Source: Mesonia sp. | Lineage (GTDB): Bacteria; Bacteroidota; Bacteroidia; Flavobacteriales; Flavobacteriaceae | Direction of reading: 5' to 3' | NCBI GenBank assembly: GCA_012964435.1 | Contig: DTTX01000041.1 | Span: forward strand, 43,695-101,259 | Length of the DNA: 57,565 nt | Shown here: positions 1-57,565 of the stretch, piece after piece | Layout of the letters: each line of letters opens with the position of its first letter | Numbering within the stretch: the first letter of the stretch is position 1 | Translations under genes and position numbers: made by a program | Notes under the pieces: model-generated | The model's database searches: none | What the model was told of the DNA's origin: nothing | Seen by the model: only the letters and a program-made list of their open reading frames with translations

Positions 1-48
1 GTTGAAACTAAAGACATCTCTTTAGCCGGAAGAATTTTAAAAATTTAA
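1..48 (+). CDS. C-terminal end of a truncated gene, product unknown
   Basis: The first 48 bases read in frame 1 as 15 codons (VETKDISLAGRILKI) followed by TAA. A strong hairpin terminator starts at the stop codon, so this is probably the 3' end of a real plus-strand gene that enters from outside the window. Fifteen residues are too few to name the product. It converges on the rplS operon. I considered an isocitrate dehydrogenase tail from remembered gene order but cannot support it from sequence. Confidence 0.55.
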   Translation, partial: VETKDISLAGRILKI

Positions 49-86
49 AAGCCATTCCGTTATAGCGAGATAACGAAATGGCTTTT
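47..86 (+). terminator. Rho-independent terminator of the upstream truncated gene
   Basis: Inverted repeat with arms AAAAGCCATT and AATGGCTTTT plus an inner CGTTAT/ATAACG pairing. It begins at the stop codon of the truncated gene and ends in a short T run. Confidence 0.75.
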
Positions 87-300
87 CGAAGAGATAGATT
101 TAAATGTATAACTCTATCATCATCGTGACTTATCTGAAAATTAGATAAGATATGTTTTATTGAAATAGGAAATTCCTTTTGTCGTTTCCTCATTTCTTCT
201 ACTATAAAATTATGAAATATTTATTTTGAAACAAAATTTTTATAAGTAATTAATTTTTAACCGTTTATGAACAAGGTTTATTAACTTTTGTTCATAAAAA
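87..300. other. Intergenic stretch with an 11-bp palindrome, no gene seen
   Basis: No convincing coding region lies between the truncated gene and rplS. Two dyads are visible: CTTATCT/AGATAAG near 129-149, and a perfect 11-bp inverted repeat TTTATGAACAA (264-274) / TTGTTCATAAA (288-298) just beyond the rplS terminator. The second lacks a T run on either strand, so it looks more like a protein site or processing hairpin than a terminator. The 61-residue minus-strand ORF here overlaps the terminator and has no family features. Confidence 0.5.
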
Positions 301-326
301 AAACCTTCAGTGAAAACTGAAGGTTT
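301..326 (-). terminator. rplS terminator
   Basis: Stem AAACCTTCAGT / ACTGAAGGTTT with a GAAA-type loop, 26 bases beyond the rplS stop. On the minus strand it is followed by eight T. Confidence 0.9.
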
Positions 327-351
327 TAAATATGTTCTAAAAAGTGCTGAA

Positions 352-705
352 TTATTTGAAACGACGTTCTTTAATTCTTGCTTTTTTACCGGTAAGCTCT
401 CTAAAGTAGTAAATTCTAGATTGACGAACTTTACCTCTTTTATTAATTTCAACTTTTTGAAGTGCTGGTAAGTTGATTGGGAAAATACGCTCAACACCAA
501 CAGTACCACTCATCTTACGGATAGTGAAAGTTTGAGAAGATCCTTCACCTTTAATTTGAATAACTACACCTCTAAAGAACTGAGTACGAGTTTTAGCACC
601 CTCTTTAATTTCGTAGTAAACCGTAATTGTGTCTCCCGCGTTAAACTTTGGGAATTCTTTTTTTGTTACGAATTCGTCTTGTACAAATTTAATTAACGAT
701 TCCAT
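352..705 (-). CDS. rplS: 50S ribosomal protein L19
   Basis: A 117-residue protein of the usual L19 length. The N-terminus is MESLIKFVQDEF, followed by the beta-barrel core with FRGVVIQIKGEG and SGTVGVERIFPINLP and the basic tail RGKVRQSRIYYFRELTGKKARIKE. L19 sits at the 30S-50S interface of the ribosome. It lies 112 bases downstream of trmD on the same strand. The gap holds its own promoter (TTG-N19-TAGTTTTG), so it can be expressed separately from trmD. The terminator directly follows. The identification is firm. Confidence 0.98.
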   Translation of the reverse strand: MESLIKFVQDEFVTKKEFPKFNAGDTITVYYEIKEGAKTRTQFFRGVVIQIKGEGSSQTFTIRKMSGTVGVERIFPINLPALQKVEINKRGKVRQSRIYYFRELTGKKARIKERRFK

Positions 706-779
706 TATTTAAATAGATTTAAAGATAAAACTAAACCAACATTCGCGACTATCGCCAGAGGTTGATATAGAAACGAGTG

Positions 780-809
780 CAAAACTAATAATTATTTTTA
801 AACCGGCAA
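780..809 (-). promoter_or_regulatory. rplS promoter, Bacteroidota type
   Basis: On the minus strand TTG (809-807), then 19 bases, then TAGTTTTG (787-780). This matches the TTG/TAnnTTTG consensus of the Bacteroidota primary sigma factor. The start codon at 705 lies about 70 bases downstream. Confidence 0.7.
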
Positions 810-817
810 GCTAAAAC

Positions 818-1495
818 TTAATCTTTTAAAAGATCTGGTCTGCGTTCTTGGGTGCGTTGGTAAGCTTGCTCTTCTCGCCAAGCTTCGATCTTCGGGAAGT
901 TACCACTGGTTAAGATTTCAGGGACCTTCCAGCCTTTATATTCGGCAGGTCTTGTGTAGATTGGTGGCGCTAATAAATTATCTTGAAAAGAATCGGTTAG
1001 GGCAGAAGTCTCATTACCTAAAACTCCTGGTATTAATCTTATAACAGCATCACAAAGTATCGCCGCACCTAACTCACCACCCGAAAGTACAAAATCTCCA
1101 ACCGATATTTCTCGTGTAATAAAATGATCTCGAACACGCTGGTCGACACCCTTATAATGACCACAAAGAATAATAATATTTCCTTGAAGTGAAATTTGAT
1201 TCGCAATTTTCTGGTTTAGCGTTTCACCATCGGGAGTCATATAAATAACCTCGTCGTAATCACGCTCTTCTTTTAGTTGAGTAATGCATTTATCGATAGG
1301 CTCGATCATCATCACCATTCCTGCACCGCCGCCAAATTGGTAATCGTCGATCTGTTTGTAATTATCGGTGGTATAATCTCGTAAATTATGAAGATGTACT
1401 TCTACTAAACCTTTATCGATCGCTCGTTGTAAAATTGAAGCTTCAAACGGACTTCTTAATATATCGGGAACAACCGTAATAATATCGATGCGCAT
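818..1495 (-). CDS. trmD: tRNA (guanine-37-N1)-methyltransferase TrmD
   Basis: A 225-residue SPOUT methyltransferase that uses S-adenosylmethionine to make m1G37 in tRNAs reading CNN codons, which prevents +1 frameshifting. Visible family motifs are [11 protein letters not shown] at the N-terminus, [23 protein letters not shown] and [16 protein letters not shown] in the trefoil knot, and the [11 protein letters not shown] linker. It ends [12 protein letters not shown], so it is full length. It starts 9 bases after the stop of the coiled-coil membrane protein and precedes rplS, the usual trmD-rplS order; rpsP and rimM are not here. Confidence 0.97.
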
Positions 1496-1504
1496 AAACG
1501 AACC

Positions 1505-2104
1505 TTAGAGTTTATTCTTGTTTTGTTTGTTTTTTTCGTCTTGTAGCTGTCTACCGAGTTTTTGTTGTTTTTCTAAAGATTTTTTACGGTATTCGTCAAA
1601 TTCAGCTTCATTTTCAGCTAAATTTTTCTTAGCCTCTTTCGTTAATACATTGCTTTGTTTGTATTTGTAGATAAAGAATACCAAAATTAGAACTAACGCA
1701 AAAACAATTACCCACATAATGGTTTGGTAAGTACCTTTATCGGTGGCAATTCCGAAGAAAGAAATTTGATCTTTTTCTTCAGTAACTTGGTTTAGATTGT
1801 TTTGGGTATTATTTAATTCAGCTTTTAAATTCTCGATCTTTAATTTTTGCTCTTCGATAGTTTTGTTTGAAGCTGCAATTTCTTCATTTAAAGATTCTAT
1901 TCTTTGTACGGTATTTTTTTGAAGTTGAGTGAGTTTGTATTGTTTTACGACCTTGTAATCTTGGTAATTATTAGAACCATCGATCACTTCGTTAAACTGA
2001 CTGTTAATCGAATTATCTTCTTGCTCGGCTTCCTCTTGTGCTATGACTAAATTTACGGTAAGTAAAAAAGTTAGAAATAAAAATAATGGTTTAAGTTTCA
2101 TCAT
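1505..2104 (-). CDS. Coiled-coil membrane protein of unknown function upstream of trmD
   Basis: A 199-residue protein with a Sec signal peptide (about 1-22, ending VIAQ), a glutamine/asparagine-rich periplasmic part, a coiled coil (about 55-112), one transmembrane helix (about 127-147, MWVIVFALVLILVFFIYKY) and a lysine-rich cytoplasmic coiled tail ending KNKQNKNKL. The start could be Met1 or Met2. I recall homologues sitting before trmD in flavobacteria and sometimes carrying a methyltransferase name by neighbour transfer; nothing here resembles a methyltransferase. The 9-base gap to trmD implies one transcript. The function is unknown; a structural or scaffold role is a guess. Confidence 0.85.
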   Translation of the reverse strand: MMKLKPLFLFLTFLLTVNLVIAQEEAEQEDNSINSQFNEVIDGSNNYQDYKVVKQYKLTQLQKNTVQRIESLNEEIAASNKTIEEQKLKIENLKAELNNTQNNLNQVTEEKDQISFFGIATDKGTYQTIMWVIVFALVLILVFFIYKYKQSNVLTKEAKKNLAENEAEFDEYRKKSLEKQQKLGRQLQDEKNKQNKNKL

Positions 2105-2181
2105 TGCTTGTTTTTTTCAGCTTAAATAACTTTTGTTATTCCACTTTATTGTAAAAACATCTTTCGATTTAAATAAAGCTT

Positions 2182-2189
2182 CAAAGATA
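2182..2189 (-). promoter_or_regulatory. -10 box for the coiled-coil protein/trmD transcript
   Basis: On the minus strand TATCTTTG (2189-2182) matches TAnnTTTG, about 78 bases before the start codon at 2104. No clear TTG element is seen at the expected spacing. Confidence 0.45.
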
Positions 2190-2222
2190 ATTAAAGCTTT
2201 TAAGTTTTATAATGAAAATAAA

Positions 2223-2252
2223 AAAAACCTACCGGGCAAGCAGTAGGTTTTT
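2223..2252 (-). terminator. gap terminator
   Basis: Stem AAAAACCTAC / GTAGGTTTTT with a 10-base loop, 20 bases beyond the GAPDH stop. It is followed by T residues on the minus strand. Confidence 0.9.
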
Positions 2253-2272
2253 AAGACGACGGTTTTTACCTA

Positions 2273-3718
2273 TTAATAATAAGTGAACCGTCTTACTTTG
2301 GCAATATATTTAGCCAGACGAATTACTTGATGGCTGTAACCATATTCGTTATCATACCATATATATAAAATCGCATTTTTACCATCTTCGGTAACGATGG
2401 TAGCATTACTATCGTAAATTGAAGGAGCAGAAGAACCAATAATATCTGAAGATACCAACTCGTTATCGATCGAGTATTTAATTTGTTCAACCAAATTTCC
2501 TTCTAAAGCATATTTTTTAATAATGGTATTTAAACCGCTAACAGAAATAGATTTTTTCAGGTTTAAATTTAAAATAGCTAAAGAACCATTAGGTACAGGA
2601 ACACGAATGGCGTTAGAAGTTAATTTACCTTCTAAAACAGGTAATGCTTTTGCTACCGCTTTACCGGCTCCGGTTTCTGTAATCACCATATTTAATGCAG
2701 CAGCGCGACCTCTACGGTATTTGCTGTGCATATTATCGACCAAGTTTTGATCGTTAGTATATGCGTGAATGGTTTCTAAGTGTCCGTGTTGTACTCCTAA
2801 AGAATCTTCAACAGCTTTTAAAATAGGTGTAATCGCGTTAGTGGTACAAGATGCTACTGAAAAAATTGAAACTTTATCGGGATCGTGGTCTTTATGATTA
2901 ACTCCATGAACAATATTCGGGATTCCTTTACCCGGTGCAGTTAATAAAACTTTACTCGCACCTTTTGCTTTTAAATGACGCTTTAAGGCTTCTTCATCTC
3001 TAAAAGCACCGGTGTTGTCGATAATTAAAGCATCGTTAATGCCGTATTTGGTATAATCGATATCTTCCGGTTGATTGGCAGAAATAATATGAACAGTAGT
3101 ACCATTAATGATCAATGCATTTTTCTTTTCATCGATACTTACTGTACCCGAAAAGTCGCTATGTACTGAATCACTTTGTAAAAGTGATGCTCTTTTTTCT
3201 AAAACTGTAGCATCTACTTTACCACGAGTAACGATCGCACGAAGTCTTAACTGGCTACCTTTACCGGTTTTCGTCATTAATTCTCTAGCCAATAAACGAC
3301 CAATACGTCCAAAACCATATAAAACTACATCTTTAGGATCGATGTTTTTATAAGATTTTGCTTTTGAAAGTTTAGTTGAAACAAATGCGGTTGCATTGTG
3401 TTTGGCATCTTCTAATTGGTACTCATAAGTAAGTTTACCAATGTCTAATTTTGCCGGTGGAAGGTCTAAGGTCTGAATCGCTTTTGCAATTTCTACAGAA
3501 TCAAAAATAGAGATTGGTTTCTGTACAAATTTTGCAGCGTATTCGTGAAGGTTTAAAATCTCGCTTACGTTTTTATCGATAAGCTGATTTCTAAAAAGAA
3601 CTAATTCTATCGATTTATCGTACCATAAATCGCTAACAATTTTAATGAACTCTACCGTTGCTTTTCTACGGTCTGCTTGGAAAGCAAGTTCTTTTTCGTA
3701 TGCCTCGTTCTGACTCAT
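2273..3718 (-). CDS. gap: Glyceraldehyde-3-phosphate dehydrogenase with N-terminal extension
   Basis: A 481-residue GAPDH that oxidises glyceraldehyde-3-phosphate to 1,3-bisphosphoglycerate with NAD(P)+. The Rossmann motif GFGRIGR falls at 135-141, the catalytic cysteine in SCTTN at about Cys291, the HAYTNDQNL histidine at about 318, and the C-terminal YDNEYGYSHQV is present. The first ~128 residues are an extra helical domain absent from the ~335-residue classical enzymes. I recall ~480-residue forms in Bacteroidota. I chose Met at 3718 rather than the longer frame to 3823, because the extension would cover this gene's promoter and the degP terminator. A strong terminator follows. Confidence 0.93.
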   Translation of the reverse strand: MSQNEAYEKELAFQADRRKATVEFIKIVSDLWYDKSIELVLFRNQLIDKNVSEILNLHEYAAKFVQKPISIFDSVEIAKAIQTLDLPPAKLDIGKLTYEYQLEDAKHNATAFVSTKLSKAKSYKNIDPKDVVLYGFGRIGRLLARELMTKTGKGSQLRLRAIVTRGKVDATVLEKRASLLQSDSVHSDFSGTVSIDEKKNALIINGTTVHIISANQPEDIDYTKYGINDALIIDNTGAFRDEEALKRHLKAKGASKVLLTAPGKGIPNIVHGVNHKDHDPDKVSIFSVASCTTNAITPILKAVEDSLGVQHGHLETIHAYTNDQNLVDNMHSKYRRGRAAALNMVITETGAGKAVAKALPVLEGKLTSNAIRVPVPNGSLAILNLNLKKSISVSGLNTIIKKYALEGNLVEQIKYSIDNELVSSDIIGSSAPSIYDSNATIVTEDGKNAILYIWYDNEYGYSHQVIRLAKYIAKVRRFTYY

Positions 3719-3760
3719 TTTTCTGTGTTGTGTTTGTGAATAAAAAATTTTAAGTCGGGG

Positions 3761-3793
3761 CAAAAATACATATTTCAAACGTTTTCGTAACAA
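3761..3793 (-). promoter_or_regulatory. gap promoter
   Basis: On the minus strand TTG (3793-3791), 22 bases, then TATTTTTG (3768-3761), a Bacteroidota consensus match. It places transcription start near 3755 and fixes translation start at 3718 rather than upstream. Confidence 0.65.
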
Positions 3794-3801
3794 AAAAATA
3801 A

Positions 3802-3833
3802 AAAAATCCTCTTGATACTTCAAGAGGATTTTT
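3802..3833 (-). terminator. degP terminator
   Basis: Stem AAAAATCCTCTTGA / TCAAGAGGATTTTT with a 4-base loop, 18 bases beyond the protease stop. A T run follows on the minus strand. Confidence 0.92.
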
Positions 3834-3850
3834 TATGAATAATTCAAGGT

Positions 3851-5248
3851 TTAGTTTCTAAATGTGTAACTTTCTTGTTGTCCGTTTTGATTTCTAAAAG
3901 TAATCTTAGTGTTTTCGCTTTCAGACTTATTATTCATTATTTTTTTAACATCGTCTATATTTTGAATTTCTTTATTATCGATTTCAACAATAATGTATTT
4001 GTCTTGCGGAATTTCGATACGTTGGGAGAGTGGTCTAACGATTCTAACTCCGTAGTCTATTTTAAAATTATTTAGATAATCTTGATCGGCATTGGTAATT
4101 TCTACGCCCGCGATCTCTAGATTGTAAGTTTCATATTTACTCAACGTAATTTTGGTTTGTTTCTCTTCACTATTTCTAAAGAAGTTAACATTTACCGCAT
4201 TACCGGGTCTTTTAGTTCTGATGTATGAAGTTAAATCTGAAAATTTTCTAATATTTACTCCGTCGATCTCGGTAATTAGATCACCTTTTTTAAGACCTGC
4301 TTTAAGTGCACCCTCACTTACCGAACTTACATAAACCCCTTGAGAAATCGCAAGATCATTTTGCTTAGCAGCTTCCGGGTTTAAAGTTCCGCCGGTAATT
4401 CCTAAAACAGCTTGCTGCACATCACCATACTCTAAAATATCTTCTACAATTTTGCGTGCATTGTTACTAGGTACGGCAAAACCATAACCAATGTAACTTC
4501 CGGTTTGCGAGGTGATCGCCGTGTTAATACCTATTAATTCTCCGTTAATATTTACTAAAGCACCACCGCTATTTCCCGGGTTGATGGCTGCATCGGTTTG
4601 TATAAATGATTGCATCTTAGAGTCTCCTTCATTTAAATCTCTTCCTTTAGCACTAATAATTCCTGCCGTTACGGTAGATGTTAAGTTGAAAGGATTCCCC
4701 ACAGCTAAAGCCCAATCTCCAATTTGAACGTTTTCGCTATCGGCAAACGGAATATAATCTAAATCTTGTGCATCAACCTTTATTAAAGCAATATCAGATT
4801 GTGGATCGGTACCGATCACTTCAGCTTTATAAGTCAGGTTATTATTTAAAGTCACTTCTAATTCACTTGCGCCATCGATCACGTGATTATTGGTAACAAT
4901 ATAACCATCGGGAGTTATAATTACACCAGAACCGGCGCCTTGTATGGCTCTACCACCGCGCATACCGCTCATATATTCTTGTAAAGTTCTAGGTTGTCTG
5001 CCAATCGCTACATTTTTAACGTGAACCACTGCATGTACGGTTTTATCGGCAGCTTCGGTAAAATCGGTTTCCATCGCATTACCTTTACTATATTTATTAG
5101 AAATAAAGGTAGCGGCTTCTTTTTGGTTCTCTTCTTGTGTTTCTAAAACTGGGTTAAGACTTTCATCTTCAATAAAAAGCTTGTAGCTTCCTAGGGTTAT
5201 TGCTCCACCCAAGATCGAAACAAGTAATAAACTGGATAACTTTTTCAT
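3851..5248 (-). CDS. degP: DegP/HtrA-type periplasmic serine protease
   Basis: A 465-residue trypsin-like envelope protease/chaperone that degrades or refolds misfolded exported proteins. An N-terminal hydrophobic segment (about 5-21) anchors or exports it. The catalytic triad is visible: His122 in TNNHVIDG, Asp152 in SDIALI and Ser227 in NPGNSGGAL. PDZ1 follows at about 285-370 (VYVSSVSEGALKAGLKKGDLI), then a shorter, degenerate PDZ2 (about 375-465). It is a single-gene unit with its own terminator. DegQ/DegS-like naming is equally possible, since the subtypes are not cleanly separable in Bacteroidota. Confidence 0.95.
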   Translation of the reverse strand: MKKLSSLLLVSILGGAITLGSYKLFIEDESLNPVLETQEENQKEAATFISNKYSKGNAMETDFTEAADKTVHAVVHVKNVAIGRQPRTLQEYMSGMRGGRAIQGAGSGVIITPDGYIVTNNHVIDGASELEVTLNNNLTYKAEVIGTDPQSDIALIKVDAQDLDYIPFADSENVQIGDWALAVGNPFNLTSTVTAGIISAKGRDLNEGDSKMQSFIQTDAAINPGNSGGALVNINGELIGINTAITSQTGSYIGYGFAVPSNNARKIVEDILEYGDVQQAVLGITGGTLNPEAAKQNDLAISQGVYVSSVSEGALKAGLKKGDLITEIDGVNIRKFSDLTSYIRTKRPGNAVNVNFFRNSEEKQTKITLSKYETYNLEIAGVEITNADQDYLNNFKIDYGVRIVRPLSQRIEIPQDKYIIVEIDNKEIQNIDDVKKIMNNKSESENTKITFRNQNGQQESYTFRN

Positions 5249-5347
5249 AGGGTTGTTGGTTTTAATTCTAAAATTATAAACTTTTGTTTCTTCATATTAT
5301 TGGCTTAACTGTTTTTTAACGGCACCACAATTTCAAAGTGAATATTG

Positions 5348-5355
5348 TATATTTG
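5348..5355 (+). promoter_or_regulatory. -10 box of the dapF operon
   Basis: TATATTTG, a perfect TAnnTTTG, 20 bases before the dapF ATG at 5376. No clear TTG is seen at standard spacing. Confidence 0.65.
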
Positions 5356-5375
5356 CGCACTTTTAAAACGAAAAA

Positions 5376-6155
5376 ATGACCATAAAATTTTATAAGTATC
5401 AAGGAACAGGTAACGATTTTGTGATGATCGATAACCGAGAAAGAATTTTCAAAAATGATACCAAAGTAATTCAGCATTTATGTGACCGAAAATTTGGCAT
5501 AGGAGCTGACGGACTTATACTTTTAGAAAATTCTGAAGATCCTGAAGACGATTTTAAAATGGTTTATTTTAATAGTGACGGAAACCAAAGTACGATGTGT
5601 GGTAACGGCGGAAGATGCTTAGTTCGTTTTGCAGAGTTTTTAAATATTGCTGAAAAAACCGCGATTTTTACAGCGATCGACGGTAAACATCACGCAAAAA
5701 TTGAAGCCGATAAAATTCATTTACAAATGCAAGATGTTGCTGAAGTAAAAGAGTTAGGAACAGAATATTTTTTAAATACCGGCTCGCCACATCATATTGT
5801 TTTTAAGCCTGAAATTCATCAGCTAGACGTGAAAAAAGAAGGTGCTGCCATTCGTTACAATGAAGTTTATAAAGCTGAAGGAACCAATGTGAATTTTGTG
5901 GAACCACAAGATGAAGTTCTTCAGGTAAGAACCTACGAACGTGGCGTAGAAGATGAAACGCTTTCTTGCGGAACCGGAGTTACAGCTGTAGCTATCGCTT
6001 CAACTTACGCTAAAAAATACAATAGTTTACCGGTAAAAATACAAACACCCGGCGGAAATTTAGAGATCAGTTTCAAACAAAACGGAAATCAATTTACCGA
6101 TGTTTGGTTAAGCGGACCGGCAGAACAGGTTTTTGAAGGTGTGATCGAATGCTAA
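5376..6155 (+). CDS. dapF: Diaminopimelate epimerase
   Basis: A 259-residue PLP-independent epimerase converting LL- to meso-diaminopimelate for peptidoglycan and lysine synthesis. Both catalytic cysteines are visible: Cys75 in the MCGNGGRC motif and Cys198 in SCGTGVTAVA. The N-terminal FYKYQGTGNDFVMIDN is typical. It is the first gene of an operon and overlaps the following acetyltransferase by 7 bases. With mltG downstream, the operon is themed on cell-wall metabolism. Confidence 0.97.
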   Translation: MTIKFYKYQGTGNDFVMIDNRERIFKNDTKVIQHLCDRKFGIGADGLILLENSEDPEDDFKMVYFNSDGNQSTMCGNGGRCLVRFAEFLNIAEKTAIFTAIDGKHHAKIEADKIHLQMQDVAEVKELGTEYFLNTGSPHHIVFKPEIHQLDVKKEGAAIRYNEVYKAEGTNVNFVEPQDEVLQVRTYERGVEDETLSCGTGVTAVAIASTYAKKYNSLPVKIQTPGGNLEISFKQNGNQFTDVWLSGPAEQVFEGVIEC

Positions 6156-6679
6156 CATTATCGGGAAAACATATTAACTTGCGTCCGCTAGAACCGGAAG
6201 ATCTCGATTTTATTTACGATATCGAAAATAACGAAGATCTGTGGGAGTTAAGCTCGACGCAAACGCCTTATTCTAGATTTCTTATTCAGCAATATTTAGA
6301 GAATGCGCATCGCGATATTTATGAAGTAAAGCAATTGCGCTTAGTGATCGAAAGTAAAGAAGGTGAAAGTTTAGGCTTGATCGATATTTTCGATTTTGAC
6401 CCACAACATCGCAGAGCGGCGATCGGTATTTTAATTGTAGATCAAGAAAATAGGGGTAAAGGTTTTGGAGCAGAAGCTTTGCATTTACTTTGCGATTATG
6501 CTTTCGAGCGTCTAAAACTACATCAGATTTACGCAAATGTAGCGGCAGATAATTTAAAAAGTCAGAAACTTTTTACACAGCGAGGTTTTGAAAAAATCGG
6601 CGTAAAAAAAGACTGGAATCTCGTAAACGGAAATTATAAAGACGAATTTTTATATCAACTATTGAATAATGTATATTAA
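6149..6679 (+). CDS. GNAT family N-acetyltransferase (RimJ/RimL type)
   Basis: A 176-residue single-domain acetyltransferase. It starts with the RimJ/RimL-like ISL-type opening (LSGKHINLRPLEPEDLDFIYDIENN). The acetyl-CoA binding segment is IGILIVDQENRGKGFGAEAL, followed by HQIYANVAADNLKSQKLFTQRGFEKIG. The substrate cannot be read from sequence; RimJ/RimL relatives acetylate protein N-termini, while SpeG-like relatives act on polyamines. Translation is coupled on both sides: the start overlaps dapF by 7 bases and the 3' end overlaps mltG by 11. Confidence 0.9.
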   Translation: MLTLSGKHINLRPLEPEDLDFIYDIENNEDLWELSSTQTPYSRFLIQQYLENAHRDIYEVKQLRLVIESKEGESLGLIDIFDFDPQHRRAAIGILIVDQENRGKGFGAEALHLLCDYAFERLKLHQIYANVAADNLKSQKLFTQRGFEKIGVKKDWNLVNGNYKDEFLYQLLNNVY

Positions 6680-7712
6680 AAAAATAATATTAGTCATTTC
6701 ACTTTTAGGAGTGGTGGCTTTGGGGATATTTAGTTATTTTATTTACGACTCAATTTTTTCTACCAATACCAATTTTACTTCAGCAACAGAAGAGGTTTTT
6801 GTTAAAACCGATGCAGAATATAGAGAGGTGATTCAGCAACTGCGTCCGCTAGTAAAAGATATCGAAAGTTTTGATGCAATCGCCAGAAAAAAAGGTTACG
6901 CCAACAATTTAAAACCGGGAAGATTCATTCTGAAAAAAGGAATGAATAATAACGAAATGATCAATACGTTGCGAAGCCAAAACCAACCGGTTTCTTTGGT
7001 TTTTAATAATCAAGAACGTTTAGAAGATCTTGCCGGCAGAATTGCTGCCCAGATCGAAGCCGATAGTCTTTCGTTAATAGAGTCGATGCAAGATTCCACT
7101 TTTTTAGCCGAAAATAATTTTAAGACTGAAACTGCTTTGGCGATGTATATCCCCAATCAATATCAAGTGTATTGGAATACTTCCGCAGAAACTTTTAGAA
7201 ACCGAATGCTGAAGGAATACCAGCGTTTTTGGAACGAAGACCGAATGGCAAAAGCAAAAGAAATCGATCTAACGCCCAACGAAGTTTATACGTTAGCTGC
7301 TATCGTTCAGAAAGAAACGGCCAAAGTTGATGAGCGCAGACGTGTGGCCGGTGTTTATATGAATCGTTATAACCGCGGAATTAAACTTGACGCCGATCCT
7401 ACGGTAATTTATGCTGTTAAAAAGAAAAATAACGATTTTGATACCGTGATCAAACGCGTCTTGTACAAAGATCTAGAAACCGATTCTCCTTACAATACTT
7501 ATAAATACGCAGGTTTGCCGCCGGGACCAATTGCTATGCCCGATATTTCTGCGATCGATGCGGTATTAACTTACGAAGATCACGACTATTATTATTTTGT
7601 GGCGAATCCCGAAAAACCGGGTTATCATAAATTTGCGAAAACCTTACGCCAACACAATAATAACCGACAAGCTTACGTACGTTGGATCAATAAAATGGGA
7701 ATTAATCGATAG
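6669..7712 (+). CDS. mltG: Endolytic murein transglycosylase MltG
   Basis: A 347-residue inner-membrane YceG-family lytic transglycosylase that cleaves nascent glycan strands and sets their length. It has an N-terminal transmembrane helix (about 5-26), a LysM-like region (about 40-110) and a catalytic domain with the predicted general acid Glu216 in AAIVQKETAKVDERRRVAGVYMNR. The substrate-site motif LDADPTVIYAV and the LPPGPIAMPDISAIDAVL signature are present. It overlaps the acetyltransferase by 11 bases and closes the dapF operon. Copy A of a dispersed repeat begins within 10 bases of its stop. Confidence 0.95.
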   Translation: MYIKKIILVISLLGVVALGIFSYFIYDSIFSTNTNFTSATEEVFVKTDAEYREVIQQLRPLVKDIESFDAIARKKGYANNLKPGRFILKKGMNNNEMINTLRSQNQPVSLVFNNQERLEDLAGRIAAQIEADSLSLIESMQDSTFLAENNFKTETALAMYIPNQYQVYWNTSAETFRNRMLKEYQRFWNEDRMAKAKEIDLTPNEVYTLAAIVQKETAKVDERRRVAGVYMNRYNRGIKLDADPTVIYAVKKKNNDFDTVIKRVLYKDLETDSPYNTYKYAGLPPGPIAMPDISAIDAVLTYEDHDYYYFVANPEKPGYHKFAKTLRQHNNNRQAYVRWINKMGINR

Positions 7713-7717
7713 TTTTT

Positions 7718-7805
7718 GGGCGTTACCCTAACGGGTCGGGCTTTACACTACAATCTTTTTACTCGTTTCTCGTAAAAAGGATTTCCGTTGCAATCCCTAA
7801 CGCAA
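7718..7805 (+). repeat. Dispersed hairpin element, copy A
   Basis: A ~90-bp intergenic element between the convergent mltG and SBP genes. It opens with GGGCGTTACCC and GGGTCGGGCTTT and closes with CAATCCCTAACGC. The terminal arms GCGTTA (7720-7725) and TAACGC (7798-7803) pair, and an inner stem pairs CTTTTTAC (7755-7762) with GTAAAAAG (7772-7779). The same architecture recurs at 25166, 29557 and 30741 with compensatory changes. It may also serve as a terminator for either neighbour. Confidence 0.8.
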
Positions 7806-7814
7806 AATGAGAGG

Positions 7815-9428
7815 TTATTCTCGAACCTTCTTCACTCGTTTTAAATCCAATAAATTGATTGGGTTAATGCCTAAACCTTTTACGTTTTTCTGCGTAAAGC
7901 GAACTACTTGATCATAATATAATGGGACAACTGTAGCTTCTTTCATTACGATCGAATCCATTTGTTGGTAGAGCTGGATTCTGTTTTTTGCTTCAGAAGT
8001 ATTGATAGCTTTTTCGTATAAACGATCGAAGGTGGCCGATTTAAAATGCGTGTAATTAGGTCCGTTGGGTGAAAAATTTTCAGAATAAAATAACGATAAA
8101 TAATTTTCAGCGTCTGGGTAATCGGCGATCCAGCTCGCTCTAAAAATAGCTAATTTACCTGCCGAACGTTGCTGCCGAAGGGTAGAAGGCGGCATCACAT
8201 TGATATTCACTTGTATTCCGATTTTCTGTAATTCTCGCTGAATATATTCTACTAAATCTAAATAGGAAGAGTTAGTGCTTATAGTAACTTCCGGAGAAGT
8301 ATTACCGGTTTCTTCTTGATAAGCGGCTAACAATTCTTTCGCTTTTTGCGGATTGTATTCATAATATTTTTCTCCAGCAAAACCGGGTAAACCTTTTGGG
8401 ATAAATCCGTTTTCTGCCGGCGTACCAATTCCGTTTCGTAAATAGGTAATCATCGTTTCGCGATTAAAACCATAATTGATGGCTTGGCGTAATTGGCGAG
8501 CGTTAATTTCTGGTGTTTCGCTATCCAAGTAAATTCCTAAATATTCGGTATTCAAATAAGGAGCTGAAAGCATTTCAACCCGATTAGCGTATTTTTCTTT
8601 CAGTTTTCCAACCGAAGAAAGTAATTCATCTTTATAAGAAGGATCTAATCCGCTTAGAAAATCGATATTTCCTTGCGCAAATTGTAAAAATTCACTTTGC
8701 TTATCGGGCAAAAAAGTAATGGCGACAGCTTCCAAATAGGGGAGTTGTTCACCGTTTTTATCTTTTTCAAAATAAAGGTTATTCTTTCTAAAAACCAGTT
8801 TTTCGTTAGCTTCCCAACGTTTAAATTTAAACGGACCGGTACCAATTGGATTTTTTCTAAAATCAAGCGTTTCCATTTCCGTGGGAATGACTGAGCAAAA
8901 CTTCATCGATAGCAAGCCTAAAAAGGCAGGAAACGGTTGTTGAAGCTTAATTTTCACGGTAGAATCATTTTCAGCAGTAATGGTTTTTACATATTGCATC
9001 ACCCAACTTCCCGGAGAAGCGAGTTCAGGATTGGTTAAACGCTTCAAACTATAAACCACATCTTTTGCAGTTACAGTTCTGGTCGAGTCTTTTCCGAAAA
9101 TTTCGTGTTTGTGAAAATAGACTTTCTTCCGCAGAGAAAATGTATAGGTTTTAGCGTCTTCAGAAATCGTCCAGCTTTTGGCTAAATCAGGTTGAATATT
9201 TAAGCTGTCATCTAATTGAACCAAGCTATTGTAAAGCTGATTACAAGGCCAAATATTTCGTTGGTCTTTAGCAAAAGCAGGATCTAAAGAAGTAATATTT
9301 GCATGTTCATTATAACGAAAAACCAAATGATCTCGATCGTTATTACTTGTATTTTGACAGGAAATTAGAGATAAAGTAAATACAAAAACTAATATCTTAT
9401 AGAAATGGAAGCGGGAAGTTGGAAGCAC
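7815..9428 (-). CDS. ABC transporter substrate-binding lipoprotein (peptide/nickel family, SBP_bac_5)
   Basis: A 537-residue extracytoplasmic binding protein, family 5 (DppA/OppA-like). A lipobox LISC places the lipidated cysteine at residue 24; the residues after it (QNTSNN) lack an acidic export signal, so periplasmic anchoring is likely. The core reads FRYNEHANITSLDPAF, IGTGPFKFKRWEANEKLVF and QLRQAINYGFNRETMI. The start is GTG at 9428, the only usable start because an in-frame TAA lies two codons upstream. That TAA is the stop of the four-helix-bundle gene, and residues 1-8 are encoded by heptamer repeats, so the 5' end seems rebuilt by an insertion. No permease or ATPase genes are adjacent. 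Confidence 0.9.
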   Translation of the reverse strand: MLPTSRFHFYKILVFVFTLSLISCQNTSNNDRDHLVFRYNEHANITSLDPAFAKDQRNIWPCNQLYNSLVQLDDSLNIQPDLAKSWTISEDAKTYTFSLRKKVYFHKHEIFGKDSTRTVTAKDVVYSLKRLTNPELASPGSWVMQYVKTITAENDSTVKIKLQQPFPAFLGLLSMKFCSVIPTEMETLDFRKNPIGTGPFKFKRWEANEKLVFRKNNLYFEKDKNGEQLPYLEAVAITFLPDKQSEFLQFAQGNIDFLSGLDPSYKDELLSSVGKLKEKYANRVEMLSAPYLNTEYLGIYLDSETPEINARQLRQAINYGFNRETMITYLRNGIGTPAENGFIPKGLPGFAGEKYYEYNPQKAKELLAAYQEETGNTSPEVTISTNSSYLDLVEYIQRELQKIGIQVNINVMPPSTLRQQRSAGKLAIFRASWIADYPDAENYLSLFYSENFSPNGPNYTHFKSATFDRLYEKAINTSEAKNRIQLYQQMDSIVMKEATVVPLYYDQVVRFTQKNVKGLGINPINLLDLKRVKKVRE

Positions 9429-9432
9429 GAAG
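9405..9432 (-). repeat. Left heptamer array flanking the four-helix-bundle gene
   Basis: On the minus strand four consecutive heptamers CTTCGTG, CTTCCAA, CTTCCCG and CTTCCAT (consensus CTTCCNN). They are inverted relative to the array at 9826-9853 and overlap the first codons of the ABC binding protein. Confidence 0.7.
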
Positions 9433-9434
9433 TT

Positions 9435-9788
9435 TTAATTTATGGAGTTTCTAAAAGCAATAATCATATTCATTAGATTGAAGCATTTGTGATATTTTTC
9501 ATTAAATGTTTCTTCACTTACATAGTTTCTATATTTTGCTTTGTATAGACAAGTAACGACTTCTGCTAAAGACCTTATTGAATAACCTAAAAACTTTCTG
9601 TTTTCTGCACTAGTTTGTAAGATTGAACCTTCGGTAATGTTTAATGCCACAGAATCTGCGGCTCTACGAATTTGTGAAGAAAGATTATACATTTCTTTTT
9701 TAGGAAAATTATCTGAAATGAAATTAATTTCTTCTCCTAATTCCATTGAGATTTTCCAAATTTTAAGTTTTTCAAATTTAAAACTCAT
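9435..9788 (-). CDS. Four-helix-bundle protein (23S rRNA intervening-sequence protein family)
   Basis: A 117-residue all-helical protein of the IVP/S23-like family. Characteristic pieces are LKIWKISMELGEEINFISDNFPKKE, the most conserved SQIRRAADSVALNITEGS, and GYSIRSLAEVVTCLYKA. Family members were first seen inside 23S rRNA intervening sequences and are related to the Avd protein of diversity-generating retroelements; the function of stand-alone copies is unknown. It sits between inverted CTTCCNN heptamer arrays. Its TAA is 6 bases before, and in frame with, the GTG start of the ABC binding protein. No reverse transcriptase or template repeat is visible nearby. Confidence 0.88.
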   Translation of the reverse strand: MSFKFEKLKIWKISMELGEEINFISDNFPKKEMYNLSSQIRRAADSVALNITEGSILQTSAENRKFLGYSIRSLAEVVTCLYKAKYRNYVSEETFNEKYHKCFNLMNMIIAFRNSIN

Positions 9789-9825
9789 TTGTAATGTTTA
9801 AAATTCTAATTTAAGAAATAATTGT

Positions 9826-9853
9826 CTTCCAACTTCTAGCTTCAAACTTCCAG
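9826..9853 (+). repeat. Right heptamer array flanking the four-helix-bundle gene
   Basis: Four consecutive heptamers CTTCCAA, CTTCTAG, CTTCAAA and CTTCCAG on the plus strand. They are the inverted counterpart of the array at 9405-9432, so an RNA spanning both could fold back and close around the gene. Confidence 0.7.
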
Positions 9854-9932
9854 AACCTAAATCATTAAAATTTAGACAGATGTCTTAATTGTAAAAAATG
9901 GTAATCCTGCTGCAAAACTCATAATTCATTAC

Positions 9933-9940
9933 TATATTTG
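9933..9940 (+). promoter_or_regulatory. -10 box of mtaB
   Basis: TATATTTG, a perfect TAnnTTTG, 84 bases before the mtaB ATG. The leader ends with AAAGGAG, an unusually clear Shine-Dalgarno for this phylum, about 6 bases before the start. Confidence 0.6.
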
Positions 9941-10023
9941 CACGCGTTTTTGTAAGGAGTAACAAGGCTTATCGCCTAAGTTATTCATCACAATAATACT
10001 AAAAGATTAGGAAAGGAGCTGTT

Positions 10024-11379
10024 ATGATAGATACAAATAAAAATGTAGCATTTTACACGCTAGGTTGTAAGCTTAATTTTTCTGAAACTTCAACGATTGC
10101 CCGTTCATTTGAAAATGAAGGTTTTAATCGTGTAGAGTTTACCGAAAAAGCAGAAATCTATGTGATCAATACGTGTAGCGTTACCGAAAATGCCGATAAA
10201 CGTTTTAAAACTATCGTAAAGCAAGCTCAAAAACTTAATGAAAACGCATTTGTGATCGCCATTGGTTGTTACGCGCAATTAAAGCCAGAGGAGTTGGCCG
10301 ATGTTGAAGGAGTAGATTTAGTATTAGGAGCTACCGAAAAATTTAATATTACCAGTTATTTAAATGAATTACTGAGTCAGCCTGCTGAAACTCGCACCGC
10401 TCAAATCCATTCTTGTGAAATTGATGAAGCCGATTTTTACGTAGGTTCTTATTCGATTGGTGATCGAACGCGCGCATTTTTAAAAGTGCAAGATGGTTGT
10501 GATTATAAATGTACTTATTGTACCATTCCTCTAGCACGCGGAATTTCTCGAAGCGATACCTTAGAAAATGTGCTGAAAAATGCCAAAGAAATTTCTGATC
10601 AAGATATAAAAGAAATAGTATTGACTGGTGTAAATATTGGTGATTACGGAAAAGGTGAATTTGGCAATAAAAAGCACGAGCATACTTTTTTAGAGTTGGT
10701 AAAAGCTTTAGATGAAGTAGAAGGGATCGAGCGTTTAAGAATTTCTTCTATTGAACCTAATTTATTAAAAAACGAAACCATCGATTTTGTTGCGCAAAGC
10801 AATACGTTTGTGCCACATTTTCATATTCCGTTGCAGAGCGGAAGCAATAAATTGTTAGGCTTAATGCGTCGTCGTTACCGTCGAGAATTGTATGTAGATC
10901 GTGTTGAGCAAATTAAAGAAACAATGCCAAACGCTTGTATTGGTGTTGATGTAATTGTCGGTTTTCCCGGTGAAACCGACGAGTTGTTTTTAGAAACTTA
11001 TAACTTCTTGAACGACCTCGATATTTCGTACTTACACGTTTTTACATATTCTGAAAGAGATAATACCATCGCTGCAGAAATGGAAGATGTTGTACCGTTA
11101 AAGGTGAGAAAAAAGCGTAGTAAAATGTTACGTGGTCTTTCAGCTAAAAAGCGAAGAGCGTATTATGAAAGTCAGCTCGGAAATACGCTTACCGTACTTT
11201 TTGAAGGTGAAAATAAAGAAGGTTACATTCACGGATTTACGCAAAATTACGTGAAAGTGAAAATGCCGTGGAATCCGGAATTTGTAAATACACTACATGA
11301 AGTAACTCTAACTGAGATCGATGAAGACGGCTTAGTACGTTTCGATTTAGTGGAGTCGAATTCGAACGTCGCAGTTTAG
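10024..11379 (+). CDS. mtaB: tRNA t6A37 methylthiotransferase MtaB
   Basis: A 451-residue radical-SAM methylthiotransferase making 2-methylthio-N6-threonylcarbamoyladenosine at tRNA position 37. The N-terminal MTTase domain begins FYTLGCKLNFSETSTIAR, with further cluster cysteines in INTCSVTENADKR and IGCYAQ. The radical-SAM cluster motif CxxxCxxC is CDYKCTYC. A C-terminal TRAM domain covers about 380-445. GCKLN rather than GCQMN and the overall pattern favour MtaB over MiaB or RimO. The stop codon overlaps that of the convergent DinB-like gene. Confidence 0.93.
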   Translation: MIDTNKNVAFYTLGCKLNFSETSTIARSFENEGFNRVEFTEKAEIYVINTCSVTENADKRFKTIVKQAQKLNENAFVIAIGCYAQLKPEELADVEGVDLVLGATEKFNITSYLNELLSQPAETRTAQIHSCEIDEADFYVGSYSIGDRTRAFLKVQDGCDYKCTYCTIPLARGISRSDTLENVLKNAKEISDQDIKEIVLTGVNIGDYGKGEFGNKKHEHTFLELVKALDEVEGIERLRISSIEPNLLKNETIDFVAQSNTFVPHFHIPLQSGSNKLLGLMRRRYRRELYVDRVEQIKETMPNACIGVDVIVGFPGETDELFLETYNFLNDLDISYLHVFTYSERDNTIAAEMEDVVPLKVRKKRSKMLRGLSAKKRRAYYESQLGNTLTVLFEGENKEGYIHGFTQNYVKVKMPWNPEFVNTLHEVTLTEIDEDGLVRFDLVESNSNVAV

Positions 11380-11822
11380 TTATCCCGTTTATAAAAAATA
11401 TAATCGGTAACTAAAGGTTCTATTTTATTTCTTCGGAAGTCGGCAACGATTTGCCCTTTATGATGCGTGTAGTGATTGGCGATATGATAAAGAATATCTC
11501 TTATCGAATTGCTGAAGCTTTTTCCTTTTGAATTTTGATAGGGGATTACTTGAGCTAAATCAAACTCTTTAATGATCTGAAGCGTTTTAGCGTGATTTTT
11601 ATCAATTAATTGAGGTAAATCTTTTAAATGGTGAAGTTGATGAACTTCAAATTTTTCTTCCTTTAAAATTCGAGCATTCCAAATTTGATGAGCATTTAGG
11701 CAATGGCAAAACAAATTAAAAGTTGACTGAGGAATTTTTTCTTGGTGAGTTTCAAATTCAGCAACCAACTTTTGATTATAAAAATAATGGTATTCAAAAA
11801 TATCGTTGAGAAAGTCTTTCAT
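11376..11822 (-). CDS. DinB/YfiT-like four-helix metal-binding protein
   Basis: A 148-residue protein of the DinB superfamily. The C-terminal HIANHYTHHKGQIVADFR carries the typical histidine cluster, with a further His near NLFCHCLNAHQIWNARI, consistent with the family's three-histidine metal site. DinB-like proteins often act as thiol- or damage-related transferases, but the substrate is unknown here. It is the last gene of a tight three-gene operon (pirin, GNAT-like, DinB-like) with one base between it and the GNAT-like gene. Confidence 0.8.
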   Translation of the reverse strand: MKDFLNDIFEYHYFYNQKLVAEFETHQEKIPQSTFNLFCHCLNAHQIWNARILKEEKFEVHQLHHLKDLPQLIDKNHAKTLQIIKEFDLAQVIPYQNSKGKSFSNSIRDILYHIANHYTHHKGQIVADFRRNKIEPLVTDYIFYKRDN

Positions 11823-11823
11823 T

Positions 11824-12123
11824 TTAAATATTCATCCCAACCGGTAATAAATCTGAATATTTCGATTTATTAGCCCGAAAGAATTTTTTTACTTCTTTAC
11901 TCGTGGGTACAATTCTAATTCTTCCTTTTTCTTCAATATAATCAAAGATCTTGGTTAGAAATTTTTCTTGATAACCTTGCTCTTGAAGTTTTTCTGATAT
12001 TTCCAATTTCGAAAGAAAAATTTTACGTTCCTGTTCAGAATATTCTAACTTGATGAGATCTCCATCAATTTCAGCTTCAAACTGTCTTAAAAAATCGTTG
12101 TTTTTAATTTCAAAATCTTCCAT
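11824..12123 (-). CDS. Short GNAT-like protein (YjdJ/COG2388 type)
   Basis: A 99-residue minimal GNAT fold. The sequence runs as FEAEIDGDLIKLEYSEQE, then the helix EISEKLQEQGYQEKFLTKIFDYIEEKG, then RIRIVPTSKEVKKFFRANKSKYSDLL, matching the YjdJ-like pattern. The usual G-x-G/A acetyl-CoA loop is represented by EQGYQ, so the enzymatic activity is uncertain. It lies 15 bases after the pirin gene and one base before the DinB-like gene on the same transcript. Confidence 0.75.
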   Translation of the reverse strand: MEDFEIKNNDFLRQFEAEIDGDLIKLEYSEQERKIFLSKLEISEKLQEQGYQEKFLTKIFDYIEEKGRIRIVPTSKEVKKFFRANKSKYSDLLPVGMNI

Positions 12124-12138
12124 AACATTTGTTTTTAA

Positions 12139-12855
12139 TTATTCCATCGGCACTTCAATTAAAAGTATGCGTGCATCCTCTATTACTTCAATTTCTGTAC
12201 CATTTGCTTCCCAAATACCCAACGCATCTCTTTTTTCAAGCGTTTGATCATCGATTTTTATCTTACCGGAGATCAAGAAAATATACATCCCATGGTTTTC
12301 TCGATGTACTTGGTAACTCACTTTTTTACCGGCATCGATGTTTCCTAAATTAAAATAGGTTTGTTGGTGAACCCAAAGCGCGTTACCATCATTATCATCT
12401 TTAGGTGAAACAACGGTTAGCAATTTATTATGTCGATCTTCTGGAGTATATTTTTTCTGGTCGTAACGAGGTTCTACATTTTCAGTTTCTGTAAACACCC
12501 AAATTTGTAAGGTATTAGCCATTTCGGTTTTGCTACCGTTAAACTCGCTGTGTTGTACTCCGCTTCCGGCACTCATTACTTGTACTTCACCTTCGTGAAT
12601 GATACCTTCGTTACCCATAGAGTCTTTATGCTGAAGCGCTCCTGATAACGGAATGGTGATAATTTCCATATTTTGATGCGGGTGCGTTCCAAAACCCATT
12701 CCGCCGTCAATAAAATCATCGTTTAAAACACGTAATGCACCAAATTGTAAACGATTAGGGTTGAAGTAATTAGCGAAACTGAATGAATAGCTGGCTTTTA
12801 ACCATCCGAAGTCTGCAGATCCTCTTGTTGCAGCAGAATGAAAAACTTTTTTCAT
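12139..12855 (-). CDS. Pirin family protein (YhhW-like quercetinase)
   Basis: A 238-residue bicupin of the pirin family. The metal-binding motif of the N-terminal cupin is visible as GFGTHPHQNMEIITIPLSGALQHKDSMG with a later SAGSGVQHSEFN, giving the usual His-His-His-Glu set. The opening SADFGWLKASYSFSFANYFNP is typical of YhhW. YhhW has quercetin 2,3-dioxygenase activity; the natural substrate is unclear. It leads the pirin/GNAT/DinB operon. Confidence 0.92.
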   Translation of the reverse strand: MKKVFHSAATRGSADFGWLKASYSFSFANYFNPNRLQFGALRVLNDDFIDGGMGFGTHPHQNMEIITIPLSGALQHKDSMGNEGIIHEGEVQVMSAGSGVQHSEFNGSKTEMANTLQIWVFTETENVEPRYDQKKYTPEDRHNKLLTVVSPKDDNDGNALWVHQQTYFNLGNIDAGKKVSYQVHRENHGMYIFLISGKIKIDDQTLEKRDALGIWEANGTEIEVIEDARILLIEVPME

Positions 12856-12893
12856 TTTAAATATTTTATAAGATCAAATAGCGAAAGAACTAT

Positions 12894-12901
12894 TATTTTT
12901 G
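12894..12901 (+). promoter_or_regulatory. Possible -10 box of the hydrolase operon
   Basis: TATTTTTG matches TAnnTTTG 53 bases before the hydrolase ATG. There is no TTG at standard spacing, and AT-rich chance matches are possible. Confidence 0.4.
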
Positions 12902-12953
12902 AATTGTAAATTTAGTTTTTTAATATCAGTTTTACTGTTATATCGCTGTTAAA

Positions 12954-13637
12954 ATGGAAGGTACAGAACCCATAACACATGTTTACTTTATGCCGGGAAT
13001 GGCAGCCAATCCAAGTATTTTTGAACATATCAATCTGCCTGATAATTATAAAATTCATTGGTTAAAATGGAAAATACCTTATCATAATGAATGTATGCAT
13101 TCTTACATTACTAGAATGTTAGAAGATGTTGTACATACAAATCCCGTTTTAATTGGAGTTTCTTTTGGAGGAGTGATCGTGCAAGAAATGGCAAAATTAA
13201 TTTCGGTAAAGCGACTAATTTTAGTATCTACCGTAAAATCGAAACACGAATTACCGGCAAGAATGAAGTTAGCACGTAAAACCGGCTTATATAAAATTTT
13301 ACCAACCAGTTTAGCCGGTAGAATTGGCGATCTAGAAAAACTACCCGTTGGAGAGTTTACCCGAAAACGCGCTCATCTATACAAACAATACCTTTCGGTT
13401 AGCGATAAACAGTATTTAGATTGGGCTATACAGAAAATGGTATGTTGGGATCAAGAAGCACCATTAGAAAATACGATTCACATTCATGGAGATTCAGATT
13501 TGGTATTTCCTATAAAAAATATAGAGAATTGCATAATTGTTGAGGGTGGTACACATATTATGATTATTAACCGATTTAGATGGTTTAATCAACATTTAGT
13601 TTCATTAATAGAAGATGGAGCGTTAGTAGAGAATTAA
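12954..13637 (+). CDS. Alpha/beta hydrolase
   Basis: A 227-residue cytosolic alpha/beta hydrolase. The nucleophile elbow is GVSFGG with Ser70, the acid likely the Asp in HIHGDSD and the histidine in EGGTHIMI; the oxyanion region is FMPGMAANPSIF. No lid specificity can be read, so the substrate is unknown. It is the first of three co-directional genes with a lytic transglycosylase (18 bases on) and a cardiolipin synthase, suggesting an envelope or lipid context. Confidence 0.85.
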   Translation: MEGTEPITHVYFMPGMAANPSIFEHINLPDNYKIHWLKWKIPYHNECMHSYITRMLEDVVHTNPVLIGVSFGGVIVQEMAKLISVKRLILVSTVKSKHELPARMKLARKTGLYKILPTSLAGRIGDLEKLPVGEFTRKRAHLYKQYLSVSDKQYLDWAIQKMVCWDQEAPLENTIHIHGDSDLVFPIKNIENCIIVEGGTHIMIINRFRWFNQHLVSLIEDGALVEN

Positions 13638-13655
13638 TATTGAAAAAAATTGAAG

Positions 13656-14609
13656 ATGAAGAAAATAAAGAACGGATTAATGATTATTGGCGTAGTGGCT
13701 ATTGCAGGATTAGGTATTCAAGCCGTGAGTACACAATTGCCTGTTGAAGATTTTAAAGAAGTAGAAACAAAAAAAACAAACGATAAAGCAACTAAAGATT
13801 ATAACGTTTATGCCTTATCGCTGCCAGAAAATTTAAATTTTGCTGGGGAAGTGGTGCCTGTTGAAAACCCCGATATTCATGAACGTATGGATCGCGAATT
13901 GTTAGTAAATACCTATTGGCAATCTAATGGATTATTACTCATTAAAAGAGCGCATAAATACTTCCCGATCATCGAGCCAATTTTAAAGAAAAACGGAATT
14001 CCGGACGATTTTAAATATTTGGCGATTGCCGAAAGCGGACTTACACAAATTGTTTCACCAGCCGGTGCAACGGGTTTTTGGCAGTTAATGGAAGCGACTG
14101 CAGAAGAGCACGGTTTAGAAGTTAACGATAATGTAGACGAACGTTACCATATAGAAAAAGCAACCCAAGCCGCTTGCGAATATTTACAAGAATCTAAAGA
14201 ACGTTTTGGTTCGTGGACGCTCGCAGCAGCAGCTTACAACGCAGGAAATTATGGAATTAGCAAACAACAAGAACGTCAAGATGTAAACGATTATTACGAT
14301 TTACTTTTAGGGGAAGAAACCGGAAGGTATGTGTTTAGAATTTTGGCTTTAAAAGAAATTTTAAGCAATCCGGAGAAGTACGGTTTCAATTTTGAAGAAA
14401 AACACCTTTACCAACCAATTTCTACTCAAAATGTTAAAGTAGATACCGCCGTTACAGACTTTGCGCGTTTTGCTAAAGACTTCGGTATTAATTATAAAAT
14501 CTTAAAAATTCATAATCCTTGGTTAAGAGAAGCACATCTTAACAATAAATCTCGTAAGTTGTACGAAATTAAAATTCCGGAAAAAGGAGTTTACACTTAC
14601 CAACCATAA
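13656..14609 (+). CDS. Membrane-anchored lytic transglycosylase (SLT/MltD-like)
   Basis: A 317-residue murein hydrolase. An N-terminal hydrophobic segment (about 8-24) is followed by an SLT domain with the catalytic glutamate Glu126 in YLAIAESGLTQIVSPAGATGFWQLM and the AAAAYNAGNYG motif. The C-terminal ~70 residues (LHNPWLREAHLN region) look like a partial LysM/YkuD-linked tail. An in-frame TTG at 13650 gives two more residues; ATG at 13656 is preferred. Its TAA overlaps the ATG of the downstream cardiolipin synthase by one base. Confidence 0.9.
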   Translation: MKKIKNGLMIIGVVAIAGLGIQAVSTQLPVEDFKEVETKKTNDKATKDYNVYALSLPENLNFAGEVVPVENPDIHERMDRELLVNTYWQSNGLLLIKRAHKYFPIIEPILKKNGIPDDFKYLAIAESGLTQIVSPAGATGFWQLMEATAEEHGLEVNDNVDERYHIEKATQAACEYLQESKERFGSWTLAAAAYNAGNYGISKQQERQDVNDYYDLLLGEETGRYVFRILALKEILSNPEKYGFNFEEKHLYQPISTQNVKVDTAVTDFARFAKDFGINYKILKIHNPWLREAHLNNKSRKLYEIKIPEKGVYTYQP

Positions 14610-16066
14610 TGTTAGAATTTGTACAGAATAATATTTTTTTAACCTTAATTATTATCAACTATGTAATTGCCATTGGTACGGCAATATTTATTATACTGAA
14701 TAATAGAAATCCCATAACGACCGTGTCTTATATTTTGGCATTGGTCGTTTTGCCGTTTTTAGGCCTTTTGATTTACTACTTTTTTGGTCAAGAATACCGA
14801 AAAGATAAAATGTTTAAGCGTAAAAAGGTGTTTGATAATGAAACGGTTAAAAAATGGGAAAAGAAATTAATGCTGAATGATTATCGGTTAGAGAATTATC
14901 AATCAGATTTTCTTCATAACAAAGTGAACGTTGTTAAACTGCTTCAAAATAATCAAAGAAAACCACTCATCTTTGGTAACGATGTGAAGATCCTTATTAA
15001 TGGCGAAAAGAAGTTTGAATCACTTTTTAAAGATCTAGAAGAAGCTAAAAACCATATTCATGTTGAATATTACATGTTTAACGACGATAAAATTGGTTCT
15101 AAATTTATAGAAGCACTTATTAAAAGAGCAAAAGATGGCATCGATGTTCGTGTAAATTACGATTATGTAGCGAGTGGGATTACCAATAAAACCATCAAAC
15201 AAATGAAAGAAGCCGGGATAGAGATTTTCCCGTTTATGCCGGTTTGGTTTCCTAATTTAACCCGAAAACTCAATTATAGAAATCATCGAAAGATTGTAGT
15301 GATCGACGGGATTATTGGTTATGTTGGCGGAGTAAATGTTTCAGATGAATATGTGAACCCTAACAACACCGGGTATTGGCGAGATACACACTCTAGATTA
15401 AAAGGAAATATTGTAAAATCGATTCAATCTCATTTTTTGTTGAATTGGAATTTTGTTTCTGAACAAGAAATCGAAATTACCGACGATTTTTTTCCTAATG
15501 TTGAAGAAAAATGTGGTGATATCCCTGTGCAAATTGCTGCGAGTGGTCCAGATTCAGACTATCCGCACATTATGGAAGCTATTTTTACAGCCATTAACGG
15601 AGCTGAAGATTACATAAGAATTACCACGCCCTATTTTATACCTAACGATCAAATGCTTACGGCTTTGAAAACAGCGAGTAGGAGAGGAGTCGATATAGAA
15701 ATTTTAATACCTAAAGAAGGAGATTCTTGGGCTGCAAAGTATGCTACAAATTCTTATATCCAAGAATTATTAGAGTCGGGCATAAAAGTTTACCATTATT
15801 GCAAAGGTATGGTTCACGCCAAAACAATGGTGGTCGATGGTTTACTTTCAACTATAGGAACTTCAAATATGGATTATCGTAGTTTTGAAATTAACTTCGA
15901 GATTACAGCTATTTTCTATAATGAAGGAATTAGCAAAAAAATGAAAGAAATTTTTGAAGAAGACGTTGAACATTGTGAAAAAGTAGATATAGAAGATTGG
16001 GAAGATCGTGCCTTTTGGGAGAAAGTTAAAGAATCTTTTAGCAGACTTTGGGCACCGCTACTTTAA
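14609..16066 (+). CDS. cls: Cardiolipin synthase (PLD family, ClsA-like)
   Basis: A 485-residue inner-membrane enzyme that condenses two phosphatidylglycerols to cardiolipin. Two N-terminal transmembrane helices (about 8-30 and 37-60, PLDNc type) precede two PLD domains. Both HKD motifs are intact: His226/Lys228/Asp233 in NHRKIVVIDG and His403/Lys405/Asp410 in VHAKTMVVDG, each followed by the GGxN or GTSNMD signature. It starts inside the transglycosylase stop codon (TAATG), implying translational coupling. Its 3' end lies 5 bases from the convergent TlpA-like gene. Confidence 0.95.
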   Translation: MLEFVQNNIFLTLIIINYVIAIGTAIFIILNNRNPITTVSYILALVVLPFLGLLIYYFFGQEYRKDKMFKRKKVFDNETVKKWEKKLMLNDYRLENYQSDFLHNKVNVVKLLQNNQRKPLIFGNDVKILINGEKKFESLFKDLEEAKNHIHVEYYMFNDDKIGSKFIEALIKRAKDGIDVRVNYDYVASGITNKTIKQMKEAGIEIFPFMPVWFPNLTRKLNYRNHRKIVVIDGIIGYVGGVNVSDEYVNPNNTGYWRDTHSRLKGNIVKSIQSHFLLNWNFVSEQEIEITDDFFPNVEEKCGDIPVQIAASGPDSDYPHIMEAIFTAINGAEDYIRITTPYFIPNDQMLTALKTASRRGVDIEILIPKEGDSWAAKYATNSYIQELLESGIKVYHYCKGMVHAKTMVVDGLLSTIGTSNMDYRSFEINFEITAIFYNEGISKKMKEIFEEDVEHCEKVDIEDWEDRAFWEKVKESFSRLWAPLL

Positions 16067-16071
16067 TAAAA

Positions 16072-16770
16072 CTATTTAATCGTAAACTCTACTTGATTAA
16101 GTAACTCTTCTTCGTGTTCTAAAATTTGAGAAACTCCTTCAGAAACATTTTGATAATTAAGTGTATACGATTTTTCGTAAGGAGAATTATATGGTAAAAT
16201 CACGGTTCTACTAATATCTACGATTTGCTTATCAGAACCAATGAAGAATGTGGTTGGGAAACCAAGTGAATGTTTCATGGTTTTCACTATATATGCATCA
16301 CGATTTTCTAATTCATCTACATAAACTATGTCGATAGAGTTATTATATTCTCTTGCAACTTTTCTAACTTTACTCTTTTTATCCCAAAATAAGACAATAA
16401 AATCTATTTGATCTTTGTATTTTTTAGAAACTTCGTTTAAAGCAGGTATTTCACCTTTACCGGGAACGCACCACGAAGCATAGGTTAAAAGAAATATTGG
16501 TTTCTCGTAATCGTTAAAACAATTCTTGTTTTTGTTTAAACAATTTATACTAAAATTGTCAATGTAAGACCCTTTGAGACAGTGGTTTACTAAAGAATCA
16601 AAAAGGAATTCTGCTCGTTCAATATCTTTATAACGATAAGCATCACTTACTTTTTTCTTGTAGGACTTTATGTTTAAGCCTATCGCTTCAGAAAAATAAG
16701 TTTTATCGTCTTGAGCGTGAACAAAAGAGAGAGAAAGTAAAAATAAGATAATGGGTATTAGTCTAATCAT
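16072..16770 (-). CDS. TlpA/thioredoxin-fold periplasmic protein with incomplete active site
   Basis: A 232-residue exported protein (signal peptide 1-19, FVHAQ) with a thioredoxin-like domain: FLLTYASWCVPGKGEIPALNEVSKKY, then IDFIVLFWD and the cis-proline region LGFPTTFFIG. The TlpA motif WCxxCxxEhP is reduced to W100-C101-V-P-G104, so the second cysteine is replaced by glycine and normal disulfide exchange is unlikely. Three other cysteines lie upstream (about 64, 77 and 84). It could be a mono-thiol reductase, a peroxiredoxin-like protein or a non-catalytic binder. It is a single gene convergent with cls. Confidence 0.82.
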   Translation of the reverse strand: MIRLIPIILFLLSLSFVHAQDDKTYFSEAIGLNIKSYKKKVSDAYRYKDIERAEFLFDSLVNHCLKGSYIDNFSINCLNKNKNCFNDYEKPIFLLTYASWCVPGKGEIPALNEVSKKYKDQIDFIVLFWDKKSKVRKVAREYNNSIDIVYVDELENRDAYIVKTMKHSLGFPTTFFIGSDKQIVDISRTVILPYNSPYEKSYTLNYQNVSEGVSQILEHEEELLNQVEFTIK

Positions 16771-16870
16771 ACGCCAAGCATCTAAAAAACTAATATAAAT
16801 ATACTAAAATATATCTATTTTTTTAATAATTAGTCAAATTACTATCTTCTAAACTAACAAATGCAAAAAA

Positions 16871-17386
16871 TTAGATTTTCTTCATTTGCTGCTTCATCAT
16901 TCTAATTTGCTCGTTTAGCATCCCGTGTTTATCAAGCGTTTTAGCTTCTTTAAGCAACAATTGTGCTTCTCGTTTACGTCGTTTAGTCATCGCAATACCT
17001 GCTAAATTAAGCTTTGCCATGGCAAGGTCTTGACTCATCGATAAACCAAGTTTTATCGCTTTTTTAAAGAATTTTTCAGCTTGAGTGATATTGGTTTGAG
17101 AAACCATAAGTCCGTGAAGGTAGTAGTAATAACCTTGCTGTTTTTGCACCAAGGCAGACTCTGGATTAGAAATTTTATCTAACCATTTTTTAGCTCCTGG
17201 AAAATCTTGTTTTCTTAATCTTAAAAAGGCTAATAAAATTAACTCGTTTTTAAAGTATAAAAAGATAAAAACTGCTGCTAATAGAATAAGTAATATACCA
17301 TTACCAATATTATTTTCTATAAATTGATAAATACCGTAACCTATACTTGCTGCCGCTAAAACTAATTTTATATTTTTATTGAACAT
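16871..17386 (-). CDS. Two-helix membrane protein with TPR-like cytosolic part
   Basis: A 171-residue protein. Two transmembrane helices (about 8-24 and 27-46) are followed by a soluble helical part with TPR-like pairs (QQGYYYYLHGLMVSQTNITQAEKFFKKAIKLGL, MAKLNLAGIAMTKRRKREAQLLLKEAKTLD) and a basic methionine-rich tail. TPR arrays usually hold protein partners; none is indicated here. It is divergent from rpmH, with its own -10 TACCTTTG 23 bases before the start. Confidence 0.8.
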   Translation of the reverse strand: MFNKNIKLVLAAASIGYGIYQFIENNIGNGILLILLAAVFIFLYFKNELILLAFLRLRKQDFPGAKKWLDKISNPESALVQKQQGYYYYLHGLMVSQTNITQAEKFFKKAIKLGLSMSQDLAMAKLNLAGIAMTKRRKREAQLLLKEAKTLDKHGMLNEQIRMMKQQMKKI

Positions 17387-17408
17387 GAATCTTATTTTTT
17401 TGGAGCCG

Positions 17409-17416
17409 CAAAGGTA
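17409..17416 (-). promoter_or_regulatory. -10 box of the TPR membrane protein gene
   Basis: On the minus strand TACCTTTG (17416-17409) matches TAnnTTTG, 23 bases before the start codon. No TTG is seen at the proper distance. Confidence 0.55.
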
Positions 17417-17451
17417 AAAAAAAACAATTAGAAAATTATTTAAAAATCAGT

Positions 17452-17481
17452 TTGGAAGAGTTAAAAGATATTGTATATTTG
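17452..17481 (+). promoter_or_regulatory. rpmH promoter
   Basis: TTG (17452-17454), 19 bases, TATATTTG (17474-17481): a full Bacteroidota consensus promoter. The leader to the ATG at 17556 is about 70 bases. Confidence 0.8.
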
Positions 17482-17555
17482 CCCGCAGTTTTAAAAAAGA
17501 GATTCTCTTATACAAAACAACGAAGATACTTAAGAAGATTTAAAGATATTTTAAA

Positions 17556-17714
17556 ATGAAAAGAACGTTTCAACCCTCAAAGAGAAAAAGAAAAAATAAG
17601 CACGGATTTAGAGAGCGCATGAGTAGCGTTAACGGAAGAAAAGTGCTTGCACGTAGAAGAGCAAAAGGAAGAAAGAAACTTTCTGTATCTTCAGAAAACA
17701 GACACAAACACTAA
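17556..17714 (+). CDS. rpmH: 50S ribosomal protein L34
   Basis: A 52-residue, strongly basic protein. It begins [22 protein letters not shown] and continues [21 protein letters not shown], the highly conserved L34 sequence; the tail SENRHKH is typical of Bacteroidota. L34 is a small 50S protein. It has its own consensus promoter and a terminator 27 bases after the stop. dnaA and rnpA are not nearby, as is usual outside the oriC-linked arrangement. Confidence 0.97.
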
Positions 17715-17741
17715 TATGATTTATTAGTGATTTAAAATATT

Positions 17742-17771
17742 AAGGTGTTACTTATCGTAACGCCTTTTTTT
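17742..17771 (+). terminator. rpmH terminator
   Basis: Stem AAGGTGTTAC / GTAACGCCTT with one T-G wobble and a 5-base loop, followed by a run of T. Confidence 0.88.
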
Positions 17772-17787
17772 ATACCTATTCGTATCT

Positions 17788-17795
17788 TAACTTTG
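17788..17795 (+). promoter_or_regulatory. -10 box of carB
   Basis: TAACTTTG, a TAnnTTTG match 26 bases before the carB ATG. No TTG element is obvious. Confidence 0.55.
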
Positions 17796-17821
17796 TAACC
17801 CAAACTAATATATTTTTTCAG

Positions 17822-20677
17822 ATGCCTAAAAACAAAGACCTCAAAAGTATTTTAATTATTGGATCGGGACCAATTATTATTGGCCAAGCTTGTGAATTTG
17901 ATTATTCTGGTACACAAGCCCTACGTTCTTTGCGAGAAGACGGGATAGAAACTATTTTAATAAATTCTAACCCCGCAACGATTATGACAGATCCGTCGAT
18001 GGCAGATCACGTCTATTTAAAACCGCTTACCACCAAATCGATTATCGAAATTTTAAAAGAGCATCCGCAGATCGATGCTGTTTTACCAACGATGGGTGGG
18101 CAAACCGCATTAAATCTTTGTATCGAGGCAGATGAAAAAGGTATTTGGGAAGATTTTAATGTTAAGCTTATCGGGGTAGATATTAGCGCTATTAATATTA
18201 CTGAAGATAGAGAACAATTTAGAGAGTTAATGGGCAAAATTGGTGTCCCGATGGCTCCGCAAGCAACAGCAACATCTTTTTTAAGAGGAAAAGAAATTGC
18301 ACAAGATTTTGGTTTTCCGTTAGTAATTAGAGCTTCCTATACTTTAGGAGGAGCAGGAGCCGGAATTGTTTACAAAGAAGAAGACTTCGACGAAATGTTA
18401 ACCAGAGGTCTAGAAGTTTCGCCTATTCACGAAGTGATGATCGATAAGGCGATGATGGGTTGGAAAGAATATGAGCTAGAACTTCTTCGCGATAAAAATG
18501 ATAACGTTGTTATTATTTGTACCATCGAGAATATGGATCCAATGGGTATTCATACAGGAGATTCGATCACTGTAGCGCCGGCAATGACGCTTAGTGATAC
18601 AACTTTCCAGAAAATGCGTGATATGGCCATTAAAATGATGCGTAGTATCGGTGATTTCTCAGGAGGTTGTAATGTACAATTTGCGGTAAGCCCAGACGAT
18701 AAAGAAGATATTATCGCTATAGAAATTAATCCGCGTGTATCTCGATCTTCAGCATTAGCTTCAAAAGCAACAGGATATCCGATCGCAAAAATCGCTTCAA
18801 AATTAGCATTAGGTTATACCTTAGATGAATTAGATAACCAGATCACCAAAACTACTTCAGCATTATTCGAGCCAACATTAGATTACGTCATCGTAAAAAT
18901 ACCACGTTGGAACTTCGATAAATTTGAAGGATCAGACAGAACCTTAGGTTTACAGATGAAAGCCGTAGGAGAAGTGATGGGTATTGGTCGTTCTTTCCAA
19001 GAAGCGCTTCATAAAGCCACACAATCTTTAGAGATTAAACGTAATGGTTTAGGCGCAGATGGTAAAGGTTACACCGATTACGATACCATTATCGATAAAT
19101 TAACTCACGCTAGCTGGGATCGCGTATTTGTGATTTATGATGCAATACAATTAGGTATTCCGTTAAGTAGAATTCACGAGATCACGAAGATCGATATGTG
19201 GTTCTTAAAACAATATGAAGAGCTTTACCACTTAGAAAAAGAGATTTCTTCTAAATACACGATCGATACCATTAATAAAGAAATTTTACTCGAAGCAAAA
19301 CAAAAAGGTTATGGTGATCGCCAGATCGCTTTTATGCTGAAATGTTTAGAGAGTGAAGTTCATAAAAAACGTGAAGAATTAAATATTAATCGCGTTTATA
19401 AATTAGTAGATACGTGTGCGGCAGAGTTTGAAGCACAAACACCTTATTATTATTCAACTTTTGAAAGTGAAGTTGAAACTGCCGATGGTACAAAATACGT
19501 TGAAAACGAAAGTGAAGTTTCAGACCGTAAAAAGATCGTAGTTTTAGGTTCTGGTCCTAACCGAATTGGTCAAGGGATCGAGTTTGATTACTGTTGTGTT
19601 CACGGAGTTTTAGCAGCTTCTGAAGCGGGTTACGAAACCATTATGATTAACTGTAATCCAGAAACGGTTTCTACCGATTTTGATGTGGCAGATAAACTTT
19701 ATTTCGAACCGGTTTTCTGGGAGCATATTTACGATATCATTAAACACGAAAAGCCGGAAGGAGTGATCGTTCAGTTAGGAGGGCAAACTGCACTTAAATT
19801 AGCTGAAAAATTAGACCGCTACGGAATAAAAATTATGGGAACCAGCTACCAAGCTTTAGATTTAGCTGAAGATCGTGGTAGTTTCTCTAAATTATTACAA
19901 GATAACAACATTCCTTACCCAGATTTTGGTACAGCAGAAACTGCAGATGAAGCCTTAGCTTTAGCAGATGAGTTAGACTTCCCAATTTTAGTGCGTCCTT
20001 CTTATGTATTAGGAGGTCAAGGAATGAAGATCGTGATCAATAAAAAAGAATTAGAAGCGCATGTCGTAGATTTATTAAGAAAAATACCAAACAATAAGTT
20101 ACTGTTAGACCATTATTTAGATGGCGCTATCGAAGCTGAAGCAGATGCGATCTGCGATGGAGAAGACGTTTATATTATTGGTATTATGGAGCATATTGAA
20201 CCTTGCGGAATTCACTCGGGAGATTCAAACGCATTGCTTCCTCCGTTTAACTTAGGAGATTTAGTACTTCAGCAAATAAAAGATCATACGCGTAAAATTG
20301 CGTTAGCATTAGATACAGTTGGTTTAATCAATATTCAGTTTGCAATTAAAGACGACAAAGTTTACATTATCGAAGCCAATCCAAGAGCATCGAGAACTGT
20401 TCCGTTTATTGCAAAAGCTTATGGTGAGCCTTATGTAAATTATGCAACCAAAGTAATGTTAGGCGATAAAAAGATCAAAGATTTCGATTTTAATCCGCAA
20501 TTAGAGGGTTATGCGATCAAACAACCGGTATTCTCTTTTAACAAGTTCCCGAAAGTAAATAAGCAATTAGGACCAGAGATGAAGAGTACAGGAGAAAGTA
20601 TCTTGTTTATCAAAGATCTAAAAGATGACGATTTTTACGAGCTTTACGCAAGACGTAAAATGTACTTAACTAGATAA
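17822..20677 (+). CDS. carB: Carbamoyl-phosphate synthase large subunit, without the MGS-like domain
   Basis: A 951-residue CarB that makes carbamoyl phosphate from bicarbonate, ammonia and two ATP for arginine and pyrimidine synthesis. Two homologous halves are clear: carboxyphosphate domain (IIIGSGPIIIGQACEFDYSGTQA, about 10-400), oligomerisation region (about 400-550) and carbamoyl-phosphate domain (VVLGSGPNRIGQGIEFDYCCVHG, about 555-940). The protein ends soon after LGPEMKSTGES, where E. coli CarB (1073 residues) continues into its ~130-residue allosteric domain, so UMP/ornithine control through that domain is absent. carA is not adjacent. A terminator follows. Confidence 0.96.
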   Translation: MPKNKDLKSILIIGSGPIIIGQACEFDYSGTQALRSLREDGIETILINSNPATIMTDPSMADHVYLKPLTTKSIIEILKEHPQIDAVLPTMGGQTALNLCIEADEKGIWEDFNVKLIGVDISAINITEDREQFRELMGKIGVPMAPQATATSFLRGKEIAQDFGFPLVIRASYTLGGAGAGIVYKEEDFDEMLTRGLEVSPIHEVMIDKAMMGWKEYELELLRDKNDNVVIICTIENMDPMGIHTGDSITVAPAMTLSDTTFQKMRDMAIKMMRSIGDFSGGCNVQFAVSPDDKEDIIAIEINPRVSRSSALASKATGYPIAKIASKLALGYTLDELDNQITKTTSALFEPTLDYVIVKIPRWNFDKFEGSDRTLGLQMKAVGEVMGIGRSFQEALHKATQSLEIKRNGLGADGKGYTDYDTIIDKLTHASWDRVFVIYDAIQLGIPLSRIHEITKIDMWFLKQYEELYHLEKEISSKYTIDTINKEILLEAKQKGYGDRQIAFMLKCLESEVHKKREELNINRVYKLVDTCAAEFEAQTPYYYSTFESEVETADGTKYVENESEVSDRKKIVVLGSGPNRIGQGIEFDYCCVHGVLAASEAGYETIMINCNPETVSTDFDVADKLYFEPVFWEHIYDIIKHEKPEGVIVQLGGQTALKLAEKLDRYGIKIMGTSYQALDLAEDRGSFSKLLQDNNIPYPDFGTAETADEALALADELDFPILVRPSYVLGGQGMKIVINKKELEAHVVDLLRKIPNNKLLLDHYLDGAIEAEADAICDGEDVYIIGIMEHIEPCGIHSGDSNALLPPFNLGDLVLQQIKDHTRKIALALDTVGLINIQFAIKDDKVYIIEANPRASRTVPFIAKAYGEPYVNYATKVMLGDKKIKDFDFNPQLEGYAIKQPVFSFNKFPKVNKQLGPEMKSTGESILFIKDLKDDDFYELYARRKMYLTR

Positions 20678-20694
20678 TACATATAATTTCAAAA

Positions 20695-20728
20695 AAAAAA
20701 GCCTGAAAATTTACTTTCTGGCTTTTTT
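20695..20728 (+). terminator. carB terminator
   Basis: Stem AAAAAAGCC-GAAA / TTTC-GGCTTTTTT with one T-T mismatch, 18 bases beyond the stop, with a T run. Confidence 0.85.
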
Positions 20729-20800
20729 TAATCATTTTATTTAAGTTAAATTAATGTTTCTAAAACTTTAATTTAAAGTTATGTAATTGTTTAATATTAT

Positions 20801-20808
20801 TATTTTTG
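20801..20808 (+). promoter_or_regulatory. Possible -10 box of the porin gene
   Basis: TATTTTTG matches TAnnTTTG, 24 bases before the ATG at 20832. The nearest TTG is only 11 bases upstream, shorter than usual. Confidence 0.5.
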
Positions 20809-20831
20809 TAGGCCTAAGTAATTAAATTTTT

Positions 20832-22040
20832 ATGAAGGGTCTATTTTCTAAAACTATTGTCCTAACCTTTAGTTTTTTCTTTTTTTTATTCTTTAGCCAC
20901 TCGCAAGAAACTCGACAAGATTCTATACCTAATTGGAAAATTAATTACGGCTCTAATGGTTTCGAGTTCAGATCTTCAGACAATAATTATCTTTTACAAA
21001 TACAGAGCAGGTTACAATTTAGATTTGCAACGCCGAGTGATAATGATCCGGTTACTTTCAACGATTTCAATAATCAAGAAAATAGTGTTTTTAAAATTAA
21101 TAGATCTCGAATTAAAGTTGGTGGTCACGCATATAAACCTTGGCTAAAATATTATTGGGAGTATGAATTAGGTCGATCTAATTTGCTCGATTTTCGAGTA
21201 ATGATCGAAAAATGGGAATGGTTAAATTTAAAATTGGGCCAATGGAAAGTAGAATTTTCTCGTGAACGTAGAATAAGTAGTGGCGGTCAACAATTGGTAG
21301 ATCGTTCTATTTTAAATCGAAATTTTACCGTTGATCGTCAACAAGGTGTTGAGTTATATGGTCGATTAAGAGATAAAGGAGCACTAGATTTTAGTTATTG
21401 GGCTGGAGTTTTTACAGGAACAGGACGCGGAGCTCGAGATAACGACGATAAAAATTTAATGTACTTCGGAAGATTACAATGGAACTTTCTTGAAGATGAC
21501 CTTGGTTTTAAAAGCGTAGATTTTGAAATACACGAAAAGCCGGCTGCAATCATTGCCATTGCCGGAGTAACCAATAGAAGTTCTTTTACGCGTTTTTCAA
21601 GCGCAGGAGGAGGCATTCTTACCGGTTTCGAAGAGCAGAATCCCGGTCAATATCGTACAAACCAGTTGAACTTAGAAACTGCTTTGATGTATAAAGGTTT
21701 AAGTTGGCAATCAGAGTTTCATACCAAAGAAATTGTAGATCATTTTAATAATAATCAGACAAATACTTTAAAAGGATACTATTTACAAGCCGGTTATTTA
21801 GCACATCAATCCATTAATTGGTGGCCAGAACCTTTAGAGATTGCGGCAAGATATGCTCATTACGACCCAAGTGAAGTTTCAGATTATAATTTAGAAGAAG
21901 CTTCTTTAGCCTTTAATTGGTACTTTAAACAACATCGTAATAAACTCTCAATGGAAGTTTCAAATTTTGATTATGAAACTCCACAAGCCAATGTCGAAAA
22001 CGAATGGCGTTTTCGAGTACAATGGGATATTTCTTTCTAA
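20832..22040 (+). CDS. OprO/OprP-type phosphate-selective porin
   Basis: A 402-residue outer-membrane beta-barrel with a signal peptide (about 1-24, FFSHSQ). Family signatures are LLQIQSRLQFRFA near the start, RSRIKVGGHAYKPWLKYYWEYEL, LKLGQWKVEFSRERRISSGGQQLVDRSILN, and the aromatic C-terminal strand ending VQWDISF. OprP-like porins form trimeric channels for phosphate or polyphosphate, but Bacteroidota members have not all been tested and substrates may differ. It is monocistronic and converges on the Nudix regulator gene 10 bases away. Confidence 0.88.
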   Translation: MKGLFSKTIVLTFSFFFFLFFSHSQETRQDSIPNWKINYGSNGFEFRSSDNNYLLQIQSRLQFRFATPSDNDPVTFNDFNNQENSVFKINRSRIKVGGHAYKPWLKYYWEYELGRSNLLDFRVMIEKWEWLNLKLGQWKVEFSRERRISSGGQQLVDRSILNRNFTVDRQQGVELYGRLRDKGALDFSYWAGVFTGTGRGARDNDDKNLMYFGRLQWNFLEDDLGFKSVDFEIHEKPAAIIAIAGVTNRSSFTRFSSAGGGILTGFEEQNPGQYRTNQLNLETALMYKGLSWQSEFHTKEIVDHFNNNQTNTLKGYYLQAGYLAHQSINWWPEPLEIAARYAHYDPSEVSDYNLEEASLAFNWYFKQHRNKLSMEVSNFDYETPQANVENEWRFRVQWDISF

Positions 22041-22050
22041 CTTTTAAAAA

Positions 22051-22803
22051 TTACCAACTTTCTTGCAAGCCAGTTTTTAAAGCAGCTTTATATTTTTTTT
22101 CATCGAACTTATATAAGTCTGGAGCCTTATGCGCACCGCCTTTACGGGTTTCATTTAATTTTTCTAAAATTTCGTAACGCGTCATTTTTCGGTAAAAGTT
22201 ACCACGATTAAGTTTTTTATCGAGAATAATTTCATAGAGTTTCTGTAACTCGGGCATGGTAAATTTTTCAGGTAGTAAATTAAGGCCAACAGGCTTATAA
22301 TTTAAATCTCTTCGAAGTTGGAGTAGTGCCTCATTAAAAATGTCTTCATGATCCATCATTAATTCTGGAAGCTCACTTATTTCTTTCCACTCACAAGCTT
22401 CAGAAAATTGATCGATCACCGGATTTACAATTTCAAAATTAATAAGCGCATAATGCGCAATAGAAATGTAGCGCTGTTTGTGCCAAAGATCATCGGGAAA
22501 ATCGCTGAAAAATTCTTCAGATCTATTTTTCTTTCCGAAGGTTTTAAATTGATTCAAAAATATATTTTCTGCACCGGTACGCTCTTTTAAAATTCTATTA
22601 GCACCGGCATTTAAATCTTCATCTCTTTTAAGATAACCACCAGGTAAACCCCATTTGGTAGTATTTTTCAGTTGAAGCAATAAAACTTTAAGGCTCGCAT
22701 CATGAAAACCAAAAACTACGCAATCTATAGAGATACTTGGCAAATAATTCTTTTTATAGTTTGGCGAGAGTTCTACCAAAATTTTATATAAATCGTTTTT
22801 CAT
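22051..22803 (-). CDS. NrtR-like Nudix-domain transcriptional regulator with degenerate Nudix box
   Basis: A 250-residue protein with a Nudix domain (about 20-155) and a C-terminal winged-helix region (about 170-230, ELQKLYEIILDKKLNRGNFYRKMTRYEILEKL). The Nudix box G56-x5-E62-x7-R70-E-U-x-E-E-x-G77 is broken: position 71 is Ile instead of Glu and 75 is Arg, with only Glu74 kept. Hydrolase activity is therefore unlikely, while ligand binding (an ADP-ribose- or sugar-type effector) may remain, as in NrtR/AraR regulators of Bacteroidota. The target is unknown. It has a good promoter just upstream and converges on the porin gene. Confidence 0.87.
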   Translation of the reverse strand: MKNDLYKILVELSPNYKKNYLPSISIDCVVFGFHDASLKVLLLQLKNTTKWGLPGGYLKRDEDLNAGANRILKERTGAENIFLNQFKTFGKKNRSEEFFSDFPDDLWHKQRYISIAHYALINFEIVNPVIDQFSEACEWKEISELPELMMDHEDIFNEALLQLRRDLNYKPVGLNLLPEKFTMPELQKLYEIILDKKLNRGNFYRKMTRYEILEKLNETRKGGAHKAPDLYKFDEKKYKAALKTGLQESW

Positions 22804-22820
22804 AAAATTTGCTTATTCTT

Positions 22821-22851
22821 CAAATGTATACATTCTTCTAAGTGAAATCAA
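22821..22851 (-). promoter_or_regulatory. Promoter of the Nudix regulator
   Basis: On the minus strand TTG (22851-22849), 20 bases, TACATTTG (22828-22821). The -10 overlaps the palindrome TGTATACA, a possible autoregulatory site. Confidence 0.65.
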
Positions 22852-22883
22852 TAATAAAACATTTTTATATAATACAATGCGTA

Positions 22884-22920
22884 AAAAAAAAGCCTTATCG
22901 ATTCGATAAGGCTTTTTTTT
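22884..22920 (-). terminator. Nitroreductase terminator
   Basis: Near-perfect hairpin GCCTTATCGA / TCGATAAGGC flanked by A and T runs on both sides, 35 bases beyond the nitroreductase stop. It could act in both directions. Confidence 0.92.
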
Positions 22921-22954
22921 ATTTTATTATTAAAATGAAAATTTAAATCAGCAA

Positions 22955-23650
22955 TTATTTTTTAGGATTGCCAATTGTTTTTTCCATCGGTTCTGTTTCC
23001 ATATTTGCGGCATCATCGATGGTCATTTCTGTAATAAAATCTTCTTTTGGCGTACGTACTTTTTTCATATTCACCAGCCAATCGTTTTCATTTTCACGAT
23101 AACCTAAAGGCAATAACAATGTACTTTTATAACCGGAACCTTCTAATTTTAAAAGTTCATCTAATTTTTCAGGTAAAAAACCTTCCATAGGTGTGGCATC
23201 AACTTTTTGCTCTGCAGCAGCAGCAATTGCCATTGAAAATGCAATGTAACTTTGTTTAGAGGCGTGATGTGCGTGCCACTCTTCACTCAATTGAGAATAC
23301 ATTCCCCAAAGGTTACTTTTATAATCATCCATCGTGCTGTGAGGCAGATCACGCTCATCCATAGTGTAATTAAATACTTCTGTGATGCGCTCTTCGGTAT
23401 ATTTATCCCAAGCAGCAAAAACTAATAAATGTGAACAATCGATCACTTGGTTTTGGTTCCACGCTAGATCTTTGATCTTAGTTAGCAAAGCTTCATCAGA
23501 GATCACGATAATTTTATAAGGCTGTAAACCCGATGAAGAAGGCGCTAAACGAGCCGCTTCTAAAATGTAATCTAATTTATCTTGCGGCACTTTTTTGCCG
23601 TTCATTTTTTTGGTAGCGTAGCGCCACTGTAAATCATTAAGTAAACTCAT
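22955..23650 (-). CDS. NAD(P)H-dependent oxidoreductase of the nitroreductase family (NfsB-like)
   Basis: A 231-residue FMN flavoprotein. The N-terminus LNDLQWRYATKKMNGKKVPQDKLDYILEAARLAPSSSGLQPYKIIVISD is the classical NfsB segment that binds FMN, and the C-terminal LLLPLGYRENENDWLVNMKKVR completes the fold. Family members reduce nitroaromatics and quinones by two electrons. ATG at 23650 was chosen; an adjacent ATG at 23653 and one at 23671 are possible, but the last lies inside the -10 box TAACTTTG. It is divergent from an HxlR-type regulator that probably controls it. Confidence 0.92.
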   Translation of the reverse strand: MSLLNDLQWRYATKKMNGKKVPQDKLDYILEAARLAPSSSGLQPYKIIVISDEALLTKIKDLAWNQNQVIDCSHLLVFAAWDKYTEERITEVFNYTMDERDLPHSTMDDYKSNLWGMYSQLSEEWHAHHASKQSYIAFSMAIAAAAEQKVDATPMEGFLPEKLDELLKLEGSGYKSTLLLPLGYRENENDWLVNMKKVRTPKEDFITEMTIDDAANMETEPMEKTIGNPKK

Positions 23651-23669
23651 CATTAAAAAATTTTTATAC

Positions 23670-23705
23670 AAAGTTAAGGAGTACTACTTTAGTTGAGTAA
23701 CTTTG
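23670..23705. promoter_or_regulatory. Divergent promoters with palindromic operator between nitroreductase and HxlR genes
   Basis: Two identical -10 boxes face outward: CAAAGTTA at 23670-23677 (minus-strand TAACTTTG, towards the nitroreductase) and TAACTTTG at 23698-23705 (towards the regulator). Between them, overlapping the plus-strand -10 box, is the dyad TACTACTTTAGTTGAGTA (23682-23699), a TACT-N10-AGTA palindrome. A dimer bound there would block both promoters. The form resembles operators reported for the DUF24/HxlR repressor YodB, from memory. Confidence 0.7.
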
Positions 23706-23746
23706 TGACAAAAAGTAATAGTGACATTCGAGTAACCACGATATTT

Positions 23747-24106
23747 ATGGAAGCAATAGAAAAAAAATCAGCGTTAATCACTTGTTCAGAAAAAATTAGA
23801 GCCATACACGACACGATGGATGTGTTAAGCGGTAAATGGAAAGTCTCTATTATTGCCTGTTTATGCTTCCAACCCATGCGTTATTCTGAAATCTTAAGAG
23901 AAGTGGAAGGAATATCGGGTAAAATGCTAAGTCGTGAATTAAAAGATCTAGAGATGAATAACCTTATTCACCGTAAAGTATTAGACACGAAACCGGTTAG
24001 CGTGAGTTATGAAATTTCTGACTACGGAAGATCTCTAAAAGAGCTTACCAATGTCATTGCCGATTGGGGAATAAATCACCGAAAAGAAATGATCAAAGAG
24101 TTTTAG
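23747..24106 (+). CDS. HxlR (DUF24/MarR-like) transcriptional regulator
   Basis: A 119-residue winged-helix regulator. An N-terminal cysteine (Cys13 in LITCSEKIRAIHDTMDVLSGKWKVSII) sits at the redox-sensing position conserved in HxlR/YodB proteins. The recognition region MRYSEILREVEGISGKMLSRELKDLEMNNLIHRK is typical. It likely represses itself and the divergent nitroreductase until quinones or other electrophiles modify the cysteine. A longer frame from TTG 23693 exists, but the -10 box lies inside it, so ATG 23747 is the start. Its 3' end overlaps the convergent membrane-protein gene by 14 bases. Confidence 0.92.
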   Translation: MEAIEKKSALITCSEKIRAIHDTMDVLSGKWKVSIIACLCFQPMRYSEILREVEGISGKMLSRELKDLEMNNLIHRKVLDTKPVSVSYEISDYGRSLKELTNVIADWGINHRKEMIKEF

Positions 24107-24581
24107 AACTAAACAAATTTCGATGTTCTTTGTAATGTTTTTTTAATTCGGTTAGCACTTCTTTAGTGTTTTTATAATCTCCGTGAATTATTTCGATATA
24201 CGTATTATTTAATAAATGAATTTCGGTGACATAATAGGTGGTAAATGTTTGAGAATTAACCTTGCCATTTTTCTTTCTAACCGTAGCTATATAGGCGATA
24301 TCTTTATAAGTTATCTTTTCTATTTTGCCCGTAATTAGGTATTTGAATATTACATTTTTTGAAGTGATTTCGATAGTTTTAATATCGTGCCTGGCTTTTT
24401 GATAAAGTACACCAATTAGTGTAATTACCAAAACACATCCTAACCAAAAAAAGGCGTGTCTTACATCAAAATTTCCCATTTCATCTTTAGCCATATAGAA
24501 AAGAAAAATAATAACTATAAGCATCCCGATAATGGTTGCTTTGATCGATAGCCAATAATGTTCTCTAAATTCAGATTTCAT
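24093..24581 (-). CDS. Two-helix membrane protein with PH-like C-terminal domain, unknown function
   Basis: A 162-residue protein. Two hydrophobic helices (about 12-30 and 42-61) precede a beta-rich part (IKTIEITSKNVIFKYLITGKIEKITYKDIAYIATVRKK... TEIHLLNNTYIEIIHGDY) and a C-terminal helix. The layout recalls bacterial PH-domain membrane proteins, but no specific family is recognised. It starts 9 bases after the sugar acetyltransferase gene, so it is probably cotranscribed, and overlaps the HxlR gene tail to tail. Confidence 0.75.
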   Translation of the reverse strand: MKSEFREHYWLSIKATIIGMLIVIIFLFYMAKDEMGNFDVRHAFFWLGCVLVITLIGVLYQKARHDIKTIEITSKNVIFKYLITGKIEKITYKDIAYIATVRKKNGKVNSQTFTTYYVTEIHLLNNTYIEIIHGDYKNTKEVLTELKKHYKEHRNLFSSKTL

Positions 24582-24590
24582 ATTGTTGAA

Positions 24591-25148
24591 TTATCCTAAT
24601 TCTTTAATCACTTTACACGGATTCCCGGCGGCCATCACGTTGGCGGGAATGTCTTTGGTCACCACACTGCCGGCACCAATAATGCTTTTATCTCCAATTC
24701 TTACACCGGGGCAAATAGTTACATTGCCGCCAATCCAAACGTTTTTACCAATATGTATAGGTTTACCTTTTTCAATATGTGTGGCTCGTTTTTCTGCATT
24801 AGTAGGATGCACCGCGGTATAAATTTGCACATTCGGGCCAAACATAGTTTGTTCGCCAATTTCTATCACGGCTAGATCTAAAAGTGTACAATTAAAATTG
24901 AAAAATACGCCTTTACCTGTTCTAATATTATAACCATAATCACAATAAAATGGAGGCTGAATAAAAGTCGCTTTATGGGAATTAGGTAATAACTTTCGGG
25001 TAATTTCTTTTTGCTGCTGAAGATTTTCCGGCGGGTTATGATTGAGCTCATGCAATAGTTTTCTGGCAGCTAATCGCTCTTCACTTAACTCTTTATCTAG
25101 CGGATTAAAATATTCTCCTGCCAGCATTTTTTCTTTTTCTGTTTTCAT
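24591..25148 (-). CDS. Maltose/galactoside O-acetyltransferase family (Maa-like)
   Basis: A 185-residue left-handed beta-helix acetyltransferase. The Maa N-terminal domain (EKMLAGEYFNPLDKELSEERLAARKLLHELN) precedes the hexapeptide coils (IRTGKGVFFNFNCTLLD, IEIGEQTMFGPNVQIYTAVHP with the catalytic histidine, IGKNVWIGGNVTICPGVRIGDKSIIGAGSVVTKDIP). The enzyme transfers acetyl from acetyl-CoA to the 6-hydroxyl of sugars; the physiological role is often unclear. It is followed 9 bases later by the PH-like membrane protein. Copy D of the dispersed element lies just upstream. Confidence 0.92.
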   Translation of the reverse strand: MKTEKEKMLAGEYFNPLDKELSEERLAARKLLHELNHNPPENLQQQKEITRKLLPNSHKATFIQPPFYCDYGYNIRTGKGVFFNFNCTLLDLAVIEIGEQTMFGPNVQIYTAVHPTNAEKRATHIEKGKPIHIGKNVWIGGNVTICPGVRIGDKSIIGAGSVVTKDIPANVMAAGNPCKVIKELG

Positions 25149-25165
25149 TTGTTAGTTGAGGTTAT

Positions 25166-25270
25166 TTGCGTTAGAGGTTGAGGCTTTGTTGGAGCTCTTT
25201 TGAGATTCCTGCCCACGCAGGAATTTGAAAAAGCGACTGCCGAAAACCCGACCCGATAGGGGAACGCCCT
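25166..25270 (-). repeat. Dispersed hairpin element, copy D (variant interior)
   Basis: On the minus strand it opens GGGCGTTCCCCTATCGGGTCGGG and closes CTCTAACGC, like copies A-C, with terminal arms GCGTT / AACGC. The interior differs: it carries the hairpin ATTCCTGC-GTGG-GCAGGAAT instead of the poly-T/poly-A stem. It lies between the acetyltransferase and DUF3307 genes. Confidence 0.65.
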
Positions 25271-25275
25271 AAATT

Positions 25276-25983
25276 TTAAAGATATGACAAACTATAATTA
25301 CACAAAAGTGCCACAATAATGGCGAGCCCAAAACTGAGCAACGTACCTATGAGAATGTACTCGGTAAGCTTGCGGTCTTTAGATTCGGTGAGGTCGCTAA
25401 ATCTAAATATAGACTTGGCGGCAATTAGAAAACCAACACCTTCCCAATGCTGCGACGCAATAAAAACAAATACGAGTAAACGTTCTAAGATCCCGATATA
25501 TTTTCCGGCGTTTTCGAGCGATTCGTCTTTTTCGATCTCGGTATTGGGTTTGTAAATAGAAATTAGGGTTTTAATCATAATCGATGCCGGCGTGGTCAAA
25601 AAGAAGGCTCCGGTAAGGTAACACAGCAAAATAGGCGAGAGGTTAAAGTGAATATTCTCCCGCTCGATTAAAAAATACAATCCGAAAATTATACTGAAAT
25701 GAAATATCTGGTCGAGAAAAAATAGTAAACGTCGATTTTTTTCATTTTGAAAACTAAGCTTCCAAGCGTCGATGGCCAAATGAGTAATGGCAATAATTAA
25801 TGGAATGTACCAAAGTTTTAAATTCCATAGGAAAAGAAAATTCAACAATAAATGAATCCCTACGTGAAAATAGAGCTTATTCGAAGCTAATTTTTTACTT
25901 TCTTTTTCTTTTACCCAAGAATAAGGTTGCAACAGAAAATCGCCCACCAAATGCGCTAAAATAAGTTGAATTAATAGCATCAT
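25276..25983 (-). CDS. DUF3307 integral membrane protein
   Basis: A 235-residue protein with about six transmembrane helices. The family hallmark LILAHLVGDFLLQPYSW is at the N-terminus, followed by FHVGIHLLLNF and IIAITHLAIDAWKL; these repeated His/Asp positions in membrane segments suggest a metal or proton site. The function is unknown. Its ATG overlaps the satD stop by 4 bases (ATGA-type coupling), so the two are made from one mRNA and probably work together. This pairing of SatD and DUF3307 recurs in Bacteroidota as far as I recall. Confidence 0.88.
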   Translation of the reverse strand: MMLLIQLILAHLVGDFLLQPYSWVKEKESKKLASNKLYFHVGIHLLLNFLFLWNLKLWYIPLIIAITHLAIDAWKLSFQNEKNRRLLFFLDQIFHFSIIFGLYFLIERENIHFNLSPILLCYLTGAFFLTTPASIMIKTLISIYKPNTEIEKDESLENAGKYIGILERLLVFVFIASQHWEGVGFLIAAKSIFRFSDLTESKDRKLTEYILIGTLLSFGLAIIVALLCNYSLSYL

Positions 25984-26594
25984 AATATCGACTTTATTTT
26001 CTGTTGAAAGATTTTATTGAAATCGGTTAACTGACTCAATCCTGCACGTTTTTGGCGTTCACTCACCGTGTTTTGTTTAATGCCGATTAATTCTCCCAAT
26101 TGTTGCTGATTCATTTCCGGATTTTCTAAACTCAATTTAACAATTTCAGCAGAATTTGGCGTCCAATGATCCATAGTTAAAAGTGCCAATTGAAAATATA
26201 CATTCAGTTCTTGGTCGAGTTTTAAGTTTCCGGTATTGATGAGTAGATTGGTTTTTTCACGTTTCAATTTTTCAAACACTTCGCCAGATCTAATAAAAGC
26301 ACTTCCGTTAGCTTCAGAAATTGTTGCTGCATCATAGCTTTTTTCACCTAAACCTATCGCCATTCTGGCATCGAGTTCTTTCATTGTTTTTAAAGCGGCT
26401 TTGATGTACACACATTGCCAAAAAACTTCTAACGGTGATTTTATTTCTACCTGAAAACTATCGCCTCTAAAAATTTCCCAATCTTTTTGCTCTTTACCCA
26501 AAACTTGAAGCGTCGCACGCATCTGTTCTAGGTAAGCTTCGGGCAAGTTGACCGATTGAGAATTAATAATATCTCCTGTAATTACACTTGTCAT
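25980..26594 (-). CDS. satD: SatD family protein with C-terminal helix-turn-helix
   Basis: A 204-residue protein. The SatD domain opens MTSVITGDIINSQSV and continues IFRGDSFQVEI, MAIGLGEKSYDAATISEANGSAFIRSGEVFEKL, a pattern recalling nucleotide-cyclase or small-ligand folds. The C-terminus holds a helix-turn-helix (about 155-187: NPEMNQQQLGELIGIKQNTVSERQKRAG). SatD was named from an acid-tolerance locus in streptococci; the molecular role is unknown. A sensor/regulator using the HTH on the palindrome array that ends 9 bases upstream is my inference. It is cotranscribed with the DUF3307 gene. Confidence 0.85.
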   Translation of the reverse strand: MTSVITGDIINSQSVNLPEAYLEQMRATLQVLGKEQKDWEIFRGDSFQVEIKSPLEVFWQCVYIKAALKTMKELDARMAIGLGEKSYDAATISEANGSAFIRSGEVFEKLKREKTNLLINTGNLKLDQELNVYFQLALLTMDHWTPNSAEIVKLSLENPEMNQQQLGELIGIKQNTVSERQKRAGLSQLTDFNKIFQQKIKSIL

Positions 26595-26602
26595 ACTTCA
26601 AA

Positions 26603-26714
26603 TATCGTTTAAAAACACGATAAATGCAAATATCGTTTTAAAAAACGATAATACGATTTATCGTTTCTAAAGGTGATAGCACCAAATATCGTTCAAAAAG
26701 GCGATAATTTAGCC
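26603..26714. repeat. Four-unit 28-bp palindrome array (predicted SatD operator)
   Basis: Four tandem units start at 26603, 26631, 26659 and 26687, exactly 28 bp apart. Each is a 20-bp dyad TATCGT-N8-ACGATA followed by an 8-bp variable spacer. Units 1 and 2 are perfect in both 6-bp arms (unit 2: TATCGTTTTAAAAAACGATA); the right arm is GTGATA in unit 3 and GCGATA in unit 4. The half-sites therefore recur every 14 bp in alternating orientation, eight in a row. On the minus strand ACGATATTTG, close to the TAnnTTTG -10, is embedded at three unit edges, so binding would occlude satD promoters. It may also act on cydA, 125 bases away on the other side. Confidence 0.85.
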
Positions 26715-26804
26715 ATTGAATTCTTATAAATTTTAGCCGAAATTAAAAAGTGTTAAACCTTAAAACTAGGTAACCATAGTCACGCTATTTAAATTAGGAT
26801 GAAG

Positions 26805-26812
26805 TAAATTTG
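26805..26812 (+). promoter_or_regulatory. -10 box of the cydAB operon
   Basis: TAAATTTG matches TAnnTTTG, 26 bases before the cydA ATG at 26839. No TTG element is obvious, which would fit activator dependence. Confidence 0.55.
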
Positions 26813-26838
26813 TAGAAGAACTAAACTTCGCTTTTTCT

Positions 26839-28140
26839 ATGGAAAATCTAGAGGCCGCAAGACTTCAAATGGCAATCACACTCATTTTCCACATTGTATT
26901 TGCCTGTATTGGGATGGTGATGCCTTTTTTTATGGTGATCTCGCACTATAAATGGTTAAAAACCCGAAAAGAAATTTATTTAAAACTTACCAAAGCTTGG
27001 CAACGTGGCGTAGCAATTTTCTTTGTTACTGGAGCTGTTTCCGGGACTGCACTTTCGTTTGAATTAGGTTTACTCTGGCCGGAATTTATGAAACACGCCG
27101 GACCCATTATCGGGATGCCGTTTTCGTTAGAAGGAGCCGCCTTTTTTGTAGAAGCGATCGCACTTGGTTTTTATTTATACGGGTGGAAGAAATTACCCGA
27201 GAAATTTCATTGGTTTACCGGAGTTATTATTGGTATTTCGGGAGTGATGTCGGGTATTTTGGTCGTTGCCGCCAATGGTTGGATGAATTCGCCTTCAGGT
27301 TTTACCTATGAAAACGGAGTATTTTCAGATATTAATCCGATAGAAGCGATGTTGAATGGCGCTTGGTTTACGCAAGCTTTACATATGACGCTGGCAGCTT
27401 TTGTAGCGACTGGTTTTGCCGTTGCAGGAATTCATGCCTATCAAGTTTACAAAGGAAAAAATGTAGAATTGCACAAAAAAGCATTCCGCATTGCCATCAT
27501 TTTTGCCGCGGTTGCAGCTTTATTACAACCTATTAGCGGAGATATTTCAGCAAAAGATGTAGCAGAACGACAACCTGCAAAACTCGCTGCTTTAGAAGCA
27601 CATTATGAAACAGAAAAAGGCGCTCCGCTTTATATCGGCGGAATTGTAGATGAAGAAAAGCAAGAAGTAACTCATAAAATTGAAATCCCAAAAGCACTTT
27701 CTTTCTTGGCTTTTGGCGATTTTGATGCGGAAGTAAAAGGTTTGAATGATTTTCCTGAAGATGAACAACCTCCGGTAGCGATTGTTCATTACGCTTTTCA
27801 AATTATGGTGGGTATCGGTACACTGTTAGCGATTGTCGGTTTATTCTATCTTTTAAGTTTAAAATGGAAAAAGTGGCAAAACCATCGCAAATTCTGGCTA
27901 CTATTTACCTTAATGGCGCCTTTAGGATATATTGCTTTAGAAGCCGGTTGGATCGTTACAGAAGTTGGTCGACAACCTTGGATCATTTATCAAGTAATGA
28001 AAACAAAAGATGCGGTCACGCCAATGCCTGGAATTTTTTACAGCTTAATTACCTATACCGGGATGTATATTGTACTTACCTGCGTGGTAAGTTGGCTGTT
28101 GGCAAGACAAATTAAAGTATTGAACCAAAACGAAGATTAG
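26839..28140 (+). CDS. cydA: Cytochrome bd oxidase subunit I
   Basis: A 433-residue membrane subunit carrying hemes b558, b595 and d of the high-affinity quinol oxidase. The early heme-ligand histidine (His18 in LIFHIVFACIG), the GRQPW motif in VTEVGRQPWIIYQVM and about nine transmembrane helices are visible. It is shorter than E. coli CydA (522) because the periplasmic quinol loop is short (the CIO/short Q-loop class). CydB follows after one base, then DUF423. The enzyme would support growth at low oxygen. Confidence 0.96.
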   Translation: MENLEAARLQMAITLIFHIVFACIGMVMPFFMVISHYKWLKTRKEIYLKLTKAWQRGVAIFFVTGAVSGTALSFELGLLWPEFMKHAGPIIGMPFSLEGAAFFVEAIALGFYLYGWKKLPEKFHWFTGVIIGISGVMSGILVVAANGWMNSPSGFTYENGVFSDINPIEAMLNGAWFTQALHMTLAAFVATGFAVAGIHAYQVYKGKNVELHKKAFRIAIIFAAVAALLQPISGDISAKDVAERQPAKLAALEAHYETEKGAPLYIGGIVDEEKQEVTHKIEIPKALSFLAFGDFDAEVKGLNDFPEDEQPPVAIVHYAFQIMVGIGTLLAIVGLFYLLSLKWKKWQNHRKFWLLFTLMAPLGYIALEAGWIVTEVGRQPWIIYQVMKTKDAVTPMPGIFYSLITYTGMYIVLTCVVSWLLARQIKVLNQNED

Positions 28141-28141
28141 T

Positions 28142-29161
28142 ATGTTAACCGTAGTTTTATTCTTTCTATTTTTCTCGTTGTTTCTCTATGTATTACTAGC
28201 TGGAGCAGATTTTGGCGGCGGAATTATCGAATTATTTTCTTCTCCTAAAAATCAAGAGAAAACCAAGCAAACCATTTATCGTGTAATGGGACCCATTTGG
28301 GAAGCCAACCACATTTGGATCATTATTTTAATCGTGATCTTATGGATAGGTTTTCCGCAGTATTTCAACATTTTTGTGGTTTATTTACATATTCCGATTA
28401 CCTTAATGTTACTGGGAATTACCATTCGTGGTTTAGCATTTATTTTTAGACATTACGATGCTGTAAAAGGGCGTTCGCAAGGTTCTTACAATGCGTTATT
28501 TAAATTAGGAAGTATTTTGAGTCCGCTGTTTTTAGGAGTGATCTTTGGTGGTTTAGTAGGAGGGAACATTAATTTATTTTCGGAAAACCATAACCTTAGT
28601 TTTAAAGAAATTTATATCGACGGTTGGTTTAATGTTTTTTCAGTATTGATCGGTGTTTTTTATATCGCGCTTTGTGCATTTATCGCTTCTAATTTTTTAA
28701 TTGGCGAAGCAGATGATGAAGATGAATTAAATTTATATCGAAAAAAAGCAAGTTATTCTACCATCATTTTAGTTTTCATAGGTTTAGTGATTTTAGCTTA
28801 TGGTTATTTTAATGAAATTGATTTTGTAATCGATTTTATTGAGAATAAATATTCTATCATTGCTGTAGCGATTTCAGGAATTGTTTTAATTCCATTGTGG
28901 AAAATGATTAAACTGAAGCGAAAAGCTTGGGCCAGAATTTTAGCCGGGGTACAAGTTTTATTAGTAGTTTCTGCGGCGATGTTAGCGCATTTTCCAGATG
29001 TTATTATTACTTCAACTAAAGAAATAAGTATTTTAGATGGTGTTGCTCCAGATAGTGTGATTCAAGTGTTAGGGATTGCATTACTTATTGGTGGCGCTAT
29101 TATTTTACCGGGACTTTATCACTTAATGAAGTCTTTTCAACTTATCAAATTATTTAAATAA
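28142..29161 (+). CDS. cydB: Cytochrome bd oxidase subunit II
   Basis: A 339-residue polytopic protein. It opens with the CydB hallmark LYVLLAGADFGGGIIELFSSPKNQEKTKQTIYRVMGPIWEANHIWIIILIVILWIGFP, and about eight helices follow. It pairs with CydA to form the bd oxidase. It starts one base after the cydA stop, and its own stop overlaps the DUF423 start (TAATG). No cydX-like small ORF or cydDC exporter is visible in the window. Confidence 0.95.
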   Translation: MLTVVLFFLFFSLFLYVLLAGADFGGGIIELFSSPKNQEKTKQTIYRVMGPIWEANHIWIIILIVILWIGFPQYFNIFVVYLHIPITLMLLGITIRGLAFIFRHYDAVKGRSQGSYNALFKLGSILSPLFLGVIFGGLVGGNINLFSENHNLSFKEIYIDGWFNVFSVLIGVFYIALCAFIASNFLIGEADDEDELNLYRKKASYSTIILVFIGLVILAYGYFNEIDFVIDFIENKYSIIAVAISGIVLIPLWKMIKLKRKAWARILAGVQVLLVVSAAMLAHFPDVIITSTKEISILDGVAPDSVIQVLGIALLIGGAIILPGLYHLMKSFQLIKLFK

Positions 29162-29562
29162 TGATCAAAGAAATTACCCTAATTTCCGGAGCTGTTTTCG
29201 GGATTTTAGCCATTGTTTTAGGTGCTTTTGGCGCCCATGCTTTAAAAAAAACTTTTACTGAAGAGCAATTATCAAGTTTTGAAACCGGCGTAAAATACCA
29301 AATGTATCACGCCATTCTCCTGTTGGTGATCGGTTTAAATTTTCCCTTGGTAAATACGATCGAACATTTTATGGTATTTTTTGTGATCGCCGGAGTAATT
29401 CTCTTTTCGTTTAGTATTTACGGTTTATGTATTTCTTCTAGCAGAGGTAAGAAAATTAAAATTTTAGGACCGATAACTCCGCTCGGCGGACTTTCACTCA
29501 TCATCGGGTGGATTTTAATGTTGGTCGTTTTCTTAGATTACGGATTTTATTTGGGTGCGTAA
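29161..29562 (+). CDS. DUF423 membrane protein
   Basis: A 133-residue protein with four transmembrane helices. The DUF423 signature GAVFGILAIVLGAFGAHALKKTFTEEQLSSFETGVKYQMYHAILLL is present, with LGPITPLGGLSLIIGWI near the end. The function is unknown. It is translationally coupled to cydB. The last alanine codon and TAA are formed by the terminal arm GCGTAA of a dispersed element (copy C), so the extreme C-terminus may have been changed by that insertion. Confidence 0.9.
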   Translation: MIKEITLISGAVFGILAIVLGAFGAHALKKTFTEEQLSSFETGVKYQMYHAILLLVIGLNFPLVNTIEHFMVFFVIAGVILFSFSIYGLCISSSRGKKIKILGPITPLGGLSLIIGWILMLVVFLDYGFYLGA

Positions 29563-29645
29563 GGGATCGAAATGGCATCCTTTTTTTGCTTTGATAAATG
29601 GCAAAAAAAGATATAATGAAGAGCCCGACCTGTAAGGTTACGCCA
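29557..29645 (-). repeat. Dispersed hairpin element, copy C
   Basis: On the minus strand it opens GGCGTAACC, AGGTCGGGCT and TATATCTTTTTTTGCCATTT and closes AAAAAAAGGATGCC and ATCCCTTACGC. The terminal arms GCGTAA / TTACGC pair, and the inner stem pairs CTTTTTTTGC with GCAAAAAAAG. It overlaps the last two codons of the DUF423 gene. Confidence 0.8.
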
Positions 29646-29646
29646 T

Positions 29647-29687
29647 AAAAAAAGCTCCAATTAAAATTATTAATCGGAGCTTTTTTT
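29647..29687. terminator. Bidirectional terminator between cydB-DUF423 and the small lipoprotein gene
   Basis: Stem AAAAAAGCTCC / GGAGCTTTTTT with ATT/AAT pairs near the loop; A and T runs on both sides let it end both convergent transcripts. Confidence 0.88.
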
Positions 29688-29704
29688 ATATAAAATATTT
29701 AAAC

Positions 29705-30094
29705 TTATCTACTCAACTCAAGTACCTGAACGCTTTGATTGCCGTCGGTCGATTTCCAAACCTGACTTTTAGATTTGTCGCTCACGATGATCCAAGTTTT
29801 ATTAAGCGCAGATTTATCTTTCTTTTTAGTGCTTTTAATCACAATATAATCTTCGTGTAACTCATAAGTAAATTCAGATTTATCTAAGTAGTCATTTTGT
29901 AAAACGTTGTAATGAATATCCTTAGTTCCTTTTCCGTTTTTCTTAAAAGTGATCGTCCCGATATTTTGCGAAGTTGTATTTTGACCTTTATCGTTTACCA
30001 CTTCATATTTATCAATATTCCAGGTGTTTACGATATTTGGCGAACAACTCGCTAAAGAAATAATTGCGACTAAAAGTAAAAATTTGCTTTTCAT
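29705..30094 (-). CDS. Small lipocalin-like lipoprotein
   Basis: A 129-residue lipoprotein with lipobox LASC (Cys17). The body is a short beta-rich domain: VNTWNIDKYEVVNDKGQ, TITFKKNGKGTKDI, FTYELHEDYIVIKS, KTWIIVSDKSKSQVWKS, as in lipocalin-like Bacteroidota proteins that often detect misfolding or bind small hydrophobics; no ligand is known. No acidic export signal follows the cysteine, so a periplasmic location is likely. A longer frame adds 10 residues; the chosen Met gives a clean signal peptide. Confidence 0.8.
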   Translation of the reverse strand: MKSKFLLLVAIISLASCSPNIVNTWNIDKYEVVNDKGQNTTSQNIGTITFKKNGKGTKDIHYNVLQNDYLDKSEFTYELHEDYIVIKSTKKKDKSALNKTWIIVSDKSKSQVWKSTDGNQSVQVLELSR

Positions 30095-30167
30095 AACTAA
30101 ATTTATTTTTAGACAAAAAAACAACTTTAATTGCTTGTAAACCCTTGTTTTTGCAGAGATTTAACTT

Positions 30168-30719
30168 TTAATCGTTCAATTCTACCTGTACACGATATTG
30201 CTGTAGATCATTTTGAAATTCTGCAGATGAGAAATCGATATGATGAAATTCTTCATCACGTTTACGCTTTAATTGCGTACGTTTCATACTTTTTAAAAAG
30301 CGAAGAACACTTTTTCGGCGCGATAAAATTAAGCCGGGAACCTTCATACTATTTCCGCTTTTATCTTTGGCAACCATCGTAATGTAAGACGAGTTACAAT
30401 GTTTACTTTCGCCGGTTTGTATATTTTCTGCTTCCACACGAATCCCGATCACCATCGAGCTGGTTCCCACATAATTTACCGAAGCCTTCATCGTTACCAA
30501 CTCGCCAATTTCAATAGGTCTTAAAAAATCGACCGTATCGACGCTAGCCGTTACACAATATTGCCCGCTATGTTTTGAAGCACAAGCAAACGCGATTTGA
30601 TCTAATAACGATAAAATATAACCTCCGTGAATTTTTCCGTTGAAATTAGAATGGGAAGGAAGCATCAATTCAGAAATGACCACTTCAGATTCAGAAACGT
30701 GTTTAAATTCTTTACTCAT
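30168..30719 (-). CDS. Acyl-CoA thioesterase (hotdog fold, YciA/ACOT-like)
   Basis: A 183-residue hotdog-fold protein. The active-site helix region is PSHSNFNGKIHGGYILSLLDQIAFACASKHSG, followed by VTASVDTVDFLRPIEIGELVTMKASVNYVGTSSMVIGIRVEAENI. It probably hydrolyses acyl-CoA in the cytosol. A basic C-terminal extension (SRRKSVLRFLKSMKRTQLKRKRDEEFH) follows the domain. It is monocistronic, with copy B of the dispersed element just upstream of its start, possibly inside its promoter region. Confidence 0.9.
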   Translation of the reverse strand: MSKEFKHVSESEVVISELMLPSHSNFNGKIHGGYILSLLDQIAFACASKHSGQYCVTASVDTVDFLRPIEIGELVTMKASVNYVGTSSMVIGIRVEAENIQTGESKHCNSSYITMVAKDKSGNSMKVPGLILSRRKSVLRFLKSMKRTQLKRKRDEEFHHIDFSSAEFQNDLQQYRVQVELND

Positions 30720-30740
30720 AAATTAGTTTTAGTTGGTTTT

Positions 30741-30833
30741 GGGCGCAACCCTAGCGGGTCGGGCTTTTCGCTATATCTTTTTTTTGCCATTTGCGAAAGC
30801 AAAAAAAGGATGCCGCTGCAATCCCTTGCGCAA
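30741..30833 (+). repeat. Dispersed hairpin element, copy B
   Basis: It opens GGGCGCAACCC and GGGTCGGGCTTTTCGCTATATC and closes GGATGCCGCTGCAATCCCTTGCGC. The terminal arms GCGCAA (30743-30748) / TTGCGC (30826-30831) pair, and the inner stem pairs CTTTTTTTTGC (30777-30787) with GCAAAAAAAGG (30799-30809). It lies 20 bases before the thioesterase start. Confidence 0.8.
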
Positions 30834-30911
30834 GTTAAAAATAGAAGTTTGAAAGCTGAAACAAGAAAAATCTAGATAGAAAATAAAAATTGTATGATCA
30901 AGATTTTATTG

Positions 30912-30934
30912 GTCGCACTGAGCTTATCGAAGTG
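30912..30934 (+). repeat. Short dispersed repeat, GTCRCACTGAGCTTRTCGAAGTG type
   Basis: This 23-base segment matches, on the opposite strand, 32930-32952 at 21 of 23 positions. It is an isolated half of the longer repeat at 32835-32952. Confidence 0.6.
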
Positions 30935-31006
30935 TAAATCTTTAATCTGGAACAAAAATCTATAAAATTAGTTTTCCGTTAAAAAAGAACCCAATTTTTC
31001 TATATT

Positions 31007-31062
31007 CTACAACCTACAACCTACAACCTACAACCTACAACCTACGACCTAAAATCTACAAT
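31007..31062. repeat. Tandem heptamer array (CTACAAC)n
   Basis: Eight consecutive heptamers: five perfect CTACAAC, then CTACGAC, CTAAAAT and CTACAAT. It ends 8 bases before the stop codon of the gene at 31070 and is non-coding. It shares the 7-base period, but not the sequence, of the CTTCCNN arrays near 9.4 and 9.8 kb. With copy B and the 30912 repeat, it fills the 350-base gap between genes, where I see no further gene. Confidence 0.8.
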
Positions 31063-31069
31063 CGACTCG

Positions 31070-31435
31070 CTACCTTCTAAAATGTGGAGATTGCGAAAGT
31101 TCAACATCGGTCACAAAATACTTGGTGTCTCCCCAAAAAATAAAAGTTCCAAAACGTTCGATGTAAGTAAGTTTCACGTATTCACCTTGGTATTCTTTTA
31201 ATTTTTCGATCACTTCATCATCTTGATCTAAAACCGAAAAACTAAAAATCTGAGCACCGCTAATCCCTTGGCTTATTTGTCCTTCCCAGGTTTTTACCAT
31301 CACACCACGATTACTAAATTTTATCAATTCTCCTGCGCGAGTTCCTTCACTATAAGGCACAAAATAGATAAATGCATAATAGGCGATGGCAATCGCTGCA
31401 ATACCCAATAAAACGTAAGCTAATATTTTTTTCAT
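31070..31435 (-). CDS. Small membrane-anchored protein, unknown function
   Basis: A 121-residue protein. One N-terminal transmembrane helix (about 4-25) precedes a soluble domain: VPYSEGTRAGELIKFSNRGVMVKTWEGQISQGISGAQIFSFSVLDQDD, ending LTYIERFGTFIFWGDTKYFVTDV. I recall homologues across flavobacteria sometimes labelled 6-phosphogluconate dehydrogenase, which this size and sequence do not support. Its ATG overlaps the rmuC stop by 4 bases, so the two are translationally coupled. Confidence 0.8.
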   Translation of the reverse strand: MKKILAYVLLGIAAIAIAYYAFIYFVPYSEGTRAGELIKFSNRGVMVKTWEGQISQGISGAQIFSFSVLDQDDEVIEKLKEYQGEYVKLTYIERFGTFIFWGDTKYFVTDVELSQSPHFRR

Positions 31436-32757
31436 GAGTCAATTTCGTTAATAGATTGGTCGATTAATTTCGGGTCTATTTGTTTGCTGGCTTTGGCACC
31501 AAGTTGTTTTAATTTTTCTACGCGTCTTACCAGATTTCCTTTTCCGGTAAGCTTTTTCATCGCTTTATCGTAACTATTTTGCACGGTGCCAATTTGATTA
31601 CCAACTTTTTTAAATTCTTCGGTCAGATTCACAAACGAATCGTATAAAGCGCCGGCTTGCGTAGCAATTTCAATAGCGTTTTGTTTTTGCTTTTCATTTT
31701 GCCACATACTATCGATGGTTTTTAAAACCGCCAATAAAGTGGTTGGCGTTACCAAAATAATATTTTTATCGAAAGCATCGCCGTAAAGTTGCGGATATTC
31801 GTTAGAAGCCACTGCAAAAGCTGCTTCAATAGGAATAAATAGCAACACAAAATCGGGACTTTCCATATCGTATAACTGATGGTAATTTTTCTTACTCAAC
31901 TCTTCCACACGATTTTTAACAGAAACAAGATGATTTTTAAGATGAAGTGGTTTCTGCGTTTCTTCAGTTTCGTTTACATAACGTTCGTAAGCATTGAGCG
32001 AAACTTTTGAGTCGATAATCATTTTTTTATCGCCCGGAAGTTCAATAATTACATCGGGCATTACACGTTTGCCTTCTTCTGTTCTAAAATTTTGCTGAAC
32101 AAAATACTCACTATTTTTCTGTAGACCGCTACGTTCTAAAACGCGCTCTAAGACAATTTCACCCCAATTTCCTTGCATTTTGGTATCGCCTTTTAAAGCT
32201 TTGGTGAGGTTGGTCGCTTCTTCGCTAATTTTTAGATTTTGCTCATTTAAAAATTGTAGCTGTTTACTTAATTCGGCATTGATCTTTACCGAATTCATAC
32301 TGTTTTTCTCTACTTTTTCTTCAAAAACTTTAATTTTTTCCTGAAGCGGATTCAAAATATGCTGGATATTCTCTTTATTCTGATTCGAGAATTTTTCTGA
32401 ATTCTGATCGAAAATTTTATGCGCTAAATTTTCAAACTCTTTCTGAAACTTTTCTTGCAACTGTTCAACTTCTTGTTTTTGCTCTTGGTTGCGTTGCTGA
32501 AGGTTTTCAAACTCTACATTTTTCCGCGTGAGTTCGTCTTTAAAAAAGTCTTTTTCATTCCGAAGCGAATCGCGTTCAGTTTTCACTTCTTGTAGATTTT
32601 TTTCTGAAGTTTCCCACTGAAGTTGGTAACTTGAGACTTCACTTTCTAAGCTTTTTTGTAGTGCTTGCTGCTTTAATTTTCCGAGACTTTTTCCAATAAA
32701 AATCCCAATGAAAAGCATCACTACTGCAATGACTCCGAAAATGATGTATTCTGTCAT
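31432..32757 (-). CDS. rmuC: DNA recombination protein RmuC
   Basis: A 441-residue protein. An N-terminal transmembrane helix (about 4-22) is followed by a long coiled coil (about 25-175) and the RmuC nuclease-like domain (about 185-420): MQGNWGEIVLERVLERSGLQKNSEYFVQQ, RVMPDVIIELPGDKKMIIDSKVSLNAYERYV, DFVLLFIPIEAAFAVA. The D-x(n)-D-S-K arrangement is the PD-(D/E)XK-type core. In E. coli RmuC limits inversions at short repeats, which may matter given the repeats around it. Confidence 0.94.
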   Translation of the reverse strand: MTEYIIFGVIAVVMLFIGIFIGKSLGKLKQQALQKSLESEVSSYQLQWETSEKNLQEVKTERDSLRNEKDFFKDELTRKNVEFENLQQRNQEQKQEVEQLQEKFQKEFENLAHKIFDQNSEKFSNQNKENIQHILNPLQEKIKVFEEKVEKNSMNSVKINAELSKQLQFLNEQNLKISEEATNLTKALKGDTKMQGNWGEIVLERVLERSGLQKNSEYFVQQNFRTEEGKRVMPDVIIELPGDKKMIIDSKVSLNAYERYVNETEETQKPLHLKNHLVSVKNRVEELSKKNYHQLYDMESPDFVLLFIPIEAAFAVASNEYPQLYGDAFDKNIILVTPTTLLAVLKTIDSMWQNEKQKQNAIEIATQAGALYDSFVNLTEEFKKVGNQIGTVQNSYDKAMKKLTGKGNLVRRVEKLKQLGAKASKQIDPKLIDQSINEIDS

Positions 32758-32834
32758 AAAAGTCTTTTTTCAAATGTACATAAAATTACTTCAGCAAAGG
32801 AGAGATTTATTCTAACGAACTTATAGTTCGCTGC

Positions 32835-32952
32835 GTCATTCCGTGCTTGACACGGAATTTTTTCATTATATTAAAGTACGAAAAAGGATGATGCGATGCT
32901 GAAATCGAAGATTCAACGCAGTTAATCAACACTTCGACAAGCTCAGTGTGAC
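32835..32952. repeat. Degenerate dispersed repeat with GTCA...TGAC ends
   Basis: It starts GTCATTCCGTGCTTGACACGGAA (inner hairpin TTCCGTG/CACGGAA) and ends CACTTCGACAAGCTCAGTGTGAC. On the minus strand it reads as the spurious peptides CHTELVEV and RVKHGMT, familiar from non-coding flavobacterial repeats. Related pieces lie at 30912-30934 and 34889-34919. It fills the gap between btuD and rmuC. Confidence 0.6.
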
Positions 32953-32966
32953 ATTTGGATAATATT

Positions 32967-33749
32967 CTACAAAACCCTAAAACTTTTACTGGCAGCATCA
33001 AATTCAACTAAATCTTTTGGGAAAAGTTCTTGAAGCAGATTGCTTTTAATTAATTCTTCCGGAGTTTTTTGAATGATCTTTCCTTGATTCACTAAAATAA
33101 TTTGATCACATAATTGCAGCGCCAGATTAATTTCGTGCGTAGCAAACACAATCGCTTTTTTGGTTTTTCGAGTAAGTTTTTTCAAAAGTTGAAGCACAAA
33201 AATTTTATGATATAAATCTAAATGTGTCGTAGGTTCATCTAAAAAAATGAGCGGAGTTTCTTGCGCAATTGCTCTAGCTAGAAATACTTTTTGTAACTGT
33301 CCGTCGCTTAAACTTCCGCACTTGCGTTGGGATTTATCGGTTATTTCTAATAGTTCTAAAGCTTTTTGAACGGCTTTTTTATCTTCCGAAGATAATTGTC
33401 CTAACCAATTGGTATAAGGTTGTCTTCCTAGTGCAACTAATTCTTCCACCGAAAGGTTTTGAGAGAAATGCGTTTCGGTAAGTACAATGCTAATAAGTTC
33501 AGAAAGTTCTTGCACAGCAATATCTTTTAAGCTTTTTTGCTGGATCGAAACTTTCCCTGAAAGCGGATCTAAATTTCCGGTCAATGTTTTTAGAAGTGTC
33601 GATTTTCCTGAACCATTAATTCCGATAACAGCCACCAATTCCGCAGCATTTATTTCAACTGAAATTTCTTCAGCCACAATTTTATCGGCATAACCAATAG
33701 CGAGTTCTTGTGCTTGAAGAATTGGTTTTATTTCAGTTTCTTTTATCAT
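32967..33749 (-). CDS. btuD: Cobalamin/siderophore ABC transporter ATP-binding protein (BtuD-like)
   Basis: A 260-residue ABC ATPase. The Walker A motif is GINGSGKS (43-50), the signature SLSDGQLQKV, Walker B LIFLDEPTTHLD, and the switch histidine is in FATHEINLAL. The FecE/BtuD subfamily assignment rests on similarity and context: btuC lies 57 bases upstream, btuF further up, and a cobalamin riboswitch with btuB and btuG across the divergent gap. It powers import from the periplasm to the cytoplasm. Confidence 0.88.
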   Translation of the reverse strand: MIKETEIKPILQAQELAIGYADKIVAEEISVEINAAELVAVIGINGSGKSTLLKTLTGNLDPLSGKVSIQQKSLKDIAVQELSELISIVLTETHFSQNLSVEELVALGRQPYTNWLGQLSSEDKKAVQKALELLEITDKSQRKCGSLSDGQLQKVFLARAIAQETPLIFLDEPTTHLDLYHKIFVLQLLKKLTRKTKKAIVFATHEINLALQLCDQIILVNQGKIIQKTPEELIKSNLLQELFPKDLVEFDAASKSFRVL

Positions 33750-33806
33750 ATCATCTTTTTAAAAGTTCCTTTTCTAATTAAGGAAAGGTGCCAAAGGCGG
33801 AAAGGT

Positions 33807-34829
33807 TTAAAAATACAATTTCTTTTTTCTCACTAATAACCAAATTACTACCGGAGCGCCGATTAAAGAGGTAATCGCGTTGATGGGCAAAGTAAGATTA
33901 CTTCCCGGAAGTTGCGCAATACTGTCGCAAATAAGCATTAAAATTGCTCCGCCTAAAGCGACCGCCGGAAACAACACTAAATGATTACTCTTGGTAATGA
34001 CCTGTCGAACCAAATGCGGAACCGCCAAACCAATAAAAGCGATCGGTCCGGCAAAAGCAGTGATGCTTCCGGCCAATAATCCGGTAGCGAGAATCACCAA
34101 AATTCTATTTTGTTTTAAATTGGTTCCTAAACTTTTGGCATATTTTTCACCTAAAAGAAGTGCGTTTAGGTTTTTGATACAGAAAATTGAAATGATCACT
34201 CCCGTTAACCAAAAAATAGCGAGAATGAAAACTTCTTGCCAAGCTAAATTACCTAAGCTGCCAAACGACCAAAAAATATATTTCTGTAAAGATTCTGACG
34301 GACTAAAATAGGAGAGTACGCTTACTACGGCTGATGTTAGACTTGCAAACATAAGTCCGATAATTAATAACGCCATCGTGTCTTTTACTCGAAATGAAGT
34401 TGCTAAAACTGCCAGTAAAACTAATATGCTACCTAAACTTGCTGCGATTACCAAGGTAAATTTCGAAAGAAATAAAGTAGAGAAAACGCCACCAAAAACC
34501 GCTCCGCCTAAAATGACGATCGCAACACCCAAACTTGCGCCACTGCTTAAACCTAATACATAAGGTCCTGCTAACGGATTGCGAAATAAAGTTTGCATTA
34601 ACAATCCGCTTAAGGCCAAACCAGAACCTACTAAAACAGCAGTGATGGCTTTTGGTAAACGATAATCGAGAATTATGTATCGCCAAGTTCCTTTTTCAAC
34701 TTCCGCATTAAAAAAACTTGCTAGAATATCTTTTAACGGGATCGTCACTGAACCTAAACTAATATTGAGCATTAGTAAAACCAGCAGTAGCAGTAAACCA
34801 CTTAAAAGATATAGCGATGTTTTTTGCAT
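33807..34829 (-). CDS. btuC: Cobalamin-type ABC transporter permease (BtuC/FecCD family)
   Basis: A 340-residue FecCD-family permease with about ten transmembrane helices. Typical segments are YRLPKAITAVLVGSGLALSGLLMQTLFRNPLAGPYVLGLSSGASLGVA and FAGPIAFIGLAVPHLVRQV, the latter being the coupling-helix region that contacts the ATPase. FecCD permeases carry cobalamin, heme or siderophores; the riboswitch-linked btuB/btuG cluster argues for cobalamin. It lies between btuF and btuD. Confidence 0.9.
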   Translation of the reverse strand: MQKTSLYLLSGLLLLLVLLMLNISLGSVTIPLKDILASFFNAEVEKGTWRYIILDYRLPKAITAVLVGSGLALSGLLMQTLFRNPLAGPYVLGLSSGASLGVAIVILGGAVFGGVFSTLFLSKFTLVIAASLGSILVLLAVLATSFRVKDTMALLIIGLMFASLTSAVVSVLSYFSPSESLQKYIFWSFGSLGNLAWQEVFILAIFWLTGVIISIFCIKNLNALLLGEKYAKSLGTNLKQNRILVILATGLLAGSITAFAGPIAFIGLAVPHLVRQVITKSNHLVLFPAVALGGAILMLICDSIAQLPGSNLTLPINAITSLIGAPVVIWLLVRKKKLYF

Positions 34830-34888
34830 TTAGCGAAGGTAAATATTTTAGAGTTTATTGTTTGTAAATCGTAATAATTTTGAATTTG

Positions 34889-34919
34889 GTCATACGGAGT
34901 TAATCAAGTTCAGGGTGAC
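34889..34919. repeat. Fragment of a GTCA...TGAC-ended dispersed repeat
   Basis: Reads GTCATACGGAGT, then AATCAAGTTCAGGGTGAC. It is similar in layout to the repeat at 32835-32952 and lies between btuF and btuC. Confidence 0.4.
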
Positions 34920-34926
34920 AAAGAAC

Positions 34927-36069
34927 TTACTCCAAAGCTTTAAAAAAAGTGGTTTCGTAATTGGTTAGTAATTCCGGATGAAAGATTTTAATGAGATCTT
35001 TTAAAACAAGATCTGGGCGCTGCGGAGCTAATTCGTAATACAAAACACCACCGGTTTCTCCTTTAACACCGGCAAAACTGTAAATTTTTTGTTGCTGAAA
35101 AGCGTTGAATTCTTGATAATGTTCAGAAGCATTTTGCATTTGCTCGTAACTGGTAAAACTTCCCGGAGCGATCCAAAAATCGGCATTTTGAGCTTTATCA
35201 AGCACACTTTCAAAAGCGGCAGAAATACTACCATTTCCGTTGGTTTCAGCGTAAAGATAATTGGCTTTCGCATCTTTTATAAATTGAGCTTGCCAAGAAT
35301 TTCCGTAGGGTAAATACCAAACATCTTTGTACATCGATCCCGCTAAAACGCTAGGCTGGTTTTCGGCTTGTTGCGCTAATTTTTTTGCGGAAAGATATTC
35401 TTGTTCAATCTCAGTAAAAATTTCTTCAGCTTTTTGTTCTTGGTTATAAAATGCTCCAAAAAATTTGATCCATTCAGCTTTTCCTAGCGGATCAGTTTCT
35501 GTCCAATCGCCATTGTAAACCACCGGAATTCCACTTTTGTTAACGGTTTCGAAAGTTTTATTGCCGCCTTCTACAGCAAAACCGATCACCACATCAGGAT
35601 TTAGATTCAGTAATACTTCCGTATTGGTATGCTCGTTTTCGCCGATTTCTTCCACTTTTCCTTTTTGAATTAAATCTCTCGTTTTTTTAGATGAAATATA
35701 ATCGAGATGCGGAAAACCAATTAAGGTGTTTTCTTGTCCTAAACTCTCTAAAGATGGGATGTGCGTGGTCGAAGTCACCACAATTTTTTTGATAGGAATC
35801 GTTACTTTTTGATCGAATTGAAGTGTGTCGGGAAGTGTTACATTTTTTTCAGCCAAAACATAAGTGAATTCTTTTTCAGCTTTTGGCCAAGGAGAGTTGA
35901 CTTTTACAATTTTAAAATCTTCAAAGTTGGTGATGCTAAAACCTTCTGCGTAAGAGATTTCAACAGTTTCAGCCTTAGCATGAGTTGAAGTTTTAGAAGA
36001 GGTGTTTTTCGGTTGTTCTTTACAATTATACAGTAAAATTAAAGCGAAAAGGAAGCCTATTTTTTTCAT
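34927..36069 (-). CDS. btuF: Periplasmic cobalamin-binding lipoprotein (BtuF-like)
   Basis: A 380-residue class III (helical-linker) binding protein. The lipobox LLYNC lipidates Cys16; CKEQPKN is not a surface-export signal, so it sits in the periplasm. The core KKIVVTSTTHIPSLESLGQENTLIGFPHLDYISS and NTEVLLNLNPDVVIGFAVEGG is the FepB/BtuF pattern, and DWTETDPLGKAEWIKFFGAFYNQEQKAEEIF the helical linker. It would hand ligand to BtuC. It is the first gene of the minus-strand btuFCD unit and divergent from the riboswitch-btuB unit. Confidence 0.88.
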   Translation of the reverse strand: MKKIGFLFALILLYNCKEQPKNTSSKTSTHAKAETVEISYAEGFSITNFEDFKIVKVNSPWPKAEKEFTYVLAEKNVTLPDTLQFDQKVTIPIKKIVVTSTTHIPSLESLGQENTLIGFPHLDYISSKKTRDLIQKGKVEEIGENEHTNTEVLLNLNPDVVIGFAVEGGNKTFETVNKSGIPVVYNGDWTETDPLGKAEWIKFFGAFYNQEQKAEEIFTEIEQEYLSAKKLAQQAENQPSVLAGSMYKDVWYLPYGNSWQAQFIKDAKANYLYAETNGNGSISAAFESVLDKAQNADFWIAPGSFTSYEQMQNASEHYQEFNAFQQQKIYSFAGVKGETGGVLYYELAPQRPDLVLKDLIKIFHPELLTNYETTFFKALE

Positions 36070-36094
36070 TGGTATAAAAATTGGTTTTCGCGCA

Positions 36095-36102
36095 CAAAAG
36101 TA
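36095..36102 (-). promoter_or_regulatory. -10 box of btuFCD
   Basis: On the minus strand TACTTTTG (36102-36095) matches TAnnTTTG, 26 bases before the btuF start. The leader is too short for a riboswitch, so btuFCD is not obviously under the cobalamin aptamer. Confidence 0.55.
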
Positions 36103-36143
36103 AGATTATTTCAATTAAAGTTAGAAAATGCTGAAGAAATGTT

Positions 36144-36151
36144 TATTTTCG
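36144..36151 (+). promoter_or_regulatory. Possible -10 box of the btuB transcript
   Basis: TATTTTCG differs from TAnnTTTG at one position and lies just before the cobalamin aptamer, where a promoter is expected. Confidence 0.4.
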
Positions 36152-36171
36152 CAGCGAAATTGGTTGATTGC

Positions 36172-36352
36172 TGAAAATATTTCAGTCATCATTAAAAGGG
36201 AATCAGGTGATTCTTTGTGAAAAAACCTGAGCTGTTCCCGCAACTGTAAGCTTCGTCTGAAAAGATGCTTGTGGTAAAACTTCAAAAAATCCACTGTCGA
36301 AAGATGGGAAGGAAGACCACAAGACGCGAGCCAGGAGACCTGCCAGTTTGTA
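36172..36352 (+). ncRNA. Cobalamin riboswitch aptamer
   Basis: The conserved core is readable: AGGGAATCAGGTG, then CTGAGCTGTTCCCGCAACTGTAAG, then CCACTG, GGGAAGG and the B12 box GCGAGCCAGGAGACCTGCC (36326-36344), in the order and spacing of the AdoCbl-type element. It lies directly upstream of btuB, where it should repress when cobalamin is plentiful. The 3' platform (36360-36392) contains AGGTCTCTGG (36380-36389), which can pair with the B12 box. The 5' edge is approximate. Confidence 0.95.
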
Positions 36353-36392
36353 ACTAAAATCTAAAGACTTTCGGGTAAAAGGTCTCTGGTGA

Positions 36393-38219
36393 ATGAAACA
36401 TTTTATACGCTACATTTTATTTTTAGGGGTGTTAAACTCGGCATTCTCCCAAACAGATTCAATCACTGTTTTGGAAGAAGTTTTGGTGATCCCGACGAAG
36501 TTGAAAGAATTTTCAACCGGACAAACTTTGACAAGTTTGCAAGATTCGTTGTTGCTTCAAAACAAGCCTTCGTTAATTTCTGCCTTAAATTTTAATATGC
36601 CCATCTATTTTAAAGAAAATGGTTTGGGAATGGTGGCTTCGCCGTCTTTTAGAGGAACCAATGCTTCACAAACCGCCGTGTTATGGAACGGAATTAACAT
36701 AAATTCTCGTTTTAACGGGCAAACCGATTTTAATACAATAAATACCGGAAGTTACGATGCGATCAATATTCGTGGCGGTGGCGGAAGTGTGATCTACGGT
36801 ACCGGAGCCATTGGTGGAACGGTGCATTTGTCGAATAATATTGAATTTGAAAAACAGTTTAAAAATCGTATTTATTTAAGTTATGGCAGTTTTAATACTT
36901 ACGATGCGCGCTATCAATTAACTGCAGCCGAGAAAAATTGGAGCACCAAAATCTCTTTCAGTAGAAATCAATCAGACAACGATTTTGAGTATATCGATGC
37001 TGATCGAAAAAACTTAAATGGAGACTTTTATAACAACAGTTTAAATGCAGTTTTCGGTTATCAATTTCATAAAAATAACACGTTGAAATTTTACAGCGAA
37101 GTGTTTGAAAGCGAACGCCATTTTTCACTCATTCGACCTTCGGAAAATAGAACGAAATATGAAGACGTAAGTCTGAAAAACTTGTTGGAGTGGGAAGTAA
37201 GCGGTAAAAAAATTACTTCAATCGCTCGGGTAGCTTATTTAAAAGAAGAATATAAATATTTCCCAAACATTGAAACTGAATCTTTCACTTTTGGCGAAGC
37301 AAATACGGTGATCGGGAAATATGATTTTAGTTATCAATTTTCAAAAAAAATAAAACTAAATGCCATTCTTTCGCACGAATATACCGATGGTGAAGGTTCG
37401 AGTATTCCGCAGAATGAGCGTAATATTTCTTCTGGAGCTTTATTGTTGAAGCATTTGGTGAATGAGAAATGGGCATATGAAATCGCTGCCAGAAAAGAGT
37501 TGACGAACGATTATGAAAGTCCGTTGCTATTTAGTTTTGGTACCGGTTACAGCTTTACCGATTTCTACAAATTAAAGCTGAATGTCTCTAAAAATTTTAG
37601 AATTCCAACTTATAACGATCTGTATTGGGCGACTGGCGGAAATCCCGATCTAGCTGCAGAAGAAGCGATGCAATATGAATTAGGTAATGAAATTCAATTC
37701 AGTAATTTTAAAATGACGCTGACCGGTTACTACAACGATATTCAGCAAATGATCAATTGGGTTCCCGGGAATAACGGTTATTGGACACCCAGAAATATTG
37801 ATGAAGTAGCAACTTACGGTGCAGAATTTCTACTGAATTATAAAAAACAATTCGATCGTCATCTTTTAGCAGTAAATGGAACTTATTCATACACCGTTTC
37901 AGAAAATAAAATTACCGAAAAACAATTGATCTACGTGCCTTATCATAAAGTCACGGGATCTGTTTATTACGCATTTCAAGATCTGTTTATAGAAACGCAA
38001 GCTTTGTATAATGGAGAAGTTTTTACGAGAAGTGATAACAATCCGCGCTATAATTTAGATGCTTATTGGCTTTGGAATGCCGGTTTAGGCTATCATATTT
38101 CAAAAAATTTTACGCTTGGCGGGAAGGTGAGAAACCTGCTTAATAGCGATTATCAAAATGTAGAAGACCGGCGAATGCCGGGAACTAATTATACTATTTA
38201 TTTAACCCTTAATTTTTAA
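36393..38219 (+). CDS. btuB: TonB-dependent cobalamin receptor (BtuB-like)
   Basis: A 608-residue outer-membrane receptor. The signal peptide ends AFSQ (about residue 20). A TonB-box-like and plug region follows (EEVLVIPTKLKEF, MVASPSFRGTNASQTAVLWNGININ, NIRGGGGSVIYGTGAIGGTVHL), then a 22-strand barrel ending NYTIYLTLNF. At ~600 residues it matches BtuB rather than the ~1000-residue SusC class, and no carboxypeptidase-like N-domain is present. The riboswitch upstream and BtuG downstream fix the substrate as cobalamin. btuG starts 3 bases after the stop. Confidence 0.94.
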   Translation: MKHFIRYILFLGVLNSAFSQTDSITVLEEVLVIPTKLKEFSTGQTLTSLQDSLLLQNKPSLISALNFNMPIYFKENGLGMVASPSFRGTNASQTAVLWNGININSRFNGQTDFNTINTGSYDAINIRGGGGSVIYGTGAIGGTVHLSNNIEFEKQFKNRIYLSYGSFNTYDARYQLTAAEKNWSTKISFSRNQSDNDFEYIDADRKNLNGDFYNNSLNAVFGYQFHKNNTLKFYSEVFESERHFSLIRPSENRTKYEDVSLKNLLEWEVSGKKITSIARVAYLKEEYKYFPNIETESFTFGEANTVIGKYDFSYQFSKKIKLNAILSHEYTDGEGSSIPQNERNISSGALLLKHLVNEKWAYEIAARKELTNDYESPLLFSFGTGYSFTDFYKLKLNVSKNFRIPTYNDLYWATGGNPDLAAEEAMQYELGNEIQFSNFKMTLTGYYNDIQQMINWVPGNNGYWTPRNIDEVATYGAEFLLNYKKQFDRHLLAVNGTYSYTVSENKITEKQLIYVPYHKVTGSVYYAFQDLFIETQALYNGEVFTRSDNNPRYNLDAYWLWNAGLGYHISKNFTLGGKVRNLLNSDYQNVEDRRMPGTNYTIYLTLNF

Positions 38220-38222
38220 AAC

Positions 38223-39275
38223 ATGAAACTAACCAAATTTTTAATGGGAGCCTTTATTGGTTCAATTTTATTAAGCGCTTGTAGCGATGATGATCATTTT
38301 ACAGAAGAAGTAAACGAGCCACTTGGTGCTTACGATAACGGATTTTTAGTTCTGAACGAAGGAGGAACAGGAACCGTAACTTACATCAGCGAAGATTTAC
38401 AAACGAGTGAACAAGCTATTTATCAAGCTGTAAATAGTGGTGACGATATTGGAGCTTACGCGCAATCGATCTTTTTTGATGACGATCTTGCGTATATTAT
38501 TTCTAACGGTTCTAACTTAATTACCGTAGTAAATCGTTATACGTTTGAATTAGTTGGGATTGTTGATAGTGGTTTAAATGTACCGCGTTACGGAGTTGTA
38601 GAAAACGGAAAAGCTTATGTAACTAATCAAGCAGATTTTTCAACTAACGAAGACGATTATGTTGCCGTTATCAATTTACAAAGTTTAGAAGTTGAACAAA
38701 CTGTCGTTATTGGGGATGCTGTAGAATTTATTGAAGAAGAAGACGGTTTACTTTATATTCAGAATGCAACTTATGGAACAGGAAATCATATTTCTGTATT
38801 TAACCCGACTACAAATCAGGTTGAAAATACGTTAACTACTGCCGATCAATTAAATTCTTTTGAGATCGAAGACGGGATCATTTATGCATTAAGCGCAAAC
38901 TCTATACAGCGTTACAATATAAATTCATTAGAAATGATTAGTGCGGTAGATTTTAGTTTTGGTACACAAGAAAATCCACTTTCTGCTGCTAATTTAGATA
39001 TTGAAGATGATCAAATTTACTTTACAGTTTCAAATTCAGTTTACACTATGGGAATAAATGCTGAAGAAGCTCCGGAAGATGCAGTTTTAACTTATAACTC
39101 AAATTCTGCTTATGGAGTAATGTATGGTTTTGAGGTGGAAGATAACCGTATTTACATTGCCGATGGTGGCGATTTTGCATCAGATAGTTTTGTAGAAGTT
39201 TATGACCTTCAAGGTAATTTATTAAATAATATTACCGTTGGAGTGGGGCCTAATGGTTTTTATTTTAATGACTAA
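38223..39275 (+). CDS. btuG: Surface cobalamin-binding beta-propeller lipoprotein (BtuG-like)
   Basis: A 350-residue YncE/DUF5074-like protein. The lipobox LSAC (Cys20) is followed by SDDDHF, matching the flavobacterial acidic lipoprotein export signal, so it should face the outside. The body is a seven-bladed propeller of repeats such as AYIISNGSNLITVVNRYTFELVG and GKAYVTNQADFSTNEDDYVAVINLQSLE. BtuG of Bacteroides binds B12 tightly and caps BtuB; the location 3 bases after btuB under a cobalamin riboswitch supports the same job here. Assignment rests on architecture and context; sequence identity was not measured. Confidence 0.85.
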   Translation: MKLTKFLMGAFIGSILLSACSDDDHFTEEVNEPLGAYDNGFLVLNEGGTGTVTYISEDLQTSEQAIYQAVNSGDDIGAYAQSIFFDDDLAYIISNGSNLITVVNRYTFELVGIVDSGLNVPRYGVVENGKAYVTNQADFSTNEDDYVAVINLQSLEVEQTVVIGDAVEFIEEEDGLLYIQNATYGTGNHISVFNPTTNQVENTLTTADQLNSFEIEDGIIYALSANSIQRYNINSLEMISAVDFSFGTQENPLSAANLDIEDDQIYFTVSNSVYTMGINAEEAPEDAVLTYNSNSAYGVMYGFEVEDNRIYIADGGDFASDSFVEVYDLQGNLLNNITVGVGPNGFYFND

Positions 39276-39314
39276 TACTTTGAAGTAAATAGGTGCTTTT
39301 GAGTTAAGCACAAA

Positions 39315-39343
39315 AAAACTCCCGATGATAATTCGGGAGTTTT
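39315..39343. terminator. Bidirectional terminator between btuG and the S41 peptidase
   Basis: Stem AAAACTCCCGA / TCGGGAGTTTT with a 7-base loop and T runs on both strands, between two convergent genes. Confidence 0.92.
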
Positions 39344-39366
39344 GTATTTTATAGGGTACTGAAAAA

Positions 39367-40764
39367 TTATTCAAAAGTTTCAATATACATACGCTGAAAG
39401 TTAGGCTGATTCATTTCGCTTTCTGCAATTTCTTTAAATTGAAGCGTACTTTTTTGAGTAGGCGCCATTCTTCCAAAGCTAACTTCATTAAGAGCAGCGG
39501 CAAGTAATGGTTCGTTAGGATTTCCTAATTCACCTAAATTGGCATAATCTTCTTCAATAATTATATCTGGAGTCAAGCCATCTGTATAATCTGTAAAACC
39601 ATTGGCGTTTACCGATTTTAAGATCAAGGGTTGCATAGCATAACGGTGATTAATGTTTGCACCGGCGCGAGAAAAGTCAGGTGAATCGTATAGTGTTACC
39701 GATCCTTGAAATTTTCCTGTAGTCGTTGTGCCAATCTGAACAACTTCTATATAAGGCAATAATGAACTTATTAATAATTCACTAGCCGAAGCAGTGCTTC
39801 CTGTAGTTAAAACATAAACTTTATTAAGGTTTAAATTATTAATGGAAGCTCCGGTACTTATCTCGTTATTAAAATAACGTTCTTGATTTTCAAAATTCTC
39901 ATTATAAACTTGAGTTGTAAATAACTGTCCGTTAAACTGTCCGGTAACCATACTGGCAAGATCGTTGCTTGTTTCAATACTTCCGCCGCCATTGTAACGT
40001 AGATCGATCACTAAATCGGTAATATTATCTGCTTGAAATTCTGAAATAGCATTATTTAAAACATCATCAAAATTATTATTGAAGGCATTGTACATTAAAT
40101 ATCCAACGGTTTTATCTTCCAACTCAATAGTATTGGTAATATAAACCGGATTTTCGGTATATTCATTTTTTGTCAATGTAATAGTTTGATCTAATTCTGT
40201 AAGTTCCCCGTTACTAAACTCTGCCAAACCAATCGAATAAGTATCTGCAGCTAATAGCGAATTATAATTTTCTAGGGTTAGAGTAGTGCCATCAACGCGA
40301 TTAAAGATCATCCCTCGAGATACACCTTCATTTTCGGCAGAAGTATTTGGTAATACATAACGTACGTAACCAAAAATTTCTCCGGTAGATTGTAATTGAA
40401 CTAATCCGAATTTCATTCCGTTGCTTTTTGAAATTCCTGCTAATGCATCTTCTAGAACTCGGTAGTCGGAGACGATAAAACTAAATCGATCTTCACTATA
40501 AATAAGGGCATCAAACAAATCTTCGGGAGTCGCATAATTATCTAGAAAATTTTCTAATTCGGCTGTAGTAGCATAATTATTTTCATCTAACGCCGGTATT
40601 TGATCTTTGTAGAGGTAAAAAATGTTTAAGCCACGCCATACAAAATCTTGAATTTCTAAAGTAGAGGCCGGATTAATCTCATCATCTCGATCTTCAAAAC
40701 AGGCGATAAATGTAGTACTTACTACTAGTAAAAGTAGTAAAGAGGTAATTTTATTTTTCATCAT
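39367..40764 (-). CDS. S41 family (C-terminal processing type) peptidase lipoprotein
   Basis: A 465-residue lipoprotein. The lipobox IAC gives Cys22, followed by FEDRDDE, an acidic segment suggesting surface export. Next come an N-terminal helical cap (about 35-110), a PDZ-like domain (about 112-200) and the S41 catalytic core: LVIDLRYNGGGSIETSNDLA, the nucleophile in STASASEL (about 323-330) and the general-base Lys351 in TTTGKFQGS. S41 enzymes of this tricorn/CtpA clan cut C-terminal tails of exported proteins; the substrate is unknown. It is divergent from the sigma factor gene. Confidence 0.9.
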   Translation of the reverse strand: MMKNKITSLLLLLVVSTTFIACFEDRDDEINPASTLEIQDFVWRGLNIFYLYKDQIPALDENNYATTAELENFLDNYATPEDLFDALIYSEDRFSFIVSDYRVLEDALAGISKSNGMKFGLVQLQSTGEIFGYVRYVLPNTSAENEGVSRGMIFNRVDGTTLTLENYNSLLAADTYSIGLAEFSNGELTELDQTITLTKNEYTENPVYITNTIELEDKTVGYLMYNAFNNNFDDVLNNAISEFQADNITDLVIDLRYNGGGSIETSNDLASMVTGQFNGQLFTTQVYNENFENQERYFNNEISTGASINNLNLNKVYVLTTGSTASASELLISSLLPYIEVVQIGTTTTGKFQGSVTLYDSPDFSRAGANINHRYAMQPLILKSVNANGFTDYTDGLTPDIIIEEDYANLGELGNPNEPLLAAALNEVSFGRMAPTQKSTLQFKEIAESEMNQPNFQRMYIETFE

Positions 40765-40875
40765 TGCAATTTAAAAGTATAACTCTAAAATACTCACAAT
40801 ATTATAAATTGAAAATATATTGTAACAAAATTTAAACCCGTTCGTCACCATAGTGTAGAGCGAAAGCAAAAAGAA

Positions 40876-41385
40876 ATGAACCAACAAGAATTTTTAGTTT
40901 TTATAGAACCCATTAAAGATAAGATGTACAGACTTTCGGTACGCTTGTTGGTTTCTAAAGAAGCAGCGCAAGATGCGGTTCAAGAAGTATTTGTGAAATT
41001 GTGGAATAAAAGAGACACTTTAAAAAAATACGATAATGCACACGCTTTCGCGATGACGGTGACCAAAAATCATTGTCTCGATCAACTAAAACTGAAGAAA
41101 AATAATAACCTGAGAATTGTTCATAGTAATTATGAAGATGAAAGTAAATCGCTTCAGAAACATTTAGAAGCAAAAAACGAATTAGAAATTGTTGCTGAAA
41201 TTATTAAAGATCTATCAGAACAGGAACAAACCTTAATTCAGCTTCGAGATATTGAGCAATTAGAATATGAAGAGATTATAGAAATTACCGGGATGAAGTC
41301 TACCGCCATACGAGTAGCTTTATCTCGTGCCAGAAAAAAAATTAGAAAAGAAATTATTAAAAAACATCACTATGGAACTGTCTAA
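40876..41385 (+). CDS. ECF-type RNA polymerase sigma factor
   Basis: A 169-residue sigma-70 family factor. Region 2 reads MYRLSVRLLVSKEAAQDAVQEVFVKLWNKRDTLKKYDNAHAFAMTVTKNHCLDQLK and region 4 LIQLRDIEQLEYEEIIEITGMKSTAIRVALSRARKKIRK. It directs RNA polymerase to its own promoters. The next gene starts 14 bases before its stop and encodes a membrane protein fitting an anti-sigma factor, followed by two DUF4252 proteins. This four-gene order looks like a conserved envelope-response operon; the signal is unknown. Confidence 0.92.
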   Translation: MNQQEFLVFIEPIKDKMYRLSVRLLVSKEAAQDAVQEVFVKLWNKRDTLKKYDNAHAFAMTVTKNHCLDQLKLKKNNNLRIVHSNYEDESKSLQKHLEAKNELEIVAEIIKDLSEQEQTLIQLRDIEQLEYEEIIEITGMKSTAIRVALSRARKKIRKEIIKKHHYGTV

Positions 41386-41839
41386 CATCAAAACCCTACT
41401 CGATAAATATCTAGAGGCAGAAACTACGCTAGCTGAAGAAAAAGTTTTAGAAACTTATTTTCTTTCAGATCACGTAGCTCCAGAATTGCAAGAGTACATT
41501 CCGTTATTCAACTTTTTTGAAAACGAACGAAGCCTCGAAACTTCAGAAGAAATAGAATTTAAAATGCCTTTTGAAGTTGAAGAAAAACGATCTAACCGAT
41601 CATTAATTTACAAATGGTCTGGTATTGCGGCAAGTGTAGCCATTTTAGTTTCGGTTTTTATATTCAGCCAACAACAAAAAAATACCGTTACCAATCAAGA
41701 ACCAGTAGAATATGAACTGGCGATGCAAAACACGCAAGACTTACTGTTAATGATGACCGATGCGGTTTCTAGCGGTAAAAAGCAGTTAACCTATTTAAAA
41801 GAAATCAATCAAACCAAAAATCAATTAATAAACAAATAG
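41372..41839 (+). CDS. Putative anti-sigma factor, single-pass membrane protein
   Basis: A 155-residue protein. The cytoplasmic N-terminal part (about 1-80) contains LDKYLEAETTLAEEKVLETYFLSDHVAPELQEYIPLFNFF, the compact helical pattern seen in flavobacterial proteins encoded after ECF sigma genes. One transmembrane helix (about 88-105, WSGIAASVAILVSVFIF) and a short periplasmic tail follow. No zinc-binding HxxxCxxC motif is present, so it is not a ZAS-type anti-sigma factor. ATG at 41372 overlaps the sigma gene by 14 bases. The role is inferred from position and topology. Confidence 0.75.
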   Translation: MELSNIKTLLDKYLEAETTLAEEKVLETYFLSDHVAPELQEYIPLFNFFENERSLETSEEIEFKMPFEVEEKRSNRSLIYKWSGIAASVAILVSVFIFSQQQKNTVTNQEPVEYELAMQNTQDLLLMMTDAVSSGKKQLTYLKEINQTKNQLINK

Positions 41840-41843
41840 TCCT

Positions 41844-42368
41844 ATGAAAAAGTTAGTATTAATTATTGCATTAAGTGTATTACCATTTTTAAGTCAAGCT
41901 CAGTCGTTTAGCGATTATGCAGATATGAAAGGTGTAAGCTCGATGGTGATGACCAGCGAGATGTTTAAACTTCTAGCCGATATCGATTTTGAAAGTACCG
42001 ATCCAGAAGTAAAACGTTACATTCAACTTATTGAAAATCTAGAAGACATTAAAGTCTTAACCACGCAAGATGCTTCAATTTCAAAAAAGATGGAAGCCGA
42101 TGTTAATTCTTATTTAAGTTCTGCTTCAATGAGTAAACTGATGAGCTTTAAAGATGATGGTAAAGAAGTGGACTTTTACTCAAAACCAGGCAGTAAAAAA
42201 GGAGCAGTAAGTCAACTTTTTATGTTCTTAAAAGGAATGGAAGATGGCGAACCAATTACTGTTATTTTATCAATAACAGGTGATATCGATTTAAAAGAAG
42301 TGTCTAAACTGGCACAAGATTTAGAAGTTCCCGGTGCAGACCAATTAGAAAAAGTTAAAGATCAATAA
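41844..42368 (+). CDS. DUF4252 exported protein, first copy
   Basis: A 174-residue protein with a cleavable signal peptide (about 1-19, LSQAQ). The DUF4252 domain includes MVMTSEMFKLLADIDFESTDPEVKRYIQLIENLEDIKVLTTQD and LFMFLKGMEDGEPITVILSITGDIDLKEVSKLAQDLEVPG. The family's function is unknown. It lies 4 bases after the putative anti-sigma gene and 10 before a lipoprotein paralogue; both are likely regulon output or feedback components of the ECF system. Confidence 0.85.
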   Translation: MKKLVLIIALSVLPFLSQAQSFSDYADMKGVSSMVMTSEMFKLLADIDFESTDPEVKRYIQLIENLEDIKVLTTQDASISKKMEADVNSYLSSASMSKLMSFKDDGKEVDFYSKPGSKKGAVSQLFMFLKGMEDGEPITVILSITGDIDLKEVSKLAQDLEVPGADQLEKVKDQ

Positions 42369-42378
42369 TAAAATTGCT

Positions 42379-42969
42379 ATGAAAAAGATAAATCAAATTT
42401 TGTTACTTGTTATCGCAGTGGTTGCGGTAGCTTGTAGCGGTGAGCCTTCACTACAAAAATATTATGTAGAAAATCAAGAAAACGAGAATTTTGTAGTCTT
42501 AGATGTTCCTTCGAGTTTATTTTTAGGAGATAATTCCGGCCTTTCAGAAGAAGATCAAAAAGTAATTCGGTCTATAAGAAAAGCCAATGTGTTAGTCTTA
42601 CCGGTAAACAATAACAACCAAGATATTTATCAAGAAGAAAAGGCTACGATGGAAACTATTCTGAAAGATGAAAAATACAAAGTCTTGATGCGTTTTGGGT
42701 CTTCAGGAAAAAATGTAAAAGTGATGTATTTAGGTGAAGAAGATGCCATCGACGAAGTAATTGTCTATGCTAACGACGATACCAAAGGTTTTGCGGTAGC
42801 TCGATTATTAGGTGACGATATGAATTTTGCTGCCATTATGAAGTTAATGCGATCTGCTGCAAAAGGCGATGTCGATGTGAATTTAGATGTTTTAGAAGGC
42901 TTTGGTAAAGAGTTAAACGAAAAGTCTAAGAAAACAAAAGACAGTATCGAAGTAAAAGTAGAAATATAG
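42379..42969 (+). CDS. DUF4252 lipoprotein, second copy
   Basis: A 196-residue lipoprotein with a lipobox ending VAC (Cys19), followed by SGEPSL, without an export-type acidic run; periplasmic anchoring is likely. The DUF4252 core is VVLDVPSSLFLGDNSGLSEEDQKVIRSIRKANVLVLP and YLGEEDAIDEVIVYANDDTKGFAVARLLGDDMNFAAIMKLM. Pairing of a soluble and a lipidated paralogue suggests partners in the same compartment. It is the last gene of the operon; a terminator follows. Confidence 0.83.
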   Translation: MKKINQILLLVIAVVAVACSGEPSLQKYYVENQENENFVVLDVPSSLFLGDNSGLSEEDQKVIRSIRKANVLVLPVNNNNQDIYQEEKATMETILKDEKYKVLMRFGSSGKNVKVMYLGEEDAIDEVIVYANDDTKGFAVARLLGDDMNFAAIMKLMRSAAKGDVDVNLDVLEGFGKELNEKSKKTKDSIEVKVEI

Positions 42970-43003
42970 GATTCCATATAAAAATTCATCAATCAATCAA
43001 TTC

Positions 43004-43033
43004 ACCGGATTTTATTTAAATCCGGTTTTTTTT
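43004..43033 (+). terminator. Terminator of the sigma/DUF4252 operon
   Basis: Stem ACCGGATTT / AAATCCGGT with a 5-base loop and a run of seven or more T, 35 bases beyond the stop. Confidence 0.92.
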
Positions 43034-43107
43034 ATGCCCAAGCTTAACTTTTCTTTAAACCTCAAACGAATACGTTTTCTTTACCTTTATTAGAAAACTA
43101 TATTCCA

Positions 43108-44727
43108 ATGAAATTTTTTATAAATAATCCTCAACAAGTCGTAGATGAAGGGATTGAAGGTTTACTCACCGATCCTAATCTTACCAAACTAGATAACTTT
43201 CCAGAAGTTCGAGTCGTTCTTCGTAAAGACATCGATAAAAATAAAGTAGCTGTCATTTCTGGCGGCGGCTCGGGTCACGAGCCTGCGCACGCTGGTTTTG
43301 TAGGCAAAGGAATGCTAACTGCTGCCGTTTGTGGCGATATTTTTGCTTCACCATCTGTCGATGCAGTTTTGTCTGCCATCGTTGCCACGACGGGAGAAAA
43401 AGGTTGCTTACTCATTATTAAAAACTATACCGGCGACCGACTCAATTTTGGTCTGGCCGCAGAGCAAGCTCGCGATATGGGTTACAAAGTTGAAACCGTT
43501 ATTGTAGGTGACGATATTGCGTTAGGTGAAGATGTTGAGCAGCGCGGTTTAGCAGGAACTTTATTTGTTCACAAAGCTGCTGGCTATTTAGCTGAAGAAG
43601 GTAAAAGTTTAGCTGAAGTTACTAAAATGGCGAAAAATGTTGCCAAGCAAACCTTTTCTATCGGACTTTCCTTAGAAGAAGGACAAAAGTTTCAAAACCC
43701 TGAAAGTTCTCGTTTAGATCAATCGGAAGCTGAACTCGGTTTAGGTATTCACGGTGAACCCGGCGTAGAAACCATTTCGATGGATAACGCAGAAAGTCTA
43801 ATGCAAAAAGCAATTCAGAAATTAAAAGAATATCTTCCTTCTAAAGAAAAAGAATATGCCTTAATGCTGAATAACCTCGGAAGTGTCACTCCAATCGAAA
43901 TGAATATTTTACTCTACGCATTTCAAAAATCAGAGCTGGCAGAACGAGTGAAATTAATTGTTGGGCCTTCACAATTGATGACTTCCTTAAATATGAATGG
44001 TTTTTCAATTTCGATGTTAGTAATAGATGAAGAAATTAAAAAAGCCTTAACTGCAGAAGCAACACCCGTTTCTTGGTTCATTAGAGAATTTGGTAAAATA
44101 AGTTCAGTTGAAAGTCCGCAATTACCGGAGACACTTCCATTTGAAGCTTCATCAAATTCAGCTAAAGAAGAATCATTGCAAAAAATTACCAATGAATTGA
44201 TCAGTTTAGAAAAAGAACTCAACGCGATTGATGAAAAAGTTGGTGATGGCGACGCAGGCTCAACATTTGCTACAGGGGCGAAGAAATTACAAGAATTACA
44301 TGATAAATTACCCTTTAATAATGACGCTGAATTACTCATTACTATCGGAAGAATTTTAGCTCGGGAAACCGGAGGTTCTAGCGGAGTTTTACTTTCTATT
44401 ATGTTTACGCGTGCGGGAAATGCTTACAAAGAACATCAGCATTTAGGGAAAGCTTTAAACGAAGGCTTGCAAAAAATGAAAGAATTTGGTGGTGCCGAAG
44501 AAGGACAGCGTACGATGATCGACGCATTACAACCGGCATTTAGAGTTTTATCAGAAAATGGAACGATCGAAGAAGCGGCAACAAAGGCTAGGGAAGGAGC
44601 CAACAAAACCAAAGAAATTACTCATACAGATTTTGGCCGATCTTCTTATTTATCTGAAAAATCTTTAAAAGATATTCCAGATCCGGGAGCAGAAGCCGTA
44701 GCAAAAGTTTTTGAAGTTTTACAGTAG
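43108..44727 (+). CDS. ATP-dependent dihydroxyacetone kinase (DhaK-DhaL fusion)
   Basis: A 539-residue two-domain kinase phosphorylating dihydroxyacetone (or glyceraldehyde) with ATP. DhaK domain (about 1-330): VISGGGSGHEPAHAGFVGKGMLTAAVCGDIFASP, with the substrate-binding histidine His215 in GLGIHGEPGVE. DhaL domain (about 345-539): the metal/ATP motif AIDEKVGDGDAGSTFATGAKKL and RETGGSSGVLLSIMF. Having both domains in one chain marks the ATP-using rather than the PTS-dependent type. It is monocistronic; no glycerol or aldolase genes are adjacent. Confidence 0.94.
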   Translation: MKFFINNPQQVVDEGIEGLLTDPNLTKLDNFPEVRVVLRKDIDKNKVAVISGGGSGHEPAHAGFVGKGMLTAAVCGDIFASPSVDAVLSAIVATTGEKGCLLIIKNYTGDRLNFGLAAEQARDMGYKVETVIVGDDIALGEDVEQRGLAGTLFVHKAAGYLAEEGKSLAEVTKMAKNVAKQTFSIGLSLEEGQKFQNPESSRLDQSEAELGLGIHGEPGVETISMDNAESLMQKAIQKLKEYLPSKEKEYALMLNNLGSVTPIEMNILLYAFQKSELAERVKLIVGPSQLMTSLNMNGFSISMLVIDEEIKKALTAEATPVSWFIREFGKISSVESPQLPETLPFEASSNSAKEESLQKITNELISLEKELNAIDEKVGDGDAGSTFATGAKKLQELHDKLPFNNDAELLITIGRILARETGGSSGVLLSIMFTRAGNAYKEHQHLGKALNEGLQKMKEFGGAEEGQRTMIDALQPAFRVLSENGTIEEAATKAREGANKTKEITHTDFGRSSYLSEKSLKDIPDPGAEAVAKVFEVLQ

Positions 44728-44743
44728 AAAACATTTCAAACCT

Positions 44744-44775
44744 AAAAATCCTTTGCAGTTGCAGGGGATTTTTTT
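44744..44775. terminator. Bidirectional terminator between the kinase and PUL regulator genes
   Basis: Stem AAAAATCC-TGCA / TGCA-GGATTTTT, flanked by A and T runs, with its edge touching the regulator's stop codon at 44774. Confidence 0.88.
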
Positions 44776-47695
44776 AGTTTGAAAGGCTTTCAAAAAATTC
44801 AACTAATTTATCGTCGTGATCGAGATTTAGTTTTTTTCTGAAACGATATCTTGCGGTTTCTACACCTCTTACAGAAATACCCAAAAGTGGAGCTATATCT
44901 TTATTTGATAATCCCATTTTGATAAATGCTGAAAGGCGTAGTTCTTTCTTAGTAAGGTTAGGAACAACATTTTTCAAATTTCTAAAGAAGTCTTGATGAA
45001 CATTTTCAAAATTACTATCAAAAACAGCTAAGTATTCTTCATCAATTTTGTTTTGATGCATTTTCTTGAAAATTTCAAGAATCTTTTGATTAGACTGTTT
45101 ACTCTTTACAATATTCTTAAGCTCCTTTAGATCTTCTTGAAGGGTAGAGAAGAAGTTCTTTTTATTTACTAATAACATCGTGTAATTAGCAAGTTCTTTA
45201 CTTTTTAAAAGTATATCTTGTTCTAGATGCTCTTTATCTTTTTCAATTTTTTCTTTATCCTTCTGAAGCTTGAGCTGGTCAATTTCTAATTGAAGCAATT
45301 TATTTGTACGCTGCTCCTTAAGTATCGATTTCTCCTTTTCACGTGTTATTTTTCTTTTAACGAGATGCCAACTTAATATAAAAAGACCAATAAATAATAT
45401 AACATAAATGACCATTGCAGAATTAGTTTCATACCATTTAGGTTGAACATAAAAGTTAAATTCAGCAGGTTTTGATTGATTACCTAAAACATTCTTACTT
45501 CTAACTTTAAAAGTATAAGAACCGGGTTTTAGCAAACTATATTCTTTAAAACTTAGTTTTTGCCAGTTAGACCAACTATTATCGATGCCTTCTAATTGAT
45601 AACTAAAAGTGTTATTTAAGTTATTAGGCATATTGGGTGCCGCAAATGAAAATTTTATAGAATTGAAATTGTTAGGTAGTTCAACAATAGAATCACTCGA
45701 AATGGGAAGTAAATAAGTTTCATTTTGATGAGAATAGCTAATTCCAGTTATGTCTGTTGAAATATCTACGAGCTCCTTTTGCTTTTGAAGGTTATATAAA
45801 TACAACCCGGTATGTGTTCCTACAAGTACATTGTTATTAGAAATAGGGATTATACTTTCCATCCCTCGGTTAAAAGTCCCTTTGGTTTGTAAAAAAATAT
45901 CCTTTTCAATTAATGGGTTTTTTGAGTTTGTTTCAAAATAACCTAATTCATCATCTTGCACGATCCAGGTTTTATCTCCTTTTTGTAAAATCTTTCTTGG
46001 GTTTCTTTCGGTGTCTATGATGTTATTTAATTTATTAAAAGGCTCAAATTTCTTTGTTTCATCATTAAAAATATAAGCACCTTTATTAGTAGAAAAAACA
46101 ATTTCATTTTTCCATTTAAATACATTTATGTTAAAAGGAGAGGGGAGTCCATTCTTATCTGTATAATGGTCTATAGCAATAGTTCTATCTAGATCTTCAC
46201 TAAAAGTTATTTTATAAACACCTTTATAACCGTGGCAAACCCAATAAGTGTAGGCTTCATTACTAGGTAAGATATCTCTAGAAGATTCATCGAAGCCTTC
46301 AATTTTATTAATTATTTTCCAATCTTTATTTTGCTGCTCTAATGTATAAATACCACTATATGTGCAAATGAGGTAAGTATTTTCTTTTTCTTTTAAAGGA
46401 ATTGTTTTCCAAATTCCATCGATATTGCCAATTCGAGTTACTGCTAGATCTTTATTGATCTTATATAATCCTTTATCGTGATTAACAAATAAATCTTTAT
46501 TGAGAACAGAGAAACTCCAAGCTTGTCCTTGTATCGAATTTAGTTTGTCAAAATTCTTAGAATTTATGGTATTATTGGCTAGAGATGAATAATAGACACC
46601 TTTATTTGTTGCTATTAAAAAGTTTTGATTCGAAACTTGTGCATCGTAAACAGATGCTAAATTAAATAAAGTGATTCTCGGACTGTTGTAATTTAAAAAT
46701 TCTAAACCATTATCTAACAAAGCCCAAACGTTATCTTTTTGAGTTTGAAATAAATTTAAAACCGTCTGTCCTTTTAAATTATCAATAGCATTAATCCTAA
46801 ATTGATTGTTTTTTTTGCTAAGAATGATAAGACCTTGACTAAGCGTACCTAATAAAATTTGATCACGATATTTTAATGCAGAAATTATTTGATCGTTTGA
46901 GTTTGAAAATAGTGACTGAGTTACAATTGAACCGTTACCTTTTTTTCTGAAGATTTTTCCGGTGTTAGTGAAAAATTCAAAATCGTAACTTATATAAATA
47001 ACCGACTCATTATTGAACGCTGAAGCATCAATAAATTTTTTAATCTGACTGGTTTTTAGATTAACTTCATAAATTCCCTCATTAGCATCTTGTACAAAAT
47101 ATCGTCCATTCACTATAAAACTTTCGATAAATGAATTTCTCGAAGGAATTTGAGTAATATTTCCATTTTTCAATAGAAATAGTTTTTTAAAACTTCTGAA
47201 GATCACATTATCATCAAGAACATTTATTTGCCAAATATTTTCAAAAGATACGTTTGCTAATTGTAGCGTATCTTTTAATGATTTAAATTGATAGTTTCCA
47301 AAATCATCCCTAATTATTTTACCTAGATCATTATAACCGCCGGCGTAAATAGTCCCCTCTTGGTCTTTTGCTAAACTCCTAACTGATGAAGAGTTAGGTA
47401 ATTTTATTTTTTTCCAAGTACTTCCGTCATAAATTAGAATACCATCATTATTACCAAAATACATTACTCCACGTTCATCTTCAGTAACACTCCAAAATTG
47501 AGCATCGGCATCAAAATCTTGTTGGGTGTAATGTTGAATGCTAGGATTTTGAGCCTGATTGATAAGCGTAGAAAAATCACTATTTTCCTGTGAAAAAAGT
47601 ACATTGAAATTCAAAATAAAAACAAAAAACAATAGGACTCTGACTAACAATTTGCTATTTAATTGTTTAAAAAAATAAATATTTAGTGAATTCAT
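44774..47695 (-). CDS. Membrane-spanning beta-propeller regulator with Y_Y_Y and LuxR-type HTH domains
   Basis: A 973-residue one-polypeptide sensor/regulator. An N-terminal hydrophobic export segment (about 12-36, FSQ) is followed by a large periplasmic propeller region (about 45-680, Reg_prop-like: FWSVTEDERGVMYFGNNDGILIYDG), a Y_Y_Y domain (FSYQLEGIDNSWSNWQKLSFKEYSLLKPGSYTFKVRSKN), one transmembrane helix (about 760-779), a coiled coil, and a C-terminal LuxR-family HTH (about 912-965, KKELRLSAFIKMGLSNKDIAPLLGISVRGVETARYRFRKKL). It probably senses a sugar and activates the divergent susC operon. There is no kinase or receiver domain, so it is not a hybrid two-component system. Met at 47695 was preferred over the frame start at 47719. 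Confidence 0.88.
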   Translation of the reverse strand: MNSLNIYFFKQLNSKLLVRVLLFFVFILNFNVLFSQENSDFSTLINQAQNPSIQHYTQQDFDADAQFWSVTEDERGVMYFGNNDGILIYDGSTWKKIKLPNSSSVRSLAKDQEGTIYAGGYNDLGKIIRDDFGNYQFKSLKDTLQLANVSFENIWQINVLDDNVIFRSFKKLFLLKNGNITQIPSRNSFIESFIVNGRYFVQDANEGIYEVNLKTSQIKKFIDASAFNNESVIYISYDFEFFTNTGKIFRKKGNGSIVTQSLFSNSNDQIISALKYRDQILLGTLSQGLIILSKKNNQFRINAIDNLKGQTVLNLFQTQKDNVWALLDNGLEFLNYNSPRITLFNLASVYDAQVSNQNFLIATNKGVYYSSLANNTINSKNFDKLNSIQGQAWSFSVLNKDLFVNHDKGLYKINKDLAVTRIGNIDGIWKTIPLKEKENTYLICTYSGIYTLEQQNKDWKIINKIEGFDESSRDILPSNEAYTYWVCHGYKGVYKITFSEDLDRTIAIDHYTDKNGLPSPFNINVFKWKNEIVFSTNKGAYIFNDETKKFEPFNKLNNIIDTERNPRKILQKGDKTWIVQDDELGYFETNSKNPLIEKDIFLQTKGTFNRGMESIIPISNNNVLVGTHTGLYLYNLQKQKELVDISTDITGISYSHQNETYLLPISSDSIVELPNNFNSIKFSFAAPNMPNNLNNTFSYQLEGIDNSWSNWQKLSFKEYSLLKPGSYTFKVRSKNVLGNQSKPAEFNFYVQPKWYETNSAMVIYVILFIGLFILSWHLVKRKITREKEKSILKEQRTNKLLQLEIDQLKLQKDKEKIEKDKEHLEQDILLKSKELANYTMLLVNKKNFFSTLQEDLKELKNIVKSKQSNQKILEIFKKMHQNKIDEEYLAVFDSNFENVHQDFFRNLKNVVPNLTKKELRLSAFIKMGLSNKDIAPLLGISVRGVETARYRFRKKLNLDHDDKLVEFFESLSN

Positions 47696-48032
47696 CTTTA
47701 TAAAATGAGGATAATTCAATCTAATTTTAATGGATTTTAAATGTTTCAGATCAAAATGAGTGTCAAATTTATAATATTTAATGTTTATAAACTACTAAAA
47801 TATAATTATTTATAGATATTGAAGTAGTAATGACGTATTGTTAATTAATTGTGAAGTAATTGAAGTGTATTGATTTTTCCGGTTTTAAGCTCGTCAATTT
47901 CTAATTTTCTGAAAATTTTTAACACGAACCGAAATCGTTTTCGAATCTTACGAATATCAAAGCTTTGAGATTAGAATTCTATCATTTGTAAAGTTACGAT
48001 AACGATTGAAAAGATTATTTAAAATTTAAAAT
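47696..48032. promoter_or_regulatory. Divergent regulatory region of the polysaccharide locus
   Basis: 337 bases without a gene between the regulator and susC. It is very AT-rich. Inverted heptamers AATCGTT (47933-47939) and AACGATT (48001-48007) and the motif GAAATCGTTTTCG are candidate regulator sites. ATCATTTG near 47980-47990 is a poor -10 match, consistent with activator-dependent transcription. No riboswitch or hairpin leader is evident. Confidence 0.45.
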
Positions 48033-50963
48033 ATGGGATTAAAAAACTATTTGATTTATTGTTTTTCCTTTATAGGTTTTATGGCTTGGTCACAATCAGA
48101 ACGTAACGGTCAAGTTATCGAAGCTGGTACAGAAATGCCTATTCCTGGGGTGAATGTCATTGTAAAAGGAACTAGTAATGGTGTAGTAACCGATTTTGAT
48201 GGTAATTATACAATTAATGCTACTGCGCAAGATACATTAGTATTTTCTTACGTTGGCTTTTCTAGTCAAGAAATTGCGGTGGGTAATAAAAATACGATTA
48301 ATGTAAGTCTTTCTGAAAATGCTGAATCATTATCAGAAATAGTGGTTGTTGGTTACGGTGCTCAAAAAAGAGAAGATATTACGGGAGCTGTTGGGGTGAT
48401 TGATGCTGCAGAAACTTTTGAAGAAAGGCCTAATAACGATTTAGGATCTCTAATACAAGGGCAAGCGGCCGGAGTTCAGGTTTTAAAAAGTTCCGGTAAA
48501 CCTTCAGCCGGATTTAATATTCGAGTAAGAGGTACAAGTTCTATCGATGGTAATAGTGAACCATTATATGTGATCGATGGAGTTCCTACTCAAGATACTC
48601 GATCGTTAAACCCTTCAGATATTGAAAGTATCTCTATTTTAAAAGATGCTTCTTCTGCAGCAATCTATGGAGCGCAGGGAGCAAATGGAGTGGTTTTAAT
48701 TACTACAAAACAAGGTAAGTCAGATAAGGCTCAATTTCAATTTGATTCTTATGTAGGAGTTGCTCAAGTATGGAAAACTCTAGAAGTTTTAAATGCAGAA
48801 CAATATCGGGACTTAATGACTGAGTTAGGTAAAGATACCGATTGGAGCCAATACGATCAAAACACAGATTGGCAAGACAAAGTTTTTAGAAATGCTTTAT
48901 CACATAACTATCAAATATCTGTTTCAGGAAAAAATAACGGAACTCAATACTATATCTCAGGAGGCTATTTAAGTCAAGAAGGAGCAGTAAGAAGTGCAGA
49001 GATGGAGCGTTATAGCTTTAAAACTAATCTTTCTAAAGAAGTAAACGATTGGCTTAAAATAGGTACTAATATTAATTATACCCATTATTCAGATGTAGAT
49101 GTTACCGATAATGCTGCAGTAAATCAAGGTGGAGTTTTATTAGGTGTTCTAGCAACACCACCAAATATTGGCGTATATAATGAAGATGGAACATATACCA
49201 GTAACCCATTTCAAGATTGGGAAAACCCAATTTCAAGCACAGATGCTGCAGATAGAGGTTATAAAAACCAGCGTTTATTAGGTAATGTTTTTACAGAGAT
49301 TGAATTTTTAAAGCATTTTACATTACGTTCTAATTTCGGTATAGACTTTAATGCAGATCGTTACGATTACTTCTTAGATCCGTTTACTACAAGCTACGGC
49401 CGTGCGACTAATGGTATTGGTCGTTACAATACAAATATTAATAACTATTTTATTTGGGATAATACGTTACGCTACAAAAATACTTTTGGTGAACACAAAA
49501 TTGAAGGTTTAGTGGGTAGCGTTTATCAAAAAAATAGATGGGAAAATAGTAGTATCGAAAGAAGAAATTTTGCAAGTGCAGAAATTACTACTCCGGGAGC
49601 CGGTTCAGAAATTATCAGTGCCAATGCCGGTAAAAGTGAAAAAACAAATGCTTCATTTATTTCAAGAGTAAATTACGATTTTAAGAATAGATATTTATTA
49701 ACTGCAAATTTTAGAGCAGATGGTTCTAGTTCTTTCGGACCGAATAATAAATGGGGATACTTTCCTTCATTTTCTGTAGGTTGGAGAATTTCTAGAGAAT
49801 CATTTTTAGAAAATGTAGATAATTTATCAGAATTAAAACTGAGAGCAGGTTGGGGTATTGTAGGTAACGATACCGGAGGTTATGCATATTTAGCTCGTGT
49901 AGGTAGTGGTGGTAACTATCCAATTGGCGGGCAAACAATGCCGGGTACTTATCCTGCTACAATCGCTAATGACGATTTAAAATGGGAAGAATCAGAACAA
50001 ACCAATATAGGAGTAGACTTAGGTTTATTTGATGATAAAATTGTTTTTTCTGCTGACGCTTATTTAAAAAAGAATTACGATTTATTATTGAATAATCCTC
50101 TTCCGGTAGGTACCGGTTTTAGTTCTGCAGTACAAAATATTGGTGAAATTCAAAATAAAGGTTTAGAATTTCAACTAAATACAATTAACCTAACTACAGA
50201 TAATTTTTCTTGGAGTACTTCAGCTAATCTTTCTTTAAATAGAAATGAAGCAAAATATATTGTAGGTCAAGTAATTACTCGAGGTGGTGTAGCTAGTCGT
50301 GGTAATGTAAGTTTAATTGAAGAAGGCGAAGCTTTAGGTACTTTCTTTGGTTACCAATGGGGCGGCGTAGATCCGCAAACGGGAGATGTTTACTACATCG
50401 ATCAAAATGGAGAAAGTACTTTCGATCCAACTGCAGATGATAGAAAAATTATTGGAGATCCAAATCCAGATTTTATTTATAGTTTAGGAAATACATTTAC
50501 CTATAAGGATTTTAGCTTGAATATTTTCTTACAAGGTTCACAAGGTAACGATGTGTTTAATGCTACACGTTTACAGATGGAAGCAATGGTAGATTCTAAA
50601 AACCAATTAGCTACTGTAAATGATCGATGGAGACAACCCGGAGATATTACCAATATTCCTAGAGCTTTAGAAGGTGATACTAAAAACTCTCGACTTTCAA
50701 CCCGTTATGTAGAAGACGGTTCTTATTTAAGATTTAAAGCAGTGACTTTAAGTTATAACTTACCGCAAGCAGCTTTAGAAAAAATTCACTTAAATAATCT
50801 AAAGCTTTATTTAACCGGAGAGAACTTAATTACCATTACCGATTATTCTGGTTTTGATCCTGAAGTAAATGCTTTTGGAGGTAATACTGCAGTGCAGGGA
50901 GTAGATTTTGGTACGTACCCGCAAACCAGAAATGTAATTTTAGGAATGAATGTTAGATTTTAA
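48033..50963 (+). CDS. susC: SusC/RagA-type TonB-dependent outer-membrane transporter
   Basis: A 976-residue transporter. The signal peptide ends AWSQ (about 21). A carboxypeptidase-D regulatory-like domain (about 24-105, GQVIEAGTEMPIPGVNVIVKGTSNGVVTDFDGNYTINA) precedes the plug with SLSEIVVVGYGAQKREDITGAVG and NIRVRGTSSIDGNSEPLYVIDGVPT, then the 22-strand barrel ending RNVILGMNVRF. Paired with the SusD protein encoded next, it imports oligosaccharides. Neighbouring GH30 and GH3 enzymes point to beta-glucan fragments. Confidence 0.96.
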   Translation: MGLKNYLIYCFSFIGFMAWSQSERNGQVIEAGTEMPIPGVNVIVKGTSNGVVTDFDGNYTINATAQDTLVFSYVGFSSQEIAVGNKNTINVSLSENAESLSEIVVVGYGAQKREDITGAVGVIDAAETFEERPNNDLGSLIQGQAAGVQVLKSSGKPSAGFNIRVRGTSSIDGNSEPLYVIDGVPTQDTRSLNPSDIESISILKDASSAAIYGAQGANGVVLITTKQGKSDKAQFQFDSYVGVAQVWKTLEVLNAEQYRDLMTELGKDTDWSQYDQNTDWQDKVFRNALSHNYQISVSGKNNGTQYYISGGYLSQEGAVRSAEMERYSFKTNLSKEVNDWLKIGTNINYTHYSDVDVTDNAAVNQGGVLLGVLATPPNIGVYNEDGTYTSNPFQDWENPISSTDAADRGYKNQRLLGNVFTEIEFLKHFTLRSNFGIDFNADRYDYFLDPFTTSYGRATNGIGRYNTNINNYFIWDNTLRYKNTFGEHKIEGLVGSVYQKNRWENSSIERRNFASAEITTPGAGSEIISANAGKSEKTNASFISRVNYDFKNRYLLTANFRADGSSSFGPNNKWGYFPSFSVGWRISRESFLENVDNLSELKLRAGWGIVGNDTGGYAYLARVGSGGNYPIGGQTMPGTYPATIANDDLKWEESEQTNIGVDLGLFDDKIVFSADAYLKKNYDLLLNNPLPVGTGFSSAVQNIGEIQNKGLEFQLNTINLTTDNFSWSTSANLSLNRNEAKYIVGQVITRGGVASRGNVSLIEEGEALGTFFGYQWGGVDPQTGDVYYIDQNGESTFDPTADDRKIIGDPNPDFIYSLGNTFTYKDFSLNIFLQGSQGNDVFNATRLQMEAMVDSKNQLATVNDRWRQPGDITNIPRALEGDTKNSRLSTRYVEDGSYLRFKAVTLSYNLPQAALEKIHLNNLKLYLTGENLITITDYSGFDPEVNAFGGNTAVQGVDFGTYPQTRNVILGMNVRF

Positions 50964-50970
50964 ATTGATT

Positions 50971-52458
50971 ATGAATATGAGAAACTTTAAAAAATACATA
51001 GTTTATTCAATGTTAGCAGGAATTGCTTTTTCTTGTAACGACGAATTAGAGATTGAACCAATTTCTGAAGAAACAGCCGCTTCGGCTTATTCAACAGGAC
51101 CTCAGATTCAAGCAGCGCTTACAGGTGTTTATGAGTCTTTTCAATCTTCAGATTATTATATATGGGATCGTTTAATTTATCAAGATGTAAGATCAGATAA
51201 TCACTATGCAGGTGGTGATAACCCGGAGATCTTTCAGTTTGATAGAGTAGATGTTACTCCAACTAATGGTCGTGTCTACGGAATGTGGGGAAATATTTAC
51301 AATGCAATTTCTAAAGCAAATATTGTATTAGAAAAAGCTCCCTTAGTAGAAGATAAGATAACAGACGAAGAGCGAGAGCAAGTTATTGGTCAAGCATATT
51401 TCTTACGCGCTTATCATTATTTTACATTGGTGAAGAATTTTGGAGATGTTCCTTTATACTTAGAATTTATAAGTACTCCAGACCCAAGTGTAACAAGATT
51501 ACCTAGAGCCGATGTAAATGAAGTTTATACACAAATTTTAGCAGATCTAGAGGAAGCATTATTAAGGCTGCCGGATGATTATGGTAACGATGCAAGTGTA
51601 AATAAAGCCAGAGCAACTAAAGGTGCTGCAAATGCATTATTTGCTAAAGTTTATGCGCAAATGCCAACTCCAGATTATAATAAGGTTTTAGAACATTCTA
51701 ATGCGGTGATCAATAGCCCGGCGGGTTATACTTTACTTTCTAATTATGCTGAATTATTTGATGGGAATCACTACAATAATTCTGAGTCGATCTTAGAAAT
51801 TCAGTTTTTAGGAGGAGATGAAGGTAACTGGGCGCCACAAATGCATTTACCACCGTCAGTAAGTGGTGACAGCTGGAGAAAATTTGTAACTCCATCTAAA
51901 GATCTAGTAGATGCTTTTGATGCTGAAGGAGATGTGGTACGTAAAAACGCAACCGTACTTTTTGAAAATGTACCGTGGATCGATGAATATTGGGGCAATG
52001 CACCCAATAGTAGCGTGGCTTTTGCTTACAAATGGAAAAATGCCAGTGCTTGGGCAAGTGCAGATAACGAATACTTACTTCGTCTAGCCGATATTATGCT
52101 ATTAAAAGCCGAAGCATTAAATGAGTTAGGGCAAACAGCTCAAGCTGCAGAAGTTGTAAACATAATTAGAGATCGAGCAGAATTGGAGGCATTAACTGCA
52201 GAAGCAACTGCATCTCAAACTGCATTGCGAGAGGCGATCTTAAAAGAGCGTCGATTAGAACTTGCTCAAGAAGCTAAACGTTGGGACGATTTAATAAGAT
52301 ACGACAAAGCGATAGAAGTAATGAACAGTGTCGACGATATCGATTTGAGTACCGGTCAATCGGTAAACTATAATGTTACTGAAACCGATTTATTACTTCC
52401 TATTCCGCAGAATGAAATTGATAGAAATCCTAACCTAACCCAAAACCCCGGATACTAA
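50971..52458 (+). CDS. susD: SusD/RagB-type glycan-binding lipoprotein
   Basis: A 495-residue surface lipoprotein. The lipobox (GIAFSC, Cys22) is followed by NDELEIEP, an acidic export signal. TPR-like helices and the RagB/SusD C-terminal domain follow (EQVIGQAYFLRAYHYFTLVKNFGDVPLYLEF; LRLADIMLLKAEALNELGQ; AILKERRLELAQEAKRWDDLIRY). It caps the SusC channel and captures oligosaccharide. ATG 50971 (or 50977) is preferred over a frame start at 50950 inside susC. The downstream GH30 starts one base after the stop. Confidence 0.95.
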   Translation: MNMRNFKKYIVYSMLAGIAFSCNDELEIEPISEETAASAYSTGPQIQAALTGVYESFQSSDYYIWDRLIYQDVRSDNHYAGGDNPEIFQFDRVDVTPTNGRVYGMWGNIYNAISKANIVLEKAPLVEDKITDEEREQVIGQAYFLRAYHYFTLVKNFGDVPLYLEFISTPDPSVTRLPRADVNEVYTQILADLEEALLRLPDDYGNDASVNKARATKGAANALFAKVYAQMPTPDYNKVLEHSNAVINSPAGYTLLSNYAELFDGNHYNNSESILEIQFLGGDEGNWAPQMHLPPSVSGDSWRKFVTPSKDLVDAFDAEGDVVRKNATVLFENVPWIDEYWGNAPNSSVAFAYKWKNASAWASADNEYLLRLADIMLLKAEALNELGQTAQAAEVVNIIRDRAELEALTAEATASQTALREAILKERRLELAQEAKRWDDLIRYDKAIEVMNSVDDIDLSTGQSVNYNVTETDLLLPIPQNEIDRNPNLTQNPGY

Positions 52459-52459
52459 A

Positions 52460-53908
52460 ATGAAGAAGATATTTTTAAGTATTGCTATTGCAGCAACTTT
52501 AATTGCCTGTTCAGACGATGATACCAAAAGCTATCCGCCGCCAACTACCGGCGGAAGCGGTAACGAGGTAGGAACAGCACAAATTTGGGTAACAAGTGGC
52601 GATCAAAGTCGCTTACTTTCTGCCCAAGATAATTTAAGTATAATCGATAATAATGAAACTACATATCCTTCAATTAGCATTAATGAGAGTGAGCAAATGC
52701 AAGAAATTGAAGGTTTTGGTGCGGCCTTAACCGGTTCTTCAGCATATTTGATCAATAACTTAAATGCAGCTCAAAAGAACAGTTTACTCTCAGATTTATT
52801 TAATGTTGAAAGTGGAGCAGGAATGAGTTATTTAAGATTAACTATGGGAGCTTCAGATTTTTCGTTAGGCGATTTTACGTATAACGATCTACCACAAGGC
52901 CAAGAAGATGCTACGTTAGCAAACTTCTCGATAGCTCAAGATGAAGCACACGTAATTCCGGTAGCCAATAGTATTCTATCGATTAATCCTGAAGTTAAGT
53001 TTATGGGAAGTCCTTGGAGTGCTCCTGCTTGGATGAAAACAAACGAAAGTTTATACGGTGGGAAATTAGTATCACAGTGGTACGAAACCTATGCTAATTA
53101 TTTTGTGAAGTACATACAAGCTTACCAAACGAATGGGATCACGATAGATGCTGTTACTCCGCAAAACGAACCTTTGCATACCGCAGGTTACCCTACAATG
53201 CGCATGGAAGCAGATGAGCAGGCAGATTTTATTAAAAATGCCTTAGGACCTGCTTTTGCTGAAGAGAATATTTCAACAAAAATTATTGCTTACGATCATA
53301 ATTTTGATGAGCCGGGTTACCCGATGACGGTTTTAGATGATGCAGATGCGAATCAATATGTTTCAGGTAGTGCTTTTCACGCCTATGCGGGTCAAGTAAG
53401 CGCTATGTCTCAAGTACATAATGCATATCCAGACAAAGGACTTTATTTTACCGAGATATCTGGAGGAGAATGGAGTACAGATTTTTCGAGCAACCTACGC
53501 TGGTATACCCAGAATATTTTGATCGGGACTACCAAAAACTGGTCTAAAACTGCTTTGTTTTGGAATCTTGCTTTAGATGAAAATCACGGACCTACAAATA
53601 ACGGATGTCAAGATTGTAGAGGTGTTGTTACAATAAATTCTTCCGGAGAAATAGAAAAGAATGAAGAATATTATGCCATCGCTCATTTTTCAAAATTTGT
53701 AAGACCGGGTGCGTATCGAATTGGCTCTTCTAATTTTCCGGATAATTCAGGTCTTTCTGGGGTTGCCTTTCAAAATCCGGATGGGAGCAAAGTATTAATT
53801 GTGTTGAATGAAACGCCTTCTTCAAAAACATTTTCAGCAATAATGGGTGAAAATAGATTTGATGGTACCATCGCACAAGAAAGTGTAGCCACGATCACTT
53901 GGCAATAA
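52460..53908 (+). CDS. GH30 family glycoside hydrolase lipoprotein, first copy
   Basis: A 482-residue lipoprotein. The lipobox IAC (Cys17) is followed by SDDDTK, the flavobacterial surface-export signature. GH30 clan-A barrel: EIEGFGAALTGSSAYLINNL, YLRLTMGASDFSLGDFTY, GSPWSAPAWMKTN. The acid/base is Glu237 in TPQNEPLH and the nucleophile Glu332 in YFTEISGG. Bacteroidota GH30_3 enzymes of this kind are endo-beta-1,6-glucanases; GH30_1 glucosylceramidase-like activity is the alternative. It probably cuts polymer outside the cell before SusCD uptake. Confidence 0.92.
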   Translation: MKKIFLSIAIAATLIACSDDDTKSYPPPTTGGSGNEVGTAQIWVTSGDQSRLLSAQDNLSIIDNNETTYPSISINESEQMQEIEGFGAALTGSSAYLINNLNAAQKNSLLSDLFNVESGAGMSYLRLTMGASDFSLGDFTYNDLPQGQEDATLANFSIAQDEAHVIPVANSILSINPEVKFMGSPWSAPAWMKTNESLYGGKLVSQWYETYANYFVKYIQAYQTNGITIDAVTPQNEPLHTAGYPTMRMEADEQADFIKNALGPAFAEENISTKIIAYDHNFDEPGYPMTVLDDADANQYVSGSAFHAYAGQVSAMSQVHNAYPDKGLYFTEISGGEWSTDFSSNLRWYTQNILIGTTKNWSKTALFWNLALDENHGPTNNGCQDCRGVVTINSSGEIEKNEEYYAIAHFSKFVRPGAYRIGSSNFPDNSGLSGVAFQNPDGSKVLIVLNETPSSKTFSAIMGENRFDGTIAQESVATITWQ

Positions 53909-53925
53909 CATTAAAACTTTTTAAA

Positions 53926-55656
53926 ATGAAAAAATATTATAGTTATATACTTATTTGTTTTACGGTTTTTGGACTTATAAGCTGTGAAAACGACGATAAT
54001 TTAGCTCCGGTAGGTAACTGGGAGCTTTCAGAACCATCACTAATTTCACCAGATGATGGAGAAGAAATTTTACTACAAGAAGATCGTGCTAACGAAACCT
54101 TTTATTTCGAATGGGAAAAAGCAGTCTCAACGGCAGGTTTTCAAGTTCGCTACGAACTTCAGATCGATACCTTAGGTAGCGAAAATCATGATTCTCCTAT
54201 TATTAGTATGAAATCTGATAATAATGGTAAAGCTACTACTGCAAGCATTCAGGCTTCAGATCTAGATCTAGCTTTGTCTTACGCAGGTTATTCAGCTAAC
54301 GAATCTTCAGAATTAGAATGGACGGTGGTAGCAATTTGTCAAGATACAAGAACTTACGCTACCAGAACATTCAATGTCATGCGTTTTGAAAATGAATATG
54401 TGCCGTCGCAATTATTTTTATCGGGTACAGCTACAGAAGCAGGAACAGATATCGCAATGGCCATCCCGATGCGTCATTTAGAAAATGCCTCTGGAGAAGC
54501 TACTTACATTTTTGAAGTATATACTTCATTAGAAGCCGGACAAACTTTTAAATTATATAGTAAACAAGAACTTCCGGCTCATCAATACGGTGGTGGCGAA
54601 GGTGTAATTGAGAAGAATGGATCTGCAATTGCTGTTGAAGAAAGTGGGCAATATCGAATTACCGTAAACTTAAATGATCATACTTATTCACTTTGGAAAA
54701 TTGAAAACTGGAGTATTGTGGGTAACATTATCCCGAATGGTTGGGGTGGTGACGAACCTTTGGAGTATATTGGTAACGGTATTTGGGAAAAAACAATGTT
54801 TTTAACGGTACCAAATGGAGAAAACGGTGGATTTTTATTTAGAGCTAACCATGATTGGGGCTATTTATTAAAAAGAATTCAAGGTACTTCGAATGAAGTT
54901 TATATGGAATCTCAAGCCGGTGATGCTGGTATTGATATTGAAGATATTCCGTTAAATAATTCAGGAGAATTTACGGTGACTTTAGATTTATCGGGAGATA
55001 CTTATACCTATAATTTAGAGAGTAATTTAAGCGCTCCTTCAGAGACGCCTTCAAGTTTATTCTTATTAGAAAACGGAACTTCGATTGCTGAATTTTCTTT
55101 AGATCAGGATACTTTCACTTCAGAATATTTACCATTACAAGCAGGAATGAGTTATTCTTTAAATAGTGCTCAAGATGGTTCTGGTACTTCTTATTTTACT
55201 TCAAATATTATAGGAGCAACCGATAGCCCAGATGGTGATAGTGTAGCTTCTGGAATTTCTTTTGTAGAGGGTGAAGGAGAGTTTAGCGTAGATCACGATC
55301 AAGCCTATAAGCTAAGCTTTAATTTTGCAACCGGAAGTGGTAGTTGGCAATACTACAACATCAAATTATTTCATTGGCAAAATTGGGAAGATCGTAATGA
55401 GTTTTTAATGACTTATGTTCACCCGATGCAATTTACCACAACTCAAAATTTAGAGGCAGGTTATAACCTTAAATTCAACTCACCTTGGGATGTACAGTTT
55501 GGTACACCAGATGGTGGTGATAACTCACTAATGAGCGGAGCTTTAATTAATGGTGGTGGCGATTTAAATCCTATCACACAATCAGGAAGCTACGAAGCGA
55601 ATTTAACCGTAGATGCAACTTATACAAATGCAACATTTGAGTTCGTAGCACAATAA
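53926..55656 (+). CDS. SusE/SusF-like surface glycan-binding lipoprotein
   Basis: A 576-residue lipoprotein. Cys20 in the lipobox LISC is followed by ENDDN. The N-terminal SusE Ig-like domain (about 25-140, PSLISPDDGEEILL... YELQIDTLG) precedes three beta-sandwich modules (about 145-245, 247-350 and 355-560) with aromatic-rich segments NWSIVGNIIPNGWGGDEPLEYIGNGIW and WQNWEDRNEF, typical of starch- or glucan-binding modules. It has no catalytic motif. It would hold polysaccharide near the two GH30 enzymes and SusCD. The start Met at 53926 gives a clean signal peptide. Confidence 0.87.
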   Translation: MKKYYSYILICFTVFGLISCENDDNLAPVGNWELSEPSLISPDDGEEILLQEDRANETFYFEWEKAVSTAGFQVRYELQIDTLGSENHDSPIISMKSDNNGKATTASIQASDLDLALSYAGYSANESSELEWTVVAICQDTRTYATRTFNVMRFENEYVPSQLFLSGTATEAGTDIAMAIPMRHLENASGEATYIFEVYTSLEAGQTFKLYSKQELPAHQYGGGEGVIEKNGSAIAVEESGQYRITVNLNDHTYSLWKIENWSIVGNIIPNGWGGDEPLEYIGNGIWEKTMFLTVPNGENGGFLFRANHDWGYLLKRIQGTSNEVYMESQAGDAGIDIEDIPLNNSGEFTVTLDLSGDTYTYNLESNLSAPSETPSSLFLLENGTSIAEFSLDQDTFTSEYLPLQAGMSYSLNSAQDGSGTSYFTSNIIGATDSPDGDSVASGISFVEGEGEFSVDHDQAYKLSFNFATGSGSWQYYNIKLFHWQNWEDRNEFLMTYVHPMQFTTTQNLEAGYNLKFNSPWDVQFGTPDGGDNSLMSGALINGGGDLNPITQSGSYEANLTVDATYTNATFEFVAQ

Positions 55657-55677
55657 ATCATATTTTACTAAACTTTT

Positions 55678-55711
55678 CTAAGCAGATGATCTTAGCCAAT
55701 CATCTGCTTAG
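55678..55711 (+). promoter_or_regulatory. 13-bp perfect hairpin between the SusE-like and second GH30 genes
   Basis: CTAAGCAGATGAT (55678-55690) and ATCATCTGCTTAG (55699-55711) with an 8-base loop, ending 16 bases before the ATG. No T run follows, so it is a likely mRNA-stability or processing hairpin rather than a terminator. Confidence 0.75.
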
Positions 55712-55727
55712 GTATTTTCTAAACAGA

Positions 55728-57170
55728 ATGAATAAATTATTTCAAAAATGCGTAGGTATTTCTTTAGGTCTTGCAGTGCTAACATCGTTTAGCTCTTGTA
55801 TTGATGATTCTAAAGCGAATCCTTCCGCAGAAAAAAATAAAAGCCTGGGCAATGTTTATATTACCACTTTTAATGAAAAACAACTTTTAGCTGAAAGTGA
55901 GATCACAAATTCTGAAACTCAAAATGCTGAACACTTACCGGTTATTAAAATAAATGCTGAAAAAACCTACCAAACGATGGATGGTTTTGGTTATACTTTA
56001 ACCGGTGGTAGCGCAATGCACATTCACCAAATGTCAGATAAAGCTCGTCAAGATTTATTACAAGAATTATTTGGGCGAGATACCAATAGCATTGGCGTAA
56101 GTTATCTAAGAATAAGTGTTGGTGCTTCAGATCTAGATGCAGCGCCATTTTCTTATAACGATCTACCCGAGGGCGAAACCGATAAAAATTTAGAGCATTT
56201 CTCTTTGGCAAATGATACACTTTATTTAATTCCGGTGTTAAAAGAGATCATTAAAATTCAACCTGATATTAAAATTTTAGGTTCACCTTGGTCTCCACCA
56301 AAATGGATGAAAACCAATAAAGATACCCGCGGCGGAAGTTTAAAAGAAGAATTTTACGATAGTTATGCCAATTACTTTGTAAAATATATTGAAGCGATGA
56401 AGGCTGAAGGAATTACGATCGATGCGATTACCGTACAAAATGAACCTTTGCATCCCGGTAACAATCCAAGTTTATTGATGGAAGCTGAACAACAAAAGGG
56501 ATTTGTAAAAAATCATTTAGGACCAATTTTCAAAGAAAATAATATCGAAACCAAGATCATTGTGTACGATCACAATGCCGATCGTCCCGATTATCCTATC
56601 ACGATCTTAAACGATTCTGTAGCAGCAAAATATATTGATGGTTCTGCATTTCATTTATATGGAGGCGAGGTAGATGCAATTTCAAAAGTTCACGAAGCGC
56701 ATCCCGATAAAAACCTATATTTTACAGAACAATGGGTAGGAGCTCCAGGCAATTTTGCTAAAGAAATGAACTGGCATACCGAAAATTTAATAATCGGTGC
56801 GACTAGAAATTGGTGTAAAACAGTTTTAGAGTGGAATGTTGCTGCAGACGAAAATCAACAACCGCATACCGATCGTGGTGGTTGTGATCGTTGTTTGGGC
56901 GCAATAACCATTAATGGAGACGAGGTTACTAGAGAACCTGCATATTATATTATTGCGCAAGCTTCAAAATTTGTAATGCCCGGTTCTGTTAGAATCGAAT
57001 CTAATTTACTGGAAGAATTACCAAATGTTGCTTTTAAAACTCCTGAAGGTAAAATTGTAGTGATCGTTCAGAATAAAAATAAAAAAGCGCAATCATTTCA
57101 ACTTCAATTAGAAAATGAAACACTTGAAGTGAAATTACCGGCAGAATCGGTTGGTACTTATGTAATTTAA
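55728..57170 (+). CDS. GH30 family glycoside hydrolase lipoprotein, second copy
   Basis: A 480-residue paralogue of the first GH30. The lipobox SSC (Cys24) is followed by IDDSK. MDGFGYTLTGGSAMHIHQM, YLRISVGASDLDAAPFSY and GSPWSPPKWMKTN define the barrel. The acid/base is Glu239 in TVQNEPLH and the nucleophile Glu334 in YFTEQWVG. Both copies share a Cys-x-x-Cys pair near the end of the barrel (GCDRCLG here). The nucleophile loop differs (EQWVGAPG versus EISGGEW), suggesting different product or linkage preference. It lies between the SusE-like gene and the GH3 gene. Met at 55728 was chosen; upstream residues overlap the hairpin. Confidence 0.92.
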   Translation: MNKLFQKCVGISLGLAVLTSFSSCIDDSKANPSAEKNKSLGNVYITTFNEKQLLAESEITNSETQNAEHLPVIKINAEKTYQTMDGFGYTLTGGSAMHIHQMSDKARQDLLQELFGRDTNSIGVSYLRISVGASDLDAAPFSYNDLPEGETDKNLEHFSLANDTLYLIPVLKEIIKIQPDIKILGSPWSPPKWMKTNKDTRGGSLKEEFYDSYANYFVKYIEAMKAEGITIDAITVQNEPLHPGNNPSLLMEAEQQKGFVKNHLGPIFKENNIETKIIVYDHNADRPDYPITILNDSVAAKYIDGSAFHLYGGEVDAISKVHEAHPDKNLYFTEQWVGAPGNFAKEMNWHTENLIIGATRNWCKTVLEWNVAADENQQPHTDRGGCDRCLGAITINGDEVTREPAYYIIAQASKFVMPGSVRIESNLLEELPNVAFKTPEGKIVVIVQNKNKKAQSFQLQLENETLEVKLPAESVGTYVI

Positions 57171-57194
57171 AAATCCCCAAAAACTATAAACTTT

Positions 57195-57565
57195 ATGAAA
57201 TTATATTCACTATTTCTGGGAGTGTTTTTGCTCTTCGGAAATTTTGCTCAGGCGCAATTAAATAGTACTGCGCACGATCAAGAGATCGAGTCGTTAATCA
57301 ATAAAATGACAATTAAAGAAAAAGTCGGACAAATGACGCAGATCACGCTCGATGTGATCACCAAAGGAGACGATATTTATTCGAGTTACGAGCCTTTTGA
57401 GCTAGATCAAGATTCGTTAAACAAAGCTTTGATCGATCATCATATTGGTTCGGTGTTGAATACGGCGAACAACCGTGCATTAACGCCCCAAAAATGGTAT
57501 TCTTTAATTAGCCAAATTCAGGAAACTGCATTAAAGGATCGATTAGAAATTCCGGTAATTTATGG
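57195..57565 (+). CDS. GH3 family beta-glucosidase, 5' part only
   Basis: The first 123 codons of a gene cut by the window end. A signal peptide (about 1-20, FAQAQ) has no lipobox, so the enzyme is periplasmic. The GH3 N-terminal start reads IESLINKMTIKEKVGQMTQITLDVI, HHIGSVLNTANNRALTPQKWYSLISQIQ and RLEIPVIYG. GH3 enzymes remove terminal beta-glucose from imported oligosaccharides. It starts 24 bases after the second GH30 and completes the degradation chain of this locus. The catalytic residues lie beyond the window. Confidence 0.9.
   Translation, partial: MKLYSLFLGVFLLFGNFAQAQLNSTAHDQEIESLINKMTIKEKVGQMTQITLDVITKGDDIYSSYEPFELDQDSLNKALIDHHIGSVLNTANNRALTPQKWYSLISQIQETALKDRLEIPVIY

Follow-up and report, generated by a model that had tools for sequence, protein, structure and literature searches.

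A self-directed operator ladder is very probably a family-wide feature of satD, which encodes a predicted cyclase-like transcription factor

The satD locus in the Mesonia window

The window considered here is the whole stretch of 57,565 nt that was analysed, from a Mesonia sp. draft genome (assembly GCA_012964435.1, contig DTTX01000041.1, positions 43,695 to 101,259). On its reverse strand it carries satD (25980..26594), encoding a protein of 204 residues in which a cyclase/GGDEF-like palm is predicted for approximately residues 1–120 and is joined to a C-terminal helix-turn-helix. The satD stop is overlapped by the gene for a DUF3307 membrane protein of 235 residues (25276..25983, reverse strand), presumed to belong to the same operon. 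Among named organisms, Mesonia mobilis DSM 19841 has the closest SatD (99% identity). Elsewhere in the window, at 22955–24106, genes for a nitroreductase and an HxlR-family regulator are arranged divergently, as redox-responsive pairs usually are.

Upstream of satD lies a run of regularly spaced palindromes. A preliminary description, made from the sequence alone, had reported four dyads in an exactly periodic array, and direct reading together with a pattern search bears this out: 20-bp dyads start at 26603, 26631, 26659 and 26687, each exactly 28 bp beyond the previous one, so that the array spans 26603–26706 and comprises eight half-sites. The consensus given for them, TATCGT-N8-ACGATA, is followed without mismatch by the two dyads nearest satD, dyad 1 (26603..26622, TATCGT-TTAAAAAC-ACGATA) and dyad 2 (26631..26650, TATCGT-TTTAAAAA-ACGATA), but with two mismatches by dyad 3 (26659..26678, TATCGT-TTCTAAAG-GTGATA) and with one by dyad 4 (26687..26706, TATCGT-TCAAAAAG-GCGATA), the farthest from satD; none of them is assigned a strand. 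The 8-bp spacers had been called non-repeated, and their sequences do differ, yet TTAAAAAC, TTTAAAAA, TTCTAAAG and TCAAAAAG have a common character (T, then A-rich). The gap between the array and the satD start, put at 9 bases in the preliminary description, is 8 bases (26595–26602), the ATG being at 26592–26594. As for the half-sites occurring every 14 bp, this is partly a matter of definition, since any palindrome repeated every 28 bp has second dyad axes midway; the 14-bp ladder nevertheless gains meaning from the position of the recognised 6-mer, the centre of which lies between both axes. With up to two mismatches allowed, TATCGT-N8-ACGATA has 9 matches in the window against a mean of 2.35 (largest 6) in 100 shuffles. 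The core of four half-sites reaches the maximum score of 36, which none of 100 shuffles attained with period and spacing left free (best shuffle 30), and the ladder of six half-sites is the top of 410 window tiles, scoring 80 against 51 for the runner-up.

The protein encoded next to this array passes the SatD family model PF16264 (31.6 bits, cut-off 29), the match covering both the palm and the helix-turn-helix, and 18 of 21 aligned SatD members match the model at E up to 1; a six-frame genome search with PF16264 at E 0.001 did not report the window's own satD. The helix-turn-helix (residues 146–184, encoded at 26043..26159, reverse strand) consists of predicted helices at 146–157, 163–170 and 174–184, with block means of pLDDT above 90, and the C-terminal region matches Sigma70_r4 at 1.8e-4 with 21.4 bits, under that model's cut-off of 24.1. 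A structural model of SatD, folded with six relatives, has a pLDDT of 82 and a pTM of 0.81, with residues 11–50 at low confidence (block means 45–66). When this predicted model was compared with solved structures by Foldseek, the best match was 5d0g_A, the Ma1120 adenylyl cyclase (E 7.1e-4, probability 1.00, TM 0.40/0.49), which alone reached E 0.001 or better; cyclases follow at weaker E. Chains of Ma1120 head the order, followed by other cyclases and GGDEF proteins and, lower, by the Panoptes mCpol OptS, cUMP synthase and chains of type III CRISPR effectors. The N-terminal domain of SatD is thus predicted to fold like the palms of class III cyclases and GGDEF proteins. A profile search for a solved SatD structure found none, the best matches being HipB-type chains at E 0.04.

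With class III cyclases, GGDEF proteins and mCpol, SatD shares the predicted fold and, putatively, two conserved aspartates, D8 (kept in 232 of the 235 SatD proteins compared) and D45 (233 of 235), whose equivalence to the metal-binding aspartates is judged from sequence position, D45 falling in the low-confidence stretch of the model. G83 is kept in all 235. SatD differs from class III cyclases in its fused helix-turn-helix and in that the Asn/Arg pair of cyclases is not evident by eye in our alignment of the family (A1). Nor do the Pfam cyclase models match the window SatD at E up to 1, and no cyclase profile is among the best 25 of 47 families for the 21 aligned members. A nucleotide may plausibly be a ligand or substrate of the palm. 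The DUF2652 proteins are a further cyclase-like set from bacteria, likewise uncharacterised, that came out of computational work; as described in PMC4886424, they form a different family from SatD and are single-domain proteins with one exception.

Arrays at satD loci and the recognition helix

Homologues of satD were collected in several overlapping sets: 34 matches in 60 near relatives, 37 of 198 genomes of the phylum by the Pfam model, and, with a profile built from alignment A1, 175 of 299 genomes of the family and 97 of 395 of the phylum, from whose listed matches 140 further places were fetched. Removing 17 loci with identical protein and identical last 60 nt upstream from the 252 with an A1-profile match left the 235 non-identical loci on which the following counts are based. 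Twenty-two weaker places from the phylum search, three genomes (G282, G048 and G018) and the broken gene of G012 were left out of the set, and eight loci (L043, L048, L051–L056) fall outside it, having no A1-profile match at 1e-5.

The 28-bp periodicity is conserved across the satD family. Within the 250 nt leading up to the start codon, direct repeats of 6-mers at a lag of 28 bp occur at 194 of the 235 loci (shuffle mean 12.2, largest 19), compared with 22 at lag 27 (13.8, 19), 56 at lag 29 (14.3, 18) and 11 at lag 30 (13.1, 16), and at the double lag of 56 bp they occur at 133 of 235. For inverted repeats, the start-to-start distance has its maxima at 14 (163 loci, shuffles 16.8) and at 42 (134 loci, shuffles 15.0). 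Taken locus by locus, a ladder of four or six half-sites at 14 bp beats all of 200 shuffles at 190 of 235 loci and a 28-bp ladder beats all of 100 shuffles at 192 of 235, whereas the same ladder test on 280 nt downstream as a control is positive at 3 of 234. Among the remaining 43 loci, a scan with period and spacing free found an array beating 20 of 20 shuffles in 32, where about two would be expected by chance; the pitch of these is 29 bp in 26, 28 bp in five and 30 bp in one. At 11 of the 235 loci neither the fixed nor the free-period test gave a significant array. The pitch of the array is therefore 28 bp, or 29 bp in some lineages. Five of the eight loci lacking an A1-profile match, scanned separately, also carry a 28- or 29-bp array that beats 40 of 40 shuffles.

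Among the 212 loci whose core is strong, the commonest run is one of six half-sites (111 loci) and the longest is one of 20, the run lengths having no chance control. Between copies, the best-kept positions are the TATnnn and nnnATA arms (up to 0.73 identity), both spacers being at 0.31–0.54. The dyads that the preliminary description had proposed to look for upstream of other satD genes are present at most homologues examined. Since the inner bases vary with the protein, a search for the literal TATCGT-N8-ACGATA would overlook the majority of these dyads; TATCGT is the consensus half-site in 27 of 168 arrays. Arrays extend to distant plasmid and viral loci, including Pseudomonadota: five of nine such loci (L292, L296, L297, L266 and L267) carry clear arrays of 28–29 bp that beat 40 of 40 shuffles, two are marginal (L265 at 29 bp, with one of 40 shuffles as good, and L293 at 31 bp, with two of 40), and at L294 and L295 the array scan found none. 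On the viral contig L266, at approximately 2660–2880, at least six dyads of the type GGCCGG...TGGCC precede satD–DUF3307 with a pitch of 29 bp; no other of the nine has a run as long. In a genome of the window's own genus (G012:C5:2451-3049), satD is present as two overlapping pieces, one with an internal stop, and its array retains two dyads with two mismatches.

The variation of the half-sites is informative as to the protein that reads them. Each half-site has the form TAT+XYZ (mirror ATA), in which TAT is common and the inner XYZ varies among lineages. Covariation was analysed in the 168 of 192 significant arrays whose consensus starts with TAT or ends with ATA, not both; in these XYZ is TAG in 34, CGT in 27, TCC in 17, TAC in 16, CTG in 13, CGG in 13, AAG in 10 and CAC in eight, with others making up the rest. 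Among SatD columns with less than 10% gaps, XYZ shares the most adjusted mutual information (n = 168) with 179 (0.62), 175 (0.39), 176 (0.38) and 173 (0.34), all within or just before the recognition helix (174–184 in the predicted model). In the window SatD the co-varying residues are N175, T176 and E179. The correspondence between residues 175, 176 and 179 and the inner bases is close to a code, with NT..E going with CGT in 18 of 19 cases, SN..E with CTG in 12 of 14, SS..E with CGG in 10 of 11 and AA..R with TAC in 10 of 10.

Shared ancestry alone is insufficient to explain this covariation, because it holds among pairs of loci whose N-terminal domains are less than 40% identical: such pairs have the same XYZ in 19 of 21 cases when residues 175, 176 and 179 all agree, in 37 of 84 when two agree, in 20 of 480 when one agrees and in 27 of 817 when none does. 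Since the three residues had first been picked by eye, the selection was redone in 20 random halves of the data, in which 179, 175 and 176 were selected in 20, 17 and 16 draws, respectively; added up over the 20 overlapping draws, 75 of 84 held-out pairs were in agreement. Random triples of variable columns, drawn 3000 times from outside residues 161–190, performed equally well in eight cases. For closer relatives, identical triples go with the same called XYZ in 76 of 96 pairs at 40–50% identity, 196 of 321 at 50–60%, 323 of 608 at 60–80% and 59 of 68 above 80%. These disagreements are explained in part by the SA..Q group (e.g. L023, L030 and L031), the arms of which are asymmetric, with TATTAG on one side and CTTATA on the other in an orientation that is constant across successive repeats. 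A tree-based sign test found two to three independent pairs on well-supported branches with almost none against, which is not significant, and the fewest changes required on a tree of the palm domain are 60 for XYZ and 52 for the helix triple. In the window's genus, locus L026 (genome G009) encodes a SatD with another recognition helix (QSNISEAFKRGG); its half-sites are TATCTG, which looks like a joint replacement of protein and operator.

Since XYZ changes with the recognition helix, also among far pairs, SatD is very probably the binder of the array. Arrays at most homologues and the covariation of helix and half-site together lend strong support to the earlier proposal that SatD binds the array through its C-terminal helix-turn-helix and controls its own gene, and a self-directed operator ladder on a cyclase-like transcription factor is very probably real and family-wide. 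The family would then offer a readable protein–DNA code, from three residues to three bases, and a natural experiment on DNA recognition evolving with its site.

Proposed autorepression and the satD–DUF3307 pair

The consensus of the Bacteroidota -7 promoter box is TAnnTTTG. In the 150 nt that directly precede the start codon, 89 of the 168 arrays have a perfect box (23.6 expected) and 79 have none. In 71 of the 89 the last box falls at dyad phase 16–18, including 52 at phase 18, where the TA of the box is the end of a half-site. Given this register, a protein bound to the array should block the promoter, which argues for autorepression. The window has no perfect box in the 280 nt before satD; a near-box one base off the consensus, GATATTTG (26599..26606, reverse strand), overlaps dyad 1, and further copies of it at 26627–26634 and 26683–26690 make three in array register. 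The nearest of them would make transcription begin at the satD ATG or very close to it.

Autorepression is our best model, in which we infer repression rather than activation. Each TATCGT half-site would be held by the C-terminal helix-turn-helix of a SatD protomer, whose residues 175, 176 and 179 would read the inner bases CGT; the protomers would pair across each dyad and contact the next pair at the fixed 28-bp pitch. The resulting coat on the satD promoter would repress the satD–DUF3307 operon, and the palm with its conserved D8 and D45 would be the likely sensor, such that a nucleotide bound or made there may alter the pairing of protomers and release or tighten the coat. We put the probability that the array serves SatD as its operator, and that bound SatD coats the promoter and represses satD–DUF3307 with the cyclase-like palm as likely sensor, at roughly 0.85. 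A pitch that is exact to one base implies that adjacent dimers touch, and cooperative or filament-like binding of SatD, as had been suggested from the array's regularity, is a reasonable supposition given a spacing kept at 28 or 29 bp. With 10.5 bp to the turn, 28 bp corresponds to approximately 2.7 turns, so that successive dimers would wind around the DNA, three of them (84 bp) making up eight turns.

Arrayed operators are known from the heptad repeats of omega and the direct repeats of BldC. We propose here that satD is akin to the general class of autoregulated operator-array repressors, in which a DNA-binding protein coats regularly spaced sites on its own promoter. Compared with that class, the satD sites are alternating inverted half-sites with a dyad pitch of 28 or 29 bp, and SatD carries a cyclase-like palm and has half-site letters that drift with the recognition helix across a large family. 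SatD would thereby combine a cyclase-like palm with a transcription factor whose operator is strictly phased. The preliminary description had stated that no operator of this form was known for SatD, and we found none in the literature searched, which comprised mostly papers outside subscription. The window protein is a member of the SatD family PF16264, on which the papers found deal with acid tolerance and essentiality, a DNA target being absent from the portions of them that were available. In those portions, the sat genes of Streptococcus mutans are linked to acid tolerance (PMC11323703) and a Fusobacterium annotation paper assigns SatD to acid resistance (PMC10326533). The array would thus be the first candidate DNA target, and autorepression a testable function, for the widespread and little-studied SatD/DUF3307 pair.

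DUF3307 lies downstream of satD at 223 of 235 loci, as counted with a profile from our own alignment A3 (window proteins without the first Met). Its predicted model is of too low a quality for a structure search (pLDDT 61); no S-2TM-beta domain was recognised in DUF3307, and three DUF3307 relatives have no second Pfam domain other than a holin-like match below its cut-off. The Pycsar layout consists of two genes, for a palm-fold protein and a membrane protein. It is possible, and compatible with autoregulation, that satD–DUF3307 is likewise a two-gene system of nucleotide signal and restrained effector, in which the palm would make or sense a nucleotide, DUF3307 would be the membrane effector and the array would restrain the pair, although we hold this tentatively. 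The predicted palm fold with both aspartates and the membrane partner speak for such a system, as does the occurrence of the pair in plasmid cassettes (E. coli, Sphingomonas, Vibrio) and on three IMG/VR contigs. Against it, the window neighbours look like housekeeping genes and the surroundings on a Salinivibrio plasmid are ordinary, the three DUF3307 relatives are without a second Pfam domain above cut-off, and neither the window SatD nor DUF3307 has a PADLOC match, with one viral SatD giving weak PADLOC matches only (E 0.0075–0.022). Searches of PADLOC and NCBIfam gave no match over any cut-off, and a phage collection gave none for one viral SatD. SatD–DUF3307 resembles Panoptes (OptSE) in combining a palm-fold protein with a membrane protein, and differs from both Panoptes and Pycsar by the helix-turn-helix and own operator of SatD and by a DUF3307 without a recognised S-2TM-beta domain, the likeness being one of gene layout; SatD and DUF3307 do not appear in the accessible part of the Panoptes paper (PMC12657218). 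A DUF3307 protein is included in a table of a jumbo-phage genome, in the part of PMC8504454 that was available.

The plasmid contexts are single cases. On pEC34A (L292), a mobilizable E. coli plasmid of 3,770 bp, satD–DUF3307 is the main cargo, the other annotated genes being Rop, MobA and a small hypothetical one. Its SatD recurs at 94% identity or more in seven plasmid records from E. coli and Klebsiella; among E. coli genomes, none of 623 matching records covers 80% of the pEC34A-like query, and the 30 matches listed comprise only the first 132 nt, ahead of satD. A Sphingomonas insulae plasmid (L298:8947-16437) has satD–DUF3307 between a TIR-domain gene and an operon annotated as cyclase/E2-associated/Pycsar-effector, and on a Vibrio plasmid an Rpn nuclease gene is next to the pair, with a type I restriction subunit within 6 kb.

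According to the text seen of PMC11323703, in Streptococcus pyogenes satD is an accessory gene, present in 178 of 249 genomes, and is nevertheless essential. For this reason, more weight is given to readings in which SatD acts by restraint and in which the pair forms a two-gene system. Essentiality would fit a SatD that holds down a harmful partner, and such an autorepressor, if real, would explain how an accessory gene can be essential. A more specific and rather doubtful version would have satD–DUF3307 as a mobile nucleotide-signalling, perhaps anti-phage, pair in which SatD represses itself and restrains a harmful membrane partner: DNA-bound palms would pair along the ladder, making the operator also a scaffold on which cyclase-like active sites would be assembled or kept inactive, and loss of SatD from the DNA would free the partner. 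SatD–DUF3307 may in that case be a hidden nucleotide-signalling module.

Alternative roles of the array

It could also be that SatD binds the array and activates, or switches between repression and activation, the distal dyads recruiting polymerase. On the upstream side, arrays do continue well past the -7 box, six to eight half-sites being a common run and one array having 20 (run lengths for which there is no chance control), and 31 of 212 end 50–69 nt from the start codon. However, activators usually bind upstream of -33, and with the -7 box in array register in 71 of 89 cases the bound protein should hinder polymerase, which makes an activating role unlikely next to autorepression by SatD.

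That another regulator binds the array, for instance a local oxygen or redox one shared with cydAB, satD being merely its target, is very improbable. The array sits between satD and cydA at eight loci, all of the window's genus, and a link to cydAB had been raised in the preliminary description; that link is not supported, since a CydA-coding piece was found near satD at only those eight of 94 loci with 1.5-kb flanks, while arrays persist elsewhere. In the window cydA has its own likely -7 box, the perfect TAAATTTG (26805..26812, forward strand), about 100 bp beyond the array, which argues against the array as cydAB operator, and a role as such is disfavoured on both counts. The half-site moreover co-varies with the recognition helix of SatD in 168 arrays, far pairs included, as would not be expected if a different protein were the binder.

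The reading of the palindromes as RNA hairpins (an attenuator or stability element) or as a mobile or CRISPR-like repeat array is the least probable of all, since, even if each dyad could make a short hairpin and the arrays are regular, they overlap or precede the promoter box and RNA elements would not follow the recognition helix of a neighbouring protein.

Across 16 Mesonia genomes, two-dyad sites of the Mesonia-type half-site number four outside satD and four for a reversed-pattern control, an equality on account of which no wider regulon of this half-site is seen. In the window's draft genome (90.5% complete), a two-dyad pattern with up to three mismatches gave one site outside satD, in a prophage-like stretch, and this site (L274:1501-1548) is not claimed as part of a regulon, being at chance level across the genus. 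It lies on contig C56 (2131–2178) and consists of two SatD-type dyads 28 bp apart with two mismatches, at the start of an ORF of 106 residues whose neighbours resemble what we take to be Mu-type DUF3164 and GemA proteins, and it may hint at SatD action on a prophage promoter.
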